Assembly (NCBI RefSeq): GCF_000013045.1
Contig: NC_007677.1
Location: 1,426,001 to 1,490,000 of the forward strand
Direction: 5' to 3'
Length of the DNA stretch: 64,000 nt
Source of the DNA: Salinibacter ruber DSM 13855
GTDB lineage: Bacteria; Bacteroidota; Rhodothermia; Rhodothermales; Salinibacteraceae
Positions 1 through 64,000 of this stretch are shown here, piece by piece; position 1 is the first letter of the stretch; each line of letters begins with the position of its first letter. Made by a program: the position numbers and the translations under genes. The notes beneath the pieces were generated by a model that saw nothing but the letters and a program-made list of their open reading frames with translations, made no database searches and was not told the origin of the DNA.

Positions 1-104
1 CCGACGAGGATCAGACCCGTCGCGACGTAGAGCCACGGACGGCCGAACAGAACGGCAAGTCCGACGACGAGGACGGCCAAAAGCACGAGCAGGAAACGGA
101 CCAT
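1..104 (-). CDS. N-terminus of a small membrane protein (cut by window edge)
   Basis: Reading the minus strand from the ATG at 104 gives a start MVRFLLVLLAVLVVGLAVLF followed by GRPWLYVATGLILV, open to the window edge. This is one hydrophobic helix, a short Gly-Arg-Pro turn and the beginning of a second hydrophobic stretch, so an inner-membrane protein is likely. Only 34 residues are visible, too few to assign a family. It lies upstream of nothing in this window except the kamA-like gene, which is on the same strand and ends 99 bases before this start. No function is claimed. Confidence 0.55.
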   Translation of the reverse strand, partial: MVRFLLVLLAVLVVGLAVLFGRPWLYVATGLILV

Positions 105-203
105 TCGGGGCGGGACGGAACTCCCTGTGCGAGTGAAAAGTGACGGGGAATAGAAGGTATCTCGACCCACCGGTAATGTCAACAGAATGAATCCCGATTC
201 GCA

Positions 204-1409
204 CTACGCGCTGGCAGGGCGTGCCTCCAGCGAGCCGTTCGTCGGAATGGTATCGACGTCGGGAGGCAGGTCGACCGGCGGGAGCCGGAACGGGAGATCG
301 CGGCCCTCGGGCACCGGATTCGGCTCGGCCCAGAGCGTCCCGTCGTAGCTCTCCATGAGCACGTGGTCGCCGGCTCGGCCCTTCACATAGCTGCGGTTGA
401 GGGGCACTTTGCCGTGGGGCGTGTCGAGGACGTAGTCTGGAATCGCAAACCCGGACGTTCGTCCCCGGAGCTGTCGCATGATGTGCATGCCCACCTCGAT
501 GGGTGTACGCAGGTGGCCGGTGCCGCCAATAATCTGTGCCTGGTAGAGGTAGTAGGGGCGCACCCGCATGCGGACGAGCCCTTCGTTGAGGGCTTTCATT
601 GTGTCGGGGTCGTCGTTCACGCCCCGCAGGAGCACCGTCTGGTTGCCCACGGGGATGCCGGCGTCCTTGAGGCGGCCGATGGCCGCGGCGGCATCGCCGG
701 TACACTCCTTCGGATGGTTGAAGTGGGTGTTGATCCAGAGCGGGTGGTACTGGGCCAGAAGGTCGCAGAGATCGTCGGTAATCCGGTACGGAAGCTTCAC
801 CGGCATGCGGGAGCCAAAGCGGATGAGCTCTACGTGGTCGATCGCCCGCAGCCTGCTGAGAAGCCACTCCAGGTTGGCCTCGTTGAAGGTGAGCGGGTCG
901 CCGCCCGTGAGTAGCACGTCGCGAATCTCGTCGTGGGCGGCGATGTAGTCGATCGCCGCCTGGTGCTCATCGGTGCGCATGAAGTACTCGGCGTCCCCCA
1001 CCATCCGCTTGCGCAGGCAGTAGCGGCAATAGATGGCGCACTCGGCGGTGACGCAGAAGGCCACCCGGTCCTCGTAGTTGTGAATCAGGTTTTTGACCGG
1101 CTCGTGCCCGGTCTCGTCGAGGGGGTCGAGCTCGTCGACGATGTCGGGCCCGAACTCGTCCATCGTGGGCACGGCCTGGCGCCGCACCGGGCACGACGGG
1201 TCGTCGGGGGCCATCAGGTGGGCGTAGTACGGGGTCACGTTCCACCGAAACGCGTCCCCGGCCCGCTTGATGGCCGCGCGCTCGTCGTCCGTCGGGCGAA
1301 TCCACTTCCGAAGCGCCTCGGCACTGTGGATGCGGTTTTGCATCTGCCAGCGCCAGTCGGTCCACTTGTGCCGAGGAACAGACCCCGAGCGGGATGGGGA
1401 AGAAGACAT
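204..1409 (-). CDS. KamA-family radical SAM aminomutase (lysine 2,3-aminomutase-like)
   Basis: This 401-residue protein belongs to the KamA family of radical S-adenosylmethionine, PLP-dependent aminomutases, which move the alpha-amino group of lysine (or glutamate, or EF-P-bound lysine) to the beta carbon. The [4Fe-4S]/SAM motif is visible as CAIYCRYC (Cys124, Cys128, Cys131), followed by the LTGGDPL segment near 167-173 typical of the family. The PLP-binding lysine is expected in the C-terminal DTPHGKVPL segment (Lys334); clostridial lysine aminomutase has a longer glycine-rich loop there, so substrate is uncertain. Length fits AblA/KamA better than the shorter EpmB. In halophiles such enzymes can feed N-acetyl-beta-lysine, but no acetyltransferase (AblB) is next to it here. 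The next gene upstream is an unrelated toxin-antitoxin pair on the other strand. Confidence 0.85.
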   Translation of the reverse strand: MSSSPSRSGSVPRHKWTDWRWQMQNRIHSAEALRKWIRPTDDERAAIKRAGDAFRWNVTPYYAHLMAPDDPSCPVRRQAVPTMDEFGPDIVDELDPLDETGHEPVKNLIHNYEDRVAFCVTAECAIYCRYCLRKRMVGDAEYFMRTDEHQAAIDYIAAHDEIRDVLLTGGDPLTFNEANLEWLLSRLRAIDHVELIRFGSRMPVKLPYRITDDLCDLLAQYHPLWINTHFNHPKECTGDAAAAIGRLKDAGIPVGNQTVLLRGVNDDPDTMKALNEGLVRMRVRPYYLYQAQIIGGTGHLRTPIEVGMHIMRQLRGRTSGFAIPDYVLDTPHGKVPLNRSYVKGRAGDHVLMESYDGTLWAEPNPVPEGRDLPFRLPPVDLPPDVDTIPTNGSLEARPASA

Positions 1410-1489
1410 ACGGCGCGATCATTTTGTGAATGAATCCGCGAAGCGTTCCCTAAACGCCGTCAATTCAGGCATCGACGCCGTCCCGATAA

Positions 1490-1560
1490 TGCACACGTAG
1501 CTCAGTCGGTTGATTCACCTTCCCCGAGGCAGAAGTCCACAGCGGGAGGCGAGAGGGAAC
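1490..1560 (+). other. Possible degenerate tRNA remnant
   Basis: The stretch GTAGCTCAGTCGGTTG at 1497 matches the conserved positions 8-20 (D-arm region) of bacterial tRNAs, and is followed at tRNA-like distances by CACCTTCC...AGAAGTC (anticodon-arm-like) and CGGGAGGCGAG (T-arm-like). The 3' half of the D stem does not pair and no complete acceptor stem is apparent, so it is not a working tRNA. It sits directly before an AT-richer toxin-antitoxin pair, as expected for an integration scar. This is pattern reading only; chance similarity cannot be excluded. Confidence 0.25.
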
Positions 1561-1631
1561 CAGTGGGATCTACGGTGATGTACACAGCTCGCGGTGCTCA
1601 ACAAACCCTTTTCTTCTGGAGAGATAGTGTC

Positions 1632-1850
1632 ATGGTAAATGACTTTATTGAGGTAACTCCTGAGAAGCTAGGGGGAACACCCGTGTTCCGGGGGACGCGG
1701 ATTCCCGTGCGGGTTCTTTTCGATTATCTTGAGGAGAGCTACACGGTCGATGCTTTCCTCGAACAATATGAGATTGACCCCAATCTGGTGCATGGGTTCA
1801 TCGAAGCACTTCGGGACTCATTTACGACAGACAGAAAGGCTGAAGTGTGA
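1632..1850 (+). CDS. DUF433-family antitoxin-like protein
   Basis: A 72-residue protein with the DUF433 signature: a segment reading KLGGTPVFRGTRIPVRVLFDYL near the N-terminus followed by a helix-turn-helix-like C-terminal half. DUF433 proteins are small DNA-binding-like proteins usually encoded directly before a PIN-like toxin, and act as presumed antitoxins. The ATG at 1632 was chosen over an upstream ATG at 1563 because it has a GGAGAGA ribosome-binding site seven to eight bases before it and gives the family's usual N-terminus. Its stop overlaps the start of the next gene by four bases (GTGA), indicating translational coupling. Base composition is noticeably AT-richer than the surrounding genes, consistent with horizontal acquisition. 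Confidence 0.85.
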   Translation: MVNDFIEVTPEKLGGTPVFRGTRIPVRVLFDYLEESYTVDAFLEQYEIDPNLVHGFIEALRDSFTTDRKAEV

Positions 1851-2173
1851 GGGTTCTGCGTGACCACAACATTCCGCATGAGCTTCGTCGACTGTTCCCA
1901 AAAGACCACGATGTCTACACTGCCCAGTTTCTCGGCTGGGAAGACTACGAAGACGATGAGCTTCTGAATGCGGCCATGGACAACAATTTCGCAGTTTTGG
2001 TAACGATGGATATGAGCCTCCCTTACCAGCGGAATATCGATGCCTTTTCCCTCGGAGTGGTTGTTTTGGATGTCCATCCCGCAACCCCCGATGTCCTGAC
2101 GTCTCGGATGGACCGCTTGGTTGAGGCCTGTTCACGGGCAGGGTCGGCCCGAGAGGTGGTCACGCTGAACTGA
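1847..2173 (+). CDS. DUF5615-family PIN-like toxin
   Basis: A 108-residue protein starting with GTG inside the stop of the DUF433 gene. It matches the DUF5615 PIN-like pattern: N-terminal VLRDHNIPHELRRLF with an early acidic residue, a central DDELLNAAM helix, and VLVTMDMSLPYQRN where the family has its second acidic strand (typically V-T-x-D-x-D-F). DUF433/DUF5615 pairs are regarded as type II toxin-antitoxin modules whose PIN-like member is predicted to be a ribonuclease; activity of this one is inferred only. The canonical final D-F is replaced by M-S-L, so catalytic competence is uncertain. Like its partner it is AT-richer than neighbours. Confidence 0.8.
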   Translation: MRVLRDHNIPHELRRLFPKDHDVYTAQFLGWEDYEDDELLNAAMDNNFAVLVTMDMSLPYQRNIDAFSLGVVVLDVHPATPDVLTSRMDRLVEACSRAGSAREVVTLN

Positions 2174-2219
2174 CGCTGACTTCTCGCCGACCCCGCGAGC
2201 ACAACCATTCCGCTGTGGC

Positions 2220-3221
2220 TTACGAGAGTCCCAATCGCCGCAGCCCCCGTCCGAAGACCTCGGCGAGGTAGTCGACGTAGTCGCGGCCCATGAGCTCGGC
2301 GACGATCGCGAAGGTATCGTCGGGCTTAAACGTCGGCAGCGGGTTGATTTCGAGAAACCAGGGGGTTCCGTCGCCGTCCACCCGGAAATCTGCGCGGGCA
2401 AAGTCGCGGCAGTCGAGCGTGTCGAAGGCCCTGCGGCTGAGGGCCTGCAGGCGGTCTTCGAGGGCGGGGGCGAGCGTGCCCCGCAATTCGTATTCCCAGT
2501 CCTGATCGGCGGTGGGGGCGCCGCGGTGCTCCAGGGCGTGCAGGCCGAGGCCTGTCGTCGGCTCCACCCCGCGCTGGAGAACGGGCAGCGCCTCGGGCGG
2601 GTCGTGCCCCACGACGGCCACCGTAAACTCGCCGCCGCCCGCCACGAAGGGCTCCGCCACGGCGTCCTGGTCGTACGTCGTCGTGATGCGGTCCACCGCG
2701 CGCCGCAGGGCCGCAACGTCCTCGACCTTGCTGTCGGGCGTGATGCCCTTCGACGTCCCTTCGTAGCGCGGCTTCACGAACAGGGGAAAAGCGCCCGGAA
2801 GGTCGTCTGCGTCGACGGCTTCGGGCGCGCTGTAAACCCGATGCGGCGGGGTGGGGATGTCGGCGGCCGCGACGAGGTCTTTCGTCCAGGCCTTGTCCAG
2901 CGTCACCGAGAGGGTGAGGGCGTCGGAGCCGAGGCAGGGGACGCCGGCCATCTCCAGCAGAATCGGGACGTAGGCCTCCCGGTTGCGGCTGTGGGCCCCC
3001 TCCGTGATGTTGATCGCGGCGTCGAGCGACAGTCCCTCCCCGAGCCGGTCGCGCAGGTCGGCCGCGGTCCCGACGCGGACGGGGGTGTGCCCGAGGTGCT
3101 CCACGGCGGCCGCGAGGGTGTCGACCGTCTCTTCGGGCTCGTACTCGGCGTCGGCGTCCGGCGGGTCGTCGTCGGCCCACGAATAGGCGTCGAAGGTGTC
3201 GTAGAGGAGGCCGATGCGCAT
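2220..3221 (-). CDS. D-alanine--D-alanine ligase-like ATP-grasp enzyme
   Basis: This 333-residue protein has the COG1181 (Ddl-like) architecture: an N-terminal Rossmann-like lobe (MRIGLLYD), the segment NITEGAHSRNREAYVPILLE around 90-110, GSDALTLSVTLDKAWTKDLV, then an ATP-grasp fold with FPLFVKPRYEGTSKGI and the metal-binding end WFLEINPLPTF. These features indicate ATP-dependent ligation of two amino-acid-like substrates. It differs from cell-wall Ddl at the N-terminus, which lacks the usual G-G-x-S-x-E-x-x-V-S motif, and it is not among mur genes. It may therefore make a dipeptide or amino-acid conjugate other than D-Ala-D-Ala. It is convergent with the toxin gene upstream, 46 bases apart. 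Confidence 0.75.
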   Translation of the reverse strand: MRIGLLYDTFDAYSWADDDPPDADAEYEPEETVDTLAAAVEHLGHTPVRVGTAADLRDRLGEGLSLDAAINITEGAHSRNREAYVPILLEMAGVPCLGSDALTLSVTLDKAWTKDLVAAADIPTPPHRVYSAPEAVDADDLPGAFPLFVKPRYEGTSKGITPDSKVEDVAALRRAVDRITTTYDQDAVAEPFVAGGGEFTVAVVGHDPPEALPVLQRGVEPTTGLGLHALEHRGAPTADQDWEYELRGTLAPALEDRLQALSRRAFDTLDCRDFARADFRVDGDGTPWFLEINPLPTFKPDDTFAIVAELMGRDYVDYLAEVFGRGLRRLGLS

Positions 3222-3294
3222 GGGAGAGGTTGAGGGAGACGGTCGGGTCTGTTCGCGCGGGATCGTTCGTCGGGCTCCTGCTAGGGCGGGCGTC

Positions 3295-3359
3295 GTGAAA
3301 CGTGAAGCGTGATGCGTGAGGAATCGTCCCCGTCACGCGTCACGAGTCACGGCTCACCC
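3295..3359. repeat. Heptad-repeat hairpin (GTGAnnC type)
   Basis: Four consecutive degenerate heptamers GTGAAAC, GTGAAGC, GTGATGC, GTGAGGA (3295-3322) are followed after nine bases by four inverted heptamers GTCACGC, GTCACGA, GTCACGG, CTCACCC (3332-3359). The two arms can pair into a long imperfect stem. The element is non-coding and lies between two divergent genes. A second element of the same design but different heptamer lies at 49582-49657. Confidence 0.7.
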
Positions 3360-3487
3360 GAATAGCCTGAAGCGACTTCTAAGGTCGGGGTCCGATGTGC
3401 TCATACGGCGGACAGATCCGTTCAACAAATCCCGCCTAGCGTCGTTCACTCCGCGTCTCGACTCTGCGGGAGCAAAACTCCAAACCG

Positions 3488-3802
3488 ATGACCCAGAAGG
3501 CGCTGATTGTACGCACGGGGCCCGACGGCCACGAGGGGCTTAAGCAGCTAAATCGTCACCTCGAAAAGGGATGGCGGGTGGCGACCGTCCGTCCGATGGG
3601 CGGGGCGGGAGAGGCGGGCGGCGCCCCGTGCCACGCGGCGCTCGTGGTCCTGGAGCAACGGGGCGAGGGACCCACGGTGGCGGTGGAAGCCCTGGAGCGT
3701 GCCGAGTCCGAGGCCCAGTCGGTCGTCGAGGAGATTATGCGGGATGTTGGGGGACTGATTGACGGCAACGGGACCGAACCCCCCGACGAGCCGCTTCGTT
3801 GA
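3488..3802 (+). CDS. Hypothetical small protein
   Basis: A 104-residue protein of unknown family. The N-terminus (MTQKALIVRTGPDGHEGLKQLNRHLEKGWRVATVRPMGG) reads like a short alpha/beta domain with a central phrase on ordering and combining values (LNRHLEKGWRV), followed by a hydrophobic strand CHAALVVLEQ and an acidic tail. No signal peptide, membrane segment or metal motif is visible. The ATG at 3488 opens the only frame with normal acidic codon use here. The next gene, an antiporter, starts 126 bases downstream on the same strand, so co-transcription is possible. Confidence 0.55.
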   Translation: MTQKALIVRTGPDGHEGLKQLNRHLEKGWRVATVRPMGGAGEAGGAPCHAALVVLEQRGEGPTVAVEALERAESEAQSVVEEIMRDVGGLIDGNGTEPPDEPLR

Positions 3803-3928
3803 GTGGGCCCGCGCGGCCCCCGCCCCCACTGTGCTGCGCCGTTGATGTGCTGCGCAGTTGGCGTCCGTGTCCGTCGATGCCTTAGTTGGGGGCTGCGATG
3901 CGCCGCCAATAACCTGTTTTTTTCGTTC

Positions 3929-5542
3929 ATGCCCGACGCCGCCGAGCCCGACGCCTCGATCACTGACGTGCAGGAATCCGGATCTGTTGCTCCCGAGTCC
4001 GACGAGGACCCTGATGGAGGGACGCCGTGGTGGCGGCGCTGGCTGGTGGCGGCGCTGGTGCTGGGGGGGCTCGGGGCGGCGGTCTACGTGGCCGGCGACA
4101 TTCCCAAGACCAACGGCCACTACGGCTTCTGGTCGGTCCTGCCGCCGCTCATCGCCATCGTGCTGGCCTTCTGGCTGCAGGAGGTGGTGAGCGCCCTCTT
4201 CATTGGCATCGCGGCGGGCGGCATCATTGCGGGGCAGGTCAACATCATCGACGCGTTTCTGCTGCCGGCCATCGGGACGGAGGACTTTGCGCTGATCCTG
4301 CTGGTCTACCTGTGGGCGCTGGGCGGGCTCATCGGGCTCTGGACCCGGACGGGCGGGGCGATTCGGTTTGCGGAATGGGCGGGGGAGAAAATGGTGACCG
4401 GGCCCAAGACCGCCAAGTTTTTTACCTGGCTGATGGGGCTTCTCTTCCACCAGGGCGGCACCATTTCGACGGTCCTCACCGGGGCGACGGCCCGCCCGAT
4501 CGGGGATCAGCACGACGTGTCGCATGAGGAGCTGTCGTACGTGGTCGACTCGACGGCGTCTCCCGCCGCCACCCTTATTCCGTTCAACGTGTGGCCGATC
4601 TACGTCGGCGGGCTGGTGGCGGGCACCATTCCGCTCATCGAGACGTCACAGGAGGGCATCGCGTTTTTCTTCTCGTCGATCTGGGCCAACTTCTACGCGC
4701 TCTTTGCGGTCGCCCTGACGCTTCTCTTCGCCTGGGAGGTGCTGCCGTGGGTCCCGAGCAAAAAGATGCGCGACGCCACCGAGCGGGCCCGCACGACCGG
4801 CAAGCTCGACCGGGACGAGGCCACGCCCCTCACCTCGCGGGAGCTGACGGAGATGAACGTGCCGGACGACTACACGCCCGGTCTCGTCGACTTCGTTGGG
4901 CCCATCGGGACGTTGCTGGCGGTCGCCATCCTGCCGTACCTGTACACCTACTTCTACCTCGGCAATACCGAGGACCCCACCCTTCTCATCGCCGAGGCGT
5001 TCGTGCTGGCGGTGCTGGCGGGGCTGGGCCTGGCGCTGTTCAAGGGAATGGAGTTTCAGGAGGCAATCGACGGGTTCATCGACGGCTGCAAGGGGGTCAC
5101 CATCGGCGCCATCATCCTCGCGCTGGCGGTGTCGCTGAAGGAGGTGGCCGACGCCATGGGCACCGCCGAGTACGTGGTGGCCAGCGTCGGCGAGGCGATC
5201 CCGCCCGCCGTGCTCCCGGGCCTGCTGGTGGTCCTTTGTCTCATCATCGCCTTCTCCACCGGCACGTCGTGGGGCACCTACGCGGTCGTCTTCCCGGTGG
5301 CCCTGCCGCTGGCGTGGAGCGTCTCGCAGGACCCGCTCTTCATCACGCTTTGCTTCGGGGCGGTCGTGGGGGGAAGCGTCTACGGGGACCAGTGCTCGCC
5401 CATCTCGGACACCACGGTCCTCTCGTCACTGGCGACGGGGGCGGACCTGATGGACCACGTGAACACGCAGCTTCCCCTCGCGTCGGTCGCCGGCGGGCTG
5501 GCCATCGTCCTCTACACGGTCTTGGTTGTGCTCCTCGTATAG
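3929..5542 (+). CDS. NhaC-family Na+/H+ antiporter
   Basis: A 537-residue multi-pass inner-membrane protein with about eleven hydrophobic helices after a hydrophilic acidic N-terminus of about 30 residues. Family signs of the NhaC/COG1757 antiporters include FHQGGTISTVLTGATARPI, STASPAATLIPFNVWPIYVGG, and the end segment TGTSWGTYAVVFP followed by GDQCSPISDTTVLSS. These carriers exchange cytoplasmic Na+ for H+, or transport organic acids with Na+. For a halophile, sodium export is the straightforward role. The frame is open further upstream from a GTG at 3803, but the upstream peptide is Cys/Arg-rich and unlike the family, so the ATG at 3929 is preferred. It converges on ppsA with 52 bases between. 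Confidence 0.85.
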   Translation: MPDAAEPDASITDVQESGSVAPESDEDPDGGTPWWRRWLVAALVLGGLGAAVYVAGDIPKTNGHYGFWSVLPPLIAIVLAFWLQEVVSALFIGIAAGGIIAGQVNIIDAFLLPAIGTEDFALILLVYLWALGGLIGLWTRTGGAIRFAEWAGEKMVTGPKTAKFFTWLMGLLFHQGGTISTVLTGATARPIGDQHDVSHEELSYVVDSTASPAATLIPFNVWPIYVGGLVAGTIPLIETSQEGIAFFFSSIWANFYALFAVALTLLFAWEVLPWVPSKKMRDATERARTTGKLDRDEATPLTSRELTEMNVPDDYTPGLVDFVGPIGTLLAVAILPYLYTYFYLGNTEDPTLLIAEAFVLAVLAGLGLALFKGMEFQEAIDGFIDGCKGVTIGAIILALAVSLKEVADAMGTAEYVVASVGEAIPPAVLPGLLVVLCLIIAFSTGTSWGTYAVVFPVALPLAWSVSQDPLFITLCFGAVVGGSVYGDQCSPISDTTVLSSLATGADLMDHVNTQLPLASVAGGLAIVLYTVLVVLLV

Positions 5543-5594
5543 GCGACTCGCGTAGGCGATTCATGCAGGCGGCGCGGACGCGAGGGGCGCCCGG

Positions 5595-7991
5595 CTACGC
5601 GGCGCGGGCTTCTGCCTGAGCAACGTGCCGGAGGACGTTGGGGACACTGTCGGGGGTGACGGAGATGGAGTCGATGCCGGCTTCGACCAGGAACTCCGCA
5701 AACTCGGGATAGTCGCTGGGGGCCTGCCCGCAGATGCCTACCGGGCGCCCGGCGGCATGGGCGTCCTCAATCAGTTCCGCGATCCGCCGCTTCACCGCCG
5801 CGTTCCGCTCGTCGAACAGGTGGGTGAGGCGCTCCGCGTCCCGGCCCACGCCCAGCGTGAGCTGTGTCAGGTCGTTCGTGCCGATGGAGAAGCCGTCGAA
5901 CCGCTCCGCAAATTTGTCGGCCAGGGCGATATTGGCCGGGATCTCGGCCATCACGTACACCTCCAGTCCATTCGTGCCGCGCTTCAGGCCGTGGTCGGCC
6001 ATCACGTCAAGCACCCGGTCGGCCTCCTCCGGCGTGCGGCAGAAGGGCACCATCGCCACCACGTTCGTGAAACCCATCTCGTCCCGGACGCGCTTGAGGG
6101 CGCGGCACTCCAGCGCGAAGCCCTTCTCATAGGCGTCGCTGTAGTAGCGGGAGGCACCGCGCCAGCCGAGCATCGGGTTTGCCTCCTCGGGCTCAAAGCC
6201 CCCTCCGCCGATGAGGTCGGCGTACTCGTTGGTCTTGAAGTCGCTGAGGCGGACGATCACCGGATGGGGGTGCTGGGCGGCGGCAATCGTGGCGATGCCC
6301 CGCGAAAGGTGGTCGACGAAGTACTCCCCCTTGTCGTCGTACCCCTCGGTGAGCTTCTCGATGCGACGCTGAGCGGTTTTGTCCTCCACCTCGTCGAATG
6401 CCACCAGCGCCAGCGGGTGGACCTTGATGATGTTGTTGATGACGTATTCCATGCGGGCGAGGCCGACCCCCTCCACCGGCAGCTTCCACCAGTCGAGCGC
6501 CGCGGACGGGCTCGCCAGGTTCAGCATCACTCGGGTGTCGGGGTCCGGGAGCGCGTCGAGGTCGATCTCCTCGCTCTCGTAGTCGAGCTCCCCCTCGTAG
6601 ACCTGCCCGGCGTCGCTGTGGGCACACGACAGGGTCACCGTCTGGTCGTCCCGGAGCGCCTCCGTGGCGGTTTCGGAGCCGATGACGGCCGGAATGCCGA
6701 GCTCCCGGCTCACGATTGCGGCGTGGGACGTGCGGCCCCCCCGGTTCGTGACCACACCGCCGGCCCGCTCCAGAATGGGGCCCCAGTCGGGGTCCGTCAT
6801 TTCGGTGACGAGGATGTCCCCGTCTTCGAACCGCTCGGCCTCGTCGACGCTGTCGAGCACGCGGGTCGTCCCCGACACGATGGACGTCCCGATGCCGACG
6901 CCCGTGACCAACGGCGATGCCTCCTCCGTCAGCCGGTACGTGCGGAGCGTGCCTGCGGCCTGCTGGGACTGCACCGTCTCGGGCCGGGCCTGCACCACGA
7001 ACAGGTCGCCACTGTCCCGGTCGCGGGCCCACTCCACGTCCATCGGGCGGTCGTAGTGCTCCTCGATGATTTTCCCCCACCGGGTGAGTGCGAGGATCTC
7101 CTCGTCGGACAGCACGAAGCCGGACTGCTCGTCCTCGGTGGTCGGCATCGTGGTCGTGCCGCCCTCACCCGTGGAGACGATCTTCTGGGCCTGGTCGCCC
7201 TGGGTCTTCTCCAGGATGGGAGAGAGGGTCTCGTCCTCCACGAAGGGGGTGTAGACGGTGTACTGGTCCGGGTTGACAATGCCCTTCACGACGCTCTCGC
7301 CAAGCCCATACGCCGCGTTGATGACGCTCGTGTCGGGAAAGCCCGTCTCGGTGTCGATCGTGAAGAGGACGCCCGACTTGTCCGCCCGCACCATCTTCTG
7401 GATGCCCACCGACAGGGCGACGTCGAGGTGGTCGAAGCCCTGCTTCTCGCGGTAGCCCAGGGCACGGTCGGTGAAGAGGGAGGCAAAGCACCGCTTGCAG
7501 GCCGTGAGGACGGCGGTGACCCCGCGCACGTCCAGGTAGCTCTCCTGCTGGCCCGCGAAGCTGGCGTCGGGCAGGTCCTCAGCCGTTGCGCTACTCCGCA
7601 CGGCCACGTCTGCGGCGTCGGCGCCGTAGGCGGCACTGAGGGACCGGTAGCCCTCCCGAATCTCCTCCGCCACGTCCTCGGGGAAGGCCCCCTGCCGGAT
7701 TCGTGTGCGAATGGTCGTGCCCGTCTCGTTTAGGGACTGCTCCCCTGCGTTCCAGGCGTCGAGCTCCGCCCGAATGTGCTCCGTGAGGTCGTTCGCCTCC
7801 AAAAAGCGTCGGTAGGTGTCGGCGGTCGTTGCAAACCCGTCGGGCACACGAATGCCGGAGTCCTTCAGGGCCCCGATCATTTCACCGAGGGAGGCATTCT
7901 TCCCACCGACCAAGGAGATGTCTTCATTGTCGAGCGTCTCGAACCAACGGATCGCGGAGGCTGTCCTGGAGGGCGTCGTGGCGTTGGGCAT
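5595..7991 (-). CDS. ppsA: Phosphoenolpyruvate synthase
   Basis: This 798-residue protein converts pyruvate, ATP and water to phosphoenolpyruvate, AMP and phosphate, the first step of gluconeogenesis from pyruvate. The domain order is visible: an N-terminal ATP-grasp (SLVGGKNASLGEM near 26-38, VRSSATAEDLPDASFAGQQ near 131-149), the swivelling phosphohistidine domain with GGRTSHAAI (His423), and a C-terminal PEP-utilising TIM barrel ending with the GICGQAPSDYPEF segment that carries the conserved cysteine. Length matches the E. coli enzyme. The ATG at 7991 is chosen because it begins the conserved domain after a normal short leader; an upstream ATG at 8069 would add a 26-residue Ser/His-rich leader. 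A LacI-type palindrome lies 130 bases upstream. Confidence 0.95.
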   Translation of the reverse strand: MPNATTPSRTASAIRWFETLDNEDISLVGGKNASLGEMIGALKDSGIRVPDGFATTADTYRRFLEANDLTEHIRAELDAWNAGEQSLNETGTTIRTRIRQGAFPEDVAEEIREGYRSLSAAYGADAADVAVRSSATAEDLPDASFAGQQESYLDVRGVTAVLTACKRCFASLFTDRALGYREKQGFDHLDVALSVGIQKMVRADKSGVLFTIDTETGFPDTSVINAAYGLGESVVKGIVNPDQYTVYTPFVEDETLSPILEKTQGDQAQKIVSTGEGGTTTMPTTEDEQSGFVLSDEEILALTRWGKIIEEHYDRPMDVEWARDRDSGDLFVVQARPETVQSQQAAGTLRTYRLTEEASPLVTGVGIGTSIVSGTTRVLDSVDEAERFEDGDILVTEMTDPDWGPILERAGGVVTNRGGRTSHAAIVSRELGIPAVIGSETATEALRDDQTVTLSCAHSDAGQVYEGELDYESEEIDLDALPDPDTRVMLNLASPSAALDWWKLPVEGVGLARMEYVINNIIKVHPLALVAFDEVEDKTAQRRIEKLTEGYDDKGEYFVDHLSRGIATIAAAQHPHPVIVRLSDFKTNEYADLIGGGGFEPEEANPMLGWRGASRYYSDAYEKGFALECRALKRVRDEMGFTNVVAMVPFCRTPEEADRVLDVMADHGLKRGTNGLEVYVMAEIPANIALADKFAERFDGFSIGTNDLTQLTLGVGRDAERLTHLFDERNAAVKRRIAELIEDAHAAGRPVGICGQAPSDYPEFAEFLVEAGIDSISVTPDSVPNVLRHVAQAEARAA

Positions 7992-8545
7992 AGGGGATGG
8001 GGGAACTACTGACGAAAGGAATGAGGAGGACCGGTGTCCAGAAGAGGCATGTGCGCTGGTTCCAAACAACCTGCCTTGTATACACTAGACTTGTAAAGGC
8101 AATATGGATGCTGCGTCCCGGTTTTGAAAGCGCTTCCAAAACGCGTGACAGGATCGTCGAGTTGATTATTATTCGACGAACCGTCCGCCGCCTTCGGACG
8201 GTGGCATTTTCGAGTCGGAAGGGGGCGCGTGCAGTGTGGGGGGACTTCGGGTGGGGCTGGGGCCCTTCCCCGGTGAGATCTCCCAAAGGAATGTTTGCCG
8301 CACGACGATATGGGACGGGCACCGGAAGCAAGGAGGGGCGCCCCGAAAACCATAGATGAATTGGGGGGAGATTTCCGCCAAACTTACAAACTGTTGGCCG
8401 GCGCCCCGGTAGCACCAATCGATCAGTAGTACTTTCCACCGGGCTGTCGCGCACGCACTCCGGACTTCCGGTCGCGTGGGGCATATTTCGTCGCGGTCTG
8501 GGATCTCTTGGACTTGTCTACCACAAATCAACGCCATCAAGCCAC
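7992..8545. other. Divergent intergenic region ppsA-ahcY (554 bp)
   Basis: No gene is supported in this stretch. It holds the upstream regions of ppsA (minus strand) and ahcY (plus strand). The segment 8080-8110 is AT-richer (TTGTATACACTAGAC, GTAAAGGCAATATGG) and probably contains the ppsA promoter. The palindrome at 8121-8142 is listed separately. A short stem CCGTCCGCCGCCTTCGGACGG lies near 8181-8201. I looked for SAH or SAM riboswitch consensus segments before ahcY and found none. Confidence 0.6.
8121..8142. promoter_or_regulatory. LacI/CcpA-type operator-like palindrome upstream of ppsA
   Basis: The 22-base segment centred on TTGAAAGCGCTTCCAA is palindromic in ten of eleven base pairs and contains the AAGCGCTT core that is classical for LacI-family repressors and CcpA. 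It lies 130 bases before the ppsA start and 404 before ahcY, so ppsA is the likelier target. Similar palindromes occur upstream of gltB (44794-44838) and in the region before uvrB (33602). The regulator is not in this window; the assignment is inference from motif shape. Confidence 0.55.
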
Positions 8546-9823
8546 ATGGATCACAAAGAAGGACACTACAAGGTACGCGACTTGGGCCTGGCCGACGAGG
8601 GCCGCAAGCGCATTGAATGGGCCGAGAGCCGGATGCCCGTGCTCATGGAGCTCCGTGAAGAGTTTGCCGACGAGAAGCCCTTCGAGGGCTACAAGATCAG
8701 CGGCTGCCTGCACGTGACGAAAGAGACCGCGGTGCTCGTTGAGACCCTGCAGGCCTGCGGCGCCGAGGTGGCCTGGAGCGGCTGTAACCCGCTCTCGACC
8801 CAGGACGACATCGCCGCCGCCCTCGCCAACGGCGGAACCGAAATCTACGCGTGGCACGGGCTCGACACCGAGGACTTTTACTGGTGCATCGAGCGGACGA
8901 TCGACACGCCGCCGCACCTCACGCTCGACGACGGCGCGGACCTCATCTTTACCGTCCACTCCGACCATCCGGAGATGGCCGACCACATCATCGGCGGCTC
9001 CGAGGAGACCACGACGGGGGTGCATCGGCTCCGGGCGATGGACAACGACGGGGAGCTGCAGTATCCCGTGTACGCCGTCAACGACGCGGAGACGAAGTGG
9101 GACTTCGACAATGTGTACGGCACCGGCCAGTCGACGATCGACGGCATCCTGCGCGCAACCAGCACCATGATCGCGGGCAAGAACTTCGTGATCGCGGGCT
9201 ACGGCCACTGCGGGCGGGGCGTGGCGACCCGTGCCAAGGGCATGGGTGCCAACACGATCGTGACGGAGGTCAAGCCGGCGAAGGCGTTGAAGGCGACCCT
9301 CGACGGCCATCAGGTGATGAGCATGGACGAGGCCGCCGAAAAGGGCGACATCTTCGTCACGGCCACCGGCATGAAGGACGTGATTCGGGGCCGTCACTTC
9401 CTGAAGATGAAGGAGGGGGCGATCGTCGCCAACACCGGCCACTACGACGTGGAGCTCAACCTGGAGGAGCTCGCCGAACTCTCCACCGACGCCCGCGAGG
9501 TCCGCGAAAACAACCGCGAGTACACGATGGAGAACGGCAAGCGCGTGTACGTGCTCGGCGACGGCCGCCTGGTGAACCTGGCCGCGGCGGAGGGCCACCC
9601 GAGCGAGGTCATGGACATGAGCTTCGCCAACCAGTTCCGCGCCCACCTCGACCTCGTCCAGCGCCACGAGTCCGACGCGATGCTGGAGGACAAGGTGTAC
9701 GACATCCCGCAGGACATGGACGACGAGATTGCGGAGGTGAAGCTGCGCACGATGGGCATCCAGATTGATGCTCTCTCCGACGAGCAGGAGCACTACGCCA
9801 CCGACTACTCGGCCGGAACGTAA
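8546..9823 (+). CDS. ahcY: Adenosylhomocysteinase
   Basis: This 425-residue cytoplasmic NAD-dependent enzyme hydrolyses S-adenosylhomocysteine to adenosine and homocysteine, recycling the product of methyltransferases. Family segments visible are SGCLHVTKETAVLVETL (52-68), the HSDHPE region near 138-143, NDAETKWDFDNVYGTGQS (179-196) with substrate-binding residues, and the NAD-binding loop GYGHCGRG (218-225). The C-terminus ends DEQEHYATDYSAGT, with the H-Y-x-x-D-Y pattern common to the family without the longer Lys-Tyr tail of eukaryotic and proteobacterial forms. It is a single-gene unit: long upstream region and strong terminator immediately after. Functionally it links to the metB-like gene at 35993, which is under SAM control. 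Confidence 0.96.
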   Translation: MDHKEGHYKVRDLGLADEGRKRIEWAESRMPVLMELREEFADEKPFEGYKISGCLHVTKETAVLVETLQACGAEVAWSGCNPLSTQDDIAAALANGGTEIYAWHGLDTEDFYWCIERTIDTPPHLTLDDGADLIFTVHSDHPEMADHIIGGSEETTTGVHRLRAMDNDGELQYPVYAVNDAETKWDFDNVYGTGQSTIDGILRATSTMIAGKNFVIAGYGHCGRGVATRAKGMGANTIVTEVKPAKALKATLDGHQVMSMDEAAEKGDIFVTATGMKDVIRGRHFLKMKEGAIVANTGHYDVELNLEELAELSTDAREVRENNREYTMENGKRVYVLGDGRLVNLAAAEGHPSEVMDMSFANQFRAHLDLVQRHESDAMLEDKVYDIPQDMDDEIAEVKLRTMGIQIDALSDEQEHYATDYSAGT

Positions 9824-9871
9824 CTCACGGCCCCCAAGCATGTGCGACCGCTCCCGGTCGCTGATGCCTGC

Positions 9872-9914
9872 GCCGCTTCGCCCCGACATTGTTCGGGGCG
9901 GAGCGGCTTTTTTA
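9872..9914 (+). terminator. Intrinsic terminator after ahcY
   Basis: A GC-rich stem formed by GCCGCTTCGCCCCGA and TCGGGGCGGAGCGGC (loop CATTGT) is followed by six T residues. It lies 48 bases after the ahcY stop and is a textbook factor-independent terminator. Confidence 0.9.
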
Positions 9915-10030
9915 TTGGTTGCTTCACTGGTGGCCCCAAGCCCTGTGGGGGTCAAAATTAACCGCCGCCCGCCGATAAATGGGATGAATCAGACGTGTGT
10001 CTTGAGAACTGTCCCGCATTCTCCGCTCCG

Positions 10031-10442
10031 ATGACTTCACGCATGAGAACGGACGCCCACACATGCTCCATCGAATGGGACGAAGACATAGACGCCGTCG
10101 TGTTTCGATGGCACGACTCTGCCTCGGGGGACCGATTCCGGGAGGGGACCCGTACGTTGCTTGAGGCTGTACGATCCACGGAGATCCACGGAAGCGTCGA
10201 AACTCCTCGTCGATGCCCAAAACATGACGGCCCACGACAAGGCGGACCAGAGGTGGCTCGGGAACGAATGGATGCCCAAGGTCATTGAGGCCGAGATCGA
10301 GCACTCTGTCACGGTCCATGAGGCGAATCCCTTCGCGGAAGCCGAGATGAAAGCCCTTCTGTCCCGGCTCGACGGACACGACGTTTCGTCAATCATGACC
10401 TCCGACATGGAAAAAGCCCGAGCGTGGATCGCGGACAAGTAG
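10031..10442 (+). pseudogene. Small gene broken by a 10-bp tandem duplication (SpoIIAA/STAS-like family)
   Basis: The first part (from ATG 10031) reads MTSRMRTDAHTC...DAVVFRWHDSASGDRFREGTRTLLEAVR in one frame; the rest (ASKLLVDAQNMTAH to ARAWIADK, stop at 10442) continues in another. Between them GATCCACGGA occurs twice in perfect tandem (10173-10182 and 10183-10192). Removing one copy joins the frames as ...LLEAVRSTEASKLLVDAQNM..., a continuous 133-residue protein. The pattern (acidic strand start, LVDAQNM, D-Q-R-W-x-x-x-x-W-P, A-R-A-W end) resembles short SpoIIAA/STAS-fold proteins of unknown role in this phylum; that family call is tentative. As written the gene would give a truncated product, unless the duplication is a phase switch or a sequencing error. 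Confidence 0.75.
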
Positions 10443-10812
10443 CGTCTGCGGGGAGACGCCCCCTGGTCCGCGTCCCGCAGAAAGGCGGCCGCCAACGAAC
10501 AGCACCGCCGATGGCGGAGCGGAAGCGCCGGACGTTCCGCTACGGGTAGGATCACGCGATATCGGAGTGAGGTGTGCGTGTCGTGAGTGGGCGGGCACCA
10601 CAGGGGCAGGGCCGAGCTGCGGTGTGACGGCGGTGCGGATTGTCGCGTCCGCGAAGTCATGTCGGTCATTTGTGAAAGAGAGACGTGATAAGGGAAGGGA
10701 GGACGAAAAGCCATTTCTTTTTCGACGGGCATGGGTTTAGTTCAAAAGCACGTTGCGGCTGTGTGCGCTGCGGCCGCTGTGGTTCTGCGAATCCGTCTCT
10801 ACCGCGATACCC
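10443..10812. other. Intergenic region before alaX (370 bp)
   Basis: No gene is supported. Open frames here have codon composition unlike neighbouring genes. I see no riboswitch consensus, no clear terminator with a T tract and no long repeat; several short GC-rich stems are possible. Confidence 0.5.
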
Positions 10813-11535
10813 ATGACTGAGCTGCGATACCTGCCCGACAGCGACGATGTCACCACCTTCACCGCAAGCGTGACGGACGCGACCGACGACTACATCGTCC
10901 TCGATGGCACTTATTTCTATCCGGAGGGGGGCGGGCAGCCTGCCGACCACGGCACGCTCCACTGGGACGGCGGCTCGGCCCCCGTGGTCGATGTGCAAAA
11001 AGAGCACGGCGCGGTGCGCCACTACATCGACGACCGGGAGGGCGAGCGTCCGGAGCAGGGCGACGAAGCAACCGGCCAGATCGACGAGGCGCGTCGCCGG
11101 ACGCTGCGCCGCATGCACACCGCGCAGCACGTCCTGTCGAAGGTTGTGCTGGATGTGTTTGGGGCCCAGACGGCCGGCAATCAGATCCACACGGACCGCT
11201 CGCGCATTGACTTCGAGCCCGCCGACTTCTCCGAGGAGGACGTGGCGGTAATCGAGGAGCGGACCAACACGGCCATCGAGCAGGACCTGCCAGTCGAGAA
11301 AAAGGAAATGGAGCGTGCCCGGGCGGAGGAGCACACCCCGGAGGGCCGCGGGCTGCTCAACCTCATCCCCGACCACGTGGACCCGCTGCGGATGGTGCAG
11401 ATCGGCGATCTCGACCTCTGCCCGTGCGGTGGCACGCACGTGGACCGCACCCGCGACATTGGGCGCATCCGCATCACCAACCGCACGTCGAAGGGCGCGG
11501 AGGTGGATCGGATCGAATTTAAGCTGGAGGACTGA
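10813..11535 (+). CDS. AlaX-type alanyl-tRNA editing protein
   Basis: A 240-residue free-standing relative of the alanyl-tRNA synthetase editing domain, which deacylates Ser-tRNA(Ala) or Gly-tRNA(Ala). Visible are the N-terminal AlaX segment TYFYPEGGGQPADHGTL (33-49) and the two zinc-binding motifs: HTAQH (His102, His106) and CPCGGTH (Cys203 or Cys205, His209). These four ligands define the catalytic zinc site of the family. The ATG at 10813 is used because the upstream extension from 10753 is Cys/Trp-rich and non-conserved. The pantoate-kinase gene follows 66 bases later on the same strand, so they may share a transcript. Confidence 0.88.
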   Translation: MTELRYLPDSDDVTTFTASVTDATDDYIVLDGTYFYPEGGGQPADHGTLHWDGGSAPVVDVQKEHGAVRHYIDDREGERPEQGDEATGQIDEARRRTLRRMHTAQHVLSKVVLDVFGAQTAGNQIHTDRSRIDFEPADFSEEDVAVIEERTNTAIEQDLPVEKKEMERARAEEHTPEGRGLLNLIPDHVDPLRMVQIGDLDLCPCGGTHVDRTRDIGRIRITNRTSKGAEVDRIEFKLED

Positions 11536-11601
11536 TCGGTCCCCCGGTCCTACGCGTCTCTCGTTGATCGCCCGTTGTCTTCTGGACGACCGCCGGCCTC
11601 C

Positions 11602-12384
11602 ATGTCCGTTACCGCCCACGCCCCGGGGAGCGTCACGCCGATCTTCGTGCCGCGCGACGGCCGGTCGTCGCTCGGCATCAGCTTTGCCACGGCCGACGGC
11701 GTGACGGCGACCGTCGAGTCGGCCCGCGAGACGCTGGTTTACTTGGACGGCCGCCCCGCGAAGGTGGCGCCGGTGCGTGGGCTGCTCGAACGACTCGGCG
11801 TCACCGCCACGGTTCGCCTCGACACGGCGGTCCCCATCGGTTGCGGCTTCGGCGCCAGCGGGGCGGCCACGCTCGCCACGGCCCTGGCCACCAACGAGCG
11901 GATGGATCTCGGGCACGACCGCGAAGCACTCCTGGAGGCGGCTCACCGGGCGGAGGTGGAGGCGGGCACGGGCCTCGGGGACGTCTTCATCCAGGAGCGG
12001 GGCGGACTCGTGTGGGACCTGGGGGACGGCCTGACGCACGCCACGCGCAGCACGCGGATCGAGTACCAGAGCTTTGGGGGCATCACGACCGCCGCGGTGC
12101 TCGGGGACGAGGGCACCGTAGAGCAGGTGACCGACGCGGGCCGGGCCGCCCTGTCGGGCATCGATCCCGACGGGCCGATTGCAGACCTGCTCGAGGCGTC
12201 CTGGCAGTTTGCCCAGGAGACCGGCCTTGCCACCGACCGTGTGGCGGAGGCCGTCGCGTCGGTGCGGGCGGTGGGCGGCACGGCTACGATGGCGATGATC
12301 GGGGAAACGGTCGTCGCGACCGGGGCCGAGGGCGGGCTCGACCACGACACGCACATCACGCCGGAGGGCGCGGCCCTTGCATAG
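11602..12384 (+). CDS. Archaeal-type pantoate kinase (GHMP kinase superfamily)
   Basis: This 260-residue protein looks like COG1829, the archaeal pantoate kinase that phosphorylates pantoate before condensation with beta-alanine in archaeal CoA synthesis. Evidence: N-terminal AHAPGSVTPIFVP (archaeal enzymes have A-x-A-P-G-H-I-T-x-F-F), S-L-G-I-S-F-A-T-A-D-G-V-T, and the GHMP ATP loop PIGCGFGASGAATLATALATN around residues 78-98. Later segments EVEAGTGLGDVFIQERGG and a C-terminal GGTATMAMIG complete the pattern. Bacteria normally make pantothenate with PanC and then use CoaA/CoaX, so an archaeal enzyme here suggests gene transfer from haloarchaea. Start ATG 11602 gives the family N-terminus. 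It is followed after 31 bases by a penicillin-acylase-type lipoprotein gene on the same strand. Confidence 0.82.
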   Translation: MSVTAHAPGSVTPIFVPRDGRSSLGISFATADGVTATVESARETLVYLDGRPAKVAPVRGLLERLGVTATVRLDTAVPIGCGFGASGAATLATALATNERMDLGHDREALLEAAHRAEVEAGTGLGDVFIQERGGLVWDLGDGLTHATRSTRIEYQSFGGITTAAVLGDEGTVEQVTDAGRAALSGIDPDGPIADLLEASWQFAQETGLATDRVAEAVASVRAVGGTATMAMIGETVVATGAEGGLDHDTHITPEGAALA

Positions 12385-12415
12385 TCGACACCCCCTGTCA
12401 CGCACCTACTTCACC

Positions 12416-14524
12416 ATGCGAGTTTTGACTGCTCGACGCGCGTCTTTGGCCCCTGCCATTGCCCTCGCCTTGCTCGTCGCGGCGGGGCTCTCAGGGTGTG
12501 GCGTGGGACAGGGGCCAGACGAGACGGAAATCTTGTGGGACACCTGGGGGGTGCCGCACGTGTACAGTTCGAATACCGACTCGCTGATGTACGCCTTCGG
12601 CTGGGCGCAGATGCGGGCCCATGGGGACCGCGTGCTTCGCCTGTACGGGGAGGCCCGGGGGCGGGCCGCCGAGTACTGGGGCGCCGAGCATCTCGCGTCG
12701 GACCGGCGGGTGCGCACCCTGGAGCTTCCGGAGCACGCGCGGCGGTGGGCCGGAAACCAGGACATGCCGTTCGGGGGCTACGTGGAGGCGTTCGTGGCCG
12801 GGATGAACGCGTACGCCGAGGCGCACCCCGACCGCATTTCCGAGTCCCGAACGGCCGTCTTGCCCGTGAAGCCGCGGGACGTGTTTGCCCACACCCTGCG
12901 AACGGTCCACGCGACCTTCGTAGCCGGGCGGGACCTGCGGCAGGCCCAGCGCTGGCGGCGCGCCGGCTCCAATGCGTGGGCCGTGGGGCCGTCCCGGAGC
13001 GCGAGCGGCAATGCGATGCTCCTCACGAACCCGCACCTGTCCTGGGGCGACCGGTTCACGTGGTTCGAGGCGCAGCTCACGGGGCCGGACATTGACGCGT
13101 ACGGGGCTGCCCTCCTCGGCATGCCGTTTCCGGCCGTCGCGTTCAACGATCACCTCGGGTGGACCCACACCGTGAACCCCATTGACGCCTCGGACCTCTA
13201 CCGCCTCCCGCTTGCCGGGGACGGATACAGGTGGAACGGAAGGGTGCGCCCCTTCAACACGGACACCAAGGTGCTAAAGGTAAAGCAGCCCGACGGCTCC
13301 CTTCGGGCCGATACGCTAACGGTGCGCCGATCGGTGCACGGGCCGGTGGTGGGGCAGCGGGACGGCGCGGCGCTGGCCCTGCGCATTGCGGGGCTCACCC
13401 AGTCGAAGCTGTTCGAGCAGTACTGGCGCATGCTCCGCGCCACCAATCTATCGCAGTTTGAAGCCGCCCTCCGTCGGCAACAGATGCCGATGTTCAACAC
13501 CGTCTACGCCGACGAGGACGGGCACATCCTGTACCACTTTGGGGGGCGGGTGCCTGAGCGCGACCGCGGGGGGTGGTCGTACTGGCAGGGCGTGGTGCCG
13601 GGCGACACGTCGGCCACGCTGTGGAACGCCGTCCACGACTACGAGGATCTTCCGCGGGTGGTGGATCCCCCGAGCGGATGGGTGCAGAACGCCAATGAAC
13701 CGCCGTTCACGTCCACGCTGCCGCCGCGGGTGGACTCGGCGGAGGTGCCCGGCTACATGACGCCGCGCGCCCCCGCAAAGTCGGCGTACATGTTCCGCCC
13801 CCAGCGCTCAATCGAGATGCTTGAAGGGGATTCCTCGATCACCTTTGCCGAGCTGCAGGCCTACAAGAACGACACCCGGATGCTCGCCGCCGACCGGCTC
13901 CTCGACGACCTGCTTCCGGCGGCGCGGGCCTCAGACCGCGAGCGGGCCCGGCGCGCCGCGGACGTGCTTGCCGAGTGGGACCGCACCGCCGACGCGGCGA
14001 GTCAGGGGAGCGTGCTCTTTGCCCGCTGGCTGCGCGCGATGGTCGGCGGGGCGGAGGCCCCGTTCGCCACCCCGTATCGCCCCAGCGCCCCCCGCACGAC
14101 GCCGGATGGGCTGGCCGATCCGGAGGCGGCCGTCCAGACCCTCGCGGAGGCCGCCCAGACCGTCGAGGACCGCCACGATTCGCTCGATGTGCCGTGGGGG
14201 GCTGTGCACCGGCTGGTGGGCCCGGAGGGATCGTACCCGGCTTCGGGGGGAGATGGTCTTTTTGGTCTCTTCCGGGTTCTCCGATTTGACGAGATGGAGG
14301 GCGGGCGGCGGCGCGCCACGTTTGGGGACTCCTACGTCGCCCTCACCGAGTTTACCAAGGAGGGACCGCGGGCGAAGGCGGTGCTGCCCTACGGCAATGC
14401 GTCCCAGCCCGGCTCGCCGCACCGGGGCGATCAGCTTCAGTTGTACGCCGAGAAGAAGATGCGGCCGGTCTGGCACAGTCGGGACAGCGTGCGCGCCCAT
14501 CTCGAGCGCAGGGTGACGTTCTGA
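12416..14524 (+). CDS. Penicillin acylase-family lipoprotein (Ntn hydrolase)
   Basis: A 702-residue exported enzyme. The N-terminus is a lipoprotein signal with lipobox LSGC, so it is probably anchored in the envelope. It belongs to the penicillin/acyl-homoserine-lactone acylase family of N-terminal nucleophile hydrolases: EILWDTWGVPHVYSSN near the mature start, the autoproteolysis site at AGSNAWAVGPSRSASG with Ser185 as the new N-terminal nucleophile of the beta chain, NPHLSW, FNDHLGWTHTVN and later VQNANEPP. Such enzymes hydrolyse amides of diverse acyl chains, including quorum-sensing lactones; the substrate here is unknown. The protein ends at a TGA at 14522-14524. A membrane protein gene follows 126 bases downstream. 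Confidence 0.9.
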   Translation: MRVLTARRASLAPAIALALLVAAGLSGCGVGQGPDETEILWDTWGVPHVYSSNTDSLMYAFGWAQMRAHGDRVLRLYGEARGRAAEYWGAEHLASDRRVRTLELPEHARRWAGNQDMPFGGYVEAFVAGMNAYAEAHPDRISESRTAVLPVKPRDVFAHTLRTVHATFVAGRDLRQAQRWRRAGSNAWAVGPSRSASGNAMLLTNPHLSWGDRFTWFEAQLTGPDIDAYGAALLGMPFPAVAFNDHLGWTHTVNPIDASDLYRLPLAGDGYRWNGRVRPFNTDTKVLKVKQPDGSLRADTLTVRRSVHGPVVGQRDGAALALRIAGLTQSKLFEQYWRMLRATNLSQFEAALRRQQMPMFNTVYADEDGHILYHFGGRVPERDRGGWSYWQGVVPGDTSATLWNAVHDYEDLPRVVDPPSGWVQNANEPPFTSTLPPRVDSAEVPGYMTPRAPAKSAYMFRPQRSIEMLEGDSSITFAELQAYKNDTRMLAADRLLDDLLPAARASDRERARRAADVLAEWDRTADAASQGSVLFARWLRAMVGGAEAPFATPYRPSAPRTTPDGLADPEAAVQTLAEAAQTVEDRHDSLDVPWGAVHRLVGPEGSYPASGGDGLFGLFRVLRFDEMEGGRRRATFGDSYVALTEFTKEGPRAKAVLPYGNASQPGSPHRGDQLQLYAEKKMRPVWHSRDSVRAHLERRVTF

Positions 14525-14650
14525 ACGTCCCTCCCCGATGGGTTGAGAAAAAGCGTCAACCGGGCGTGAATTGAAGAGGGAGTCGGGACGATCTGACGGC
14601 GCGCTGATATCACTACAAGCATTCCCTACGCATCGGCACCGGAGCACGCT

Positions 14651-15127
14651 ATGTCCCTGGAAGATCGTCTCATCAAACGGCTCGGCCTCGAACCGCTCGA
14701 CCGCCACATTGCGGGATGGATGCAGCGCAATGGGCTGTTTGTGCTTCGGGTGGGGCTGGCCGCGGTCTTTATCTGGTACGGGATCCTGAAGCCCTTCGGC
14801 ATGAGTCCCGCCGCGGAGCTGGTGCGTCGGACGGTGTACTTCGTCCCGCCGGACCTCTTTATCCCCATCCTGGGCTGGTGGGAGGTGGCCATCGGGGTCG
14901 GCCTCCTGTACCGCCCCCTCAATCGGACCGCCATTTTTCTGCTGTTCCTGCAGATGCCGGGCACGCTCCTTCCGCTCGTGCTGCTGCCCGAGGTCTGCTT
15001 CACCCACATCCCCTGGGGGCTGACCCTGGAGGGACAGTACATCGTGAAGAACGCCGTCCTGATCGGCGCGGCGCTCGTGGTGGGGGGGACCGTCCGGGAG
15101 CGTGCGGAGAAGCGGGAACGGGCGTGA
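14651..15127 (+). CDS. DoxX-like four-helix membrane protein
   Basis: A 158-residue inner-membrane protein with an amphipathic N-terminus (about 25 residues) and four hydrophobic helices. The first helix region LFVLRVGLAAVFIWYGILKPFGMSPAAELV has the R-x-x-x-x-x-x-F-x-x-x-G-x-x-K pattern of the DoxX/DUF417 group, and WWEVAIGVGLLYRP fits the second helix. DoxX-like proteins are linked to redox or quinone-associated membrane functions but are poorly understood. The reading frame starts with ATG 14651 and ends with a charged tail ERAEKRERA. It converges with the ferredoxin gene, 42 bases apart. Confidence 0.7.
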   Translation: MSLEDRLIKRLGLEPLDRHIAGWMQRNGLFVLRVGLAAVFIWYGILKPFGMSPAAELVRRTVYFVPPDLFIPILGWWEVAIGVGLLYRPLNRTAIFLLFLQMPGTLLPLVLLPEVCFTHIPWGLTLEGQYIVKNAVLIGAALVVGGTVRERAEKRERA

Positions 15128-15169
15128 CGCGACGTGAGGAGGAGCGGTGCGGTCCTGCAGGCGCCGTGG

Positions 15170-15514
15170 CTACACGTCCCACGTCAGGATGTCTTCCTCG
15201 GACTTCTCCTCGTCCTCCCACTCCTCGGCGTCGTCCAGGGGCCCGGTCTTCTCGGTCACATTGTAGCCCAGTTCGCGCCACTGGTTGGACAGGTACTCGT
15301 TCCACTGGATGTAGTGTTCGTACTCCTCCGGCAGCTGGTCGTCCGGATAGATGGCCTCAACGGGACACACCGGCACGCACGCGTTGCAGTCGATGCACTC
15401 GTCCGGCTGAATGGCGAGGAAATTGGGGCCCTCGTAAAAGCAGTCGACCGGGCAGACTTCCACGCAGTCGGTGTACTTGCAGTTGATGCAGGGCTCGGTG
15501 ACGACGTAAGGCAT
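15170..15514 (-). CDS. 7Fe-type ferredoxin
   Basis: A 114-residue electron carrier with the N-terminal dicluster fold of 7Fe/8Fe bacterial ferredoxins (FdxA-like). Cysteines sit at 9, 12, 17, 21 and 25, then a full second motif [12 protein letters not shown] at 40-51, followed by [13 protein letters not shown], a sequence found in FdxA proteins. Such ferredoxins carry one [3Fe-4S] and one [4Fe-4S] cluster. The remaining C-terminal 50 residues are very acidic ([15 protein letters not shown]), typical of halophilic proteins. The gene lies alone between the DoxX-like gene and ruvB; partner enzymes are not evident. Confidence 0.92.
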
Positions 15515-15720
15515 ACGGGAGGGAAAGGGCAGTAAGAGCGCGTGGGTACGGCGGACGCTAAATTGCTACAGTGTGGTAGATCAGTTGGAAAGAGCGGTTC
15601 CGAGTGCGCCCGCCCGGGCCGGACGTTTCCGCAGAAGTCACGGCCCCGTTGAGTCTTGTCCGTGTCGTCCGCCTTTCGTCCCGTGCCCGACGGGACGGAT
15701 GGCCGTTGGTTTCGATCGAG

Positions 15721-16755
15721 CTATTCCTGATCGAAGAGGTCCTGATCGGCGGCTGGGGAGGAGCGGTCGAAGTGGTCGTACGCCCGCTGGAGGGCGACGC
15801 GGCCCTGCGGGGTGCGCTCCATAAAGCCCTCCTGGATGAGGTAGGGCTCGTAGACCTCTTCGAGCGTGCCGGACTCTTCGCCGACGGAGACGGCCAGGTT
15901 TTTGAGGCCGGTGGGCCCGCCGTCGAAGTTGTCGATGAGGGTGAGCAGGATGCGCGCGTCCATGTCGTCGAGGCCCTCCTCGTCCACGTCGAGGGCATTG
16001 AGGGCACGGTCGGCGATGGCCTTCGTAATCTCGCCGTCGCCCTCCACCTCCGCAAAGTCGCGGGTGCGGCGCAGCAGGCGGTTGGCGACGCGAGGGGTCC
16101 CGCGGCTGCGGCGCGCAATCTCGTAGGCCCCGTCGGGGGTGGTCTCCACGTCGAGAATGCGGGCGGACCGTTGCGTGATTTCCTGGAGGAGGTCTGCGGT
16201 GTAGTAGTCGTAGCGGAAGTCGATCCCGAAGCGGGCCCGGAGGGGAGCGGTCAGGAGGCCCTTGCGCGTCGTCGCCCCCACCATCGTGAACGGGGGCAGG
16301 TCGATCTGTACCGTGCGGGCGTTTGGGCCCTGGTCGATGACGATGTCGATGCGGTAGTCCTCCATCGCCGAGTACAGGTACTCCTCCACGACGGAGCTCA
16401 ACCGGTGGATCTCGTCGATGAACAGGAGGTCCCCCTCCTCCAGGTTCGTGAGCACGCCCGCGATGTCGGCCGGCTTTTCGAGGACCGGGCCGCTGGAGGT
16501 GCGGATGCGGGCGCCCATCTCATTGGCGATTATATGTGCCAAGGTGGTTTTGCCCAAGCCCGGCGGCCCCGAGAGCAGCACGTGATCGAGCGTTTCGCCC
16601 CGCTGGAGCGCCGCTTTCATAAACACATTCAGGTTTTCCTTGATCTTCTCCTGGCCGACAAACTCGTCGAGGGACTGTGGGCGCAGGAGCTTTTCGACGT
16701 CGTTGTCCGAGCGGTCGGCCTCGGCCTTGAGGGCGTCGGAGCGCGATGTGCTCAT
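15721..16755 (-). CDS. ruvB: Holliday junction branch migration helicase RuvB
   Basis: The 344-residue AAA+ ATPase drives Holliday-junction branch migration with RuvA. Visible motifs: [13 protein letters not shown] near 30-42, Walker A GPPGLGKT at 63-70, Walker [11 protein letters not shown] near 110, sensor 1 [20 protein letters not shown] with the arginine finger, and the C-terminal winged-helix region starting around [13 protein letters not shown] with [16 protein letters not shown]. Length equals that of typical RuvB. ruvA and ruvC are not in the window. It is divergent from rpoN with 292 bases between. Confidence 0.97.
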
Positions 16756-17047
16756 GGGCGGGGAGGGGGAGATAAGGGAGTGAAGAAGAGGGGCCTACCG
16801 GACGGCTGTTGGGAGGAGAGGGTTTCATGTGTGCCCATTGTGTTCGGGGGGCGTCTGGGACACAGAAGGCACGGGGGGAACGCCCGTCGTAAACTTCTGC
16901 CGGTCGTCTCAGTAGAAAAAGTCCGAACAATCGGAATGAATTTTGCTATGATGTATAGCCGGAAGCGAAAGGAGGCGCCCTGCGCCCGCGCATCCTCCGG
17001 ACGGCACTTCACGTTCGTCACACCAGGCCGGCCTCTCCCACAGTCGT

Positions 17048-18562
17048 ATGAGCAGTAACGTCCTCGAGCTCAAGCAAGAGCAAGACCTTCAGCAGAAGCT
17101 CTCGCCGCAGCAGATTCAGTACATCAAGCTGCTGCAGCTGGACACCTTTGACCTGGAGCGGCGCATCGAAGAGGAGCTTGAAGAGAATCCCCTGCTCGAG
17201 GAGGGGCTCGGCGAAGAGGAGCAGCGGGAGGAGGACGAGATCGACGCCACGGCCGAAGAGATGGAAAACGAACTGGAGACGGAAGACGACGAGGAGGACT
17301 TCGACGTGGAGGACCTCCTCAACAACACCGACGACATGTACGGCTACAACGCCAGCCCGGGCTATCAGGGCGACGACGAAGACCGCGATCGCCCGATGCC
17401 GGCGGACCAGTCGCTGCCCGAGCAGCTCCAGGGACAGATCTCGTTCCTGAACCTCGACGAGACCGACGAGATCATCGCCGATCAGATTATCGGGTCGATC
17501 GACGAGGACGGATACCTGAAGCGAGAAATCGACTCGATCCTGGACGACATCCTGTTCAACCACGGCATCGAGATCGAAGAAGAGGACGTGCAGAAGGTGC
17601 TGCGGCAGGTGCAGTCGCTTGAACCGGCCGGCATCGCCGCCCGGGACCTGCAAGAGTGCCTGCTTTTGCAGCTCCGGCGCATGCCCGAGGACGTGGACGG
17701 GCGCGACACGGCCATCGCCATGCTGGAGGACGAGTACGAGGCGTTCACGAAGAAGCACTTCGACAAGCTCCAGAAGCGGCTCGACGTCGACGAGCGGGAG
17801 CTCAAGACGGCCTTTGACCTCATTCGACAGCGCCTCGACCCGAAGCCGGGCGAGGGCGAGTTCTCGGAAGAGACCAACTACATCACGCCCGACTTCTCGG
17901 TGCGGTACGTGGACGGGGAGTTCGTGATTACCCTCAACGGCCGCAACGCCCCGGACCTGCACGTCTCGCGCCACTACCGCAAGATGCTCGAAAAGCTCAA
18001 GGCGCAGAAGAAGTCGGACGACGTGGACGAGGTCGACGAGGAGACCGAGGAATTCCTCAAGGACAAGTTCAGCTCGGCGCAGTGGTTTATCGACTCCATC
18101 AACCAGCGGCGCCACACGATGTACCTGGTGATGGACGCCATCGTGCAGCTGCAGGAGGACTTCTTCCGGTACGGGGAGGGGCATCTCAAACCGATGATCC
18201 TGAAGGACATCGCCGAGATCATCGACATGGACATCTCCACGGTCAGCCGCGTGGTGAACGGCAAGTACGTGCAGACCGAGTGGGGCGTCTACGAGCTCAA
18301 GTACTTCTTCTCGGAAGGGCTAGAGACCGTCGACGGGGAGGAGGTCTCCAACAAGGAAGTGAAGGCCGAGCTCCAGCGGATCGTGGACGCCGAGGACAAG
18401 ACCGATCCGATGTCCGACCAGGACCTGGCCGACGCCCTCGAAGAGAAGGGCTTCAAGATTGCCCGTCGCACGGTGTCGAAGTACCGGAAGCAGCTGAGCA
18501 TCCCCGTCGCACGCCTGCGCCGGGAGATCGTCCTCAGCGAGGAGGCGTCCTCGGAGGACTGA
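17048..18562 (+). CDS. rpoN: RNA polymerase sigma-54 factor
   Basis: The 504-residue alternative sigma factor directs RNA polymerase to -24/-12 promoters that need an AAA+ activator. Region I is the glutamine/leucine-rich N-terminus (KQEQDLQQKLSPQQIQYIKLLQL), followed by a very acidic region II (about 55-110). The core-binding domain follows, then the DNA-binding helix-turn-helix around LKDIAEIIDMDISTVSRVVNGKYVQT and the RpoN box ARRTVSKYRK at 472-481. The long acidic linker is exaggerated compared with most RpoN proteins and fits a halophile. No enhancer-binding activator is encoded in the window. It converges with an outer-membrane-like gene 42 bases downstream. Confidence 0.96.
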   Translation: MSSNVLELKQEQDLQQKLSPQQIQYIKLLQLDTFDLERRIEEELEENPLLEEGLGEEEQREEDEIDATAEEMENELETEDDEEDFDVEDLLNNTDDMYGYNASPGYQGDDEDRDRPMPADQSLPEQLQGQISFLNLDETDEIIADQIIGSIDEDGYLKREIDSILDDILFNHGIEIEEEDVQKVLRQVQSLEPAGIAARDLQECLLLQLRRMPEDVDGRDTAIAMLEDEYEAFTKKHFDKLQKRLDVDERELKTAFDLIRQRLDPKPGEGEFSEETNYITPDFSVRYVDGEFVITLNGRNAPDLHVSRHYRKMLEKLKAQKKSDDVDEVDEETEEFLKDKFSSAQWFIDSINQRRHTMYLVMDAIVQLQEDFFRYGEGHLKPMILKDIAEIIDMDISTVSRVVNGKYVQTEWGVYELKYFFSEGLETVDGEEVSNKEVKAELQRIVDAEDKTDPMSDQDLADALEEKGFKIARRTVSKYRKQLSIPVARLRREIVLSEEASSED

Positions 18563-18604
18563 TTCGGGGCCGCAGCCCCCGTGAGATACGGGCTGTTCAC
18601 CCCC

Positions 18605-19402
18605 CTAGCGGCCGTAGGAGAGCGATACCGTGAGGCCGGCGACCGCCGCGAACCGGCCGTCCTGAACGAGCGGATCGAGACCCGTGCCCACCAGAAGCCC
18701 AGGCTGCACGCGGGCCCCGTCGAGCATGACCGACACGACGGCGCGGTGGGTGGTCCGGTCCGGGCTTGAGCTGGAGAGGCGGGGCCGCCCCGCTATGCTC
18801 AGCCCCGTCATGAACCGCTCGCCGTTCCACCAGAGCTGGGCGCTGTAGGGAAGCCGCCAGCGGTTCTCCGTCCCATCCGTCCCGGTGCGCTCGGCCGAGG
18901 CGTACGTGAGTCCGGAGCGGAGGCGAAGGGAGGCGCGTCGCCCGAGGGGAAGACGGCCGTTGAGAAGGACGGAGGGCGCGACGGATTCGTCGCGGAACGC
19001 CGCGGTGCGCCCCATGTCTGCGCGCCGCCCCGCCTGCAGGGCCTCGTTGGTGGGGGTGGCCGGAATGCGGAGGCCGAGCTCAAGCAGGATTGGCAGGGAG
19101 GAGCTACTCAGACCGAACCCTACGTACGGGTTGCCCACGGCCGTGGAGGCGTCGTCGGTGGCGTAGCGGGCCACCGGCAGCTCGGCCGCCAGCTCCACGT
19201 TGTCGTTCAGAGAGCGGGTGGCCGTGAGGAACGCAGCGCCCGACGCCACCGACGCGTCGTCGGCCGGAAGGTCCGGAACGATCGCCTCCAGGGCGATCTG
19301 GTTGGGCTGATAGGGGCGAGACCAGATGGTCTGGCCCTGGGCCGGGACGGCGAGCAAACTCATCCCGGCGATTGCGGTCAAAAGAACGAAAAGGTCGCGC
19401 AT
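18605..19402 (-). CDS. Secreted outer-membrane beta-barrel-like protein
   Basis: A 265-residue protein with a clear signal peptide (MRDLFVLLTAIAGMSLLAVPAQG, cleavage after AQG). The mature part has repeated short amphipathic strands separated by Asp/Gly/Ser turns (for example ASGAAFLTATRSLNDNVELAAELPVARYA, PYVGFGLSSSSLPILLELGLRIP) and ends with an aromatic-terminated strand AVAGLTVSLSYGR. This is the pattern of a 10-14-stranded outer-membrane barrel, similar in layout to transporter-like MetA-pathway/DUF3187-type proteins. No precise family is assigned. Gene stands alone, convergent with rpoN. Confidence 0.6.
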   Translation of the reverse strand: MRDLFVLLTAIAGMSLLAVPAQGQTIWSRPYQPNQIALEAIVPDLPADDASVASGAAFLTATRSLNDNVELAAELPVARYATDDASTAVGNPYVGFGLSSSSLPILLELGLRIPATPTNEALQAGRRADMGRTAAFRDESVAPSVLLNGRLPLGRRASLRLRSGLTYASAERTGTDGTENRWRLPYSAQLWWNGERFMTGLSIAGRPRLSSSSPDRTTHRAVVSVMLDGARVQPGLLVGTGLDPLVQDGRFAAVAGLTVSLSYGR

Positions 19403-19565
19403 GGGAGCGTCGGCGGCGGTGAGGGAAACGAGAAGAGATGGAGGATCCTCTTTGAGGTGAGCGTATCTCTCGACGGGCGGACTGCATCTCTCGTTCGCAG
19501 TTCCTACATTATCGTATGGAATTCAACCAACAATCTGGTCTTTTCGTCGCCCGCGACTGATTGCC

Positions 19566-21080
19566 ATGCTCGATTCTGCTCCCACCTCCTCAATCGCCGC
19601 ACGCGCGCCTCGCTCGGACCGGCGATCGCAGTTGGACGCCCTCCGCCGCGCTTTTACCGGGCTCGACACCGAGTACCCGCTGGCCGACGGCACGACGGCC
19701 CCGCGCACCTACCTTGACAGTGCCGCGTCGACCCTGCGCTGCAGCGCGGCCGACGACATCGTCCGGCGGGCCCTCCGGCACTACGCCAACACGCACTCGA
19801 CGCTGCACGCCGGGGCCCGCATCATGACCCACCTCTACGAACAGGCGCACGAGATTGTGGGGCGCTTCGTGGATGCCCCGGACGACTACACGACGGTCTT
19901 CACCGGGAGTGGGGTTACGGGCGGCCTCAACCGCATGGCCCGCGTGCTGGCCGAGCGGCGGCCCGAGCGTGACCTCGTCATCACCACCCTCATGGAGCAC
20001 CACGCCAACGACCTGCCCCACCGCAAGCACGTCGGCGAGGTGGTGCACGTGCCGTTGGAAAACGATCCGGACGGGGAGGCCGGACGCGTGGATCTTTCCG
20101 CGTTGCGGGCCGCCATCGACGAGCACGCCGACCGGCTGAACTACGTGGCCGTCACGGCGGCGTCGAACGTGACCGGCATCGTCAACCCGGTCCACGAGGT
20201 CGCCCGGCACGCCCACGCGGCGGGCGCCCTGTGTGTGGTCGACGCCGCCCAATCGGCCGCCCACGTGCCGATCAGCGTGCAGGGACCCGACGCGGCCGAG
20301 GCGCTCGATGTCGTATGCATGAGCGGGCACAAGCTCTACGCGCCCGGCAGCCCCGGTGTGATCGTGGCCCGGGAGGCCCTTTTCGAAGGGCTGGAGCCGC
20401 AGGTGGTGGGGGGCGGCATCGTGGATCGGGTGGAGACGGACCGCTACGAGATTACAGACGCGCTGCCGGAGCGGGAGGAGGCGGGCACGCCCAACCTGCC
20501 CGGGGCGCTACGGCTGGCTGCTACGCTTCAGCTGCTGGGCCGCATTGGCATGGACCTCGTGGCGGAGGACGAGCGCGAGCTGGCCCAGTACGCGCTGGAG
20601 CGCTTCGCGGCGATCGACGGCCTCACGATCTACGGGTCCCACCGGCTGGAGGTAGCCGACCGGATCGGGGTCATCGCCTTCAACCTCGCGGACCTGCCGC
20701 ACGGCCTCGTGGCCGCGGCGCTGAACGACTACTTCGGGGTCGCCGTGCGCAACGAATGCTTCTGCGCGCAGCCCTTCGTGCGCGAGTTACTGGGCCGAGC
20801 GGGCAATGCCGGAGGGGCCGCGGACGGTGCCGAGTGTGGGCCCGAGACGCAGCCGGGCATGGTGCGGGCCTCCCTCGGCCTGTACAATACGGAGCAGGAC
20901 ATCGATGCGGCCGTCGAGGCGCTGTCCGACCTCGCGGCCCGGCCCGACTGGTACCGTGAGCAGTATCGCCCCCGCCTCGACGGCAGTGGCGACTGGGTCC
21001 ACCGCTCGTTCGAGCACCCGCCCGAGCAGGCGTTCTCGTTGGAGGAGGAGGTGGACGCGTGGCTCCAGTCGGCCAGCTAG
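19566..21080 (+). CDS. Class V aminotransferase / cysteine desulfurase-like PLP enzyme
   Basis: A 504-residue PLP-dependent enzyme of aminotransferase class V, the fold of SufS and related cysteine desulfurases. Key segments: TYLDSAASTLRC near 48-59, GSGVTGGLNRMAR (114-126), EHHAND (144-149), VVDAAQSAAHVPI (224-236), and the PLP lysine in CMSGHKLYAPGSPG (Lys256). Near the C-terminus NECFCAQPFVRELLG has two cysteines where desulfurases keep a catalytic Cys loop, but the context differs from SufS (RxGxHCA), so a different C-S or C-N lyase/transferase activity is possible. It is longer than SufS by about 90 residues. No suf genes are near. It ends 14 bases from the convergent EF-G-like gene. Confidence 0.82.
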   Translation: MLDSAPTSSIAARAPRSDRRSQLDALRRAFTGLDTEYPLADGTTAPRTYLDSAASTLRCSAADDIVRRALRHYANTHSTLHAGARIMTHLYEQAHEIVGRFVDAPDDYTTVFTGSGVTGGLNRMARVLAERRPERDLVITTLMEHHANDLPHRKHVGEVVHVPLENDPDGEAGRVDLSALRAAIDEHADRLNYVAVTAASNVTGIVNPVHEVARHAHAAGALCVVDAAQSAAHVPISVQGPDAAEALDVVCMSGHKLYAPGSPGVIVAREALFEGLEPQVVGGGIVDRVETDRYEITDALPEREEAGTPNLPGALRLAATLQLLGRIGMDLVAEDERELAQYALERFAAIDGLTIYGSHRLEVADRIGVIAFNLADLPHGLVAAALNDYFGVAVRNECFCAQPFVRELLGRAGNAGGAADGAECGPETQPGMVRASLGLYNTEQDIDAAVEALSDLAARPDWYREQYRPRLDGSGDWVHRSFEHPPEQAFSLEEEVDAWLQSAS

Positions 21081-21094
21081 CGCCCGTCCCCAAT

Positions 21095-23218
21095 CTACGC
21101 CGCGGCCGCCGGAGCCGTCGTCTCGTCGACGACCTCCTCCTGCACGTGGCCCGGCATCTGCTCGTAGTGGCTGAACTTCGTATGGTGCAGGCCCCGGCCC
21201 TGGGTGAGTGAGCGCAGCGTGGTGGAGTACTGGTGGAGCTCTGCCTCCGGCACCTCGGCGGTGATTTTTTGGAGCGCCCCCTGCGTATCGATGCCCTGCA
21301 CGCGTCCCCGTCGCGTGTTGAGGTCGCTGATGATGTCGCCCGTGTAGTCGTCCGGCGTGGTAATGGTGACCTCGTGGATGGGCTCTAGGAGAACGGGGCC
21401 GGCCTTCTGGAAGGCCTGGCGGAAGCACTCGAAGGCGGCGCGCTTGAAGGCCGCCTCGTTCGAGTCGACCGGGTGCATGTCGCCGTCGTGGATGACGATC
21501 CGCACGTTTCCGACGGGAAACCCGGCCACCGGCCCCTCCTCCATGGTGTTCAGGACGCCCTTCCGGATGGAGGAGAAGAACTTGTTCATGTCGATAACCC
21601 CGCCGACGATGGCGTCGACGAAATGGATCTCGGCGCCCCACTCGGTTTCGACCGTCTCCTCCCCCCGCACCTCAATCGCGTCCGGCGGGTCGAACGCGCC
21701 GTCGAGGGGCTCGACGAGCATCGAGATGTCGGCAAACTCCCCGGCGCCGCCCGACTGCTTCTTGTGGCGGTGCTCGGCGGTCGCCCGATTCTGGATCGCC
21801 TCGCGGTAGGAGATGCGGGGTTCTACGAACTCGACCTCCACGCCGGCCTGCCGCTCAAGGCGCGACTTGGCGATCTGGAGGTGCATCTCGCCCACGCCGC
21901 TAAGGGTAAGCTGGTTGAGCAGCGCATCGTGGTTGAAGACCAGCGACGGGTCTTCGTCAGTGATTTGATGGAGGCCCCGGGCGAGCTTGTCCTCCTGTCC
22001 CTCCTGCACCGGCCGCACGGCCATCCGGTAGCGGGGGGCGGGAAACTGGATGGACGGGATGACGACGTCGGACGCCGGGGCCCGGAGGGTATCGTTCGTG
22101 GTGGTGTCCTCCAGCTTCACGAGCGCGCCAAGGTCGCCGGCAATGAGGCGGGGGACGTTGTTGCGCTCCTCCCCGTTGAGCTCGTAGATCTGCCCGAGGC
22201 GTTCGGTGGCGCCGGTGCGCGCGTTTTCGAGGTCCTGGCCCGACTGAAGGGTTCCGTCGAACACGCGGACGTACGAGTATTCACCGACGTGCTCCTGGGC
22301 CATCGTGCGGTAGACGAAGGCAACCGGGTCGTCGTCGGGGTCGGCCGTCAGTTCCTGGCCGCCCTCGGTCTCCAGCAGCCGGCTGGCGGGGGAGGGGCAC
22401 ACCGACCCGATGAAATCGAGAAGGCGGGAGACGCCGACCTCCTCCGTCGCGCTCGTGACGAAGACGGGATACAAGTCCCGCTCAATTATGGCCGCACGGA
22501 GCCCGTTCCGCATCTGGTCGTCCGTCAGCTCGCCCTGTTCGAAGTAGGCCTCCATGAGCCGGTCGTCACTGGCGGCGATGTCCTCGACGAGCGTCTCGTG
22601 GAGCTCGCGGGCCTCGTCCTCAAAGGCGTCGTCGATCGGCTGCACCTCCGGCTCGGTCTCGCCCTCCGGGTAGTACAGCTGGCGCATGTGCAGCACGTCA
22701 ACCAGGGTGCGGGTGCCCTCGCCCGCCGGCAGCTGAACCGGTGTGGCCCCCCGCCCGAAGCGGTCCTCAATCTCGTCGACGATGCTCCGAAAATCGGCGC
22801 TCGCCTGGTCGATGTGGTTGATGACGAACAGGGCGGGGGTGTCCGTCTGCTCGCCGTAGGACCAGGCCATCTCCGTGCCGACCTCGACCCCCGAGCGGGC
22901 GTCCATCACGTAAAGCGCCGTGTCGGCCACCCGCATGGAGGCAATCACCTCGCTGGCGAAGTCGGGGTAGCCCGGCGTGTCGAGGATGTTGATCTTCGTG
23001 TCGTCCCATGAGGCGTGAAGCAGCGTCGCAAAAATCGACATCTGCCGCTCCTTTTCGCTCTCGTGGTAGTCGCTTTGGGTCGTGCCGTCGGGCACGGAGC
23101 CGACGCGCGAGATGGCGCCGCTTGTGTGGAGCAGGGCCTCGGTCAGGGCGGTTTTGCCGCTGCCCTGGTGGCCGACCAGGGCAATGTTGCGGATCTGTTG
23201 GGCGTCGGAAACGGTCAT
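21095..23218 (-). CDS. Elongation factor G-like translational GTPase
   Basis: A 707-residue protein with full EF-G domain order (G domain, domain II, III, IV with LHQYSTTLRSLTQGRG near the end, V). The P-loop reads GHQGSGKT (16-23) instead of the canonical A-H-x-D-x-G-K-T, the G3 motif is DTPGYPDF (80-87), and the G4 base-recognition motif is NHID (134-137) instead of NKxD. These deviations place it among EF-G paralogues (FusA2/EF-G2-like) rather than the housekeeping translocase next to rpsL/rpsG, and no ribosomal protein operon is adjacent. Its role could be ribosome recycling or stress translation; this is inference. GTP specificity may be altered by loss of the G4 lysine. Confidence 0.85.
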   Translation of the reverse strand: MTVSDAQQIRNIALVGHQGSGKTALTEALLHTSGAISRVGSVPDGTTQSDYHESEKERQMSIFATLLHASWDDTKINILDTPGYPDFASEVIASMRVADTALYVMDARSGVEVGTEMAWSYGEQTDTPALFVINHIDQASADFRSIVDEIEDRFGRGATPVQLPAGEGTRTLVDVLHMRQLYYPEGETEPEVQPIDDAFEDEARELHETLVEDIAASDDRLMEAYFEQGELTDDQMRNGLRAAIIERDLYPVFVTSATEEVGVSRLLDFIGSVCPSPASRLLETEGGQELTADPDDDPVAFVYRTMAQEHVGEYSYVRVFDGTLQSGQDLENARTGATERLGQIYELNGEERNNVPRLIAGDLGALVKLEDTTTNDTLRAPASDVVIPSIQFPAPRYRMAVRPVQEGQEDKLARGLHQITDEDPSLVFNHDALLNQLTLSGVGEMHLQIAKSRLERQAGVEVEFVEPRISYREAIQNRATAEHRHKKQSGGAGEFADISMLVEPLDGAFDPPDAIEVRGEETVETEWGAEIHFVDAIVGGVIDMNKFFSSIRKGVLNTMEEGPVAGFPVGNVRIVIHDGDMHPVDSNEAAFKRAAFECFRQAFQKAGPVLLEPIHEVTITTPDDYTGDIISDLNTRRGRVQGIDTQGALQKITAEVPEAELHQYSTTLRSLTQGRGLHHTKFSHYEQMPGHVQEEVVDETTAPAAAA

Positions 23219-23504
23219 GGGGACTGGGGGGATTTCCGCAGAACTGCTGAGGAGAGACGGCGGGGCAGAAGCGGCTGATCAATATTCGTGCCTCCCCGGT
23301 TCTTTAAGTTCAGAAAAAGAAGGGGCGGAGTCAAGATGAGGACTGGGGTAGAAAGGGGCCCCGACTGCCAAACGCATGGACCCAGAAGCACGGCCCCCGG
23401 CGGCCGGATGGACGTGAAGAAGGGCCGAGGCCCATCGCGAAACACGGGTCTGGGGGTTGGGGTTCTGAAATTGTCTATTCCCCACAGACTGTGCCCTCAC
23501 CGCC

Positions 23505-23996
23505 ATGGCTTCGCTCGCGTCGTATCAGACTCACCTCAAGGCGTTTGGGATTGGCATCGTCCTCGCCGCACTGGGCGTGGGGGCCTATCTGCAGTTTGGC
23601 CCGTCGGCATCGGCGGGCCTGCCGACAGTGACGGTGTACAAGAGCCCCTCGTGTCAGTGCTGTTCGGATTGGGTCGCCCACATGAAGGAGGAGGGCTTCG
23701 AGGTCGAGGTGCAGTCGAAACTACGCATGAAGCCCGTGAAGAAGCAGGTGGGGCTGCCCGCCTCGCTTGCGGCCTGCCACACGTCCGTGGTGGGCAATTA
23801 TGTGGTCGAGGGGCACGTGCCGGCGCAGGAGGTGAAGCAACTGCTCCGGGAGCAGCCGGACGTCCGAGGCCTAAGCGTGCCGGGCATGCCCGTCGGGTCT
23901 CCGGGCATGGAGCGGGGGAATCGGGTGGAACCGTACGAGGTTGTGACGTTCACCCCGTCGGGGGAGACCACGGTGTTTGCCCAGTACGGACAGTAG
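23505..23996 (+). CDS. DUF411 family putative metal-binding protein
   Basis: A 163-residue protein with an N-terminal hydrophobic anchor (residues about 14-28), then a DUF411 domain: VTVYKSPSCQCCSDWVAHMKEEGFEVEV, VKKQVGLPASLAACHTSVVGNYVVEGHVPAQEVKQLL, and GLSVPGMPVGSPGME. DUF411 proteins are periplasmic, often found with copper-resistance genes, and the C-x-C-C cluster plus Cys at CHT suggest metal or thiol chemistry in a thioredoxin-like fold. The TAG is followed after three bases by the ATG of a DUF1684 gene, so the two are an operon. No copper pump is encoded nearby. Confidence 0.88.
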   Translation: MASLASYQTHLKAFGIGIVLAALGVGAYLQFGPSASAGLPTVTVYKSPSCQCCSDWVAHMKEEGFEVEVQSKLRMKPVKKQVGLPASLAACHTSVVGNYVVEGHVPAQEVKQLLREQPDVRGLSVPGMPVGSPGMERGNRVEPYEVVTFTPSGETTVFAQYGQ

Positions 23997-23999
23997 GCC

Positions 24000-24635
24000 A
24001 TGTCTCGTCCCCCTTCCCGCCCCCGGATGATGTGCGCTCGGGTTCTGCTACTGCTGTCCGTGACCGGGCTCGTCCTGGCCTGCGAGACGGGGCCATCGTC
24101 GGGGGACTACGAGCAGGCCGTCATGCAGGACCGCGTGCAGCGGGACATGCAGATGCGAGAGAAGGAGAGCGTACTGCCCCCCGGCCGCCGGGAGGCCTTT
24201 CGGGGGCTCAACTTCTACGAAGTGGACCCGGCCTACCGGTACACAGTGCCGCTCCGGCGGTTCGAGACGCCCGACACGGTGATGATCCCCGAGAGCACGG
24301 GCGATCTGCGCCCTCAGCAGCGGATCGGAGAGGTGACGGTGCCGCTCCCGGAGGGGCCGGAAGAGCTGGTCGTATTTCGGGGCGAGGGCGACACGCCCCG
24401 CGGGCGGCTGTGGATCCCGTTTGCCGACTCCACGAACCGACACGCCACGTACAAGGGCGGGCGCTACGTGGACCTGACGTCGACCGATTCGGACTCGGTC
24501 GTGGTCGACTTCAACCGGGCGTACAATCCCACCTGCGCCTACAATCCGGACTTCGCGTGCCCGCTGCCGCCCCCGGAGAACCGAATCGCCGTGCCCGTGG
24601 CGGCGGGGGAGAAGCGCCCCACCTTCGGGGGGTAG
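24000..24635 (+). CDS. DUF1684 family lipoprotein
   Basis: A 211-residue exported protein. The N-terminus has a basic start, a hydrophobic core and a lipobox-like LVLAC, suggesting lipid attachment. The mature part matches DUF1684: REAFRGLNFYEVDPAYRYTVPL, LWIPFADSTNRHATYKGGRYVDL, and the highly characteristic end DFNRAYNPTCAYNPDFACPLPPPENRIAVPVAAGEK. The biochemical role of DUF1684 is unknown. It is encoded three bases after the DUF411 gene and immediately before the TPP riboswitch of the next transcription unit. Confidence 0.88.
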   Translation: MSRPPSRPRMMCARVLLLLSVTGLVLACETGPSSGDYEQAVMQDRVQRDMQMREKESVLPPGRREAFRGLNFYEVDPAYRYTVPLRRFETPDTVMIPESTGDLRPQQRIGEVTVPLPEGPEELVVFRGEGDTPRGRLWIPFADSTNRHATYKGGRYVDLTSTDSDSVVVDFNRAYNPTCAYNPDFACPLPPPENRIAVPVAAGEKRPTFGG

Positions 24636-24674
24636 ATCACATTGCATCTGCGAGCCGGGGCAAATACCTTATGG

Positions 24675-24762
24675 GCACGGCCAGGGGTACCCGTTGCTCG
24701 TCGAGCACGGGCTGAGACACACCCTTCGAACCTGATCCGGCTCGCACCGGCGCAGGAAGTGC
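24675..24762 (+). promoter_or_regulatory. TPP (THI-element) riboswitch
   Basis: The conserved thiamine pyrophosphate aptamer is readable: AGGGGTACC, a variable stem, GGGCTGAGA, CACCCTTCGAACCTGATCC, a P4-P5 arm CGGCTCGCACCGGCGCAGG and the closing GGAAGTG. P1 can form between GCAC (24675-24678) and GTGC (24759-24762). Immediately after, GTGC-TTCG-GCAC (24759-24770) forms a rival UUCG hairpin using the same GTGC, a plausible expression switch. The controlled gene is the short-chain dehydrogenase that follows; no thi gene is in the window. Confidence 0.93.
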
Positions 24763-24844
24763 TTCGGCACCGTCCGGAGACTCGTGCATGAGCGACGTAC
24801 CGTCTGGCTCCACCGTTTTCCTCGTACCAGGAAGCCAGTCTCTC

Positions 24845-25609
24845 ATGCGTGATCCCGACTCGCAAGTTGTTGTCATCACCGGGGCCAGCCGTGGGCTCGG
24901 CGCCGCCATTGCCCGGACCTTCGGGCGGGAAGGCGCCCGCGTGGTGGTCAACTACTACCAGAGCCCGGATCGGGCCGAGGCTGTCGCCGCCGACATTGGC
25001 GACCGGGCCCTGCCCGTCCAGGCCGACGTGCGCGACCCGGACGCCGTGCAGGCGATGATCGACACCGCCACGGACCACTTCGGGGCGCCCGTCACGACCG
25101 CCGTCCACAACGCCCTGATCGACTACCAGTTCGACGCGGAAAATCGGGAGACCGCCGATACCATCGACTGGGAAGACTATCAGACGCAGGTGGAGGGGTC
25201 GGTGAAGGGGGCCCTGCACCTGCTCCAAGCCTGCCTTCCGGAGATGCGGGCGGCGGGGGAGGGGCGGTTTGTCGGCATCAGCTCCAACCTCGTACAGGCC
25301 CCGGCCGTCCCGTACCACGACTACACCACCGGCAAGGCGGCCCTTCTCGGGTTCACGCGCAACATGGCGGGCGAGCTCGGGGCGGAGGGCATCACCGTGA
25401 ACCTGGTGTCGGGCGGGCTGCTCGACGAGACGGACGCCAGCGCGGCCTCGTCGGACGCCGTGTTCGACGCCATCCGCCAGAACACCCCGCGCGGCACGGT
25501 GACCACCCCGGAGGAGGTGGCCGACGCGGTGCTATTCTTCGCGTCCCCCTGGGCCCGGGCCGTCACGGGGCAGAACCTGATCGTGGACGGCGGCCTCGTG
25601 ATGCAATAG
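24845..25609 (+). CDS. Short-chain dehydrogenase (FabG-like) under TPP riboswitch control
   Basis: A classical SDR of 254 residues from ATG 24845: Rossmann motif TGASRGLGAAIA, the cofactor/acidic region NYYQSPDRAE, catalytic Ser near GISSNLVQ, the YxxxK pair in YHDYTTGKAALLGF, and the C-terminal VTGQNLIVDGGLVMQ. It resembles 3-oxoacyl-ACP reductases and would reduce a carbonyl with NAD(P)H. Two starts are possible: 24845, preceded by AGGAAG and giving the normal SDR N-terminus, and 24788, preceded by GGAG and adding 19 non-conserved residues. A TPP aptamer lies directly upstream, so expression should fall when thiamine pyrophosphate is plentiful. That links the enzyme to thiamine supply; a similar FabG-like thiamine-regulated gene has been named oarX in comparative work, which I recall but cannot verify here. 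Confidence 0.85.
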   Translation: MRDPDSQVVVITGASRGLGAAIARTFGREGARVVVNYYQSPDRAEAVAADIGDRALPVQADVRDPDAVQAMIDTATDHFGAPVTTAVHNALIDYQFDAENRETADTIDWEDYQTQVEGSVKGALHLLQACLPEMRAAGEGRFVGISSNLVQAPAVPYHDYTTGKAALLGFTRNMAGELGAEGITVNLVSGGLLDETDASAASSDAVFDAIRQNTPRGTVTTPEEVADAVLFFASPWARAVTGQNLIVDGGLVMQ

Positions 25610-25651
25610 CCCCCGTCCGAATCGTGCTTCCCTCACCTCCATTCCGCGCTC

Positions 25652-26353
25652 GTGATTCTTCTCGCCCTCGAAACCGCAACTTCCACCTGTGGCGTGGCCG
25701 TCCTGGACGACGACACGGTGGTTGCGGAGGCCCATCTCCGTCGCCCCCGCGTGCACGCTGAGCGCCTGACCCCGCTGGTCGAAGATGTGCTCGACCACGC
25801 CGACGCGACGCCGGCGGCCCTGGATGCCGTGGCCGCATCGATGGGGCCGGGGTCGTACACGGGCCTCCGCATCGGGGTGAGCACGGCAAAGGGATGGGCG
25901 CTGTCCACCGACGCGGCGTTCGTGGGGGTGCCAACGCTGGCGGCGTACGCCGCCCAGCTGCGTCCGGTCGCCGCGCCCGGAGACGTGGTGTGCGCACTGC
26001 TCGACGCCCGCCGGGACGAGGTGTACGCCGGGGCGTACCGGCGAACGACGGACGGACTGGACGAGCACGCGTCCCCGACGGCGCTTCCGGTCGACGATCT
26101 GCCCGGCTGGGTGGGGACGGTGGACGGGCGGCTGTGGCTCGTCGGAGACGGGGCGCCGAAGAGTCGGGCGGCTCTCGGCGACGCGTTCACGTGCACACTG
26201 ATTCCCGCCGACGAGAGGCCCCCGTCAGCGGGGTGGGTGGCCCGCTGCGGCCGCCGGCAGCTTGCAATGCACGGCCCCGACGACATGGCGACGGTCGAAC
26301 CGTTGTACGTGAAAGACGTGCATGCCACTCCGGCGCCATCCCCCTTCGACTGA
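25652..26353 (+). CDS. tsaB: tRNA threonylcarbamoyladenosine protein TsaB
   Basis: A 233-residue member of the TsaB/YeaZ family, the scaffold partner of TsaD and TsaE in making t6A at position 37 of ANN-decoding tRNAs. N-terminal ILLALETATSTCGVAVLDDD is the ASKHA strand-turn-strand; HAERLTPLVEDVL and SMGPGSYTGLRIGVSTAKGWAL are the diagnostic family segments. It lacks the metal-binding histidines of TsaD, as expected. The start is GTG at 25652, which gives the normal N-terminus. It follows the SDR gene by 42 bases on the same strand and precedes accD by 113. Confidence 0.93.
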   Translation: MILLALETATSTCGVAVLDDDTVVAEAHLRRPRVHAERLTPLVEDVLDHADATPAALDAVAASMGPGSYTGLRIGVSTAKGWALSTDAAFVGVPTLAAYAAQLRPVAAPGDVVCALLDARRDEVYAGAYRRTTDGLDEHASPTALPVDDLPGWVGTVDGRLWLVGDGAPKSRAALGDAFTCTLIPADERPPSAGWVARCGRRQLAMHGPDDMATVEPLYVKDVHATPAPSPFD

Positions 26354-26466
26354 GCTTCGTTTGGACTTTACGGGCGGCGTTTCTGATTTTCTGCTAGGGC
26401 GATCCCCGTCCCTGGGGCCCCTGCTGGTTCGCACACGATTCTTCGTACTCGTCTTTTCCCTCTGTT

Positions 26467-27315
26467 ATGCCCCCCTGGTTTCGGCGCGAGAAGGCCGGCA
26501 TCCGCACCACCCGCGAAGAACAGAATGAAATGCCGGAGGGGCAGTGGGTGAAGTGCCCGGAGACCGGCGAAATCACCAACCGGCGCGAACTGGAAGAGAA
26601 CCTGCTCGTCTTTCCCGGGTCGGGGTACCACTTCGGGATGGACAGCCACCAGTACTTCGGCTTCCTGTTTGACGACGGCGACTACGACCTGCACGACACC
26701 GATCTCCGCTCGGTGGACGCCCTCAATTTTGAGGACCGCAAGCCCTACAGCCAGCGGCTGGAGAGTGCCGTGGAGGAGACGGGCCAAAACGAGGCCGTTC
26801 AGGCGGCCACCGGCTCCGTTGGAGGACATCCCGTGTCGATGGCGGGCATGGACTTTAGCTTCATTGGGGGATCGATGGGGTCGGTCGTTGGGGAAACTGT
26901 GGCCCGGGCGATCAAGCGCGCCTACACGGAGGGCATGCCGCTTATCACCATTGCCCAGAGCGGCGGGGCCCGCATGATGGAGGGGGCCCTCAGCCTCATG
27001 CAGATGGCCAAGACGAGTGCGCACCTTACCCGACTCGACGAGGCGGGGCTGCCGTTCATCTCCATCCTAACGCACCCCACCACGGGTGGCGTCACGGCCT
27101 CCTTCGCGATGCTCGGGGACATCCACATCGCCGAGCCGGACGCGCTGATCGGGTTTGCCGGGCCGCGGGTGATCCGTGAGACGATTGGGTCCGACCTGCC
27201 GGAGGGGTTCCAGAAGTCGGAGTTTTTGCAGGAGCACGGGTTCGTCGACATGATCGTGGACCGGCGTCGCCTCCGCCGTCGCATCATCCGGCTGCTCAAC
27301 CTCCTGATGGAGTAG
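26467..27315 (+). CDS. accD: Acetyl-CoA carboxylase carboxyltransferase subunit beta
   Basis: A 282-residue beta subunit of the carboxyltransferase that moves CO2 from biotin to acetyl-CoA, forming malonyl-CoA with AccA. The core is clear: MDFSFIGGSMGSVVGE, SGGARMMEGALSLMQMAKTSA, HPTTGGVTASFAMLGD, GFAGPRVIRETI and FQKSEFLQEHGFVDMIV. The N-terminal region that in E. coli is a four-cysteine zinc ribbon reads WVKCPETGEITN...LVFPGSGYHF, keeping only one of the four cysteines, so zinc binding is lost. This cysteine-poor form is, to my knowledge, common in Bacteroidota. Upstream tsaB is on the same strand. accA is not in the window. Confidence 0.95.
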   Translation: MPPWFRREKAGIRTTREEQNEMPEGQWVKCPETGEITNRRELEENLLVFPGSGYHFGMDSHQYFGFLFDDGDYDLHDTDLRSVDALNFEDRKPYSQRLESAVEETGQNEAVQAATGSVGGHPVSMAGMDFSFIGGSMGSVVGETVARAIKRAYTEGMPLITIAQSGGARMMEGALSLMQMAKTSAHLTRLDEAGLPFISILTHPTTGGVTASFAMLGDIHIAEPDALIGFAGPRVIRETIGSDLPEGFQKSEFLQEHGFVDMIVDRRRLRRRIIRLLNLLME

Positions 27316-27663
27316 GCTGACCCCTCTATTTTCGCTCCGTCTCGGTGCCGGCCTCCGCTCGTCGAGACCATCCCTTTATTTTTTGCGCGGCGAAACGTTA
27401 TCCTTCCCGACGGGCAGAGAAGATTGGTCGGGTCCCGTTCCGAGCCGCTACCTCCTGACTGGGAGGCCCTCTGCGTTGGGGGCCGGACATCAGGCCGTGG
27501 CCGGAACGTGAAAGGCCTTCCAGAGCGCCCAGGTCTCATTACGAGGGTGTGAAGAATACCTGGTGGCATCTCCGAAACCCCATCGACGGAGATGGCTATG
27601 ATGAGATGTCGTCTAGTCTTGACTCTCGCTTCGTACTTTCCGCGGATACCTCCTTCGATCCTC
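27316..27663. other. Intergenic region after accD (348 bp)
   Basis: No gene is supported. The segment presumably holds the promoter of the secreted propeller cluster that follows. A self-complementary GAAAGGCCTTCC at 27510-27521 and a GGGAGGCCC stem near 27459 are the only structures noted. No riboswitch consensus and no strong terminator are visible. Confidence 0.5.
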
Positions 27664-30054
27664 ATGAAACGAATATCGCTCCTCCTCAGCATCGCACTTT
27701 GTCTCGTGGTCTGGGGCCTCCCCGCTTCGGCCCAGACGACGCCCACCGGCTCGGCCGTTCAGATGAACGGCTTTAGCCGTGCCCTCGATGTGGAGGGCAA
27801 CCGGGTGTTCGTGGGAGAATCGCAGAATATCCACACTCCCGGGCGGGTGTACGTTTACGAAGACGAAATGGACGGCTGGACGGAAGCCGCCTACTTCGAG
27901 GCGACCGACGGTGAAGTCGGCGACAGCTTTGGCTCGGCCCTCGACGCGGCGGGCGATCAGGTCGTCGTGGGGGCCCCGTCGGCCAACGCCGCCTACGTGT
28001 TTGAACCGGGCGCGGACGGATGGGCCCAGAGCGCTCGCCTGACGGCTGCCGACAGCACCTCGGACTTCGGGCAGAGCGTGGTGCTGGACGGCGATCGGCT
28101 CTTCGTCGGTACCTCCGCGACCGTGTCGATGACGGAGGGGGACACGCTGACGACCGGTGCCGTCCACGTCTTCGAGCGGCAGGACGGGACTTGGCAGCAG
28201 ACCGAGACGCTCCGGAGCGAGAAGGTGGGGGCGGACGCAGGGTTCGCGAGTGCCCTGCTCACGTCCGGGGATCACCTGCTCGCCACGGCGCCGCAGCACG
28301 AGGGAGGGGCCGTCGTGGCCTTCCACCAGGGCACCGACGGCTGGACGGAGCTCCAGACGGTCACGCCCGGTGAGCTCAGCAGCAACGCCCGATTTGGCAC
28401 GGCGATCGAGGCTGTCGGGGATCAGGTGCTCGTCGGCGCCCCACGGGCCTACGACGCAACGGGGCTGGCGTACACCCTCTCGTTCGATGCGGAGGCGGAG
28501 AGCTGGTCCGTCGACGGACGGCTTCTTCCGTTCGACGGTGCATCCCGTCACCTCTTCGGGGCGGCCTTTGCCTACAACGGCACGGACCTGTGGGTCGGGG
28601 CGCCGGGCGCGTCGGACCGGAGCGGGGCCCTCTACCGCTACGGACACAACGAGGGGGCCTGGACCGGCGTCACGCGGATGACGCACCCCGGGACGGAATC
28701 TGGCAATGGACTGGGGGCCACGCTCGCAGGCAATGAGGATGTGCTCGCGACGGGGCTGCCGGGGGACGACCACGGAGCCGGCACGATGGGGCTCTATTCC
28801 ATCGCGTCCGGCGAGTGGACCCGAACAACCCCCATTGCCCCCTCAACCGGACAGGCCCTCAGTGCCATGACGGGCGAGGAGCGAGACTGCGCGGACGGCA
28901 GCGTCGCCCAGTTCTCCTGTGAGAACGTTGACATGAAGTCCTTCCTTCCCATCGACAACATCGGGGGCGAGCGCGGGATCGACCTGAACGACATCTGGGG
29001 CTGGACCGACCCGGAGACGGGCACGGAGTACGCCCTCGTAGGCCGGACCGACGGAACGGCCTTCGTGGACGTGAGCGACCCCACAAACCCACAGTACGTC
29101 GGCGAGCTTCCGCTCACGGATGGGGCGCGCGTGAACTCCTGGCGCGACATCAAAGTCTACGACAACCATGCGTTCGTGGTGGCGGACAATGCCGGGGATC
29201 ATGGCATGCAGGTCTTCGATCTGACCCGTCTCCGCGACGTGGACGCCGACCAGATGCCCGTGACCTTCGACCACGACACCCTCTACGACCAGGTCAACAG
29301 CGTCCATAACGTGGTCATCAACAAGCAGACGGGCTACGCCTACGCCGTGGGCAGTAGCGGCGGCGGCAAGACCTGTGGCGGCGGGCTCCACATGATCAAC
29401 ATTCAGGACCCGCTCAACCCCACCTTTGAGGGCTGCTTCTCCGACCCCTCCACGGGCCGCTCCGGCACCGGCTATAGCCACGATGCCCAGTGCGTCGTCT
29501 ACGAAGGCCCGGATCCCGAGTATCAGGGCCGCGAGATCTGCGTCGGCTCCAACGAGACGGCGATCAGCGTCGCGGACGTGACGAACAAAGATGATCCGAA
29601 GGCCATCTCGACGGCCTCGTACCCGGACTACGGCTACGTCCACCAGGGCTGGTTTGACGAACAGCAGCGCTACTTCTACCAGAACGACGAGCTGGATGAG
29701 GCGCAGGGCAAGGCGAGCCAGACCCGGACGCTGGTGTGGGACATGAAGGACCTTGACAACCCGAAGCTCGTCAACCAGCTCATGCTTCCTGAGGAGTCGA
29801 TCGACCACAACCTGTATGTGAAGGGATCGACGATGTACCAGTCCAACTACAAGAGCGGGCTGCGCATCCTCGACATCAGCGACCGCGAAAACCCGGAAGA
29901 GGTGGCCCACTTCGACACGCAGCCGTACGACGAAAACGGAACGGGCTTTCAGGGCTCCTGGAGCAACTACCCGTACTTCGAAAGCGGCATCATCATCGTG
30001 TCGAGCATTGGTGAAGGCCTGTTCGTGCTGGAGGAATCAAAGCAGGAGCTCTAG
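27664..30054 (+). CDS. Secreted choice-of-anchor-B type protein with LVIVD and FG-GAP-like repeats
   Basis: A 796-residue exported protein. From ATG 27664 there is a strong signal peptide (MKRISLLLSIALCLVVWGLPASA). Residues about 25-360 consist of repeated units of the type D-x-V-x-V-G-A-P...A-Y-V-F/V-Y, as in integrin-like FG-GAP propellers. The C-terminal half (from about 400) matches the choice-of-anchor B family: IDLNDIWGWTDPETGTEYALVGRTDGTAFVDVSDPTNPQYVGEL, the SHDAQCVVYEG segment, and YKSGLRILDISDRENPEEVAHFD. The family is extracellular and of unknown function. No C-terminal sorting tail is obvious: it ends with a charged helix. The start at 27592 was rejected because it places 24 extra residues before the signal. 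Two more secreted propeller-type genes follow in the same direction. Confidence 0.82.
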   Translation: MKRISLLLSIALCLVVWGLPASAQTTPTGSAVQMNGFSRALDVEGNRVFVGESQNIHTPGRVYVYEDEMDGWTEAAYFEATDGEVGDSFGSALDAAGDQVVVGAPSANAAYVFEPGADGWAQSARLTAADSTSDFGQSVVLDGDRLFVGTSATVSMTEGDTLTTGAVHVFERQDGTWQQTETLRSEKVGADAGFASALLTSGDHLLATAPQHEGGAVVAFHQGTDGWTELQTVTPGELSSNARFGTAIEAVGDQVLVGAPRAYDATGLAYTLSFDAEAESWSVDGRLLPFDGASRHLFGAAFAYNGTDLWVGAPGASDRSGALYRYGHNEGAWTGVTRMTHPGTESGNGLGATLAGNEDVLATGLPGDDHGAGTMGLYSIASGEWTRTTPIAPSTGQALSAMTGEERDCADGSVAQFSCENVDMKSFLPIDNIGGERGIDLNDIWGWTDPETGTEYALVGRTDGTAFVDVSDPTNPQYVGELPLTDGARVNSWRDIKVYDNHAFVVADNAGDHGMQVFDLTRLRDVDADQMPVTFDHDTLYDQVNSVHNVVINKQTGYAYAVGSSGGGKTCGGGLHMINIQDPLNPTFEGCFSDPSTGRSGTGYSHDAQCVVYEGPDPEYQGREICVGSNETAISVADVTNKDDPKAISTASYPDYGYVHQGWFDEQQRYFYQNDELDEAQGKASQTRTLVWDMKDLDNPKLVNQLMLPEESIDHNLYVKGSTMYQSNYKSGLRILDISDRENPEEVAHFDTQPYDENGTGFQGSWSNYPYFESGIIIVSSIGEGLFVLEESKQEL

Positions 30055-30141
30055 AACAGGGTATCGGGGGCCCCGCCGAGGGCATCGTCCGCGTGGTCCC
30101 ACTGGTTTGATTCTCCTGAACCAATATCCTCACGCATCATC

Positions 30142-31215
30142 ATGCGCCGTTTCCTTTCGGTTTTGATCGTCGGCATGCTCCTGTGCGCCACACTTCCGGC
30201 GTGGGGGCAGGCCTCAAGTCCGAAGCTGTACGTGTGCAATCAGGGCGAGGCCACCGTCTCGGTGATCGACATGGCGTCGATGGCCGTCGAGACGACCGTC
30301 GACCTCAAGGAACGCGGGTTCTCGGAGAACGCGAAGCCGCACCACGTCGTGGCCGAGCCCGACGGGAGCCACTGGTACGTGAGCCTGATCGGGGCGAACA
30401 CGATCCTCAAGATGAACCGGCAGAATGAGATCGTCGCGCGCCTTGACAACTTCGAGGTGCCGGGGCTTCTGGCCCTCGACCCGTCGAAGGATGTCCTGTA
30501 CGCGGGGCGCTCCATGAGTGCCGTAAACCCGCCGAAGAGTCTGGGCATGATTGAACGGTCCGACATGGAGATCATGGAACGGGTCGGGACGTTTTTTCCG
30601 CGTCCCCATCCCCTGGCCGTGACGCCGAACGGGGAGCACGCCTTCATCGCGAGCCTGGGCACCAACCAGCTGATGGGCATTGACACGGACACGCGCGAGA
30701 CGCAGCTGACGCGGCTGGAGGGGACGACCCAGACCCCGGTCCAGTTTGCGGCGACGGCCGACGGGTCGACCCTCATTGCCGGGGGGCAGAAGACGGGTCA
30801 ACTTCTCGTGTTCGACGCCAGTGAGGCCCCAGCCCTGTCTGTGACCGACACCCTTGCGGTGGGAAGCCAGCCGTGGCATCCCGTCATCGGTCGCCAAAGC
30901 GGTCTGGCCTACGTCCCGAACAAGATGTCGAACTCCATCAGTGTGGTGGACGTCGACAACGCGTCGGTGCAGGCCACCATTCGGGGGGACGGCCTCGCCC
31001 AGCCCCACGGCACGGTCCTCTCGGCCGACGGGCAGCATCTCTTCGTGTCGAACAACAACCGCGAGGGCACCTACGAGCCCCGTGGAGACAATCCCGAGGC
31101 CGGAACGGTGACGGTGATCGACACGCGGACCAACGAGATCGTGAAGGTGATCGAAGTGGGGACCTATCCCACCGGGGTGGGCACCTTTGGCGGGGCGCAG
31201 CCCACTGGCTCCTAG
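30142..31215 (+). CDS. Secreted YncE-like seven-bladed beta-propeller protein
   Basis: A 357-residue exported protein with signal peptide MRRFLSVLIVGMLLCATLPAWG. The mature part is made of about seven units of the type KLYVCNQGEATVSVIDMASM...PHHVVAEPDGSHWYVSLIGANTILKM, the pattern of the 40-residue YVTN/YncE beta-propeller family. Conserved HPLAVTPNGEHAFIASLGTNQLMGID and QPWHPVIGRQSGLAYVPNKMSNSISVVDVD repeats follow. Such proteins bind surfaces, nucleic acids or metals in other organisms; no active site is visible. The gene lies 87 bases after the choice-of-anchor-B gene and 51 before the FG-GAP lipoprotein gene, suggesting one operon. Confidence 0.82.
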   Translation: MRRFLSVLIVGMLLCATLPAWGQASSPKLYVCNQGEATVSVIDMASMAVETTVDLKERGFSENAKPHHVVAEPDGSHWYVSLIGANTILKMNRQNEIVARLDNFEVPGLLALDPSKDVLYAGRSMSAVNPPKSLGMIERSDMEIMERVGTFFPRPHPLAVTPNGEHAFIASLGTNQLMGIDTDTRETQLTRLEGTTQTPVQFAATADGSTLIAGGQKTGQLLVFDASEAPALSVTDTLAVGSQPWHPVIGRQSGLAYVPNKMSNSISVVDVDNASVQATIRGDGLAQPHGTVLSADGQHLFVSNNNREGTYEPRGDNPEAGTVTVIDTRTNEIVKVIEVGTYPTGVGTFGGAQPTGS

Positions 31216-31266
31216 CGGCCGGTCGAATCCTCGTGCTCCGCTGATGTGACCGCTCCTTCAGTTTTG

Positions 31267-33105
31267 ATGCCACGCATTCGCGCCTTCCTCGTCGGCCTCG
31301 TCGGGATCGTCCTGGTGGGCTGTGCCGGGTCCTCGCAATCGGTGTCTCCGGATGCCTCGTCGGCCTCGTTTCCGGACGACTACCAGCGCGTGGTGGCGCC
31401 GTCCATTGAGGTCGCCGACACCGACGGCGCCCTCATTCCGAACCCGTTCTACGGCGGCTTCAACGCGCCGCGCCCCCAGTTTGTGGACATTGACGGGGAC
31501 GAGGACTCGGATCTCTTTGTCCAGGAGCGTCCCGGCCAGCTCGCGTTTTTCGAGCACGTCACCGAGGGGGACTCGTCGCGCCTCGTGTGGCGTACGGACC
31601 ACTACCGGGACCTGCAGATCGGCGAATGGTACCGGTTTGCGGATCTTGACCAGGACGGGGTGCCCGATCTGCTCACGGAAGAGCCGTACAGCCATCTCCG
31701 CGCCTACCGGAACGTCGGCTCGGCCACGGCGCCGACGTTTGAGCTGTACGCCGACACGTTGCGGACCGTGGAGGGGGAGCCCATCTTCTCGGACCGTCAG
31801 AACATCCCGAACGTCACGGACCTTGGCTGCAACGGCCGGCTGGATCTCTTTCTGGGGCGGCTCGACGGGACCATCACCCGCTACGAGTCGGTCGACGGGA
31901 CGAACGGCATGCCCCAGTTCGCCCACGTGACGGACGAGTTTGAGGGCATTAAGATTGTCGGGGGGACGGGCCAGAAGGGGCCGTCGCTTCACGGGGCCAA
32001 CACCCTCACCTTTGCGGACGTGGACGACGACGGCGACTCCGACTTGTTCTGGGGCGACTTCTTCGAGCCTGGACTGCTCCTCATCGAGAACACGGGGACC
32101 TGCGGCAACCCCGTTCTCAGTGGACAGCCGGAGCGCTTTCCGTCGTCGAATCCGCTTTTGACCAGCGGGTATAACGCCCCCGCTTTCACCGACTGGTCCG
32201 GCAATGGACGCCCCGACTTGTTCGTCGGGGTCCTCGGGGGATCGAGCGGGTCCAACAGCAGTCTCGCGGACAACTTCTACTTCTACGAGCACACGGCGGA
32301 CGGATATCAGCTCCGGACGCGCCAGTTTGTCGGGGGGATCGACGTGGGGAGCGAGAGCACCGTCGCCCTCGGGGACATTCAGGGAGACGGCCAGACCGAC
32401 GTGCTCGTGGCAAACAAAATCGACCCGACCCAGGGCGAGACTTCTCTGGTGTACCCGCTGACCCCCACCGGTGACAAGGGGCCCCCTCGCCTCCGGAAAC
32501 GTTCGCCCCTGGACTTGCCGGACGCGTACCGCTACGCCCCGGCCCTCGGCGACCTGAACGGCGACGGGGCCGACGACCTCATTCTCGGGACCTGGCAGGG
32601 CGCCCTCTCCTACCACGAGAACCAGGGCGACGGCACGTTCGACGCGGTCGACGGGGCCCTGGATGGCCTGTCGGGCGGGAGCAACGTCGTGCCGGCCCTG
32701 GGAGACGTGACGGGCAACGGCGCCCCGGATCTCGTACTGGGCACTGCGAGCGGGACCCTCACGCTCCACCGCAATACGGGGGGAGAGGCGTCCCCGAACT
32801 TTGCCTCGGAGGGCGTCACGCTCGCAGAGCTGAACGGACGGGCCGCCCCCACGCTCCACGACGTGACCGGCGATGGGCGGTTGGACCTGCTGGTCGGGAC
32901 GAAGACGGGACTGGTCCTGCTTCGGAACCAGGGCGGCACCGATGGCCTGGAGTTCGGGCCGCCCACCTCAGTTAACCTCGACGGCATTCCCCGAAATGCT
33001 ACGCCAGTCTGGGGGGACCTGGATGGGGATGGCAGAACGGACCTCGTCGTGGGCGGAAAGCGTGGTGGGCTCGTCCTCTTCCAGCCCTCGGCCGCCACGG
33101 AGTAG
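31267..33105 (+). CDS. FG-GAP/VCBS repeat lipoprotein
   Basis: A 612-residue envelope protein. The N-terminus MPRIRAFLVGLVGIVLVGCAG is a lipoprotein signal with cysteine at 19. Repeated calcium-binding-like units D-I-D-G-D-E-D-S-D-L-F, DLDQDGVPDLLTE, DVDDDGDSDLFWGDF, DLNGDGADDLILGT, DVTGNGAPDLVLGT, DVTGDGRLDLLVGT and DLDGDGRTDLVVGG are spaced 40-80 residues apart, i.e. FG-GAP/VCBS propeller blades, each with an acidic Asp-Gly-Asp loop. Function is unknown; surface binding of polysaccharide or divalent ions is plausible. It is the third and last gene of the same-strand cluster. The ATG at 31267 starts the signal; 31246 adds seven residues of no evident use. Confidence 0.82.
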   Translation: MPRIRAFLVGLVGIVLVGCAGSSQSVSPDASSASFPDDYQRVVAPSIEVADTDGALIPNPFYGGFNAPRPQFVDIDGDEDSDLFVQERPGQLAFFEHVTEGDSSRLVWRTDHYRDLQIGEWYRFADLDQDGVPDLLTEEPYSHLRAYRNVGSATAPTFELYADTLRTVEGEPIFSDRQNIPNVTDLGCNGRLDLFLGRLDGTITRYESVDGTNGMPQFAHVTDEFEGIKIVGGTGQKGPSLHGANTLTFADVDDDGDSDLFWGDFFEPGLLLIENTGTCGNPVLSGQPERFPSSNPLLTSGYNAPAFTDWSGNGRPDLFVGVLGGSSGSNSSLADNFYFYEHTADGYQLRTRQFVGGIDVGSESTVALGDIQGDGQTDVLVANKIDPTQGETSLVYPLTPTGDKGPPRLRKRSPLDLPDAYRYAPALGDLNGDGADDLILGTWQGALSYHENQGDGTFDAVDGALDGLSGGSNVVPALGDVTGNGAPDLVLGTASGTLTLHRNTGGEASPNFASEGVTLAELNGRAAPTLHDVTGDGRLDLLVGTKTGLVLLRNQGGTDGLEFGPPTSVNLDGIPRNATPVWGDLDGDGRTDLVVGGKRGGLVLFQPSAATE

Positions 33106-33131
33106 AGGGACTTGGGGCGCTCGTGCCGGGG

Positions 33132-33497
33132 TCACCATAGCCCCGTAAGCACATCCCCGAGTGAGGTCGACGAGGAGGTGCCGTCGTCCGGGTTGGACGC
33201 CCCTGCCTCGTCCAGTGCCTGATTCAAGGCGCGCAGGCCAGAGCGGAACTGGTTCGTAAGCCGCTCGCGCGTCTCCTCCGAAAGGGCCTCGTACGCCCCG
33301 TCCCGAAGGGCCTTCAGGGCGCGGCGGTGGTGCTTCCGGGCCCGTTGCAGTTCATCCTCGGGCCGGCCCCGCAACTGCTCGACCGCCTCCTCAAGACTCG
33401 ACGCGGGACGGTCGAGAGGCAGCTTGGCGGGCGAAAACGAGCCATCGGAATCGGGAGACGCCTCGTCAGACTGAGCGGACACCGTGGGTGCAAGCAT
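33132..33497 (-). CDS. Hypothetical helical protein
   Basis: A 121-residue protein if started at ATG 33497 (MLAPTVSAQSDEASPD). The frame is open up to 33599, but the extra residues are Cys/His-rich and unlike the rest, so the shorter form is preferred. The main body is Arg/Glu-rich and helical (SLEEAVEQLRGRPEDELQRARKHHRRALKALRDGAYEALSEETRERLTNQFRSGLRALNQALDEAG), then a Ser/Thr/Asp tail ending LGDVLTGLW. It resembles no family I recognise. It converges with the FG-GAP lipoprotein gene, 26 bases apart. A palindromic operator-like site lies about 100 bases upstream. Confidence 0.5.
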   Translation of the reverse strand: MLAPTVSAQSDEASPDSDGSFSPAKLPLDRPASSLEEAVEQLRGRPEDELQRARKHHRRALKALRDGAYEALSEETRERLTNQFRSGLRALNQALDEAGASNPDDGTSSSTSLGDVLTGLW

Positions 33498-33841
33498 ATT
33501 GGGCAGAGCGTAGCAATGAGCGACGTACCGACGGGCATGTGAACACGCGCCGGCCTGCCGACTCAGACCGACGCAGAATAGAGGTAGGCATTTTTTCAAT
33601 GTGGAACCGCTTCCAAATTAGGAGTGCGCCCACATCTTTTTGTCAGAAACCGGTCAAGATTCAGCGACGAGTTCTGGAATGTACGGTACACCTCCGTTGA
33701 ACCGCCTGTTGGGGACCCCGACTGGACCGTGACGTGGACGATGACGTCGGTGAAATTTCTGGGGGAACGGCCAAAACCCAACAGATGCGAGCGGATTCAA
33801 ACCCTTTGTGATTCTTCCCTGCAAACAACCGCGATGCGGAC
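33498..33841. other. Divergent intergenic region before uvrB (344 bp)
   Basis: No gene is supported. It contains the operator-like palindrome at 33602-33615 and an 11-base inverted repeat TGTACGGTACA at 33680-33690. The sequence is less GC-rich than coding DNA, consistent with promoters for uvrB and for the hypothetical gene on the other strand. Confidence 0.5.
33602..33615. promoter_or_regulatory. LacI-type operator-like palindrome before uvrB
   Basis: TGGAACCGCTTCCA is palindromic apart from one base pair and shares the GGAA-n-C-G-n-TTCC layout of the sites before ppsA and gltB. It lies 227 bases before the uvrB start and about 105 before the hypothetical gene on the minus strand. The core here is ACCGCT rather than AGCGCT, so it may be a weaker member of the set or a chance match. 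Confidence 0.35.
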
Positions 33842-35917
33842 ATGACGGAGGTCCTGAACGACCGGACGGATCAGTTTCAGCTCGAGTCGGACTTTGAGCC
33901 CATGGGCGACCAGCCGCAGGCGATCCGCGAGCTCGTGGACGGGGTCGGGAGGGGCGACGAGCACCAGACCCTGCTCGGGGCCACGGGGACGGGCAAGACC
34001 TTCACCGTGGCAAACGTGATCGAGGAGGTGAACAAGCCGACCCTCGTCATGAGCCACAACAAAACCCTGGCGGCCCAACTCTACGGGGAGTTGAAGCAGT
34101 TCTTCCCCAACAATGCTGTTGAGTACTTTATCTCGTACTACGACTATTATCAGCCGGAGTCGTACATCGTCCCCAACGACACCTACATCGAGAAGGACGT
34201 GGCCATCAACGACCGCATCGAGCGGTTGCGGCTCCGGGCCACCTCCGAACTCGTCAGCGGGCGGGATGACGTGATCGTGGTGGCGAGCGTGTCGTGCATC
34301 TACGGCCTCGGTTCGCCCGCGGAATTCCAGAAGGAAATCCTGCCGTTGGAGCGGGGCCTGGAGGTGGAGCGCAACGACCTGCTCCGCCGTTTCATCGACC
34401 TGTTCTACGAGCGCAACGACATCGAATTCACGCCCGGCACCTTTCGGGTCCGCGGGGACGTGGTGGACATCTTTCCGGCCTACCGCGAAGAGATCGCCCT
34501 TCGAATCGAGTTCTGGGGCGACGAGATCGACCGCCTGGCCCTGTTCGAGCCGGAGAGCGGGCGCGAACTGGAGGAGGTGAATCAGTTTACCCTGTACCCG
34601 GCGCAGATCTTCGTCACCCCGGACGATCGCTTGGAACGGGCCATCGAGGACATCAAGGAGGAGCTGCGCTGGCGGCTGGCGGTGCTGCGGGAAGAGGGCA
34701 AGATGGTGGAGGCCCAGCGCCTGGAGCAGCGCACCATGTTCGACCTTGAGATGATGCAAGAGGTCGGCTACTGCTCGGGCATTGAAAACTATTCGCGGCA
34801 CCTGACCGGCCGCGAGCCGGGCGAGCGTCCCTACTGCCTGCTCGACTACTTCCCGGACGACTTCATGCTGGTGGTGGACGAGAGCCACGTCACGATCCCG
34901 CAGGTGCGGGCCATGTACAACGGCGACCGGCAGCGCAAGCTGAAGCTGGTGGAGCACGGCTTTCGCCTCCCGTCGGCCCTCGACAACCGCCCCCTCACGT
35001 TCGAGGAGTTCGAGGAGCTGACGCCGCAGACCATCTACATGAGCGCCACCCCCGCCGACTACGAGCTAGAGCAAAGCGGAGGCGTTTTCGTGGAGCAGGT
35101 GGTGCGCCCCACCGGCATTCCCGACCCGGAGGTCGACGTCCGGCCGACCGGAAATCAGGTGGACGACCTGATGGAGGAGATTCGCAAACGCGCCGAGAAG
35201 GGCGAGCGCGTGCTCGTAACGACCCTCACGAAGCGGATGACCGAGGACCTGGCCGACTACCTCGACAGCTACGGGGTGGACGTCCGCTGGATGCACTCCG
35301 ACATCGACGCCCTCGAACGGGTGGACATCATTCGGGGGCTGCGCCTGGGGGAGTACGATGTGCTCGTGGGCGTGAATCTCCTGCGGGAGGGGCTGGACCT
35401 GCCTGAGGTGTCGCTCGTAGCCATCCTCGACGCGGACCAGCAGGGCTTTCTGCGCTCGGAGACCTCGCTGATCCAGACGGCCGGCCGTGCCGCTCGCAAC
35501 GTGAACGGGGAGGTGATTCTGTACGCCGACGAGATTACGGACGCGATGCAGAAGATGATTGACGAAACGGAGCGGCGCCGGGAGCGGCAGCTTGAGTACA
35601 ACGAGACACACGACGTAACGCCGGAACCGATCCGGAAGTCCCCCGACGAGATCAAGATGGGCACGGCGATCGCCGACGAGAAGAGCGAGGGGGAAGAGTC
35701 CGGCTCCCGGCACCACTACGGCAGTCCGGATCAGCTCTCCAGCGAGGTGGCCGACCCGGTGGTCGAGTACCTCTCGGAGGACCAGAAGGAGGACCTCGTC
35801 GACCAGATGCGGGAAGAAATGGAAGAGGCTGCCGAGAACCTCGAGTTTGAGCGGGCCGCCGAGCTCCGAGACAGCATCGAAGAGCTGGAGGAGGAGCTCG
35901 CCGAGAGCGGAGAGTAG
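33842..35917 (+). CDS. uvrB: UvrABC excinuclease subunit B
   Basis: The 691-residue damage-verification helicase of nucleotide excision repair. Features: N-terminal [17 protein letters not shown], Walker A GATGTGKT (46-53), the beta-hairpin region [23 protein letters not shown] that grips damaged DNA, the DESH box VVDESHVT, helicase motifs [13 protein letters not shown] and [24 protein letters not shown], and the C-terminal UVR domain [26 protein letters not shown] that binds UvrC. Length is normal. The ATG at 33842 overlaps nothing. It converges with the metB-like gene, 75 bases apart. LexA is encoded at 60777, but no recognisable SOS box is shared. Confidence 0.97.
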
Positions 35918-35992
35918 AATGTTGAGGCGGGGGCGCAGGGAGGGCAACGGCCGCTCGCTTCCGGCCCCCGCCGGGACCGTCGACGGATCTCC

Positions 35993-37219
35993 TCAGCACG
36001 TCCCCTCCGAGGCCGGGGCTTGGGCCTCTGCGGAAACGGGCGTGTCGTGCCCGCTCGCTGCCGCCTCGGCGCCCGCCGCCGTCAGGGCCTGACTCAGGTC
36101 TGCCCGGAGGTCGTCGGTCGACTCGATGCCGACGGAGAGACGGATGAGGCCGTTGGTGATGCCCGCCGCCTCCCGCTGCTCGGGGGCCATCGACGCGTGG
36201 CTCATGGTGGCCGGGTGCTCGATCAGCGACTCGACGCCCCCTAGCGACTCGGCGAGGGCAAAGACCTCGGTGGAGCGCAGCAGCGCTTCGACGTCCACCT
36301 GTTCGTCGTCGACGAAGAAGGAGACCATGCCGCCGTAGCCGTTCTGCTGAGCGCGTGCGATCTCGTGGCCGGGATGGTCGTAGAGGCCCGGGTAGCAGAC
36401 GCGCTGCACGGCCGGGTGCTCGTCCAGAGAGCGCGCGAGGGCTCGCGCATTGGTTTCGTGCTGGCGCAGGCGGACCGGTAGGGTCTTGGCCCCGCGGAGG
36501 ACGAGCCAGCTGTCGAACGGCGCGGCGACGGTGCCGTGCGCATTGGCCGCAAAGTCAACCCGATCGGCGAGGGCCTCCGTGCGGGCAATGATGGCGCCGC
36601 CCACTACGTCGGAGTGGCCGTTCAGGTACTTCGTCGTCGAGTACACCACGAGGTCGGCCCCGTAGTCGATGGGCCGCTGCAGGAGGGGAGAAAGAAAGGT
36701 GTTGTCGACGACAAGCAGTAGATCGTGTGCGTCGGCGAACTCGGAGAGGGCCTCCAGGTCGACGATGCGAAGAAGGGGGTTGGAGGGCGTTTCCACCCAC
36801 AAGGCCGTCGTTTCGGGCCGCACGGCGTCGGCAAGGGCGTCGCGGTCCGAAAGGTCTTCGTAGGAGACGGAGAGTTTGTCCTGATCGTCGAGACAAGAAA
36901 AGAGGCGCTCGGTGCCCCCGTAGCAGTCGTGCGCACAGATCAGGTGCGCACCGGCGTCGAAGAGCGACGTGACGGTCGACACGGCGGCCATGCCGGTGGC
37001 GCACGCCACGGCGCCGGCCCCGCCGTCGAGGTCGGCCAGCGTGTCCTCCAGGGCCGCCCGCGTCGGGTTGCCGCTACGGGTGTAGTCGTACCCTTTCGTC
37101 TCGCCGACATCTTCAAACTGGAAGATGGCCGACTGGTAGAGGGGGGGCACGACGCTATTGAACGTGTCGTCGAGGTCCTGCCCAGCGAGGGAGAGCGTTG
37201 TTTCCGGGTCCAGGTCCAT
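35993..37219 (-). CDS. Cystathionine gamma-synthase-family PLP enzyme
   Basis: A 408-residue member of the Cys/Met-metabolism PLP family (cystathionine gamma-synthase, gamma-lyase, O-acyl-homoserine sulfhydrylase). Visible: YTRSGNPTRAALEDTLADLDGG (46-67), the CATGMAAV phosphate-binding turn, ETPSNPLLRI (143-152), VVDNTFLSPLLQRPI (170-184), the PLP-lysine motif YSTTKYLNGHSDVVGG (Lys197), and the C-terminal ESLIEHPATMSHASM...IRLSVGIE. It is preceded by a SAM-I riboswitch with a terminator, so it is repressed when SAM is high, which points to methionine or homocysteine synthesis rather than degradation. The exact substrate (cystathionine synthesis or sulfhydrylation) cannot be settled from sequence alone. 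Confidence 0.88.
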   Translation of the reverse strand: MDLDPETTLSLAGQDLDDTFNSVVPPLYQSAIFQFEDVGETKGYDYTRSGNPTRAALEDTLADLDGGAGAVACATGMAAVSTVTSLFDAGAHLICAHDCYGGTERLFSCLDDQDKLSVSYEDLSDRDALADAVRPETTALWVETPSNPLLRIVDLEALSEFADAHDLLLVVDNTFLSPLLQRPIDYGADLVVYSTTKYLNGHSDVVGGAIIARTEALADRVDFAANAHGTVAAPFDSWLVLRGAKTLPVRLRQHETNARALARSLDEHPAVQRVCYPGLYDHPGHEIARAQQNGYGGMVSFFVDDEQVDVEALLRSTEVFALAESLGGVESLIEHPATMSHASMAPEQREAAGITNGLIRLSVGIESTDDLRADLSQALTAAGAEAAASGHDTPVSAEAQAPASEGTC

Positions 37220-37221
37220 AA

Positions 37222-37271
37222 GAAAAGTCGTCTCGGTGAGTGAAGAAGCGGGGTGGCCTCACCAAGACGAC
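37222..37271 (-). terminator. Attenuator terminator of the SAM riboswitch
   Basis: On the minus strand a 14-bp stem, GTCGTCTTGGTGAG paired with CTCACCGAGACGAC (one G-T wobble pair), is followed by TTTTCTT and then directly by the ATG of the metB-like gene. It lies downstream of the SAM aptamer, as expected for a transcription-attenuation riboswitch. Because the hairpin reaches to within a few bases of the start codon it may also block ribosome access. Confidence 0.8.
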
Positions 37272-37316
37272 GACAGAGGACCTCAAGGACGCACGCTCGC
37301 GTGCTCGAAGCAATCC

Positions 37317-37433
37317 TCTCATCTGTCCCCACGCGGGGCGGGGCAGGAGTTGGCACCAGGACGACCCCTCGCGTGGAGGGGTCCGGTTGCCACGACGTCA
37401 TCGGGCCTGTTCCCTCAGTCGTTCTTGATGAGA
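37317..37433 (-). promoter_or_regulatory. SAM-I (S-box) riboswitch
   Basis: Read on the minus strand: P1 5' side TCTCATC, then AAGAACGACTGAGGGA, CAGGCCCGATGA, GTGGCAACC, a GC-rich arm ACCCCTCCACGCGAGGGGT, CTGGTGCCAACTCCTGC, a further arm CCCCGCCCCGCGTGGGG and the P1 3' side GATGAGA. The order GAGGGA / GGCCCxATGA / GGCAACC / GGTGCCAAxTCC is the S-box consensus. It sits upstream of the cystathionine-synthase-type gene, whose product would supply methionine and hence SAM. Confidence 0.95.
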
Positions 37434-37612
37434 CAAATTCATCCTAAGAAACGGGGGGCGGGGTGTCAAGAAGCCGATGCGTCGGGGCGTGCGGCCCTCG
37501 CTCGTTCTTCACGCACGGGCGACACGTCCCCGAAACTTTTGGGGGACGATGTCGTGCACCAATGTCGACGATGCCTCTTGACTGACTGAGCGAGTCCACC
37601 GACGGCCCCATT

Positions 37613-37867
37613 ATGCAACACGATCTGCACCCCGAGTACAGCGAAGTAACCATCCAACTCGCGGACGGCTCCGAAATCACGACCCGGTCCACGATGGAGA
37701 CCGACTCGTACGAGACCGAGGTCGACTCGACGAATCATCCGTTCTACACCGGCCGCCGTCAGTTCGTCGACACGGCCGGCCGCGTTGAGAAGTTCAACCG
37801 CCGGTACGGGCTCACCGATGACGACGAGGGAGACGACGAAGAGACGGAAGACGCCGCCGACGAGTAG
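37613..37867 (+). CDS. rpmE: 50S ribosomal protein L31 (cysteine-free form)
   Basis: An 84-residue large-subunit protein. MQHDLHPEYSEVTIQLADGSEI, TRSTM, and NHPFYTGRRQFVDTAGRVEKFNRRYG match L31. The zinc-binding C-x-x-C pairs of the other L31 class are absent (DSTNHPF in place of C-x-x-C-H-P-F), so this is the C-minus form that does not bind zinc. The last 16 residues are almost all Asp/Glu (DDDEGDDEETEDAADE), a halophile-type tail not found in standard L31. It has its own terminator downstream. The long divergent region upstream contains the SAM riboswitch of the opposite gene. Confidence 0.93.
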   Translation: MQHDLHPEYSEVTIQLADGSEITTRSTMETDSYETEVDSTNHPFYTGRRQFVDTAGRVEKFNRRYGLTDDDEGDDEETEDAADE

Positions 37868-37892
37868 GGGGCCGTCTTCATTTCAAACAGTG

Positions 37893-37930
37893 AAGGTCAC
37901 CTGTGCAAACGGGTGGCCTTTTCGTTTTTC
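37893..37930 (+). terminator. Intrinsic terminator after rpmE
   Basis: AAGGTCACC and GGTGGCCTT pair (one wobble) around the loop TGTGCAAACG and are followed by TTTTCGTTTTT. This lies 25 bases after the L31 stop and fits a factor-independent terminator. Confidence 0.85.
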
Positions 37931-38014
37931 AGGGGAGGGCCTGTCGGAGGCCGGCGGTCGGGGTCCAGGCATGCCCCCGCCCCTCGTTCCACCCACCCAC
38001 CATTCTCCAGTTGT

Positions 38015-39382
38015 ATGAGCAGTGTCAACCCCGTCCCCCTCATCGCGGCCAAACGTGACGGCGAGTCGCTGTCGAAGGCCGATCTCAAGGCCCTCGTGGA
38101 CGGCTATACCGAAGGCACCGTCCCCGATTACCAGATGAGCGCGTTTTTGATGGCGGCCTACCTCAACGGCCTCTCCGCTGCGGAGGCGGCCGCCCTGACC
38201 GACGCGATGCTCCACTCGGGCACCCACATCGACCTCTCCTCGGTGCCGGGCACCAAGGTGGGCAAGCACTCGACGGGCGGGGTGGGCGACAAGGTGTCCC
38301 CGATTCTCGTGCCCCTCGTCGCCAGTTGCGGCGTGCCGGTGGCCAAGCTCAGCGGGCGCGGGCTCGGCCACACCGGCGGCACCATCGACAAGCTCGAATC
38401 CATTCCCGGATTCGGTACGGACCTGAGCGTGGAGCGGTATCGGCGGCAGGTGGAAGAGGTGGGCGGGGTCATCGCCGGGCAGACCGGGGCGGTGGCCCCC
38501 GCCGACAAGAAGATTTACGCGCTCCGCGACGTCACGGCCACCGTCGACTCGATCCCGCTCATTGCCGCCTCGATCATGAGCAAGAAGCTCGCGGAGGGCA
38601 ACGACGCCCTCGTGCTCGACGTGAAGTGCGGGCGCGGGGCCTTCATGAAGACGGACGCCGACGCGCGAACGCTGGCCGAGACGCTGGTTGCCATCGGGGC
38701 CGAGCACGACACGCCCGTCGTGGCGGTCATGACGAACATGGACGTGCCGCTGGGGCGGGCCGTGGGGAACTGGCCCGAGATTCGAGAGGCGATCGCCTGC
38801 CTGCGGGGGGAGCACGCCGACTCCGCCCTCATGGAAATTGTCCGCGGCCTGGCCGGCGAGATGATTGTTCTGGGCGGCGCCGCGGAGACGCCGGCGGAGG
38901 GCCGGGAGAAGGCCCGCGCGGCCATCGAAAGCGGGGCGGCGCTGGATCAGTTCCGGTCCCTCGTTGAGGCACAGGGAGGAGACCCGACGGTCCTCGACGA
39001 TCCGGACGGGCGGGCCGACAGCGCACCGGTGGCGGAGGTCACCGCCCCGCCCGACGCGGGAGGGTACGTCGCGGACCTCGACGCCCTGTCGATTGGGCAG
39101 GCGGCCGTGAAGCTCGGGGCCGGACGCCAGACAAAAGAGGCGTCGGTGGACCCGATCGCCGGCCTGACCCAGCTCAAGAAGCCCGGGGATCCGGTCGACG
39201 ACGGAGACGTGCTCGCCCGGCTTCATGCCGGCGGAACGCCCGACCTGGAGGCCGTTCGGGCCGCCGTGCGCAGCGCGTATACCTTCTCCGACACGCCTCC
39301 GGCCGCCGCCCCGGCCCTGCAGGCCCGCTACGACGCCGAGGGCTGGACCCGTCTGTCGGAGGGCGCCGCGGAAGAGGTGTAA
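38015..39382 (+). CDS. Pyrimidine-nucleoside / thymidine phosphorylase
   Basis: A 455-residue nucleoside phosphorylase that splits thymidine or uridine with phosphate to base and (deoxy)ribose 1-phosphate. Diagnostic segments: LIAAKRDGESLSKADLKALVDGYTEGTVPDYQMSAFLMA near the start, phosphate-site KHSTGGVGDKVSPIL, SGRGLGHTGGTIDKLESIPGF (family signature), YALRDVTATVDSIPLIAASIMSKKLAEGNDALVLDVKCGRGAFMK, and the C-terminal PYNP domain with VKLGAGRQTKEASVDPIAGL. Start ATG 38015 gives the family N-terminus; a longer open frame to 37913 is not conserved. Between the L31 terminator and this gene lie about 80 bases. The pspA cassette follows 67 bases later, on the same strand. Confidence 0.93.
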   Translation: MSSVNPVPLIAAKRDGESLSKADLKALVDGYTEGTVPDYQMSAFLMAAYLNGLSAAEAAALTDAMLHSGTHIDLSSVPGTKVGKHSTGGVGDKVSPILVPLVASCGVPVAKLSGRGLGHTGGTIDKLESIPGFGTDLSVERYRRQVEEVGGVIAGQTGAVAPADKKIYALRDVTATVDSIPLIAASIMSKKLAEGNDALVLDVKCGRGAFMKTDADARTLAETLVAIGAEHDTPVVAVMTNMDVPLGRAVGNWPEIREAIACLRGEHADSALMEIVRGLAGEMIVLGGAAETPAEGREKARAAIESGAALDQFRSLVEAQGGDPTVLDDPDGRADSAPVAEVTAPPDAGGYVADLDALSIGQAAVKLGAGRQTKEASVDPIAGLTQLKKPGDPVDDGDVLARLHAGGTPDLEAVRAAVRSAYTFSDTPPAAAPALQARYDAEGWTRLSEGAAEEV

Positions 39383-39449
39383 CAATCCACTTCCGTGCAA
39401 AGTATATGAACTGCACATTCGCCGATCCTTCGACACCGCCCCCCTTGCC

Positions 39450-40238
39450 ATGTCTATCTGGTCCCGATTCAAGCGCGCAGTAAAGTCGCTCTTCGGCGGC
39501 GCCGTCTCGGCGATGGAGGATCCGCGGACGATTCTCGAACAAAACATCCGGGAGCTCAACGATCAGGTCCCGGAGATGAACGAGAACATCGCCACGGTGA
39601 AGGCGAACAAGATCATGCTCGAGAAGGAGGTCAAGAAGACAAGAGACCGGGTCGAGCAGCTTTCCAACCGTATCAAGACCGCCCTCAAGTCCGACCGCGA
39701 AGACATTGCCAAAAAGTATGCGAAGCGGCTCGAGGACCAAAAGGAAAGCCTCGAGCGGACGGAGGAGCAGCTCAAGGGCGCCGAGCGGGCCTACGAGAAA
39801 GCCCTTAAGGTCAAAAAGGCCTTCATGCGCGAGAAGGAGCAGAAGATTCAGGAGGCGAAGGATGCCCTTCGCCAGCACGAGCGGGCGCAGTGGCAGGCCG
39901 AGATTGCCGACACGATGGAGCAGTTTGAGGTGTCGGGGCTAGACCAGACCCACGACGAGATGGTACGGCGCCTGGACGAGGAGTCGGCCAAGAACGAGGC
40001 CCGGATGGAGATGGCCCTCGATTCGGTGGACACCGAGGCCCTCCAGATTGAGGAAGACGCCGAGGAGCTGCGGGCCCAGCAGGTCGTCGACGAATTCAAG
40101 GCCGACATGGGCATGGTCGACGAGGAGGAGACGCTGGACTCGGAGTCCGTGGAGGAAGAGACGATTGACCTGCCCGAGGACGAAGAGATTGAGGAGCCGT
40201 CGAAGACCATCGGCAAGCAGCGCAACAAGTCGGAGTAG
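39450..40238 (+). CDS. pspA: PspA/IM30 family membrane-stress protein
   Basis: A 262-residue helical ESCRT-III-like protein. It starts MSIWSRFKRAVKSLFGGAVSAMEDPRTILEQNIRELNDQVPEMNENIATVKANKIMLEKEVKK, the PspA/Vipp1 pattern with an amphipathic membrane-binding N-terminal helix and long coiled coil. The helical hairpin continues to about residue 220, followed by a Glu/Asp-rich tail ending EEPSKTIGKQRNKSE. PspA stabilises stressed membranes and binds PspF in proteobacteria; no pspF is here, although rpoN is in the window. Two further coiled-coil genes follow closely (76 and 36 bases), forming an apparent operon. The downstream gene shares the C-terminal KTIG motif. Confidence 0.9.
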   Translation: MSIWSRFKRAVKSLFGGAVSAMEDPRTILEQNIRELNDQVPEMNENIATVKANKIMLEKEVKKTRDRVEQLSNRIKTALKSDREDIAKKYAKRLEDQKESLERTEEQLKGAERAYEKALKVKKAFMREKEQKIQEAKDALRQHERAQWQAEIADTMEQFEVSGLDQTHDEMVRRLDEESAKNEARMEMALDSVDTEALQIEEDAEELRAQQVVDEFKADMGMVDEEETLDSESVEEETIDLPEDEEIEEPSKTIGKQRNKSE

Positions 40239-40314
40239 TCCGGTTTCGGGCGATTGCTGATTGACAAGTCTGAACGCCTCGACCCAGCGCGCACAAACCG
40301 CCCCCGACCTAGCC

Positions 40315-40800
40315 ATGACCGACGACGAATTTCAGCGGCTGAAGGAGACCGAGAAGCGGCACCTGCGGGCCAAAAAACGCCTCCAAACGACCCTCGATCA
40401 ACTGAAGCAGCAAGAGGAGGTCCAGGGCGTCGTGCGGCGCATGACGCAGGGCGCCCGGCGCCTGCTGGCCGAGACCGAGTCGCTCGTGGATCGGCTGCGG
40501 GGGGCGGTCGCGGAGCAAGAGGCCCGCTTCGAGGTGGCCCTCGACGACGAGTGGGAGGAGGACGAAGGGCTCCGTGAGGCCGAAGAGGCCCTTCGGGACG
40601 AGCGCGCCGAGCAGCTCGTCCGTCGGATGAAGGCGGAGGAGACCGAATCGTCCACGCGTCCGGGGGCGGCGCCCGGTGCCGACGACCTGTCTGCCTCCGG
40701 GGCAAAAGAAGAGGCGGCGGAAGCAGACGAGCCGGACCCGGAGGGGCCCGACAAAACCATCGGCCGCATGGGCGACCTCCGTGCCGACGACGCTTCGTAG
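40315..40800 (+). CDS. Hypothetical coiled-coil protein in the pspA cassette
   Basis: A 161-residue soluble protein, second of the pspA cassette. It is one long helix from MTDDEFQRLKETEKRHLRAKKRLQTTLDQLKQQEEVQGVVRRMTQGARRLLAETESLVDRLRG through EEDEGLREAEEALRDERAEQLVRRMKAEE, with strong heptad periodicity, then a disordered acidic Pro/Gly-rich region, and ends GPDKTIGRMGDLRADDAS. The PDKTIG segment mirrors PSKTIG at the C-terminus of the PspA just upstream, which suggests a common short linear motif for a shared partner. No known family is recognised. Start ATG 40315 was taken; an upstream in-frame ATG at 40261 adds 18 residues outside the coiled coil. Confidence 0.7.
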   Translation: MTDDEFQRLKETEKRHLRAKKRLQTTLDQLKQQEEVQGVVRRMTQGARRLLAETESLVDRLRGAVAEQEARFEVALDDEWEEDEGLREAEEALRDERAEQLVRRMKAEETESSTRPGAAPGADDLSASGAKEEAAEADEPDPEGPDKTIGRMGDLRADDAS

Positions 40801-40836
40801 CCCGAACAGCTTCGTAGCCCGAACAACTGCCCCGTC

Positions 40837-41787
40837 ATGGACGACGACATCAACTACACGAAGGAGGCCCTCTTCAACACCTGGAATTTGGTGTTTCTGA
40901 TCACGGTCGTGGCCGTGGCGGCGGGCCTCGGGCTGATCGGGGTTCTTCCCGCCTGGCTGCCGGAGCTCCTCCTGTTGCTGGGGGGCGGGGCGGAGCTCCT
41001 CTACCTGGGGGTGATGCCGCGGCACGACCGGTTTCAGCGGTACATTCGCGCCGAGAAGCGCTCCGAACAGCACCAGGCGCCGTCCCAGCGCGAAATTTTC
41101 AGCCAGCTCCGCAACCAGAGCCAGCGCCGCTACGCCAAGCTCCGGAAGCTCAAAGAGCAAATCCAGGCGAACTACCAAAAGCTCAGCTACGCCTCGCAGG
41201 GCATTTTGGGGAGTCACGTCGACAAGATCGACGGCCTGCTGGACTCGTACCTCGATCTGCTTCACCAGCGGGAGCGGTATCGGGCCTTTATGGACAGCGC
41301 CACGGAGGCGCAGATTCTCGAGTCCATCGACGCGCTGAAGAAGGACATGGCCGACGACGCCGAGCGGGTGCGGGCCGTCAAGCAGCGACGGCTGAAGGTA
41401 CTGGAGCGCCGGCTGGCGCGCCTCCGCAAGGCCCACGAAAACCTGGAGATCATCGGCGCGCAGCTCAGCACCATCGAGGACGTGGTGCGGTACATCCACG
41501 AGCAGTCCTGGACGCTGCAGAACCCGGAGGAGGTGACGGCCCAGCTCGACACCCTGCTGCAGGAGGTGGAGGAAACCCAGAGCTCCATCCGCGAGATCGA
41601 AGACGTATTCGCTGCCCCCACCGACTACCTCGACGACGAGATGGCGGAGGACCTGGATGCGCTCGACGCGGAGCTGGACGGGGCGACGGACGGGGCGCTT
41701 GACGTGCCCGACAGCGACAATGGGGCCATGTCCGATTCCGAAGACACGGCTACGGAGCGGTCGTCCCAGTCCCGAGTTCGGGAGTAG
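40837..41787 (+). CDS. Two-helix membrane protein with long coiled coil, pspA cassette
   Basis: A 316-residue protein. Residues about 15-58 form two hydrophobic helices (WNLVFLITVVAVAAGLGLIGVL and LPELLLLLGGGAELLYLGVM) with a short turn, followed by a long coiled coil rich in Arg/Gln/Glu to about residue 240 (REIFSQLRNQSQRRYAKLRKLKEQI, DKIDGLLDSYLDLLHQRERY, RLKVLERRLARLRKAHENLEIIGAQLSTIEDVVRYIHEQSWTLQNPEEV), ending with an acidic tail. This is a membrane anchor for a cytoplasmic coiled coil and may dock PspA. It overlaps nothing, starts 36 bases after the previous gene and ends 22 bases before the convergent hypothetical gene. Function unknown. Confidence 0.75.
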   Translation: MDDDINYTKEALFNTWNLVFLITVVAVAAGLGLIGVLPAWLPELLLLLGGGAELLYLGVMPRHDRFQRYIRAEKRSEQHQAPSQREIFSQLRNQSQRRYAKLRKLKEQIQANYQKLSYASQGILGSHVDKIDGLLDSYLDLLHQRERYRAFMDSATEAQILESIDALKKDMADDAERVRAVKQRRLKVLERRLARLRKAHENLEIIGAQLSTIEDVVRYIHEQSWTLQNPEEVTAQLDTLLQEVEETQSSIREIEDVFAAPTDYLDDEMAEDLDALDAELDGATDGALDVPDSDNGAMSDSEDTATERSSQSRVRE

Positions 41788-41809
41788 CCGCTGCAGAGTA
41801 CTGGCGGCC

Positions 41810-42412
41810 TCATTCAGACGATTCGGCTGCGGACCCGAGGGGCGGTACCCCCCGTCGCCCGTAGGCGAGCACAAGCTTGAGGTGAGCGACCGTCGGGTCG
41901 ACCAGGCCGAGTGAATCCAGTCGTTCTTGAGGGGTCTCTGGAAGCTTTGGGGGACTCACGCGCCCCATCCACAGCTCCATCTTGTCGCCCAGTGCGTGGG
42001 GCCCCGGGAATTGGCCGTCGGGCAGGTGCGTGGTGTAGAAGGCGCGCTTCTCCTCAAGCCGGGCGCGCACCTCCTCGGCCACCTCCGAGAGCTCCGGGCG
42101 CTCCTCGGCCACCATTGCCTTCCCGAGGAGGTAGTTCCGGTACGTGAACGGAAGGTCGAGCAGCGTGTCGATGATCGTTGGGGCCCGGTCGGGCTCCTCT
42201 TCGAGCCCGACTTCGGCGGCCCGCGCGGTGGCCGTGGCGATGAGGCAGAGCGTCTCCTCGGCCACGAGCTCCGGGTCGGCCCCCTCCATGTCGCCGATGC
42301 TTTCGAGCACGGCGTGGGTCAGGTCCTGCGTGAGGCCCAGGGTGCCAACCGTGGCGAACGACGTGAAGCGGGCCACGCGGTCGAGGGCGGCGTCAGGGTC
42401 GTCGGAAGACAT
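41810..42412 (-). CDS. Hypothetical protein
   Basis: A 200-residue cytoplasmic-looking protein, with no signal peptide or hydrophobic helix. It is helical and acidic: FTSFATVGTLGLTQDLTHAVLESIGDMEGADPELVAEETLCLIATATARAAEVGLEEEPDRAPTIIDTLLDLPFTYRNYLLG, then SEVAEEVRARLEEKRAFYTTHLPDGQFPGPHALGDKMELWMGRVSPPKLPETPQERLDSLGL. No family is recognised. Codon use and acidity fit a real gene. It is followed upstream by moaC on the same strand, 48 bases apart, so co-transcription is likely, but I see no molybdopterin motif in it. Confidence 0.65.
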   Translation of the reverse strand: MSSDDPDAALDRVARFTSFATVGTLGLTQDLTHAVLESIGDMEGADPELVAEETLCLIATATARAAEVGLEEEPDRAPTIIDTLLDLPFTYRNYLLGKAMVAEERPELSEVAEEVRARLEEKRAFYTTHLPDGQFPGPHALGDKMELWMGRVSPPKLPETPQERLDSLGLVDPTVAHLKLVLAYGRRGVPPLGSAAESSE

Positions 42413-42460
42413 GGGGCGGCCGGCTGAGGGGAAGGAAACCGTGGTCGGGCGGAGACAGGG

Positions 42461-42973
42461 CTAGGATTCGGCGGGGGACGTGTCCTCGGACTTGCTCTTC
42501 CAGTTCCCACTTTGTCCGCCGGTCTTGGCGCGCAGGTGCACGTCGCCGATGCGGATGTCCTTGGTGACCGACTTGCACATGTCGTAGATCGTAAGGGAGG
42601 CGACCGAGACCGCCGTCAGCGCCTCCATCTCCACCCCTGTTACGCCGAAGGACTTCGTAAAGGCCCGAACATCGATGGCCTGCTCGTCCTCGTTGAACGT
42701 AAAGTCGACCTCCACGCCGTTGATGGTGGCGTCGTGGCAGAGGGGAATGAGCTTGTCGGTCTGTTTGGCCCCCATGATGCCGGCGATCTGGGCGGTCGTG
42801 AGGACGTCGCCCTTCTCGATGTCGTGCTCCCGGACGCGCCGGAACGCCTCCTCGCCCAGGTGAACCCGTCCGGCGGCGACGGCCGTCCGGGCGGAGTCCG
42901 ACTTCTGGGACGCGTCCATCATGCGGACGCCTCCTTCGGGATCGGGGTGGGTAAGTGTAGAAGGATCGGCCAT
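42461..42973 (-). CDS. moaC: Cyclic pyranopterin monophosphate synthase MoaC
   Basis: A 170-residue enzyme catalysing the step after MoaA, forming cyclic pyranopterin monophosphate for molybdenum cofactor synthesis. Conserved: VRMMDASQKSDSARTAVAAGRV, the metal/substrate segment MGAKQTDKLIPLCHDATINGVEVDF (His80), KSFGVTGVEMEALTAVSVASLTIYDMCKSVTKDI (Asp131, Lys134). The last 25 residues (GGQSGNWKSKSEDTSPAES) are the typical Lys/Ser tail. moaA and other mo genes are absent from this window. Its start lies 118 bases downstream of the amidohydrolase gene on the same strand. Confidence 0.96.
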   Translation of the reverse strand: MADPSTLTHPDPEGGVRMMDASQKSDSARTAVAAGRVHLGEEAFRRVREHDIEKGDVLTTAQIAGIMGAKQTDKLIPLCHDATINGVEVDFTFNEDEQAIDVRAFTKSFGVTGVEMEALTAVSVASLTIYDMCKSVTKDIRIGDVHLRAKTGGQSGNWKSKSEDTSPAES

Positions 42974-43091
42974 AGGTCAGTCAGCAAAAGCGAAATGAAT
43001 GCGTACACACGGAGCAGGGCTCAGGGAGGATGCTCCGTCCGTTCGAATCGGGAGGGGGCCCGTTGGTTTCAAAACGCGAGAGGGGAAGTGA

Positions 43092-44732
43092 TTAGTGTGC
43101 GTCCGGCCAGTCGGGGGTTGTGTGCACCGGAGTGCCCCCCAGGTACGTCGCCACGACCTCCGTGTCCAGAAGGCGGTCGGACGGCACCGTCATGAGGTCC
43201 TGAGAGAGTACCACGAAGTCGGCGCGTTTGCCTACGGATATGGATCCGATCTCGTCCTCCTGAAACGCAGCGTACGCGGCGCCCTGGGTGTGGGCGTAGA
43301 GGGCCGTGGCGCGGGGCAGCCGCTCGTCGGGCTGCCAGCCCCCGTTGGGCGCTCCGCCGGCGTCCCGGCGCGTGACAGCGGCATGAAAGCCCCGGATCGG
43401 GTCGGGGGGCTCGACCGGCGCATCGGACCCGAAGGCGAGGCGGGCGCCCGCCTCCTGCAGGCTTCGCCACGCGTAGGCGTCTGTGAGTCGGTCCGGGCCA
43501 AGCCGCGCCGGGGCCCAGTCGTGATCGCTCGGCGCAAATGCCGGTTGGACGGAGGCAATCACGCCGAGGCGGCCGAAGCGGGGGCGGTCGTCGGGGGCCA
43601 CGATCTGGGCGTGTTCGATCCGGGGCCGGCGGAGCGGACGGGTGCTCTCTCGGGCGACGTGTTCGTACGCGTCCAGCACCTGTCGGTTGGCCCGGTCGCC
43701 GATGGCGTGGGTGTTGACCTGAAACCCACACTCGTGCGCCACCCGCACGTGCTCCCGGAACGCGTTGCTGTCGTGGAGGAGGAAGCCGCGGGTGCCCGGC
43801 GCGTCGGCGTAGTCCTCAAGGAGGGCGGCGCCGCGGCTGCCGAGCGCGCCGTCGGCGAAGAACTTGACCGACTCCACGTCGAGGCGGCCGGACGGGTGGT
43901 GCAGCGGACCCCGATCACAAAAATGCTCGAGCGTCTCCCCGCGCCCGTCGATCATGGCGTACAGCCGGAGCGGGAAGCGATCCTTCTCAAGGAAGTCCCG
44001 AACCCGTCGGAGGGCCGAGAGCCCCACCCCGGCGTCGTGCAGGCTCGTAATGCCGCGCCGGGCGGTGTGGCGGAGGGCCGTGGAAAGGGCACGGTCCTGG
44101 TGTGCCGCACCGGGGGGCGGAATGTGGTCCTCAACGAGGGCCATCGCGGCATCGATCAGCACCCCCGTAGGGGTGCCGGTGCGGTCGCAGTGGATGTGCC
44201 CGCCGTCGGGGTCGCTCATCTCGTGGAGGCGGTCGAGGCCCACGGTGGCCTCCAGGGCAGCCGTGTTGGCCCACCCGGCATGCACATCCGTGCGCGTGAG
44301 CCAGACGGGACGCTCCGGAAACGCGGCATCCAGGGCGCCACGGGAGGGGAGGCGAGCGGGCGTCCACTCGGTCTGGTCCCACCCGTGGCCCCGCAGCCAC
44401 GCGTCGGAGGGAGGGGCGTGGTCGGCGACGAATGCCCGGAGTTTTTCCACGACCGCGTCGGGGGACGAGGCGTCCGTGAGGTCGGCCCGTCGAAGGGCGA
44501 GCCCCAACTCGTGCAGGTGGGCGTGGGCGTCGACGAAGCCGGGCACGACGGTCCGCCCCTCGGCGTCAATGCGCCGGGCCTCCGGAACGGCCGTCGACGC
44601 CTCTGCGGGCGAGCCAACCGCCGCAATCCGGCCGTCGCGGACGGCCAGGGCCGAGGCGGGGACGGGCCGGTCAGTCCCGCCATTGACGGGGTACACGCGG
44701 GCATTCGTAATCAGGAACTCGGAGGGGGGCAT
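43092..44732 (-). CDS. Amidohydrolase (YtcJ-like, amidohydrolase 3 family)
   Basis: A 546-residue metal-dependent hydrolase. The N-terminal beta-sandwich half reads FLITNARVYPVNGG...ALAVRDGRIAAVGS, then GRTVVPGFVDAHAHLHELGL with the H-x-H metal motif. Later LHDAGVGLSALRRVRDF, VKFFADGALGSRGAALLEDYADAPGTRG, NTHAIGDRANRQVLDAYE, RIEHAQIVAPDDRPRFGRLGVIASVQPAF and FGSDAPVEPPDP supply the remaining barrel ligands and are typical of YtcJ-type enzymes. Members cleave N-acyl amino acids or formamides; substrate unknown. Two LacI-type operator-like sites lie 62-106 bases upstream of its start. Confidence 0.87.
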   Translation of the reverse strand: MPPSEFLITNARVYPVNGGTDRPVPASALAVRDGRIAAVGSPAEASTAVPEARRIDAEGRTVVPGFVDAHAHLHELGLALRRADLTDASSPDAVVEKLRAFVADHAPPSDAWLRGHGWDQTEWTPARLPSRGALDAAFPERPVWLTRTDVHAGWANTAALEATVGLDRLHEMSDPDGGHIHCDRTGTPTGVLIDAAMALVEDHIPPPGAAHQDRALSTALRHTARRGITSLHDAGVGLSALRRVRDFLEKDRFPLRLYAMIDGRGETLEHFCDRGPLHHPSGRLDVESVKFFADGALGSRGAALLEDYADAPGTRGFLLHDSNAFREHVRVAHECGFQVNTHAIGDRANRQVLDAYEHVARESTRPLRRPRIEHAQIVAPDDRPRFGRLGVIASVQPAFAPSDHDWAPARLGPDRLTDAYAWRSLQEAGARLAFGSDAPVEPPDPIRGFHAAVTRRDAGGAPNGGWQPDERLPRATALYAHTQGAAYAAFQEDEIGSISVGKRADFVVLSQDLMTVPSDRLLDTEVVATYLGGTPVHTTPDWPDAH

Positions 44733-44793
44733 CGGAGGAAAAGCAAGCAGCAGGAGGTATGAAAAGACGGTAGGTCCAAATCAGGTGATTTCA

Positions 44794-44838
44794 TGGAAGC
44801 GCTTTTCGTAAAGAACGGGTGACTGAAAGCGCTTTGCA
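44794..44838. promoter_or_regulatory. Tandem LacI/CcpA-type operator-like palindromes upstream of gltB
   Basis: Two AAGCGCTT-centred palindromes: TGGAAGCGCTTTTC (44794-44807) and CTGAAAGCGCTTTGCA (44823-44838). Their centres are 30 bases apart, about three helical turns, so two dimers would sit on one face. They lie between the divergent amidohydrolase (start 44732) and gltB (start 44978), and upstream of a candidate gltB promoter. Confidence 0.6.
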
Positions 44839-44850
44839 CAAAATCACAAT

Positions 44851-44881
44851 TTGATACTCACAGGGCTTTCACTCATATAAC
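44851..44881 (+). promoter_or_regulatory. Candidate gltB promoter
   Basis: TTGATA at 44851-44856 and TATAAC at 44876-44881, 19 bases apart, resemble sigma-70-type -35 and -10 boxes in an AT-rich stretch 97-127 bases before gltB. Sigma-factor consensus in this phylum differs, so this is tentative. A short GC hairpin CCGGGC/GCCCGG (44918-44933) lies in the would-be leader. Confidence 0.3.
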
Positions 44882-44977
44882 GGGTCCCTTTACACGGACT
44901 ACGAAAAATAGGCCATTCCGGGCGGCTGCCCGGTTTGAATAGGCAGTTTCCATTGCGGCACGACCCGCGACACGACC

Positions 44978-47900
44978 ATGGGCTCCTCCCTCCCACCCCC
45001 ATCCCTCGTGCAATCCCCAGCCCGTCCGTCACTAGGCCCCCGGCGCGAGCGATCCAACTGTGGCGTCGGGGTCCTCATGGACCTCAACGGCACGAAGAGC
45101 CACGCAATGGTCGACGAGGCGCTCGGCCTGCTTCGCCGGTTGGACCACCGTGGGGCGCGTGGCGCCGAAGAAAACACGGGCGACGGGGCGGGGGTCCTGA
45201 TTCAGAAGCCCCATGCGTTCTATCAAGATGTTGTGTCGGGCCTCGGCGCCGTGGACTCCTACGGGGTCGGCCAGTTTTTTCTCCCAACCGACGAGCACGT
45301 CCAATCGGCGCTCCGCGACTTCGTCGATCAGCGGGTACGGGCCGAAGGCTTTGAATCGGTTGCGTGGCGCTCTGTGCCGACCGACGCCTCCGGCCTCGGC
45401 CCCACGGCCCGCGCCACGGAGCCCGACGTGTGGCAGCTCTTCGTCCGGCCCGCCGAGTCGCTTTCGCCCGAGGCGCTCGACGCCCGGCTGTACGTCCTGC
45501 GTCGTCTCCTCGAATCGGCGGTGGCGAACAGCGGCCTTGACGACAGCGAGACGTTCTACGTCTGTTCGTTGGATCGGCGCAGGGTGGTCTACAAAGGGCT
45601 CCTGACCAATGCGCAGGTCGCCAGCTACTACCCGGAGCTGACCGACGATCGGGTACAATCGACCCTGGCCCTCGTCCACTCGCGCTTCTCCACGAACACG
45701 TTGGGCGCATGGCGCCTCGCCCACCCCTACCGCACCGTCGTCCACAATGGAGAGGTCAACACGCTCCGTGGCAACCTCAACTGGATGCGGGCCCGGGCGG
45801 CAGACCTGCATACCGACGCCTTCGGGGAGGACCTAGAGCGAATCCGGCCCATCACCACGGCGGCGCAGAGCGATACGGCGGTGCTCGACAATGTCTTGGA
45901 GCTGCTTGTGGAGAGCGGCCGCTCCCTGCCACACGCCCTGCGGATGCTCATCCCGGAGGCCTGGACCAAGGACGCCCGCATGAGCGCGCCCCGGCGGGCC
46001 TGGTACGAGTACCATTCGACCCTCATCGAGCCCTGGGACGGGCCGCTCCTCGTGGCCTTTACCGACGGGGACAGGGTGGGGGCGGTGCTCGATCGCAATG
46101 GCCTGCGGCCGTGCCGCTACTGGGTCACCCACGACGACCGGATCGTGATGGCCAGCGAAGCGGGCGTCGTGGACCTGCCGCCCGACCGGGTGGCCCGGAA
46201 GGACCGCCTTCAGCCCGGCCAGCTTTTCCTCGCGGACGCAGCGGCGGAGCGCATTGTGCCGGAGGACGAGGTGTTCGGGCGACTGACCGACGAGAAGTAT
46301 GAACGGTGGCTCGACACGACGCGGGTGCGGCTTCGCACGCTGGTGTCCGCCGATACGTCCAATGGCGGGGCGTCAGTGCCCGAGGCCACACTCTCTATGA
46401 ATGGGGATCCGGATGCCCTGCCCCGGCGACAGCGGGCCTTCGGCTACACGCGGGAGCACGTCCGGCGCCTCGTGCAGCCGATGGTGGACGACGGAAAGGA
46501 TCCGGTGGGCGCGATGGGCAACGACACCCCGCCCGCCGTGCTCTCGGACCAGAGCAAGACGCTCTTCACCTACTTCAAGCAGCTGTTTGCGCAGGTCTCC
46601 AATCCGCCCCTCGACTACATCCGCGAGGAGCTGGTCACCTCGCTCGAAAGCCACATCGGGCGCAAGGGCAATCTGCTGACGGAGCGCCCCGAGCACTGCC
46701 GACAGGTGCACCTCGACTCGCCCCTCCTGAGCGACGCGGAGCGGGACGCCCTCCACGACATCGACACGAACGGCATCCGGTCGACGACAATCGACACGAC
46801 GTTCGGGGACGAGATGGGCCTGGAGGCCGCCGTCGAGCAGATGTGTCGGGACGCGCGGGAGGCCGTGGCGACGGGCGACGAAATTCTCCTCCTGTCGGAC
46901 CGCGGCACGGGGCCGGATCGCCTCCCCATCCCGAGTCTGCTCGCCGTGGGGGCCGTGCACCACGACCTGATTCGGGCGGGCCGCCGGACGCACGCGGCGC
47001 TCGTGGTCGAAAGCGGGCAGCCCTGTGCGGTGCACCACGTCTGTACGCTCCTGGGCTACGGGGCCGACGCCATACATCCTTATCTGGCCTACGCCACTGT
47101 GCGCGACTGGGCAGGGCGCAGCGATGCGGTCCCCGACGCCGAGACGGCCATCGAGCGATACGTCGGCGCCCTCGAACAGGGCCTGCTCAAAGTGATGGCC
47201 AAGATGGGCATCTCCACCCTCGAAAGCTACAAGGGGGCGCAGGTCTTCGAGGCGGTTGGCCTCGACTCGGAATTTGTAGAAACGTACTTCTTCGGCACCC
47301 CCTCGCGAATTGAGGGGGCGGGCATCGACGAGCTGGAGGCCGACCTGCGCGATCGTCACGAGAAGGCGTTTGGGAATGCGTTGCCGGGCGCAACGGACCT
47401 GGAGAGCGGGGGCGAGCTGTACTGGCGACGCGACGGGGAGCATCATCAGTGGAGCCCACAAACGATTGGGACCCTCCAGCAGGCCGTGCGGCAGAACGAC
47501 CGCGGGGCGTACGACGAGTTTGCCGCGCTGATCAATGATCAGTCGGCCCAGCACCAGACGCTGCGGGGCCTGCTTGAATTTGATACAGACCCGGACGCGG
47601 CCATTCCCGTCACGGACGTGGAGCCTGCCACATCGATTGTCCAGCGCTTCTTCACGGCCTCCATGTCATTTGGCTCCCTCAGTCCGGAGGCCCACGAGAC
47701 GCTCGCCGTCGCGATGAATCGGATTGGCGGGCGGGCCAGCACCGGCGAGGGCGGCGAGCAGGTCGACCGCTTCGGCACCGAACGCGAATGTGCGATTAAG
47801 CAGGTGGCCAGTGGGCGCTTCGGGGTGACGAGCACCTACCTCAAGAACGCCGACGCCATCGAAATCAAGATGGCGCAGGGCTCGAAGCCGGGGGAGGGCG

Positions 47901-49552
47901 GCCACCTGCCGGGGGAGAAGGTCAATGACCTCATCGCCGAGACGCGCTACACGACCCCGGGGGTCTCGCTCATTTCGCCGCCGCCCCACCACGACATTTA
48001 CTCGATCGAGGACCTCGCGCAGCTCATCCACGACCTCAAGAGCGCCAACTCGGCGGCCGACGTGCACGTGAAGCTCGTGGCGGCGGCCGGCATCGGGGTC
48101 ATCGCGGCGGGTGTGTCCAAGGCGAAGGCCGATGCCCTCCTCATCAGCGGACAGTCCGGCGGGACGGGCGCGTCGCCGAAGACCTCCATCAAGTCGGCGG
48201 GGCTCCCGTGGGAGCTGGGCGTGTCGGAGGCGCAGCAGGTGCTCCTCGAAAACAACCTCCGGTCCCGCATCCGCCTCCGGGTGGACGGCGGCCTCAAAAC
48301 CGGGCGGGACGTGGCCGTGGCGGCGTTGTTGGGAGGCGAAGAATTTGGCTTTGGCACCGCGGCACTCGTCTGTCTGGGGTGCATCATGCTGCGGAAGTGT
48401 CACTGCAACACCTGCTCGGTGGGCATCGCCACGCAGGACCCGGAGTTGCGCGAGCAGTTCGTGGGCGCGCCCGAGCACGTGATGCGCTACATGCACTTCG
48501 TGGCGGAGGAGCTGCGCGAGATCATGGCGGAGCTCGGGGTGCGCACCGTCGACGAGATGGTGGGGCGCACGGACCTGCTTCGGCAGCGAGAGACCGACCA
48601 CCCGAAGGCCCGTCGGCTGGACCTGGGGTCGATTTTGCACCGTCCGGTCAGTGACGACGATCCGCGGAAGACAACGGAACAGGACCACAAGCTGGACGAC
48701 AAGTTGGACCACGCCCTCATCGAAGAAGCCCGCCCGGCCCTCGACCAGCAAACCCCGGTCCAGATTGCCCGCGACATTCACAACTGGGACCGGGCGGTTG
48801 GGGCGATGCTCAGTTCCGAGGTGACCGGTCGCTACGGGCCGGACGGGCTCCCCGACGGCACCATCGAGATCGATCTGGAGGGGGTTGCGGGGCAGAGCTT
48901 TGGGGCCTTTCTGGCCTCCGGGGTGACCCTGCGGCTCGTGGGAGAGGCCAACGACTACGTCGGGAAAGGCCTGTCTGGGGGGCGGGTCATTCTGCGCACC
49001 CCAGAGACGGCGGGCTTCGAGGCGGACGAGAACATCATCCTGGGCAACGTGGCCCTCTACGGCGCAACCCGGGGGGAGGCGTACGTCAACGGCCAGGCCG
49101 GCGAGCGCTTTGCGGTCCGCAACTCCGGCGTACAGGCGGTCGTGGAGGGCGTGGGCGACCACGGGTGCGAGTACATGACCGGCGGCGTGGTCGTCGTGCT
49201 TGGAAGCACAGGCCGCAACTTCGGGGCGGGCATGAGTGGAGGAGAGGCGTACGTGCTCGACGAGGACGGGACCTTCCAGGACACGGTCAATCGCGAGATG
49301 GTGCATGTTGAGGCCCTGACCGATGAGCGGGACCGCCGCCTCGTTCGCCGCCTCGTGGAGCACCACCTGCACCACACGGGCAGCGCCAAGGCGACCCGCG
49401 TGCTGGACGCGTGGGACACGTGCGTCGGCCGGTTTTGCAAGGTCATGCCCGACGCCTTCGCCCGACAGGTGGAGGCCCATCTGGAGAACGGGGAGGACAT
49501 CCGGCCGCCCGTGCCGCCCGCACCGGGGGCTTCCTCCACTGTTTTGGCCTAG
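44978..49552 (+). CDS. gltB: Glutamate synthase large subunit GltB
   Basis: A 1524-residue NADPH-type GOGAT large subunit. It transfers the amide of glutamine to 2-oxoglutarate, giving two glutamates. A 27-residue leader precedes CGVG, the catalytic Cys28 exposed by processing. Features: class II glutamine amidotransferase domain (to about 430, VHSRFSTNTLGAWRLAHPYRTVVHNGEVNTLRGN), a central domain, the FMN/TIM-barrel synthase domain (STGEGGEQVDRFGTERECAIKQVASGRFGVT, AQGSKPGEGGHLPGEKV, GQSGGTGASPKTSIKSAGLPWELG) with the 3Fe-4S cysteines CLGCIMLRKCHCNTC, and the C-terminal beta-helix GXGXG-like domain (GLSGGRVIL..., GGVVVVLGSTGRNFGAGMSGG). Forms a complex with GltD, encoded 176 bases downstream. 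Divergent from an amidohydrolase gene with tandem operator-like sites between. Confidence 0.97.
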   Translation: MGSSLPPPSLVQSPARPSLGPRRERSNCGVGVLMDLNGTKSHAMVDEALGLLRRLDHRGARGAEENTGDGAGVLIQKPHAFYQDVVSGLGAVDSYGVGQFFLPTDEHVQSALRDFVDQRVRAEGFESVAWRSVPTDASGLGPTARATEPDVWQLFVRPAESLSPEALDARLYVLRRLLESAVANSGLDDSETFYVCSLDRRRVVYKGLLTNAQVASYYPELTDDRVQSTLALVHSRFSTNTLGAWRLAHPYRTVVHNGEVNTLRGNLNWMRARAADLHTDAFGEDLERIRPITTAAQSDTAVLDNVLELLVESGRSLPHALRMLIPEAWTKDARMSAPRRAWYEYHSTLIEPWDGPLLVAFTDGDRVGAVLDRNGLRPCRYWVTHDDRIVMASEAGVVDLPPDRVARKDRLQPGQLFLADAAAERIVPEDEVFGRLTDEKYERWLDTTRVRLRTLVSADTSNGGASVPEATLSMNGDPDALPRRQRAFGYTREHVRRLVQPMVDDGKDPVGAMGNDTPPAVLSDQSKTLFTYFKQLFAQVSNPPLDYIREELVTSLESHIGRKGNLLTERPEHCRQVHLDSPLLSDAERDALHDIDTNGIRSTTIDTTFGDEMGLEAAVEQMCRDAREAVATGDEILLLSDRGTGPDRLPIPSLLAVGAVHHDLIRAGRRTHAALVVESGQPCAVHHVCTLLGYGADAIHPYLAYATVRDWAGRSDAVPDAETAIERYVGALEQGLLKVMAKMGISTLESYKGAQVFEAVGLDSEFVETYFFGTPSRIEGAGIDELEADLRDRHEKAFGNALPGATDLESGGELYWRRDGEHHQWSPQTIGTLQQAVRQNDRGAYDEFAALINDQSAQHQTLRGLLEFDTDPDAAIPVTDVEPATSIVQRFFTASMSFGSLSPEAHETLAVAMNRIGGRASTGEGGEQVDRFGTERECAIKQVASGRFGVTSTYLKNADAIEIKMAQGSKPGEGGHLPGEKVNDLIAETRYTTPGVSLISPPPHHDIYSIEDLAQLIHDLKSANSAADVHVKLVAAAGIGVIAAGVSKAKADALLISGQSGGTGASPKTSIKSAGLPWELGVSEAQQVLLENNLRSRIRLRVDGGLKTGRDVAVAALLGGEEFGFGTAALVCLGCIMLRKCHCNTCSVGIATQDPELREQFVGAPEHVMRYMHFVAEELREIMAELGVRTVDEMVGRTDLLRQRETDHPKARRLDLGSILHRPVSDDDPRKTTEQDHKLDDKLDHALIEEARPALDQQTPVQIARDIHNWDRAVGAMLSSEVTGRYGPDGLPDGTIEIDLEGVAGQSFGAFLASGVTLRLVGEANDYVGKGLSGGRVILRTPETAGFEADENIILGNVALYGATRGEAYVNGQAGERFAVRNSGVQAVVEGVGDHGCEYMTGGVVVVLGSTGRNFGAGMSGGEAYVLDEDGTFQDTVNREMVHVEALTDERDRRLVRRLVEHHLHHTGSAKATRVLDAWDTCVGRFCKVMPDAFARQVEAHLENGEDIRPPVPPAPGASSTVLA

Positions 49553-49581
49553 CGCCCTTGGTTGAGCCGTTCCCCCGTGAA

Positions 49582-49657
49582 GTGTATTGCGTAGTGCGTA
49601 TCGCGTAGGTTCATCATCGACCTCGTGTGACGATACGCAACACGAAACACGCAATCC
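49582..49657. repeat. Heptad-repeat hairpin (GCGTAnn type) between gltB and gltD
   Basis: Four heptamers GTGTATT, GCGTAGT, GCGTATC, GCGTAGG (49582-49609), a 20-base spacer, and four inverted heptamers ACGATAC, GCAACAC, GAAACAC, GCAATCC (49630-49657). The arms can pair imperfectly into a long stem. Same design as the element at 3295-3359, with a different heptamer. It interrupts the gltB-gltD intergenic space and could lower gltD readthrough or stabilise the gltB message. Confidence 0.65.
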
Positions 49658-49728
49658 CCCGAGTCCGGCGTAGCGCTCCCTGCACGTCGCCTACCAGCGA
49701 ACCTCTCCTCACCGACCCCGTCTGCCCC

Positions 49729-51207
49729 ATGCCCCGCGAACATCACCCCGACGGATACCGGAAGCACCCGCGCCGTCCCATCGGCAAGCGGTCGGCCCCC
49801 GAGCGCACGGCCGACTTTCGCGAAATTTGGGCGCCGGAGTGGAGCCCCGAGGCCCTGCAGGATCAGGGGGAGCGCTGTGTTGATTGCGGCGTGCCCACCT
49901 GCATGAGCGGCTGCCCCATCGGCAACCGCATCCCGGAGTGGAACGACCTCGTCCACAAGGAGGACTGGAAGGAGGCCCTGCAGCAGCTCCACGCCACCAA
50001 TAACTTCCCCGAGTTTACGGGCTACACCTGCCCGGCCCCCTGCGAGGACGCCTGTGTCCTGGCCGTCAACGACGATGCCGTGGCCATCAAGAGCATCGAG
50101 CGGGCCATCGTGGACAAGGGGTGGGAGGAGGGCTGGATTCAGCCGGAGCCGCCCGCCGAGCGGACGGGCTTTCAGGTGGCCGTGGTGGGGAGCGGGCCGG
50201 CCGGCCTTGCCGCCGCGCAACAGCTCAATCGGGCCGGCCACCGCGTGACGGTCTACGAGCGGGACGACGCCCTCGGCGGCCTCATGACGTACGGCATCCC
50301 CGACTTCAAATTTGCGAAGCGGCGGGTCGACCAGCGGATCGATCAGCTCCGGCAGGAAGGGATCACGTTCGAGACGAGCACGGAGGTGGGGGGTGACCTC
50401 GCGGCGGACCGGCTCCACGACGCGTACGACGCCACCTGCCTCGCCCTCGGCGCCCAGAAGCACCGCGAGCTCCCGGTGCCGGGCACCGGCCTGGACGGCG
50501 TGCTGCCGGCCATGGAGTTCCTCCCGCAGGAAAACCGTCGCCAGCAAGGCCAGGCCGCCCCCGGCGGGATCACGGCCGCCCACAAGAACGTCGTCGTGCT
50601 GGGGGGTGGGAGCACCGGGGCCGACTGCGTCGCCACGGCCCACCGGCAGGGCGCGAAGCAGGTCGTCCAGATTGGCATCAACCAGAAGCCCCCCTCCGAG
50701 CGGCCGGCCGACAACCCCTGGCCCGAGACCGCGCAGGTGTACACCAAGACCTACGCGCAGGAGGAAGGAGGGGCGCAGGAGTTTGCCGTCAACACCACCG
50801 AGCTCGCCGACCTCGACGGCGACGGCCGCGTCGACGAGTTGCGGGCCGAGCGCGTGGACTGGACCTACGAAAATGGCTCCCGCACCGACAAGACGGTCGT
50901 GGACCCCGACGTTCGGGTGCCGGCCGACCTCGTCCTCGTGGCCATCGGGTTCGTGGGGCCGGAGCGCAATCCGTTTGCAGACCTCGGCGTCCGGCAGACC
51001 GACGACGGCACGGTCGCGACCGACGACCGCCTCATGACCGATGTCGACGGCGTTTTCGCCGCGGGGGACGCCCGGATGGGGGCCTCGCTCGTCGTGTGGG
51101 CCATTGGGGAGGGGCGCGATGCGGCCCGCCAGGTCGACCGGTACCTCACCGGCGATACGGAGCTTTCGGCGAGCCTCCAGACCGCCAACCCGCCGCTCGG
51201 GCGGTGA
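49729..51207 (+). CDS. gltD: Glutamate synthase small subunit GltD
   Basis: A 492-residue flavoprotein feeding electrons from NADPH to GltB. N-terminal cysteine-rich region holds the 4Fe-4S ligands: RCVDCGVPTCMSGCPIGNRIPEWNDLV and FTGYTCPAPCEDACVLAVNDDAV. Then the FAD motif VAVVGSGPAGLAAAQQLNRAGHRVTVYERDDALGGLMTYGIPDFK, the NADPH fold VVVLGGGSTGADCVATAHRQGAKQV, and the second FAD-binding GVFAAGDARMGASLVVWAIGEGRDAARQVDRYL. Start ATG 49729 begins the family N-terminus; the longer frame from 49627 runs through the heptad repeat. Ends 9 bases from the convergent dtd gene. Confidence 0.96.
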   Translation: MPREHHPDGYRKHPRRPIGKRSAPERTADFREIWAPEWSPEALQDQGERCVDCGVPTCMSGCPIGNRIPEWNDLVHKEDWKEALQQLHATNNFPEFTGYTCPAPCEDACVLAVNDDAVAIKSIERAIVDKGWEEGWIQPEPPAERTGFQVAVVGSGPAGLAAAQQLNRAGHRVTVYERDDALGGLMTYGIPDFKFAKRRVDQRIDQLRQEGITFETSTEVGGDLAADRLHDAYDATCLALGAQKHRELPVPGTGLDGVLPAMEFLPQENRRQQGQAAPGGITAAHKNVVVLGGGSTGADCVATAHRQGAKQVVQIGINQKPPSERPADNPWPETAQVYTKTYAQEEGGAQEFAVNTTELADLDGDGRVDELRAERVDWTYENGSRTDKTVVDPDVRVPADLVLVAIGFVGPERNPFADLGVRQTDDGTVATDDRLMTDVDGVFAAGDARMGASLVVWAIGEGRDAARQVDRYLTGDTELSASLQTANPPLGR

Positions 51208-51216
51208 CCTGTCCAG

Positions 51217-51669
51217 TTACTCGTCCGCCCGGCGCTCCACCCAGAGCGTCACCGGGCCGTCGTTTGTGAGGCGGACGTCCATCATCGCGCCGAACTCGCC
51301 GGTGGGGACGTCTTGACCGAGGTGCCCTTCGAGCTCGCGAACGAAGTGCTCGTAGAGCCGGTCGGCCCGGTCGGGCGGCGCGGCCTCCGTAAAGGAGGGC
51401 CGGTTGCCTACGCTTGTGTCGCCGTAGAGCGTGAACTGGGGCACCACCAGGGCGTCGCCCCCGGTGTCGAGGAGCGACTCGTCCATCTTGCCGTCGGCGT
51501 CGGGAAAGACGCGGAGGCGTGCGCACTTCTCGGCGCACCAGGCGCTTTCGGTGCGGGTATCGTCTTCGTGCACACCGAGCAGGATCAGCAGGCCGTGTTC
51601 GATGGCCCCGACAGGGGCGCCGTCGATCTCGACGGCGGCCTCGGAGACGCGCTGGACGAGGGCAACCAT
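51217..51669 (-). CDS. dtd: D-aminoacyl-tRNA deacylase
   Basis: A 150-residue enzyme that removes D-amino acids (or glycine from tRNA-Ala) from mis-charged tRNAs. The two cross-subunit motifs are present: VVPQFTLYGDTSVGNRPSFTEAAPPDRADRLY (containing the S/P-Q-x-T-L-Y motif; here proline replaces the usual serine of S-Q-F-T-L) and TGEFGAMMDVRLTNDGPVTLWVE (N-x-G-P-V-T). N-terminus MVALVQRVSEAAVEIDG is standard. The Ser to Pro change at V-x-Q-F-T is worth checking. Encoded 45 bases downstream of rdgB, same strand. Confidence 0.95.
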   Translation of the reverse strand: MVALVQRVSEAAVEIDGAPVGAIEHGLLILLGVHEDDTRTESAWCAEKCARLRVFPDADGKMDESLLDTGGDALVVPQFTLYGDTSVGNRPSFTEAAPPDRADRLYEHFVRELEGHLGQDVPTGEFGAMMDVRLTNDGPVTLWVERRADE

Positions 51670-51714
51670 ACGGAATGACGTGTAAGCGTGACAGACAGAG
51701 ACGAACGGCGGGGG

Positions 51715-52326
51715 TCAGCGGCCCGGGTCGGATTTGAGGCCTGAAAGGAAGGTCCGAAGGGCGTCGAGGGCCTTTCGGCGGTGGCTAATCTCGTTCTTGT
51801 CTTCCGTCGGCATCTCCGCGAACGTTTGGTCGGAGCCGTCCGGGCGGAAGAGGGGATCGTACCCAAAGCCCCCGTCGCCGTGTGGGGCCGTGGTGATGGT
51901 GCCTGCACAGCGGCCCTCGAAGGTGTGTGCGGTTCCGTCCGCGTCGATGAGGGCCACTACGGTGCGAAAGCGCGCCCGTCGGTCGTCCACCTCCTCCAGG
52001 ACTCTCAATAGCTTCTGCTTGTTGTCTTCTGGGGTGGCGTCGGCACCGGCGAATCGGGCCGTATGGACGCCCGGCCCGCCGTCGAGCGCCGCCACCTCCA
52101 GGCCCGTATCGTCGGCGAGGGCGGCATGGCCGGTGTGTTCGTGGTACGCCCGGGCTTTCTTCTGGGCGTTGCCGGCGAGGGTGTCGGCGTCCTCCACCAC
52201 GGTGAGGGAGTCGTCGAGGTCGCCGGCAGGGAGGAGCGACAGGTCGAGGTCGGCCAGCAGGGCGCGGAGCTCCTGGACCTTTCCGGCGTTGCCGGTTGCC
52301 AGCACCAGGGGAGAGCGTGTCGTCAT
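51715..52326 (-). CDS. rdgB: XTP/dITP pyrophosphatase (RdgB/HAM1)
   Basis: A 203-residue house-cleaning nucleotidase that hydrolyses dITP, XTP and related deaminated purine nucleotides to monophosphates. LVLATGNAGKVQELRALL at the start is the Ham1 signature; LADDTGLEVAALDGGPGVHTARFAG, PHGDGGFGYDPLFRPDGSDQTFAEM and EISHRRKALDALRTFL complete the family pattern. Downstream dtd is on the same strand, so two quality-control enzymes (nucleotide pool and tRNA charging) are probably co-transcribed. Divergent from rpsU, with 133 bases between. Confidence 0.96.
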   Translation of the reverse strand: MTTRSPLVLATGNAGKVQELRALLADLDLSLLPAGDLDDSLTVVEDADTLAGNAQKKARAYHEHTGHAALADDTGLEVAALDGGPGVHTARFAGADATPEDNKQKLLRVLEEVDDRRARFRTVVALIDADGTAHTFEGRCAGTITTAPHGDGGFGYDPLFRPDGSDQTFAEMPTEDKNEISHRRKALDALRTFLSGLKSDPGR

Positions 52327-52459
52327 GCGGAAAAGGGATTGGGGGAAGTGACACTAGAACACGGAAAAGAAACATGCCTCTCACATTCGCGTTTCCACTT
52401 CGCAATTTGGTTGCTATCCACTCTATTTCAAAACCAAACTCCCTACGGAGGGATCTACC

Positions 52460-52672
52460 TTGGCTGTTGGTGTAAAAGTCCGAAACAACGAAGACATTGA
52501 TCGTGCGCTCAAGCGCTTCCGGCGTCAGGTGAACCGGAGTCGTGTGCTGCAGGAGTATCGGCAGAACATGACCTACATGAAGCCCTCGGAGGAGAAGCGG
52601 CTCGAAGAGAAGCGGTCCCGCCGCCGGCGCCACCGCCAACGGAAGCGGGGCGACAACCGGAAGCGCAAGTAG
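52460..52672 (+). CDS. rpsU: 30S ribosomal protein S21
   Basis: A 70-residue small-subunit protein: MAVGVKVRNNEDIDRALKRFRRQVNRSRVLQEYRQNM, then a basic tail rich in Arg/Lys. S21 helps the small subunit select mRNA in many bacteria. The start codon is TTG at 52460, with an unusually strong GGAGGG ribosome site about 8 bases upstream, which fixes the start. It is followed by three hairpins, the first with a T tract. Its basic tail stands out from the acidic proteins around it. Confidence 0.93.
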   Translation: MAVGVKVRNNEDIDRALKRFRRQVNRSRVLQEYRQNMTYMKPSEEKRLEEKRSRRRRHRQRKRGDNRKRK

Positions 52673-52726
52673 AGCGCCGCACATTTGGTCGCCGGCGTCG
52701 GTGAATCGGCGTCCGGCAACGTTGTT

Positions 52727-52763
52727 GGGGACGGGCCCGAGCGGGTCCGTCCCTTTTTCTTTT
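52727..52763 (+). terminator. Intrinsic terminator after rpsU
   Basis: GGGACGGGCCCG pairs with CGGGTCCGTCCC around AG, followed by TTTTTCTTTT. Located 54 bases after the rpsU stop. Confidence 0.85.
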
Positions 52764-52807
52764 GAGACTTTTTCGGGCCCCTCAAGCCAAAGGGCCCCGT
52801 CAACACA

Positions 52808-52834
52808 AAAGCCCCACCGCACTGGGTGGGGCTT
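52808..52834 (-). terminator. Bidirectional terminator, end of the kgd gene
   Basis: AAAGCCCCACC and GGTGGGGCTTT are perfect arms around a short loop; the A/T flanks give T tracts in both directions. It lies 35 bases beyond the kgd stop on the minus strand and backs up the rpsU terminator. A further GGGCCC-based hairpin lies between the two near 52774-52797. Confidence 0.82.
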
Positions 52835-52868
52835 TCGCTGTTGACAAGAGAGTGACAAGAGAGGGCTG

Positions 52869-55800
52869 TTAGAGGCCAAGGGCGTCCCCAACCAGCTGCT
52901 CCTGTTCCCGGTCGTGCACCTTGGCCGATCCGGTGGCCGGACTGGCACTGGCGGGCCGCCCCACGTACTGAATGCGCTGCTCGCAGGGGCCGTGAATCTC
53001 GTCCAGGAGCGTCTCGAAGCGGGGAGACACGAACGACCAGGCGCCCATGTTCTGAGGCTCCTCCTGCACCCACACCGTCTCGTCGGCCTCGGCGTAGCGC
53101 TCCAATTCCTCTTGCAGGTCCGATTCGGGGAAGGGATAGAACTGCTCCAGGCGCGTGATGGCGATCTCGTCGCGGCGATCGGTGTCCTCCAATGCCGTCA
53201 CGAGGTCGTAGTACACCTTGCCACTGCAGAGAATGTGCCGCATGGTGCCTGCAGGGTCCGCCTCGGCCGGAATGATCTCCTGCACACCGCCCTCCATGAG
53301 ATCCTCGGGCGTCGAGACGCACTTCGGGTGGCGCAGCAGGCTCTTGGGCGTCATGATGATGAGCGGCTTCTTGACGTCGCGCTTCACCTGCCGGCGCAGG
53401 GCGTGAAAGTAGTTGGCCGGCGTGGAGAAGTTGGCGACGATCATGTTCTGTTCCGCACAGAGCTGCAGAAAGCGCTCCAGGCGGGCCGAGGAGTGCTCGG
53501 GGCCCTGGCCTTCGTAGGCGTGGGGCAGCAGGGCCACGAGGCCGGAGGTCTGGCCCCACTTCTCCTCGGCGGCGCTTACGAACTGGTCCCACACGATCTC
53601 CGCCCCGTTTGCGAAGTCCCCAAACTGGGCCTCCCAGCAGGTGAGGGCGTTTTTGTCCACCACCGAGTAGCCGTACTCGAACCCGGCCACGGCGTACTCC
53701 GAAAGGAGGCTGTCGTAGATGAGGAGCCGCTCCTGGTCATCGGTCAGGTTGTTGAGGGGCGTGTACTCCGCACCGGTCTCTTGGTCAATGAGGACGGCGT
53801 GCCGCTGGCTAAAGGTGGCGCGGCGCGAGTCCTGTCCGCTCAGCCGGACGCGCGTGCCCTCCTGCAGCAGTGAGCCGAACGCCAGGGTTTCGGAGAAGGC
53901 CCAGTCGATGCGCTTCTCGTCGTAGAAGAGGTCGTCGCGCTTGCCGAACAGGCGCTCGAGCTTCCGGTGGACGTTGAAGTCGTCCGGGAAGTCGGTGAGG
54001 ACCTCCACGACCCGTTCCAGGTGCTCACGCTCGGCCGTGGTGTCGACCGGGGGCAGGCGATCGTCGGCCGTGCGCTGGACCCGCTCCTCCAGCGCCTCGT
54101 CGGCGTCTTTCTCCTCCAGGTCCTTGGTGCGCTCGAAGGCCTCCTGCAGCCGGCCCCGGTAGTCGTCGAGCATCTGCTCGGCCTCGTCCGGCTCAATCTC
54201 GCCGCGTCGGAGCAGCATCTCGGTGTAGAGCTTGCGCGGCGAGCGCTTCTCCTCAATTTTCTCGTAGAGGAGCGGCTGCGTGAAGGTCGGCTCGTCGCCC
54301 TCGTTGTGCCCGTGAACGCGGTAGCACATCATGTCGATCACCACGTCCTTGTTGAAGCGCTGGCGGTACTCGAACGCCAGCCGCGCGATGCGGACGCAGG
54401 TCTCGGGGTCGTCGCCGTTGACGTGGAAGATCGGCGCCTCGATGGCACGGGCCAGGTCGGTGGCGTAGGTCGAGCTGCGGGCGTCGCCGGGCGGCGTGGT
54501 GAAGCCGATCTGGTTGTTGATGACCAGGTGGACGGTGCCGCCGGTCGTGTAGCCGCGCAGCTTGCTGAGGTTGAGGGTCTCCGCCACCACGCCCTGTCCG
54601 GCGAAGCCGGCGTCGCCGTGGATGAGGAGGGGCATCACGGCGTCGTGGTAGTCGTCCTCCGCCGCCTCGGGGTGTTCGTCGCGCAGCAGGTTCTGCTTGG
54701 CGCGGGACATGCCCTCCACGACCGGGTTGACGGCCTCCAGGTGGCTGGGGTTCGAGGCGAGCGTCACGGAAATCTCGTTGCCGTCGGGCGAGGTCACGTC
54801 CCCTTCGGCCCCCAGGTGGTACTTCACGTCGCCCGAGCCCTGGGTCGTGTTGGGGTCGATGTTGCCCTCGAATTTGGAGAAGATCTCCTCATAGGGCTTG
54901 CCGATGATGTTGGCCAACACGTTGAGGCGACCGCGGTGGGCCATGCCCATCACCACCTCCTCCACGCCCTCGTCGGCGGCGTCGGAGAGGAGGGTATCGA
55001 TGAGGGGGATCATGGTCTCCGACCCCTCCAGCGAAAAGCGCTTGTGACCGATGTACTTGGTGTGCAGGAAGCGCTCGAACGCCTCGGCCGCGTTGAGCTT
55101 CTGGACAATCCGGTGGCGCTCCTCCTCCGACGGCGAACCGGCGTTCCGCATCGGCTCGATCCGGTTCTGGATCCACGTCTTCTCTTCGGGGTCGGAGATG
55201 TGCATGAAGGCCGTCCCCACCTTGCTGGTGTAGGACTTCCGCAGGATGGAGAGAATCTCGCGCAGGGGCAGCTTATCCTCGCCCCCGAGGCCGCCGGTGA
55301 TGAACTCCCGGTCCAGGTCCCAAACCGTGAGGCCGTAGGTGGCGGGGTCGAGCTCCTCGTGGTACTGCCACTCGTAGCCGAGCGGGTTGATGTCGGCCTG
55401 CAGGTGGCCGCGCACCCGGTAGGCCCGAATCAGCTGAAGGACGGCCGCCTGCTTCTCGGTCATGTCGAGCTCGTCCTGAGGCCGAGACCGCCCGAGCTGC
55501 GGCGTGGAGTCGGTGGCCATCCGGAACGGCTGATAGGGCACGCCCAGGTCGGAGAAGATCCGCTGGTAGAAGTCGTGGTTGCCCGTCAGGAGCTCCTCAA
55601 TGTGGTTGAGGAAGGCCCCGCTGGTGGCGCCCTGAATGACGCGGTGGTCGTAGGTGGAGGTCAACGTCATGACCGGGGAGACCCCAGCCTTGCTCGCCAC
55701 TTCCGAGTCGTACCCGCGGTACTCGGGCGGGAAGTCGATGGCCCCGGCCCCCATGATGACGCCCTGTCCGGGCATCAGGCGCGCCACGCTCATCGACGTG

Positions 55801-56600
55801 CCGATCATGCCCGGGTTGGTGAGGGTGGCCGTGGTGCCCTGAAAGTCGGACAGGTCGAGGTCGCCGCCCAGCGCGCGGCCAACGATGTTGTTGTAGGTCC
55901 CGAGGAACTCGGCGAAGCTGAGGCTGCCTGCGTCCTTGAGGTTAGGAACCAGGAGCGTCCGCTCGCCCCGCCGCTCTACGTCAATAGCGAGCCCCAGGTT
56001 GATCTGGTCGGGCTTGACGTGCTCCGGCGTGCCGTCCTCATTTCGCCGAAACGTGGTGTTCATGTCGGGATACTTCTGCATCGCCTGGACCATCGCGTAG
56101 GCGATGATGTGGGTGTACGACACCTTCTCGCCACCGACCTGCTTCTGATAGTCGTTCAGGAGGTTGCGATTCTCGTCGAGCAGCTTGACCGGAATCGTAC
56201 GGGCGGAGGTGGCCGTCGGGATGCCGAGGCTGTCTTCCATGTTCTCGACGACCTTGGCCGACGGGCCGGTCATGGCCGTCACGTCGGCCTGGTCCTCGTC
56301 GACCGCCGGGGCTGAGGCGGGGCGCAGGGGCTCCACGACGCCGTCGTCGGCCTCCGCCGGCGGGGCCGAGGACGCGTCGGGCGAGGAGTCGCGATCTGTC
56401 GGCTCCGGTTCCGTGGGTTCTTCGGGGGGCGTGGTGGCCTCCCCGTCGCCCGCGGTGGTCCGGTCGACCGGGATGAAGGAGGCGTCCGGGTCATAATCGG
56501 CGAAGAACTCGCGCCAGCTCTCGCTTACGCTGTCGGGGTCGTCCTGATACTGCTTGTAGAGCTCTTCGATGTAGCCCGTGTTGAATCCGAGGCTGCTCAC
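52869..56600 (-). CDS. kgd: Fused 2-oxoglutarate dehydrogenase E2-E1 (Kgd-type)
   Basis: A 1243-residue protein with the domain order of mycobacterial Kgd: a short N-terminal E1-like peptide (SSLGFNTGYIEELYKQYQDDPDSVSESWREFFADY), an acidic Pro-rich linker (about 45-110), a lipoyl-free E2 acyltransferase domain (about 120-380) with TSTYDHRVIQGATSG, then the full E1 thiamine-pyrophosphate domain (GMAHRGRLNVL, GDAGFAGQGVVAETLNLSKLRGYTTGGTVHLVINNQIGFTT, YRVHGHNEGDEP, LLPHAYEGQGPEHSSARLERFLQL). It oxidises or decarboxylates 2-oxoglutarate in the TCA cycle. The GTG at 56600 gives the standard N-terminus; the frame continues upstream with Arg/Cys-rich non-conserved residues. sucB is not adjacent. 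Confidence 0.93.
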   Translation of the reverse strand: MSSLGFNTGYIEELYKQYQDDPDSVSESWREFFADYDPDASFIPVDRTTAGDGEATTPPEEPTEPEPTDRDSSPDASSAPPAEADDGVVEPLRPASAPAVDEDQADVTAMTGPSAKVVENMEDSLGIPTATSARTIPVKLLDENRNLLNDYQKQVGGEKVSYTHIIAYAMVQAMQKYPDMNTTFRRNEDGTPEHVKPDQINLGLAIDVERRGERTLLVPNLKDAGSLSFAEFLGTYNNIVGRALGGDLDLSDFQGTTATLTNPGMIGTSMSVARLMPGQGVIMGAGAIDFPPEYRGYDSEVASKAGVSPVMTLTSTYDHRVIQGATSGAFLNHIEELLTGNHDFYQRIFSDLGVPYQPFRMATDSTPQLGRSRPQDELDMTEKQAAVLQLIRAYRVRGHLQADINPLGYEWQYHEELDPATYGLTVWDLDREFITGGLGGEDKLPLREILSILRKSYTSKVGTAFMHISDPEEKTWIQNRIEPMRNAGSPSEEERHRIVQKLNAAEAFERFLHTKYIGHKRFSLEGSETMIPLIDTLLSDAADEGVEEVVMGMAHRGRLNVLANIIGKPYEEIFSKFEGNIDPNTTQGSGDVKYHLGAEGDVTSPDGNEISVTLASNPSHLEAVNPVVEGMSRAKQNLLRDEHPEAAEDDYHDAVMPLLIHGDAGFAGQGVVAETLNLSKLRGYTTGGTVHLVINNQIGFTTPPGDARSSTYATDLARAIEAPIFHVNGDDPETCVRIARLAFEYRQRFNKDVVIDMMCYRVHGHNEGDEPTFTQPLLYEKIEEKRSPRKLYTEMLLRRGEIEPDEAEQMLDDYRGRLQEAFERTKDLEEKDADEALEERVQRTADDRLPPVDTTAEREHLERVVEVLTDFPDDFNVHRKLERLFGKRDDLFYDEKRIDWAFSETLAFGSLLQEGTRVRLSGQDSRRATFSQRHAVLIDQETGAEYTPLNNLTDDQERLLIYDSLLSEYAVAGFEYGYSVVDKNALTCWEAQFGDFANGAEIVWDQFVSAAEEKWGQTSGLVALLPHAYEGQGPEHSSARLERFLQLCAEQNMIVANFSTPANYFHALRRQVKRDVKKPLIIMTPKSLLRHPKCVSTPEDLMEGGVQEIIPAEADPAGTMRHILCSGKVYYDLVTALEDTDRRDEIAITRLEQFYPFPESDLQEELERYAEADETVWVQEEPQNMGAWSFVSPRFETLLDEIHGPCEQRIQYVGRPASASPATGSAKVHDREQEQLVGDALGL

Positions 56601-56715
56601 GGTGGAACGAGTGCATTTGGTCGTAAAAGAGACGTGGGCTCCCCGCCTGGAGCGACTACCATGTACGACGCATTCGCGACGAGGATTCGCGGGGGGCTTG
56701 GGCGGGGGACCAGCG

Positions 56716-57735
56716 CTACAGCCACCCGTGCTCCTCGTACCAGTGAAGGGTCCGGGCCACCCCATCGTCGAGGGGGATCGACGGGTCGTAGTCGAAGTCG
56801 CGCGCGGCCTTTTCGCTGGAACAGGCCGTACAGGCGTGCCGAATTTCGCGGGTCTTATCGCGGTTGAGGGGCGGATGGGCGCCGGTGGCCCAGCCCCAGG
56901 CCTCGGCCATCGCCCCCACGGCGCCGAGCAGGGGCCCCGGCACTGGGAGGGTGACCGCCCAGGTGTCGAGGGCCGCGGTCGCGGCCTGCTTCACCTCGTT
57001 CCAGGCGTGGGGCCGCGCGCTGCCGAGGAAGTAGGTCTCCCCATGTGCGCCCGGATGGCGGGCGGCGTCGACCATGCCGGTGGCGAGGTCCCGCACGTGA
57101 ACGAGGCTCAGGGTGCGAGCGGAGCCCCCGCCCACGATGGGGCACACGTGCCGCTTGACGGCACGGAAGAAGTCGAGGATGTCGCGGTCGCGGGGCCCGT
57201 AGACGGCGGGGGGGCGGACGACGGTGAGGGGAAGGGTCTCCGCGTACGATTCCGGGGTCGTCTCGGGCCGTTCACGGAGCGCCTGTTCCATCTGCGCCTT
57301 GCTCCGCCCGTACATGCTGACGGGCCGGAGCGGCACCTCCTCCGTCGCCACGTCGTCGTGGCACCGCCCCACGGCGGCCAGGCTGCTCGTCACCAGCACG
57401 CGGTCGAGATCCGGCGCGGCGTGCTGGACGGCGCCCAGGAGGTTGAGGGTGGCTTGCACGTTGGCCTCGTAAAACGCGTCCTCGGTCGGGGCCCGGGTCC
57501 GGCCCGCCACGTGGTACACCTCGTCCACGCCATCGAGCGCCTCCCAGAGAACCTCCACGTCCGACAGGTCCCCGTGCACGGGCGTCACGTTCAGGTCCGA
57601 GAGCCACTTCGGGTCGGTGCGGACGAGGCACCGCACCTCGTCCATGCCCCGGTGCAGGAGTTCCTCCACAAGGTGACTCCCAACGAAGCCGGTGCCGCCG
57701 GTGACAAAAGCTGTTCGTTCTGCGTACGAGGCCAT
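56716..57735 (-). CDS. NAD-dependent epimerase/dehydratase (extended SDR)
   Basis: A 339-residue extended short-chain dehydrogenase. AFVTGGTGFVGSHLVEELLHRG is the NAD-binding glycine loop; VDEVYHVAGRTRA and VLVTSSLAAVG, then YGRSKAQ gives the catalytic Tyr-x-x-x-Lys pair. PLTVVRPPAVYGPRDRDILDFFRAVKRHVCPIVGGG and VHVRDLATGMVDAARHP match the sugar-epimerase/3-beta-HSD-like group, and the C-terminal DKTREIRHACTACSSEKAARDFDYDPSIPLDDGVARTL is usual. Substrate unknown. Start ATG 57735. Upstream of kgd on the same strand, 115 bases apart. Confidence 0.85.
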   Translation of the reverse strand: MASYAERTAFVTGGTGFVGSHLVEELLHRGMDEVRCLVRTDPKWLSDLNVTPVHGDLSDVEVLWEALDGVDEVYHVAGRTRAPTEDAFYEANVQATLNLLGAVQHAAPDLDRVLVTSSLAAVGRCHDDVATEEVPLRPVSMYGRSKAQMEQALRERPETTPESYAETLPLTVVRPPAVYGPRDRDILDFFRAVKRHVCPIVGGGSARTLSLVHVRDLATGMVDAARHPGAHGETYFLGSARPHAWNEVKQAATAALDTWAVTLPVPGPLLGAVGAMAEAWGWATGAHPPLNRDKTREIRHACTACSSEKAARDFDYDPSIPLDDGVARTLHWYEEHGWL

Positions 57736-58027
57736 CAGTTACAAACGGAGAGAGCAATGGGGACGAAAAACAAGGGGGAGAATGGGTGAGGCCCATTTCT
57801 GGGAAGGGAGAATCTGCGACGAAATCGTCCGAATGCCCGCCCGTCTCGACAGGCGCGCTGGGGGCAGTGCCTGGATGCCGACGGGACTGTCCACACGGGC
57901 CACACGGGCGTCGCTATCGGTGATCTGCGTGTGGCAGCCACGGCGCGCCCCGCCAACTCCGGGGGCCCTTTCTCTTCTCTTCGTGAAAGGCCGACCGGTG
58001 GCGTCGTAGGTTCTCTGGGGGGAGGTG

Positions 58028-58789
58028 TTAGTCCGTCTGCGAGGCGGACGGGGAGGGGCCGGGGACATCGTCCGTGACGAACTTGTACCCGATGCCGTAG
58101 ACCGTCTGCAGGTAGGCGGGCTCGTCCGGCGTGGGTTCAATTTTCTTGCGCAGCGACGCCACGTGGCGGTCGATGGTGCGGGTGGTAATGTCGCCACTGA
58201 TGCCCCACACGTCCCGGAGCAGCTGCTCGCGGCTGACCGTTCGGCCCCGGTGCTCGATGAAGTAGGTTAGGATGTCGAACTCCAGGTCGGTCAGACCGAC
58301 CGGTTCACTATCCCTCGTGACGGTTTCGTCCGGAAAGTGGACGCTCACGTTTCCAAACGCAAATACGTCTCCGGTATCGGGGAGGGCCGATTGGCTCCGG
58401 GACAAGACCGCCTCGACGCGGGCCGCGAGCTCCTTTGCGTCGAAGGGCTTGGTGACGTAGTCGTCCGCCCCGAGGTCGAAGCCCCGCAGCTTGTGCTCGT
58501 GTTCGTCCTTGACTGTGAGCATAATCACAGGGGAGTCCACCCCGGACTGCCGCGCCTCCCGCAACACTTCAAACCCATCCTTCTGCGGCAGTCGCACGTC
58601 GAGGAGCACGAGATCGTAGGGGGGGAGGGTCGTCATCTCTTGGAGGGCATCCTCGCCCTCCGTGGCGTGATGCACCTCGTAGCCGTGCTGGGCAAAGAAC
58701 GACTCCAGGCTGCTTCCCAGGTCCGGATCGTCCTCCGCAATGAGGAGCCGGGCCTCAGAGGCCCCTGTCGCACTACTGGGGAAAGGCAT
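58028..58789 (-). CDS. OmpR-family response regulator, orphan
   Basis: A 253-residue two-component regulator. Receiver domain: LLIAEDDPDLGSSLESFF, phosphoacceptor Asp64 in VLLDVRLPQKDGFEVL, conserved Thr in MLTVKDEHEHK and Lys in DYVTKPFDAKEL. DNA-binding winged helix: LTDLEFDILTYFIEHRGRTVSREQLLRDVWGISGDITTRTIDRHVASLRKKIEP. No histidine kinase gene is adjacent, so its partner is elsewhere. Upstream, on the other strand, a small membrane protein starts 180 bases away, and an inverted repeat TGTACGTACA lies between them. Confidence 0.93.
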   Translation of the reverse strand: MPFPSSATGASEARLLIAEDDPDLGSSLESFFAQHGYEVHHATEGEDALQEMTTLPPYDLVLLDVRLPQKDGFEVLREARQSGVDSPVIMLTVKDEHEHKLRGFDLGADDYVTKPFDAKELAARVEAVLSRSQSALPDTGDVFAFGNVSVHFPDETVTRDSEPVGLTDLEFDILTYFIEHRGRTVSREQLLRDVWGISGDITTRTIDRHVASLRKKIEPTPDEPAYLQTVYGIGYKFVTDDVPGPSPSASQTD

Positions 58790-58968
58790 GACTGTGCCTG
58801 TGGCTTACGAGAATTGCAAGTGGAGTGAGGCACTCCAAAAAAATTACCCCTCCGGTGTTCAAAGTGCAAGATGCGGGAGGGCACACCGGACGGCGGGGAT
58901 GCAGAACGGCCAAGCAGATTGTACGTACATGGGAGCCCATAGAATTTCCTCGGTACGCGCCTTCACGC

Positions 58969-59235
58969 ATGGACGCATCGCCGCTCTTCGATCCCGAATA
59001 CCTTCCTATCATCGCCGGAACGCTCATCGGGTTCGCGTTGCTAGCCGCGCTGCTCCTCGTGCCGATTTGGCGGTTTCTCGATCGGGAGGAGGAAGTGGCG
59101 GAGGAATGGACCCCGGAGGCCGTCGCGGAACGGATGCGTGAGCACGAAGCCTCGACGAACGCCCCGGAGAGTGTGGAAGAGACCGATCCGTCCCCCGAGC
59201 AGGGCGAAGCGGCCCCGCGCCCCCCCGGGTCGTAA
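58969..59235 (+). CDS. Small single-pass membrane protein
   Basis: An 88-residue protein: a short acidic start (MDASPLFDPEY), one hydrophobic helix (LPIIAGTLIGFALLAALLLVPIWRFL) and an acidic cytoplasmic or periplasmic tail (DREEEVAEEWTPEAVAERMREHEASTNAPESVEETDPSPEQGEA). No family is recognised. The ATG at 58969 is the first with an appropriate N-terminus for the helix; longer in-frame upstream starts run through a Lys/Pro-rich non-coding-looking stretch. It is convergent with the ComEA-like gene, 26 bases apart. Confidence 0.55.
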   Translation: MDASPLFDPEYLPIIAGTLIGFALLAALLLVPIWRFLDREEEVAEEWTPEAVAERMREHEASTNAPESVEETDPSPEQGEAAPRPPGS

Positions 59236-59261
59236 GCGTACAGGAGGGCGCGCCCGGTTCG

Positions 59262-59699
59262 CTATTTGGAGGCGCTGTCGGGGGCCGTGACGCGGACCAT
59301 TGGACGGAGGGTCGAAAGGGTCTTTGGGCCAATGCCCCTGACGCGCTCCAGCTCGTCGACGCGTTGGAACGGGCGCTGGGTCGACCGATACGTCACGATC
59401 CGCTCTGACAGGGCCGGTCCAATTCCCGGAAGGGCATCCAAGGCCTTCGGCGGTGCCGTATTCACATTGAGGGGCTGCTCCGCGGAGGGGGACCGTGGCC
59501 CCGAAGACGCCAACGACGGGGGAATCGAGTCTGTTGGGGACGGGGCGACGAGCGAGTCGGCGGCCACGGGGGGAATCTGTTGCTGCTGCAGGTGGCGCAC
59601 CGCGAGGCCGAACAGAAACAGCACCGCCAGAGCGAGAATGGCAAGCCCCTCCTGACGGGTAATGGAGAGCCGCTGTTGCAGTCGGTAGAGCCAAACCAT
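59262..59699 (-). CDS. ComEA-like helix-hairpin-helix DNA-binding protein
   Basis: A 145-residue membrane-anchored protein. N-terminus MVWLYRLQQRLSITRQEGLAILALAVLFLFGLAVRHLQQQQI is a basic start with one transmembrane helix, followed by a Pro/Ser-rich linker and a C-terminal HhH domain with two G-I-G-P turns: LNVNTAPPKALDALPGIGPALSERIVTYRSTQRPFQRVDELERVRGIGPKTLSTLRPMVRV. This is the ComEA pattern, a membrane receptor binding double-stranded DNA for uptake. No other com genes are nearby. ATG 59699 was used; the frame extends to 59900 without conservation. Divergent from recO. Confidence 0.87.
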   Translation of the reverse strand: MVWLYRLQQRLSITRQEGLAILALAVLFLFGLAVRHLQQQQIPPVAADSLVAPSPTDSIPPSLASSGPRSPSAEQPLNVNTAPPKALDALPGIGPALSERIVTYRSTQRPFQRVDELERVRGIGPKTLSTLRPMVRVTAPDSASK

Positions 59700-59884
59700 G
59701 GCGGCGACGAACCTGTGGAGACATGCACCACGCCGTGCCCTTTCGGGGAGGAAGACACATGCGGAGGCGGAACGTAACGTGTGTGGCTCGGGAGGGGCGG
59801 GCCGCCAGCCCGGATTCTGCCGCCGACGCGCGGTCGTCCCCCGAACAGGGATCGTGCCCCCAAACCTGTCAGCATCTCGTGACC

Positions 59885-60667
59885 ATGGCACAGCGTTCAA
59901 TTGTCCGGACGAAGGCCGTCGTCCTCCGGAGCATCGACTACGGCGAGACGAGTCAGATTGTGACCCTCTTCACGCAGGAGAAGGGCAAGCTCGGCGTGAT
60001 GGCGAAGGGGGCCCGGCGCCCCAAAAGTTCGTTCGGGGCGACCCTGCAGCCGATGGCCTACACGCAGGTGGTGTTCTACCACAAACCCTCCCGCACGCTA
60101 CAGACCCTCAGCGAGAGCAGCCACGTGCAGTCGTTCCACCGTCTCCGTGAGAAGCTGCCGACCATCACGGTGGGGCTGCGCATCGTCGAGCTGGTCGACG
60201 CCCTGATGGAGGAGGAGGACCCGCAGCCCGCCGCCTTTGCGCTGGTCGTCCGGGCCCTTCATCGACTCAATATCGCGGAGGCGCGGGTGAGCAACCTCTG
60301 GCCGTACGTGCAGCTCCAACTGGCTCAGATCCTGGGGGTGGCACCGGCCGTCGATCGGACACGGGTGGAGGCCGTGACCGGGGACGAGGGGCTCCTTTCC
60401 CTTGCGGACGGAGGGGTGTATCCGGCGGACGGGACGCCGGACCAGCCGAAGCGAGCCTCCCGGGCCGCCCTCCGGGCCTACGCCGTCTGCGCCCGTGCCG
60501 ATCTCGACACCGTGATGCGCCTGACCATGTCCCCCGCCGTCCGGCGCGAAGTGGAGGCCCTCGTGCGTGACTTTCTGCGGTATCAGTTCGACGACGCCTA
60601 TCCGGATCGGAGCCGCTCGGTCATTGCGCAGATTGAGGGGGCGAAGCCGACCGACCGGGCCACTTGA
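59885..60667 (+). CDS. recO: DNA repair protein RecO
   Basis: A 260-residue mediator that loads RecA on SSB-coated single strands with RecR/RecF. N-terminal OB fold: MAQRSIVRTKAVVLRSIDYGETSQIVTLFTQEKGKLGVMAKGARRPKSSFGATLQPMAYTQVVFYHKPSRTLQTLSESSHV. The helical rest includes LRIVELVDALMEEEDPQPAAFALVVRALHRLN. The zinc-binding cysteine quartet seen in some RecO proteins is absent (only one Cys near the end). ATG 59885; a GTG two codons earlier is an alternative. Followed by lexA 110 bases later. Confidence 0.92.
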   Translation: MAQRSIVRTKAVVLRSIDYGETSQIVTLFTQEKGKLGVMAKGARRPKSSFGATLQPMAYTQVVFYHKPSRTLQTLSESSHVQSFHRLREKLPTITVGLRIVELVDALMEEEDPQPAAFALVVRALHRLNIAEARVSNLWPYVQLQLAQILGVAPAVDRTRVEAVTGDEGLLSLADGGVYPADGTPDQPKRASRAALRAYAVCARADLDTVMRLTMSPAVRREVEALVRDFLRYQFDDAYPDRSRSVIAQIEGAKPTDRAT

Positions 60668-60776
60668 CCTTTTCCGGCGTTCTGGATACCCTACTGTGTG
60701 AAATATGTGGCCGTCTCTGCTCCCGTAGAGTACGCCGGCACTTCATTCATCAGCTGAGCGCCACCGCCTCTCCGCT

Positions 60777-61427
60777 ATGGGTCGGAAGAAACTCACTGCC
60801 AAGCAGCACGAATTTCTGCAATTCCTGATCGATCACACCCGGGAGACGGGGGTGTGGCCGACCTACCGGGAGATCATCGATCACTTCGGCTACAACTCCC
60901 CCAACAGCGTCACCCAGAACCTGAAGGCGCTTCACCGCAAGGGGCACCTTACACGGGACGACCAGGGCTACCACCTCGCCACGCGCTACCAGGAGCAGGA
61001 GGAACCGGGCATCCCAGTCAAGGGCATCATCTCGGCCGGTACGCTCCAGGAAGCCGTGGAGGCGGACCTGGGAACCATCACGCTCGACATGCTCTTCCCG
61101 AACCTGGACCAGATCTTCGCGATTCGGGTGTCGGGGCAGTCCATGCGGGGGGCGAACATCCGTGATGGCGACTACGTGCTGCTCATTGATGAGGACATCC
61201 CGGAGGGGGGGATCGGTGCGGTGCTGTACGACGGAGAGACCTCCCTAAAGCGCGTGCACCACGACGACGAGGGCCTCCGCCTAGAGCCCTGTAATCCGGA
61301 GTACGACGACATCCACATCCAGCCCGATGTGTTCGAGGAAGTGACCATCCTCGGGCGCTATGTGGGCCACATCAACGACGAGGGCATTCATAAGAAGAGC
61401 GGCCAAGGGACTCCGGCGGTCCGCTAG
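60777..61427 (+). CDS. lexA: LexA repressor
   Basis: A 216-residue SOS repressor. The N-terminal winged helix (KLTAKQHEFLQFLIDHTRETGVWPTYREIIDHFGYNSPNSVTQNLKALHRKGHL) is followed by the peptidase S24 domain: self-cleavage site Ala87-Gly88 in IISAGTLQEA, catalytic Ser122 in SGQSMRGANIRDGDYVLLI and Lys158 in ETSLKRVHHDD. RecA-stimulated cleavage would induce the SOS regulon. Upstream recO is on the same strand. The operator sequence is not established here. I looked for palindromes shared with uvrB or recO upstream regions and found none convincing. Confidence 0.95.
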   Translation: MGRKKLTAKQHEFLQFLIDHTRETGVWPTYREIIDHFGYNSPNSVTQNLKALHRKGHLTRDDQGYHLATRYQEQEEPGIPVKGIISAGTLQEAVEADLGTITLDMLFPNLDQIFAIRVSGQSMRGANIRDGDYVLLIDEDIPEGGIGAVLYDGETSLKRVHHDDEGLRLEPCNPEYDDIHIQPDVFEEVTILGRYVGHINDEGIHKKSGQGTPAVR

Positions 61428-61484
61428 CGCCCCGCGAGTGCCTGTGCACACCTCCGATTGCTTCGATCTCACACCTTTGCGTTC

Positions 61485-62111
61485 ATGAGCGACCTGCCGA
61501 ACTGGAGAGACAATCTGCGCCGCGAGGGGGGGCACTGGGACGACGGCCGCTGGTACGACATCCATCTTGAGCGGCGGCTTCCGCAGGCCGTTCCGATGCT
61601 CGAAGAGTTGGCCATGGCCCTTCCGCCCCTGCCGCCCGGCGCCACCGTCTGCGACCTTGCGTGCGGCACCGGCAATGCGGCCGCGACCGTGCTCGATGCG
61701 TATCCGCAGGTGGAGCTCGTGCTGCTGGACGAAGACCCGGACCTGCTCTCCATCGCACACGAGAAGGTGGGGCAACTCACGCGCAACGCCGAGCCGCTGC
61801 AGGTGGCCGTGCCCTCCGACGGGGCGCCGCTCCCGGGCGGGCCCTACGACCTCGTCGTGGCCTCGCTGGCCCTCCACGCCATCGTGGGGCACGAGGTGGA
61901 TCCGGCAGAGGCGGAGTCGCGCTACGAGCTGCTCTTCCGCAGCGTCCTTGAGCCCCTACGCCCCGGTGGGCACTGCCTCATCGGCGACCACGTTGGTACC
62001 CTGCCGCTCTATCCGCAGCTCAAGGCCATGGAGCGTGCCGGCTTTACGGAGGTCGACTGTGCGTGGCGCCAGGACGACTTCTTCGTAGCGGGCGGCCGAA
62101 AGAGCCCCTGA
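61485..62111 (+). CDS. Class I SAM-dependent methyltransferase
   Basis: A 208-residue Rossmann-fold methyltransferase. Motif I: VCDLACGTGNAAATVLDAYPQVELVLLDEDPDLLSIA; motif II/III: YDLVVASLALHAIV; a long helix EAESRYELLFRSVLEPLRPGGHCLIGDHVG leads to the C-terminal AMERAGFTEVDCAWRQDDFFVAGGRK. Methyl acceptor unknown; small molecule or tRNA cannot be told apart. ATG 61485 chosen, as an earlier in-frame ATG at 61458 adds nine non-conserved residues. It starts 58 bases after lexA on the same strand. Confidence 0.88.
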   Translation: MSDLPNWRDNLRREGGHWDDGRWYDIHLERRLPQAVPMLEELAMALPPLPPGATVCDLACGTGNAAATVLDAYPQVELVLLDEDPDLLSIAHEKVGQLTRNAEPLQVAVPSDGAPLPGGPYDLVVASLALHAIVGHEVDPAEAESRYELLFRSVLEPLRPGGHCLIGDHVGTLPLYPQLKAMERAGFTEVDCAWRQDDFFVAGGRKSP

Positions 62112-62327
62112 GTCGGTGAACAGGCCACGGCGGGTGGCGCAGGCGTTTCCTGCAGGTAGCCGTTCGCGGGGCTTGCCGGGCTCGGGGGGCTCCTTCCGTT
62201 CGGAAACTGCCGTGCGAAGGAGGGGATGCAGTGAGGGACGATGGGGGCGGCCCCTGTCGGTGTAGAGCCTGTGGCTTCCCGGAACAAGACGAGGAGGCGG
62301 AGCGCGCGACGTGCGAAGACTCTGTCC

Positions 62328-63779
62328 TCAACCGCGCTCGTTCCGAATTCGCTGGTACGTCTTGTCCAGGTCCACGACGGGTTTCGGATAGTCGGCCCCG
62401 AGGACGCAGCCGTACTTCTTCTGCTGCTCGTGACTCATGCGGTTGGGCTCGTGCACGTACTTGTCGGGCACGTCCGCCAGCTCGGGGAGCCAGTAGCGGA
62501 CGTATTCGCCGTTCTCGTCGTAGCGCTTCGCCTGCTTCACGATGTTGAAGTACCGGGCCCGCGGGTCATTGCCCACCCGGGAGTTGTAGGCCCAGTTGCC
62601 CCAGTTGGAGGCCACGTCGTAGTCCACGAGGCGCGACTCGAAGTAGGCCGCCCCCATCCGCCAATCCAGCTTCAGGCTCTGTGAGAGCATGCTGGCGACA
62701 TTCTGGCGGCCCCGGTTGGACATGTAGCCGGTTCGGTTGAGCTCCCGCATGTTGGCGTCGACGAACGGAATGCCGGTCGTGCCGGCGGCCCACCGCTCGA
62801 AGGACTTGTCGTAGTAGCGCCAGTCGATGTCGTTGCCGTTGATGCCACCGGGGCGGAAGAGGCGCTCGCCGGCCTTCCACGTGACGTAGCTGAAGAAGTC
62901 GCGCCAGATCAGCTCAAACTTCATCCAGTACGTCGACTTGTTGTCGACCCGTTGGTCCTCGTAGCGCTCCACCTCCTCGTGGATCTGCCGGGGCGTAATG
63001 CAGCCGTGGGCGAGCCAAGCACTGAACTTCGCGGAGTAGTTGGCCCCGAGCAGGCCGTTGCGTGTGGCCTTGTACTTCTTCAGAAAGTCCCCGCGCCAGA
63101 TGTATTCGTCGATGCGGTCGTGCCCGCGGCTCTCGCCCCCGCGGAAGGGGAGCACGCCCCGCTCGTCGACGGTCCCGTCGTCGTCGAAGCCGAGCTCGTC
63201 GAGGGTCGGGATCGACCCCGGATTGAGGTCTTCAGGCAGGGGGAGCAGCGAGTCCGGCGCGTCCAGGGTGGGCCGGACCGTGCTCTTTTTCTCTACGGCC
63301 TTTCGAAAGTTTGTGTAGACCTTCGGAATGTCATCGGGGCCGTCGAAGGGAACGTCGTCGATGTGGTAGAGCGTCTTTCCCCAGAAGAAGCCGGGCGTGG
63401 CGCCGGTGTCCCGGAGCGCATCCTCTACGGCCGTCTCCACGTCCTCCTCCTCGCCCCCGATCTCCTGGAACTGAAGCACCTCGTTGGCGCCGGTTTGCCG
63501 CACGAGCTCCGGCAGGATGTCCTCGGGACGCCCCCCACGGACCACGAGATCCGCCCCGAGGTCCTGAACCGAGTCCCGCAGATCCTGCACGCTTTCGCGG
63601 AGAAAACGGGCCCGGATGGAGCTCATCTTCGGCAGGTCGAACATCGTCGTGCCGAAGTGACGCGGGTCGAAGCAGTAGACCGGAATGACCTGGTCGTAGT
63701 GGTCGGCCGCGTAGCGGAGAGGGGCGTGGTCGCGCACGCGGAGGTCGTTCCGAATCCAAACGAGGGCGGTTGAAAGCAC
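62328..63779 (-). CDS. Cryptochrome DASH
   Basis: A 483-residue member of the photolyase/cryptochrome family. N-terminal photolyase alpha/beta domain (TALVWIRNDLRVRDHAPLRYAADHYDQVIPVYCFDP). C-terminal FAD-binding helical domain: RNGLLGANYSAKFSAWLAHGCITPRQIHEEVERYE, KSTYWMKFELIWRDFFSYVTWKAGERLF, WAAGTTGIPFVDANMRELNRTGYMSNRGRQNVASMLSQSLKLDWRMGAAYFESRLVDYDVASNWGNWAYNSRVGNDPRARYFNIVKQA. These are diagnostic of the DASH group, which repairs CPDs in single-stranded DNA and may sense light. A DUF2256 gene precedes it on the same strand, 84 bases away. Confidence 0.95.
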   Translation of the reverse strand: MLSTALVWIRNDLRVRDHAPLRYAADHYDQVIPVYCFDPRHFGTTMFDLPKMSSIRARFLRESVQDLRDSVQDLGADLVVRGGRPEDILPELVRQTGANEVLQFQEIGGEEEDVETAVEDALRDTGATPGFFWGKTLYHIDDVPFDGPDDIPKVYTNFRKAVEKKSTVRPTLDAPDSLLPLPEDLNPGSIPTLDELGFDDDGTVDERGVLPFRGGESRGHDRIDEYIWRGDFLKKYKATRNGLLGANYSAKFSAWLAHGCITPRQIHEEVERYEDQRVDNKSTYWMKFELIWRDFFSYVTWKAGERLFRPGGINGNDIDWRYYDKSFERWAAGTTGIPFVDANMRELNRTGYMSNRGRQNVASMLSQSLKLDWRMGAAYFESRLVDYDVASNWGNWAYNSRVGNDPRARYFNIVKQAKRYDENGEYVRYWLPELADVPDKYVHEPNRMSHEQQKKYGCVLGADYPKPVVDLDKTYQRIRNERG

Positions 63780-63863
63780 GGTGTCGGTACGGTGGACTGG
63801 TGAGGGTCGGTGTGACGCACGCCGAAAGAAGAACGGGCAGGGACGTCCCGGGACGCCTGCGCG

Positions 63864-64000
63864 CTACTCCTCCTTGGCCCAGGGGATGTGGTCGCGGTCC
63901 TTGTTGCGGCGGCAGCGTTCGCTGCAGTACTTCACGTTTTCCCAGTCGTCCTCCCACTTCTTGCGCCACTCAAACTCGCGATTGCACACGGGACATGTTT
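63864..64000 (-). CDS. DUF2256 zinc-finger-like protein, C-terminal part (cut by window edge)
   Basis: Reading the minus strand to the stop at 63864 gives ...[44 protein letters not shown]. The C-x-x-C plus C-x-x-x-C pattern with R-K-K-W is the DUF2256 signature, a short (about 50-70 residue) probable zinc-binding protein. The N-terminus lies beyond the window. It is immediately upstream of the cryptochrome DASH gene on the same strand; DUF2256 genes are known to occur near photolyase-type genes, suggesting a joint role in light-dependent repair. Confidence 0.85.

Follow-up and report, generated by a model that had tools for sequence, protein, structure and literature searches.

The window, a 64,000-nt stretch of the Salinibacter ruber DSM 13855 chromosome, carries on its forward strand a TPP riboswitch aptamer (RF00059, 24673-24776) and, 68 nt behind its end, the start codon of a short-chain dehydrogenase (SDR) gene (24845-25609, 254 aa). 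The ATG at 24845 was chosen as start because relatives align from this position and share it. The longest ORF starts at 24788 (273 aa); this start is not conserved and was discarded. With 425.2 bits against a cut-off of 292 the protein is a member of NF006393 (PRK08642), and we propose that it acts as an aminopyrimidine-aldehyde reductase. A sequence-only reading of this DNA had described an SDR with normal motifs, and TGASRGLG, Ser147, Tyr160 and Lys164 of the classical SDRs are indeed all present, Y160 and K164 being conserved in 26 of 26 aligned sequences. The structure model (pLDDT 90.8) has the SDR fold according to a Foldseek comparison with the PDB; model and comparison do not tell the substrate. 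Database names label the protein 3-oxoacyl-ACP reductase. Its score with the FabG model TIGR01830 is 135.1 bits versus a cut-off of 297.75, and with none of the FabG models listed does it come near the cut-off.

Downstream and on the same strand follow tsaB (25652), 42 nt past the SDR stop codon, and accD (26467). This tsaB-accD pair (25652-27315, +) appears in the same order behind the SDR of the related locus L014, as judged by eye from ORF translations, and both genes could be co-transcribed with the SDR. The SDR had been taken for the sole gene behind the aptamer. It does stand solo directly behind it, but whether it is the only gene is uncertain because tsaB and accD follow on the same strand. 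Elsewhere in the window an ordinary SAM riboswitch (37316-37434, -, 81.2 bits) lies ahead of an ORF (35993-37219, -) which by eye reads like cystathionine gamma-synthase.

The aptamer was evaluated with cmscan on a stretch of 301 bases. The match scores 50.0 bits (E=3.9e-9) and is aligned over the full length of RF00059 (model positions 1-105) including the ligand core and P2-P5. Genome-wide it ranks last among three TPP matches (E=1.1e-8). Mismatches are mostly found in P1, where the cmscan alignment marks non-canonical pairs. The score lies below the Rfam gathering cut-off of 54.3 bits, which is why a scan of the full 64-kb window at gathering thresholds lists the SAM riboswitch alone and no TPP aptamer. 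Orthologous aptamers in front of orthologous SDRs exceed the cut-off in L005 (55.8 bits), L006 (55.2), L007 (55.0), L008 (65.6) and L010 (62.4) and remain below it in L004 (49.7), L062 (51.9), L013 (54.0) and L014 (49.2). The window aptamer is taken as a real, divergent member of the TPP riboswitches. The sequence-only reading had placed a TPP aptamer here and had named a covariance score below threshold as a refutation: formally the score is below threshold, but the full-length match and its genome-wide E-value confirm the aptamer. L011 has a further, weak TPP-like match (1782-1848, +, 30.4 bits) that lies about 3.8 kb 5' of its real aptamer and is probably due to chance.

The leader folds of nine sequences were compared (window, L062, L004-L008, L010 and L012). 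A canonical P1 is not formed, and a distal helix was examined in its place. Folded freely to its minimum energy, the window leader has 12 pairs between 24679-24690 (+) and 24797-24809 (+). The 5' arm of this proposed anti-aptamer helix, H-A, enters P2 of the aptamer, thus H-A would exclude the bound aptamer. Part of the 3' arm (CUGGCU, 24804-24809) is common to a proposed hairpin H-B (24804-24838, +), in which it pairs with the segment 24833-24838 beside the start codon, ending 6 nt 5' of it. H-A is the most favourable duplex that the 5' aptamer strand can form with the leader 3' of the aptamer; it occurs at a homologous place in all nine sequences, with its 3' arm ending 26-35 nt upstream of the start codon, and the loss of P1 recurs in relatives that retain this possible alternative helix. 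Shuffled sequences equal the energy of H-A in 0.4-34% of cases (32% for the window). Pair counts made by hand vary with the register, L008, L010 and L012 breaking three inner pairs in one register, and the energy model shifts H-A by one base in the same three. We therefore claim a homologous position and not strong covariation.

For the bound state P2 and P4 of the aptamer were enforced and only pairs of the shared arm were counted. Under these constraints H-A (9-12 pairs) is cleanly exchanged for H-B (5-11 pairs) in four of the nine sequences, namely the window, L006, L008 and L012; in the window H-B is missing from the free fold and has 5 pairs once the aptamer is enforced. The exchange is partial in L062 (9 to 3 pairs, plus 4 other pairs). 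L004 forms neither helix, L007 and L010 are without H-A in the free fold, and L005 goes the opposite way. Enforcing the aptamer costs 1-11 kcal/mol, a range that ligand binding could pay. From these folds we infer the sense and the mechanism of the switch as follows. At low TPP, 24797-24809 would be paired with the 5' aptamer strand, and the start region would be left open. When TPP is bound, the aptamer would form, 24804-24809 would pair with 24833-24838 near the ATG and translation would fall. Hence the model suggests that TPP turns translation off in this leader, the SDR perhaps being repressed by TPP at the level of translation.

A protein scan of a genome collection returned 55 loci, of which the 21 nearest (L004-L024, 44-94% identity) were considered as the SDR family, among them Salinibacter altiplanensis (L004) from the genus of the window genome. 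The remaining 34 (24-40% identity) were taken as other SDRs. A search with RF00059 found TPP aptamers in the genomes of all 21 loci and, by coordinates, upstream in the same gene run in 19 of them. In 14 loci (L004-L016 and L019) the aptamer is directly upstream of the SDR, and in five (L017, L018, L022, L023 and L024) it precedes an operon ending in or holding the SDR. In the genome of L020 TPP is present but not near the SDR, and the sequence of L021 is cut inside the gene. The Staphylococcales, the order that includes Staphylococcus simulans, have the SDR in 71 of 157 genomes (E <= 1e-60), and TPP lies upstream in 19 of 19 loci scanned out of 30 retrieved. The SDR is found in 2 of 199 genomes of the order of G014, from which L100 shows no TPP match. 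It is also rare in the phylum sample of the window (8 of 296 genomes at E <= 1e-50, up to nine candidates scored per genome); six of these eight have the aptamer, while L064 and L066 show none at E <= 0.01 in the stretch scanned. On plasmids, TPP accompanies the core-type SDR in four of five loci examined (16 records matched), and all six loci examined out of 27 plasmid records with LuxE hold LuxE, LuxC, SDR and TPP, five of the six aptamers being above the Rfam cut-off and one below. L020, L064, L066 and L118 have an SDR without a TPP match in the DNA scanned. The linkage of TPP and SDR is not chance. A survey of SDR orthologues for linked TPP aptamers or thi genes had been suggested as a check of the window linkage, and its outcome is positive.

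A maximum-likelihood tree of 30 family members and nine outgroup sequences including E. coli FabG unites the family in one clade (support 100/99), as does an earlier tree without FabG (29 versus 15 sequences, 99/95). The clade comprises NF006393 and a sister group and leaves E. coli FabG outside. A core group including the window SDR (99/93 and 100/95) and a group of nine SDRs linked to LuxE/LuxC (99/95 in the first tree, 72/86 in the second) can be told apart; three of the latter were scored and reach 268-285 bits, just below the NF006393 cut-off. TPP linkage is seen for 28 of the 30 members from at least five phyla, L118 and L064 being without it, and four of the 28 linked aptamers are below the Rfam cut-off (window, L004, L013 and L123). 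All 29 family sequences aligned share seven residues (F96, Q115, L149, Y157, L192, T196 and S199), none of which occurs in more than a quarter of the 16 outgroup sequences; W109, H158 and D159 are nearly as specific in this comparison. Based on these residues, the LuxE/LuxC-linked and the core SDRs probably share one substrate class.

The gene neighbourhoods show four arrangements. The SDR can be solo, as in the window, or close an operon TPP-thiM-thiE-thiD-SDR, as in L017, L018, Neorhizobium and Gemmobacter. In the third arrangement it is followed by an FMN monooxygenase of the NtaA type, whose nearest solved structure is YtnJ. According to ORF lists the monooxygenase ORF is located 3' of the SDR in all 30 Staphylococcales loci (family scan on L019 only), and TPP-SDR-monooxygenase also occurs on plasmids of Rhodococcus and Pseudochrobactrum. 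The fourth is TPP-[transporter]-LuxE-LuxC-SDR. All nine loci of this type that were examined combine LuxE, LuxC and SDR, six of them having been chosen by LuxE alone, and seven of the nine have an importer. This is an ABC importer with an NMT1-like binding protein in L023, L024, Azospirillum and Priestia and an NCS2 nucleobase permease in Desulfosporosinus (L022), Lactiplantibacillus plantarum and Niallia; two Pantoea loci are without one. The L022 region also holds thiG.

Two surveys, of 289 and of 82 genomes, detected LuxE in five and seven of them, respectively. Ten of the 12 loci have TPP within the stretch scanned; L109 is the L022 locus, with its aptamer farther upstream, and L110 ends too soon. 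Except for L115, every one of the 12 loci has LuxC next to LuxE. The SDR lies beyond the stretch scanned in these 12 loci; it is established for L106, which is the L024 locus, and for L109. thiD adjoins LuxE in three of the 12 (L111, L113 and L115) and thiM, within about 1.5 kb, in none. L115 (1269-2237, -) reads TPP-LuxE-thiD with a LuxE match in two pieces and no LuxC match, and looks like a decaying cassette. Directly upstream of the TPP-LuxE-LuxC cassette of L104 lies an NtaA-type monooxygenase (32-1204, +) with 39% identity to that of Staphylococcus. A Niallia taxi plasmid carries two tandem TPP aptamers (L122, 2784-3080) upstream of NCS2-LuxE-LuxC-SDR, and in a food strain of L. plantarum the entire TPP-NCS2-LuxE-LuxC-SDR cassette is aboard a plasmid of 10,287 bases (L121).

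The inventory of thiamine genes indicates which half of the vitamin may be concerned. ThiC has no match in the window genome (G000, 99.99% complete). ThiG and ThiD are present and clustered with ThiO, ThiS and ThiE, the last with 113 bits versus a cut-off of 145, yet the best in its list. The genome thus has genes for the thiazole and for the phosphorylation of hydroxymethylpyrimidine (HMP) and lacks the usual pyrimidine gene. Of its other two TPP aptamers, one lies ahead of TenA and one ahead of a ThiY-like protein whose nearest structure is 3ix1, the formylaminopyrimidine-binding protein ThiY. Inspected by eye, this NMT1 protein (L060, 10057-10995, -) lacks an evident signal peptide, and no permease adjoins it. 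Because of the missing signal peptide a THI5-like HMP synthase was considered for it; it matches the ThiY structure with 2e-26 versus 2e-11 or weaker for THI13 or THI5.

Inventories were made for 26 genomes, many of those checked being draft or metagenome assemblies with completeness given for few of the 26. Among the 23 with a TPP-linked SDR, 15 have ThiG without ThiC, five have both, one has ThiC only and two have neither. ThiC is thus present in six (G008, G014, G015, G016, G019 and G021), and G021 has ThiC without ThiG, the reverse of what a purely pyrimidine role would predict for that genome. The three genomes having the SDR without the aptamer all have ThiC. ThiG without ThiC is found in 19 of the 296 phylum-sample genomes, comprising 6 of 6 genomes with TPP-SDR and 13 of 290 others (Fisher 3e-8, a value that ignores descent, as three of the six are Salinibacter and three belong to one other family). 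Absence of ThiC by itself was rejected as evidence since 193 of the 296 genomes are without it; only the ThiG-positive, ThiC-negative class separates the groups. This pattern, along with the TPP-preceded TenA and ThiY-like genes, is read as pyrimidine salvage.

The aptamer, the gene family, the conserved linkage, the neighbours and the absence of ThiC in the presence of ThiG are computed results. On their basis we infer the substrate, the direction of the reaction and the roles of the partner enzymes. LuxE, LuxC and SDR chemistry corresponds to activation of an acid, reduction to the aldehyde and reduction to the alcohol, and thus the acid and the aldehyde of HMP are suggested as intermediates. 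In the window genome the SDR would reduce 4-amino-5-formyl-2-methylpyrimidine, dependent on NAD(P)H, to HMP, the substrate of ThiD. In relatives it would perform the last step of the LuxE-LuxC-SDR cassette, by which an imported pyrimidine carboxylic acid would be converted via the aldehyde to the alcohol. The flavin monooxygenase could free the aldehyde oxidatively from some larger compound, which is the weakest step of this proposal. Our favoured reading, held at about even odds, is that the TPP riboswitch controls an SDR by which an oxidised precursor of thiamine, in all likelihood the pyrimidine aldehyde, is reduced to HMP. Somewhat more tentatively, a widespread and often plasmid-borne riboswitch-controlled salvage route may exist, in which LuxE/LuxC reduce an imported aminopyrimidine acid and an OarX-type SDR makes HMP, the aldehyde step standing in for ThiC in Salinibacter-like genomes. 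The sequence-only reading had expected an uncharacterised carbonyl reduction somewhere in the synthesis, salvage or use of thiamine. The TPP linkage and the neighbouring thi genes support it and leave salvage as the more specific role, the pyrimidine being the probable target.

The substrate could alternatively belong to the thiazole side. ThiM would then be supplied with hydroxyethylthiazole (HET) that the SDR makes by reducing 4-methylthiazole-5-acetaldehyde, while LuxE/LuxC would reduce thiazole acetic acid. Since thiM is part of the thiM-thiE-thiD-SDR operons, and indeed their first gene, this has to be considered, and the ThiC-containing, ThiG-less genome G021 fits it as well. However, the window genome has the genes for its own thiazole (ThiO, ThiS and ThiG), no ThiC, and pyrimidine-related genes behind its other TPP aptamers. 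Likewise the transporters adjacent to LuxE/LuxC are of nucleobase or NMT1 types, and thiD adjoins LuxE in three of the 12 loci, thiM in none. We regard a thiazole substrate as unlikely. Slightly less probable still is that the SDR removes a carbonyl piling up when TPP enzymes fail, such as an aldehyde derived from a 2-oxoacid or an acyloin, and hence serves thiamine use or stress and not salvage. Repression by TPP would equally suit a gene needed in thiamine shortage, and in L120 a gene for acetolactate synthase, a TPP enzyme, is found 1.3 kb upstream of the SDR, but operons with thiM/thiE/thiD, LuxE/LuxC, importers or thiG (L022) point to supply of the vitamin.

We judge the two remaining explanations very improbable. 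The window linkage might be a relic whose aptamer lost P1 and TPP binding, leaving the SDR constitutive. The sub-threshold score and the missing canonical P1 would agree with this. Yet the ligand core and P2-P5 align across the full model, 54 of 222 columns are invariant in the alignment of nine sequences, most of them inside the aptamer, and relatives share the same P1 loss together with the possible alternative helix. Marginally the least probable is a duplicate FabG of fatty-acid synthesis, controlled by TPP since acyl-CoA supply needs TPP enzymes. It would account for the database name and for accD nearby, with tsaB and accD behind the SDR in the window and, by eye, in L014. The FabG score is less than half the cut-off, E. 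coli FabG is excluded from the clade, and thi genes accompany the SDR in other phyla. Moreover the SDR was not found in 288 of the 296 phylum-sample genomes at the threshold given above, so that those genomes make fatty acids by other means. The FabG duplicate was thus rejected on family scores, tree and distribution, and the fatty-acid role implied by the name of NF006393 ('3-oxoacyl-ACP reductase') is unsupported by the context of the window SDR.

If pyrimidine salvage holds true, it would provide a substrate for a thiamine-regulated enzyme; to our knowledge the oarX-type enzyme is known only as a predicted oxidoreductase. Genes annotated as 3-oxoacyl-ACP reductase, long-chain fatty acid ligase and LuxC-type acyl-CoA reductase would have to be renamed, and oxidised pyrimidines would join the microbial vitamin B1 economy. 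Genomes with ThiG and without ThiC occur in several of the groups sampled, and the pyrimidine compounds they can use decide where such organisms live. Within open-licence literature (titles and abstract openings) we found no work on a TPP-controlled SDR of this kind or on LuxE/LuxC in thiamine metabolism, and a search for the name oarX returned unrelated work only. The link to LuxE-LuxC and the pyrimidine argument come from the present analysis, and as far as we can tell from this literature the reading as a pyrimidine pathway is new.

Several known systems resemble parts of this picture. The TenA/ThiY route of Bacillus salvages degraded thiamine by hydrolysing amino- or formylaminopyrimidine, and the window genome has TenA and a ThiY-like protein in the same TPP-preceded set; in contrast to that hydrolytic route, the SDR step proposed here is a reduction. 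Fatty-acid reductase of bioluminescence shows the same LuxE-LuxC order and the same Pfam families (LuxE and LuxC). In contrast, the SDR-linked cassettes are preceded by TPP, contain the SDR and mostly bring along an importer (NCS2 or NMT1-type, 7 of 9 loci), and with 69 of 550 bits for LuxE and 92 of 750 bits for LuxC the L023 proteins are far below the bioluminescence equivalog cut-offs. A FabG-like, thiamine-regulated oxidoreductase located, as in the window, behind a THI element was reportedly named oarX by Rodionov et al. (2002, J Biol Chem). The window SDR probably belongs to the oarX family, which the sequence-only reading had also considered. Among the SDRs, pyridoxal 4-dehydrogenase (3nug) acts on a heteroaromatic vitamin aldehyde, oxidising pyridoxal. 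It is the fifth Foldseek match of the window SDR, with the same fold and 34% identity, but belongs to another NCBIfam family, in which the window SDR scores 149 of 325 bits.
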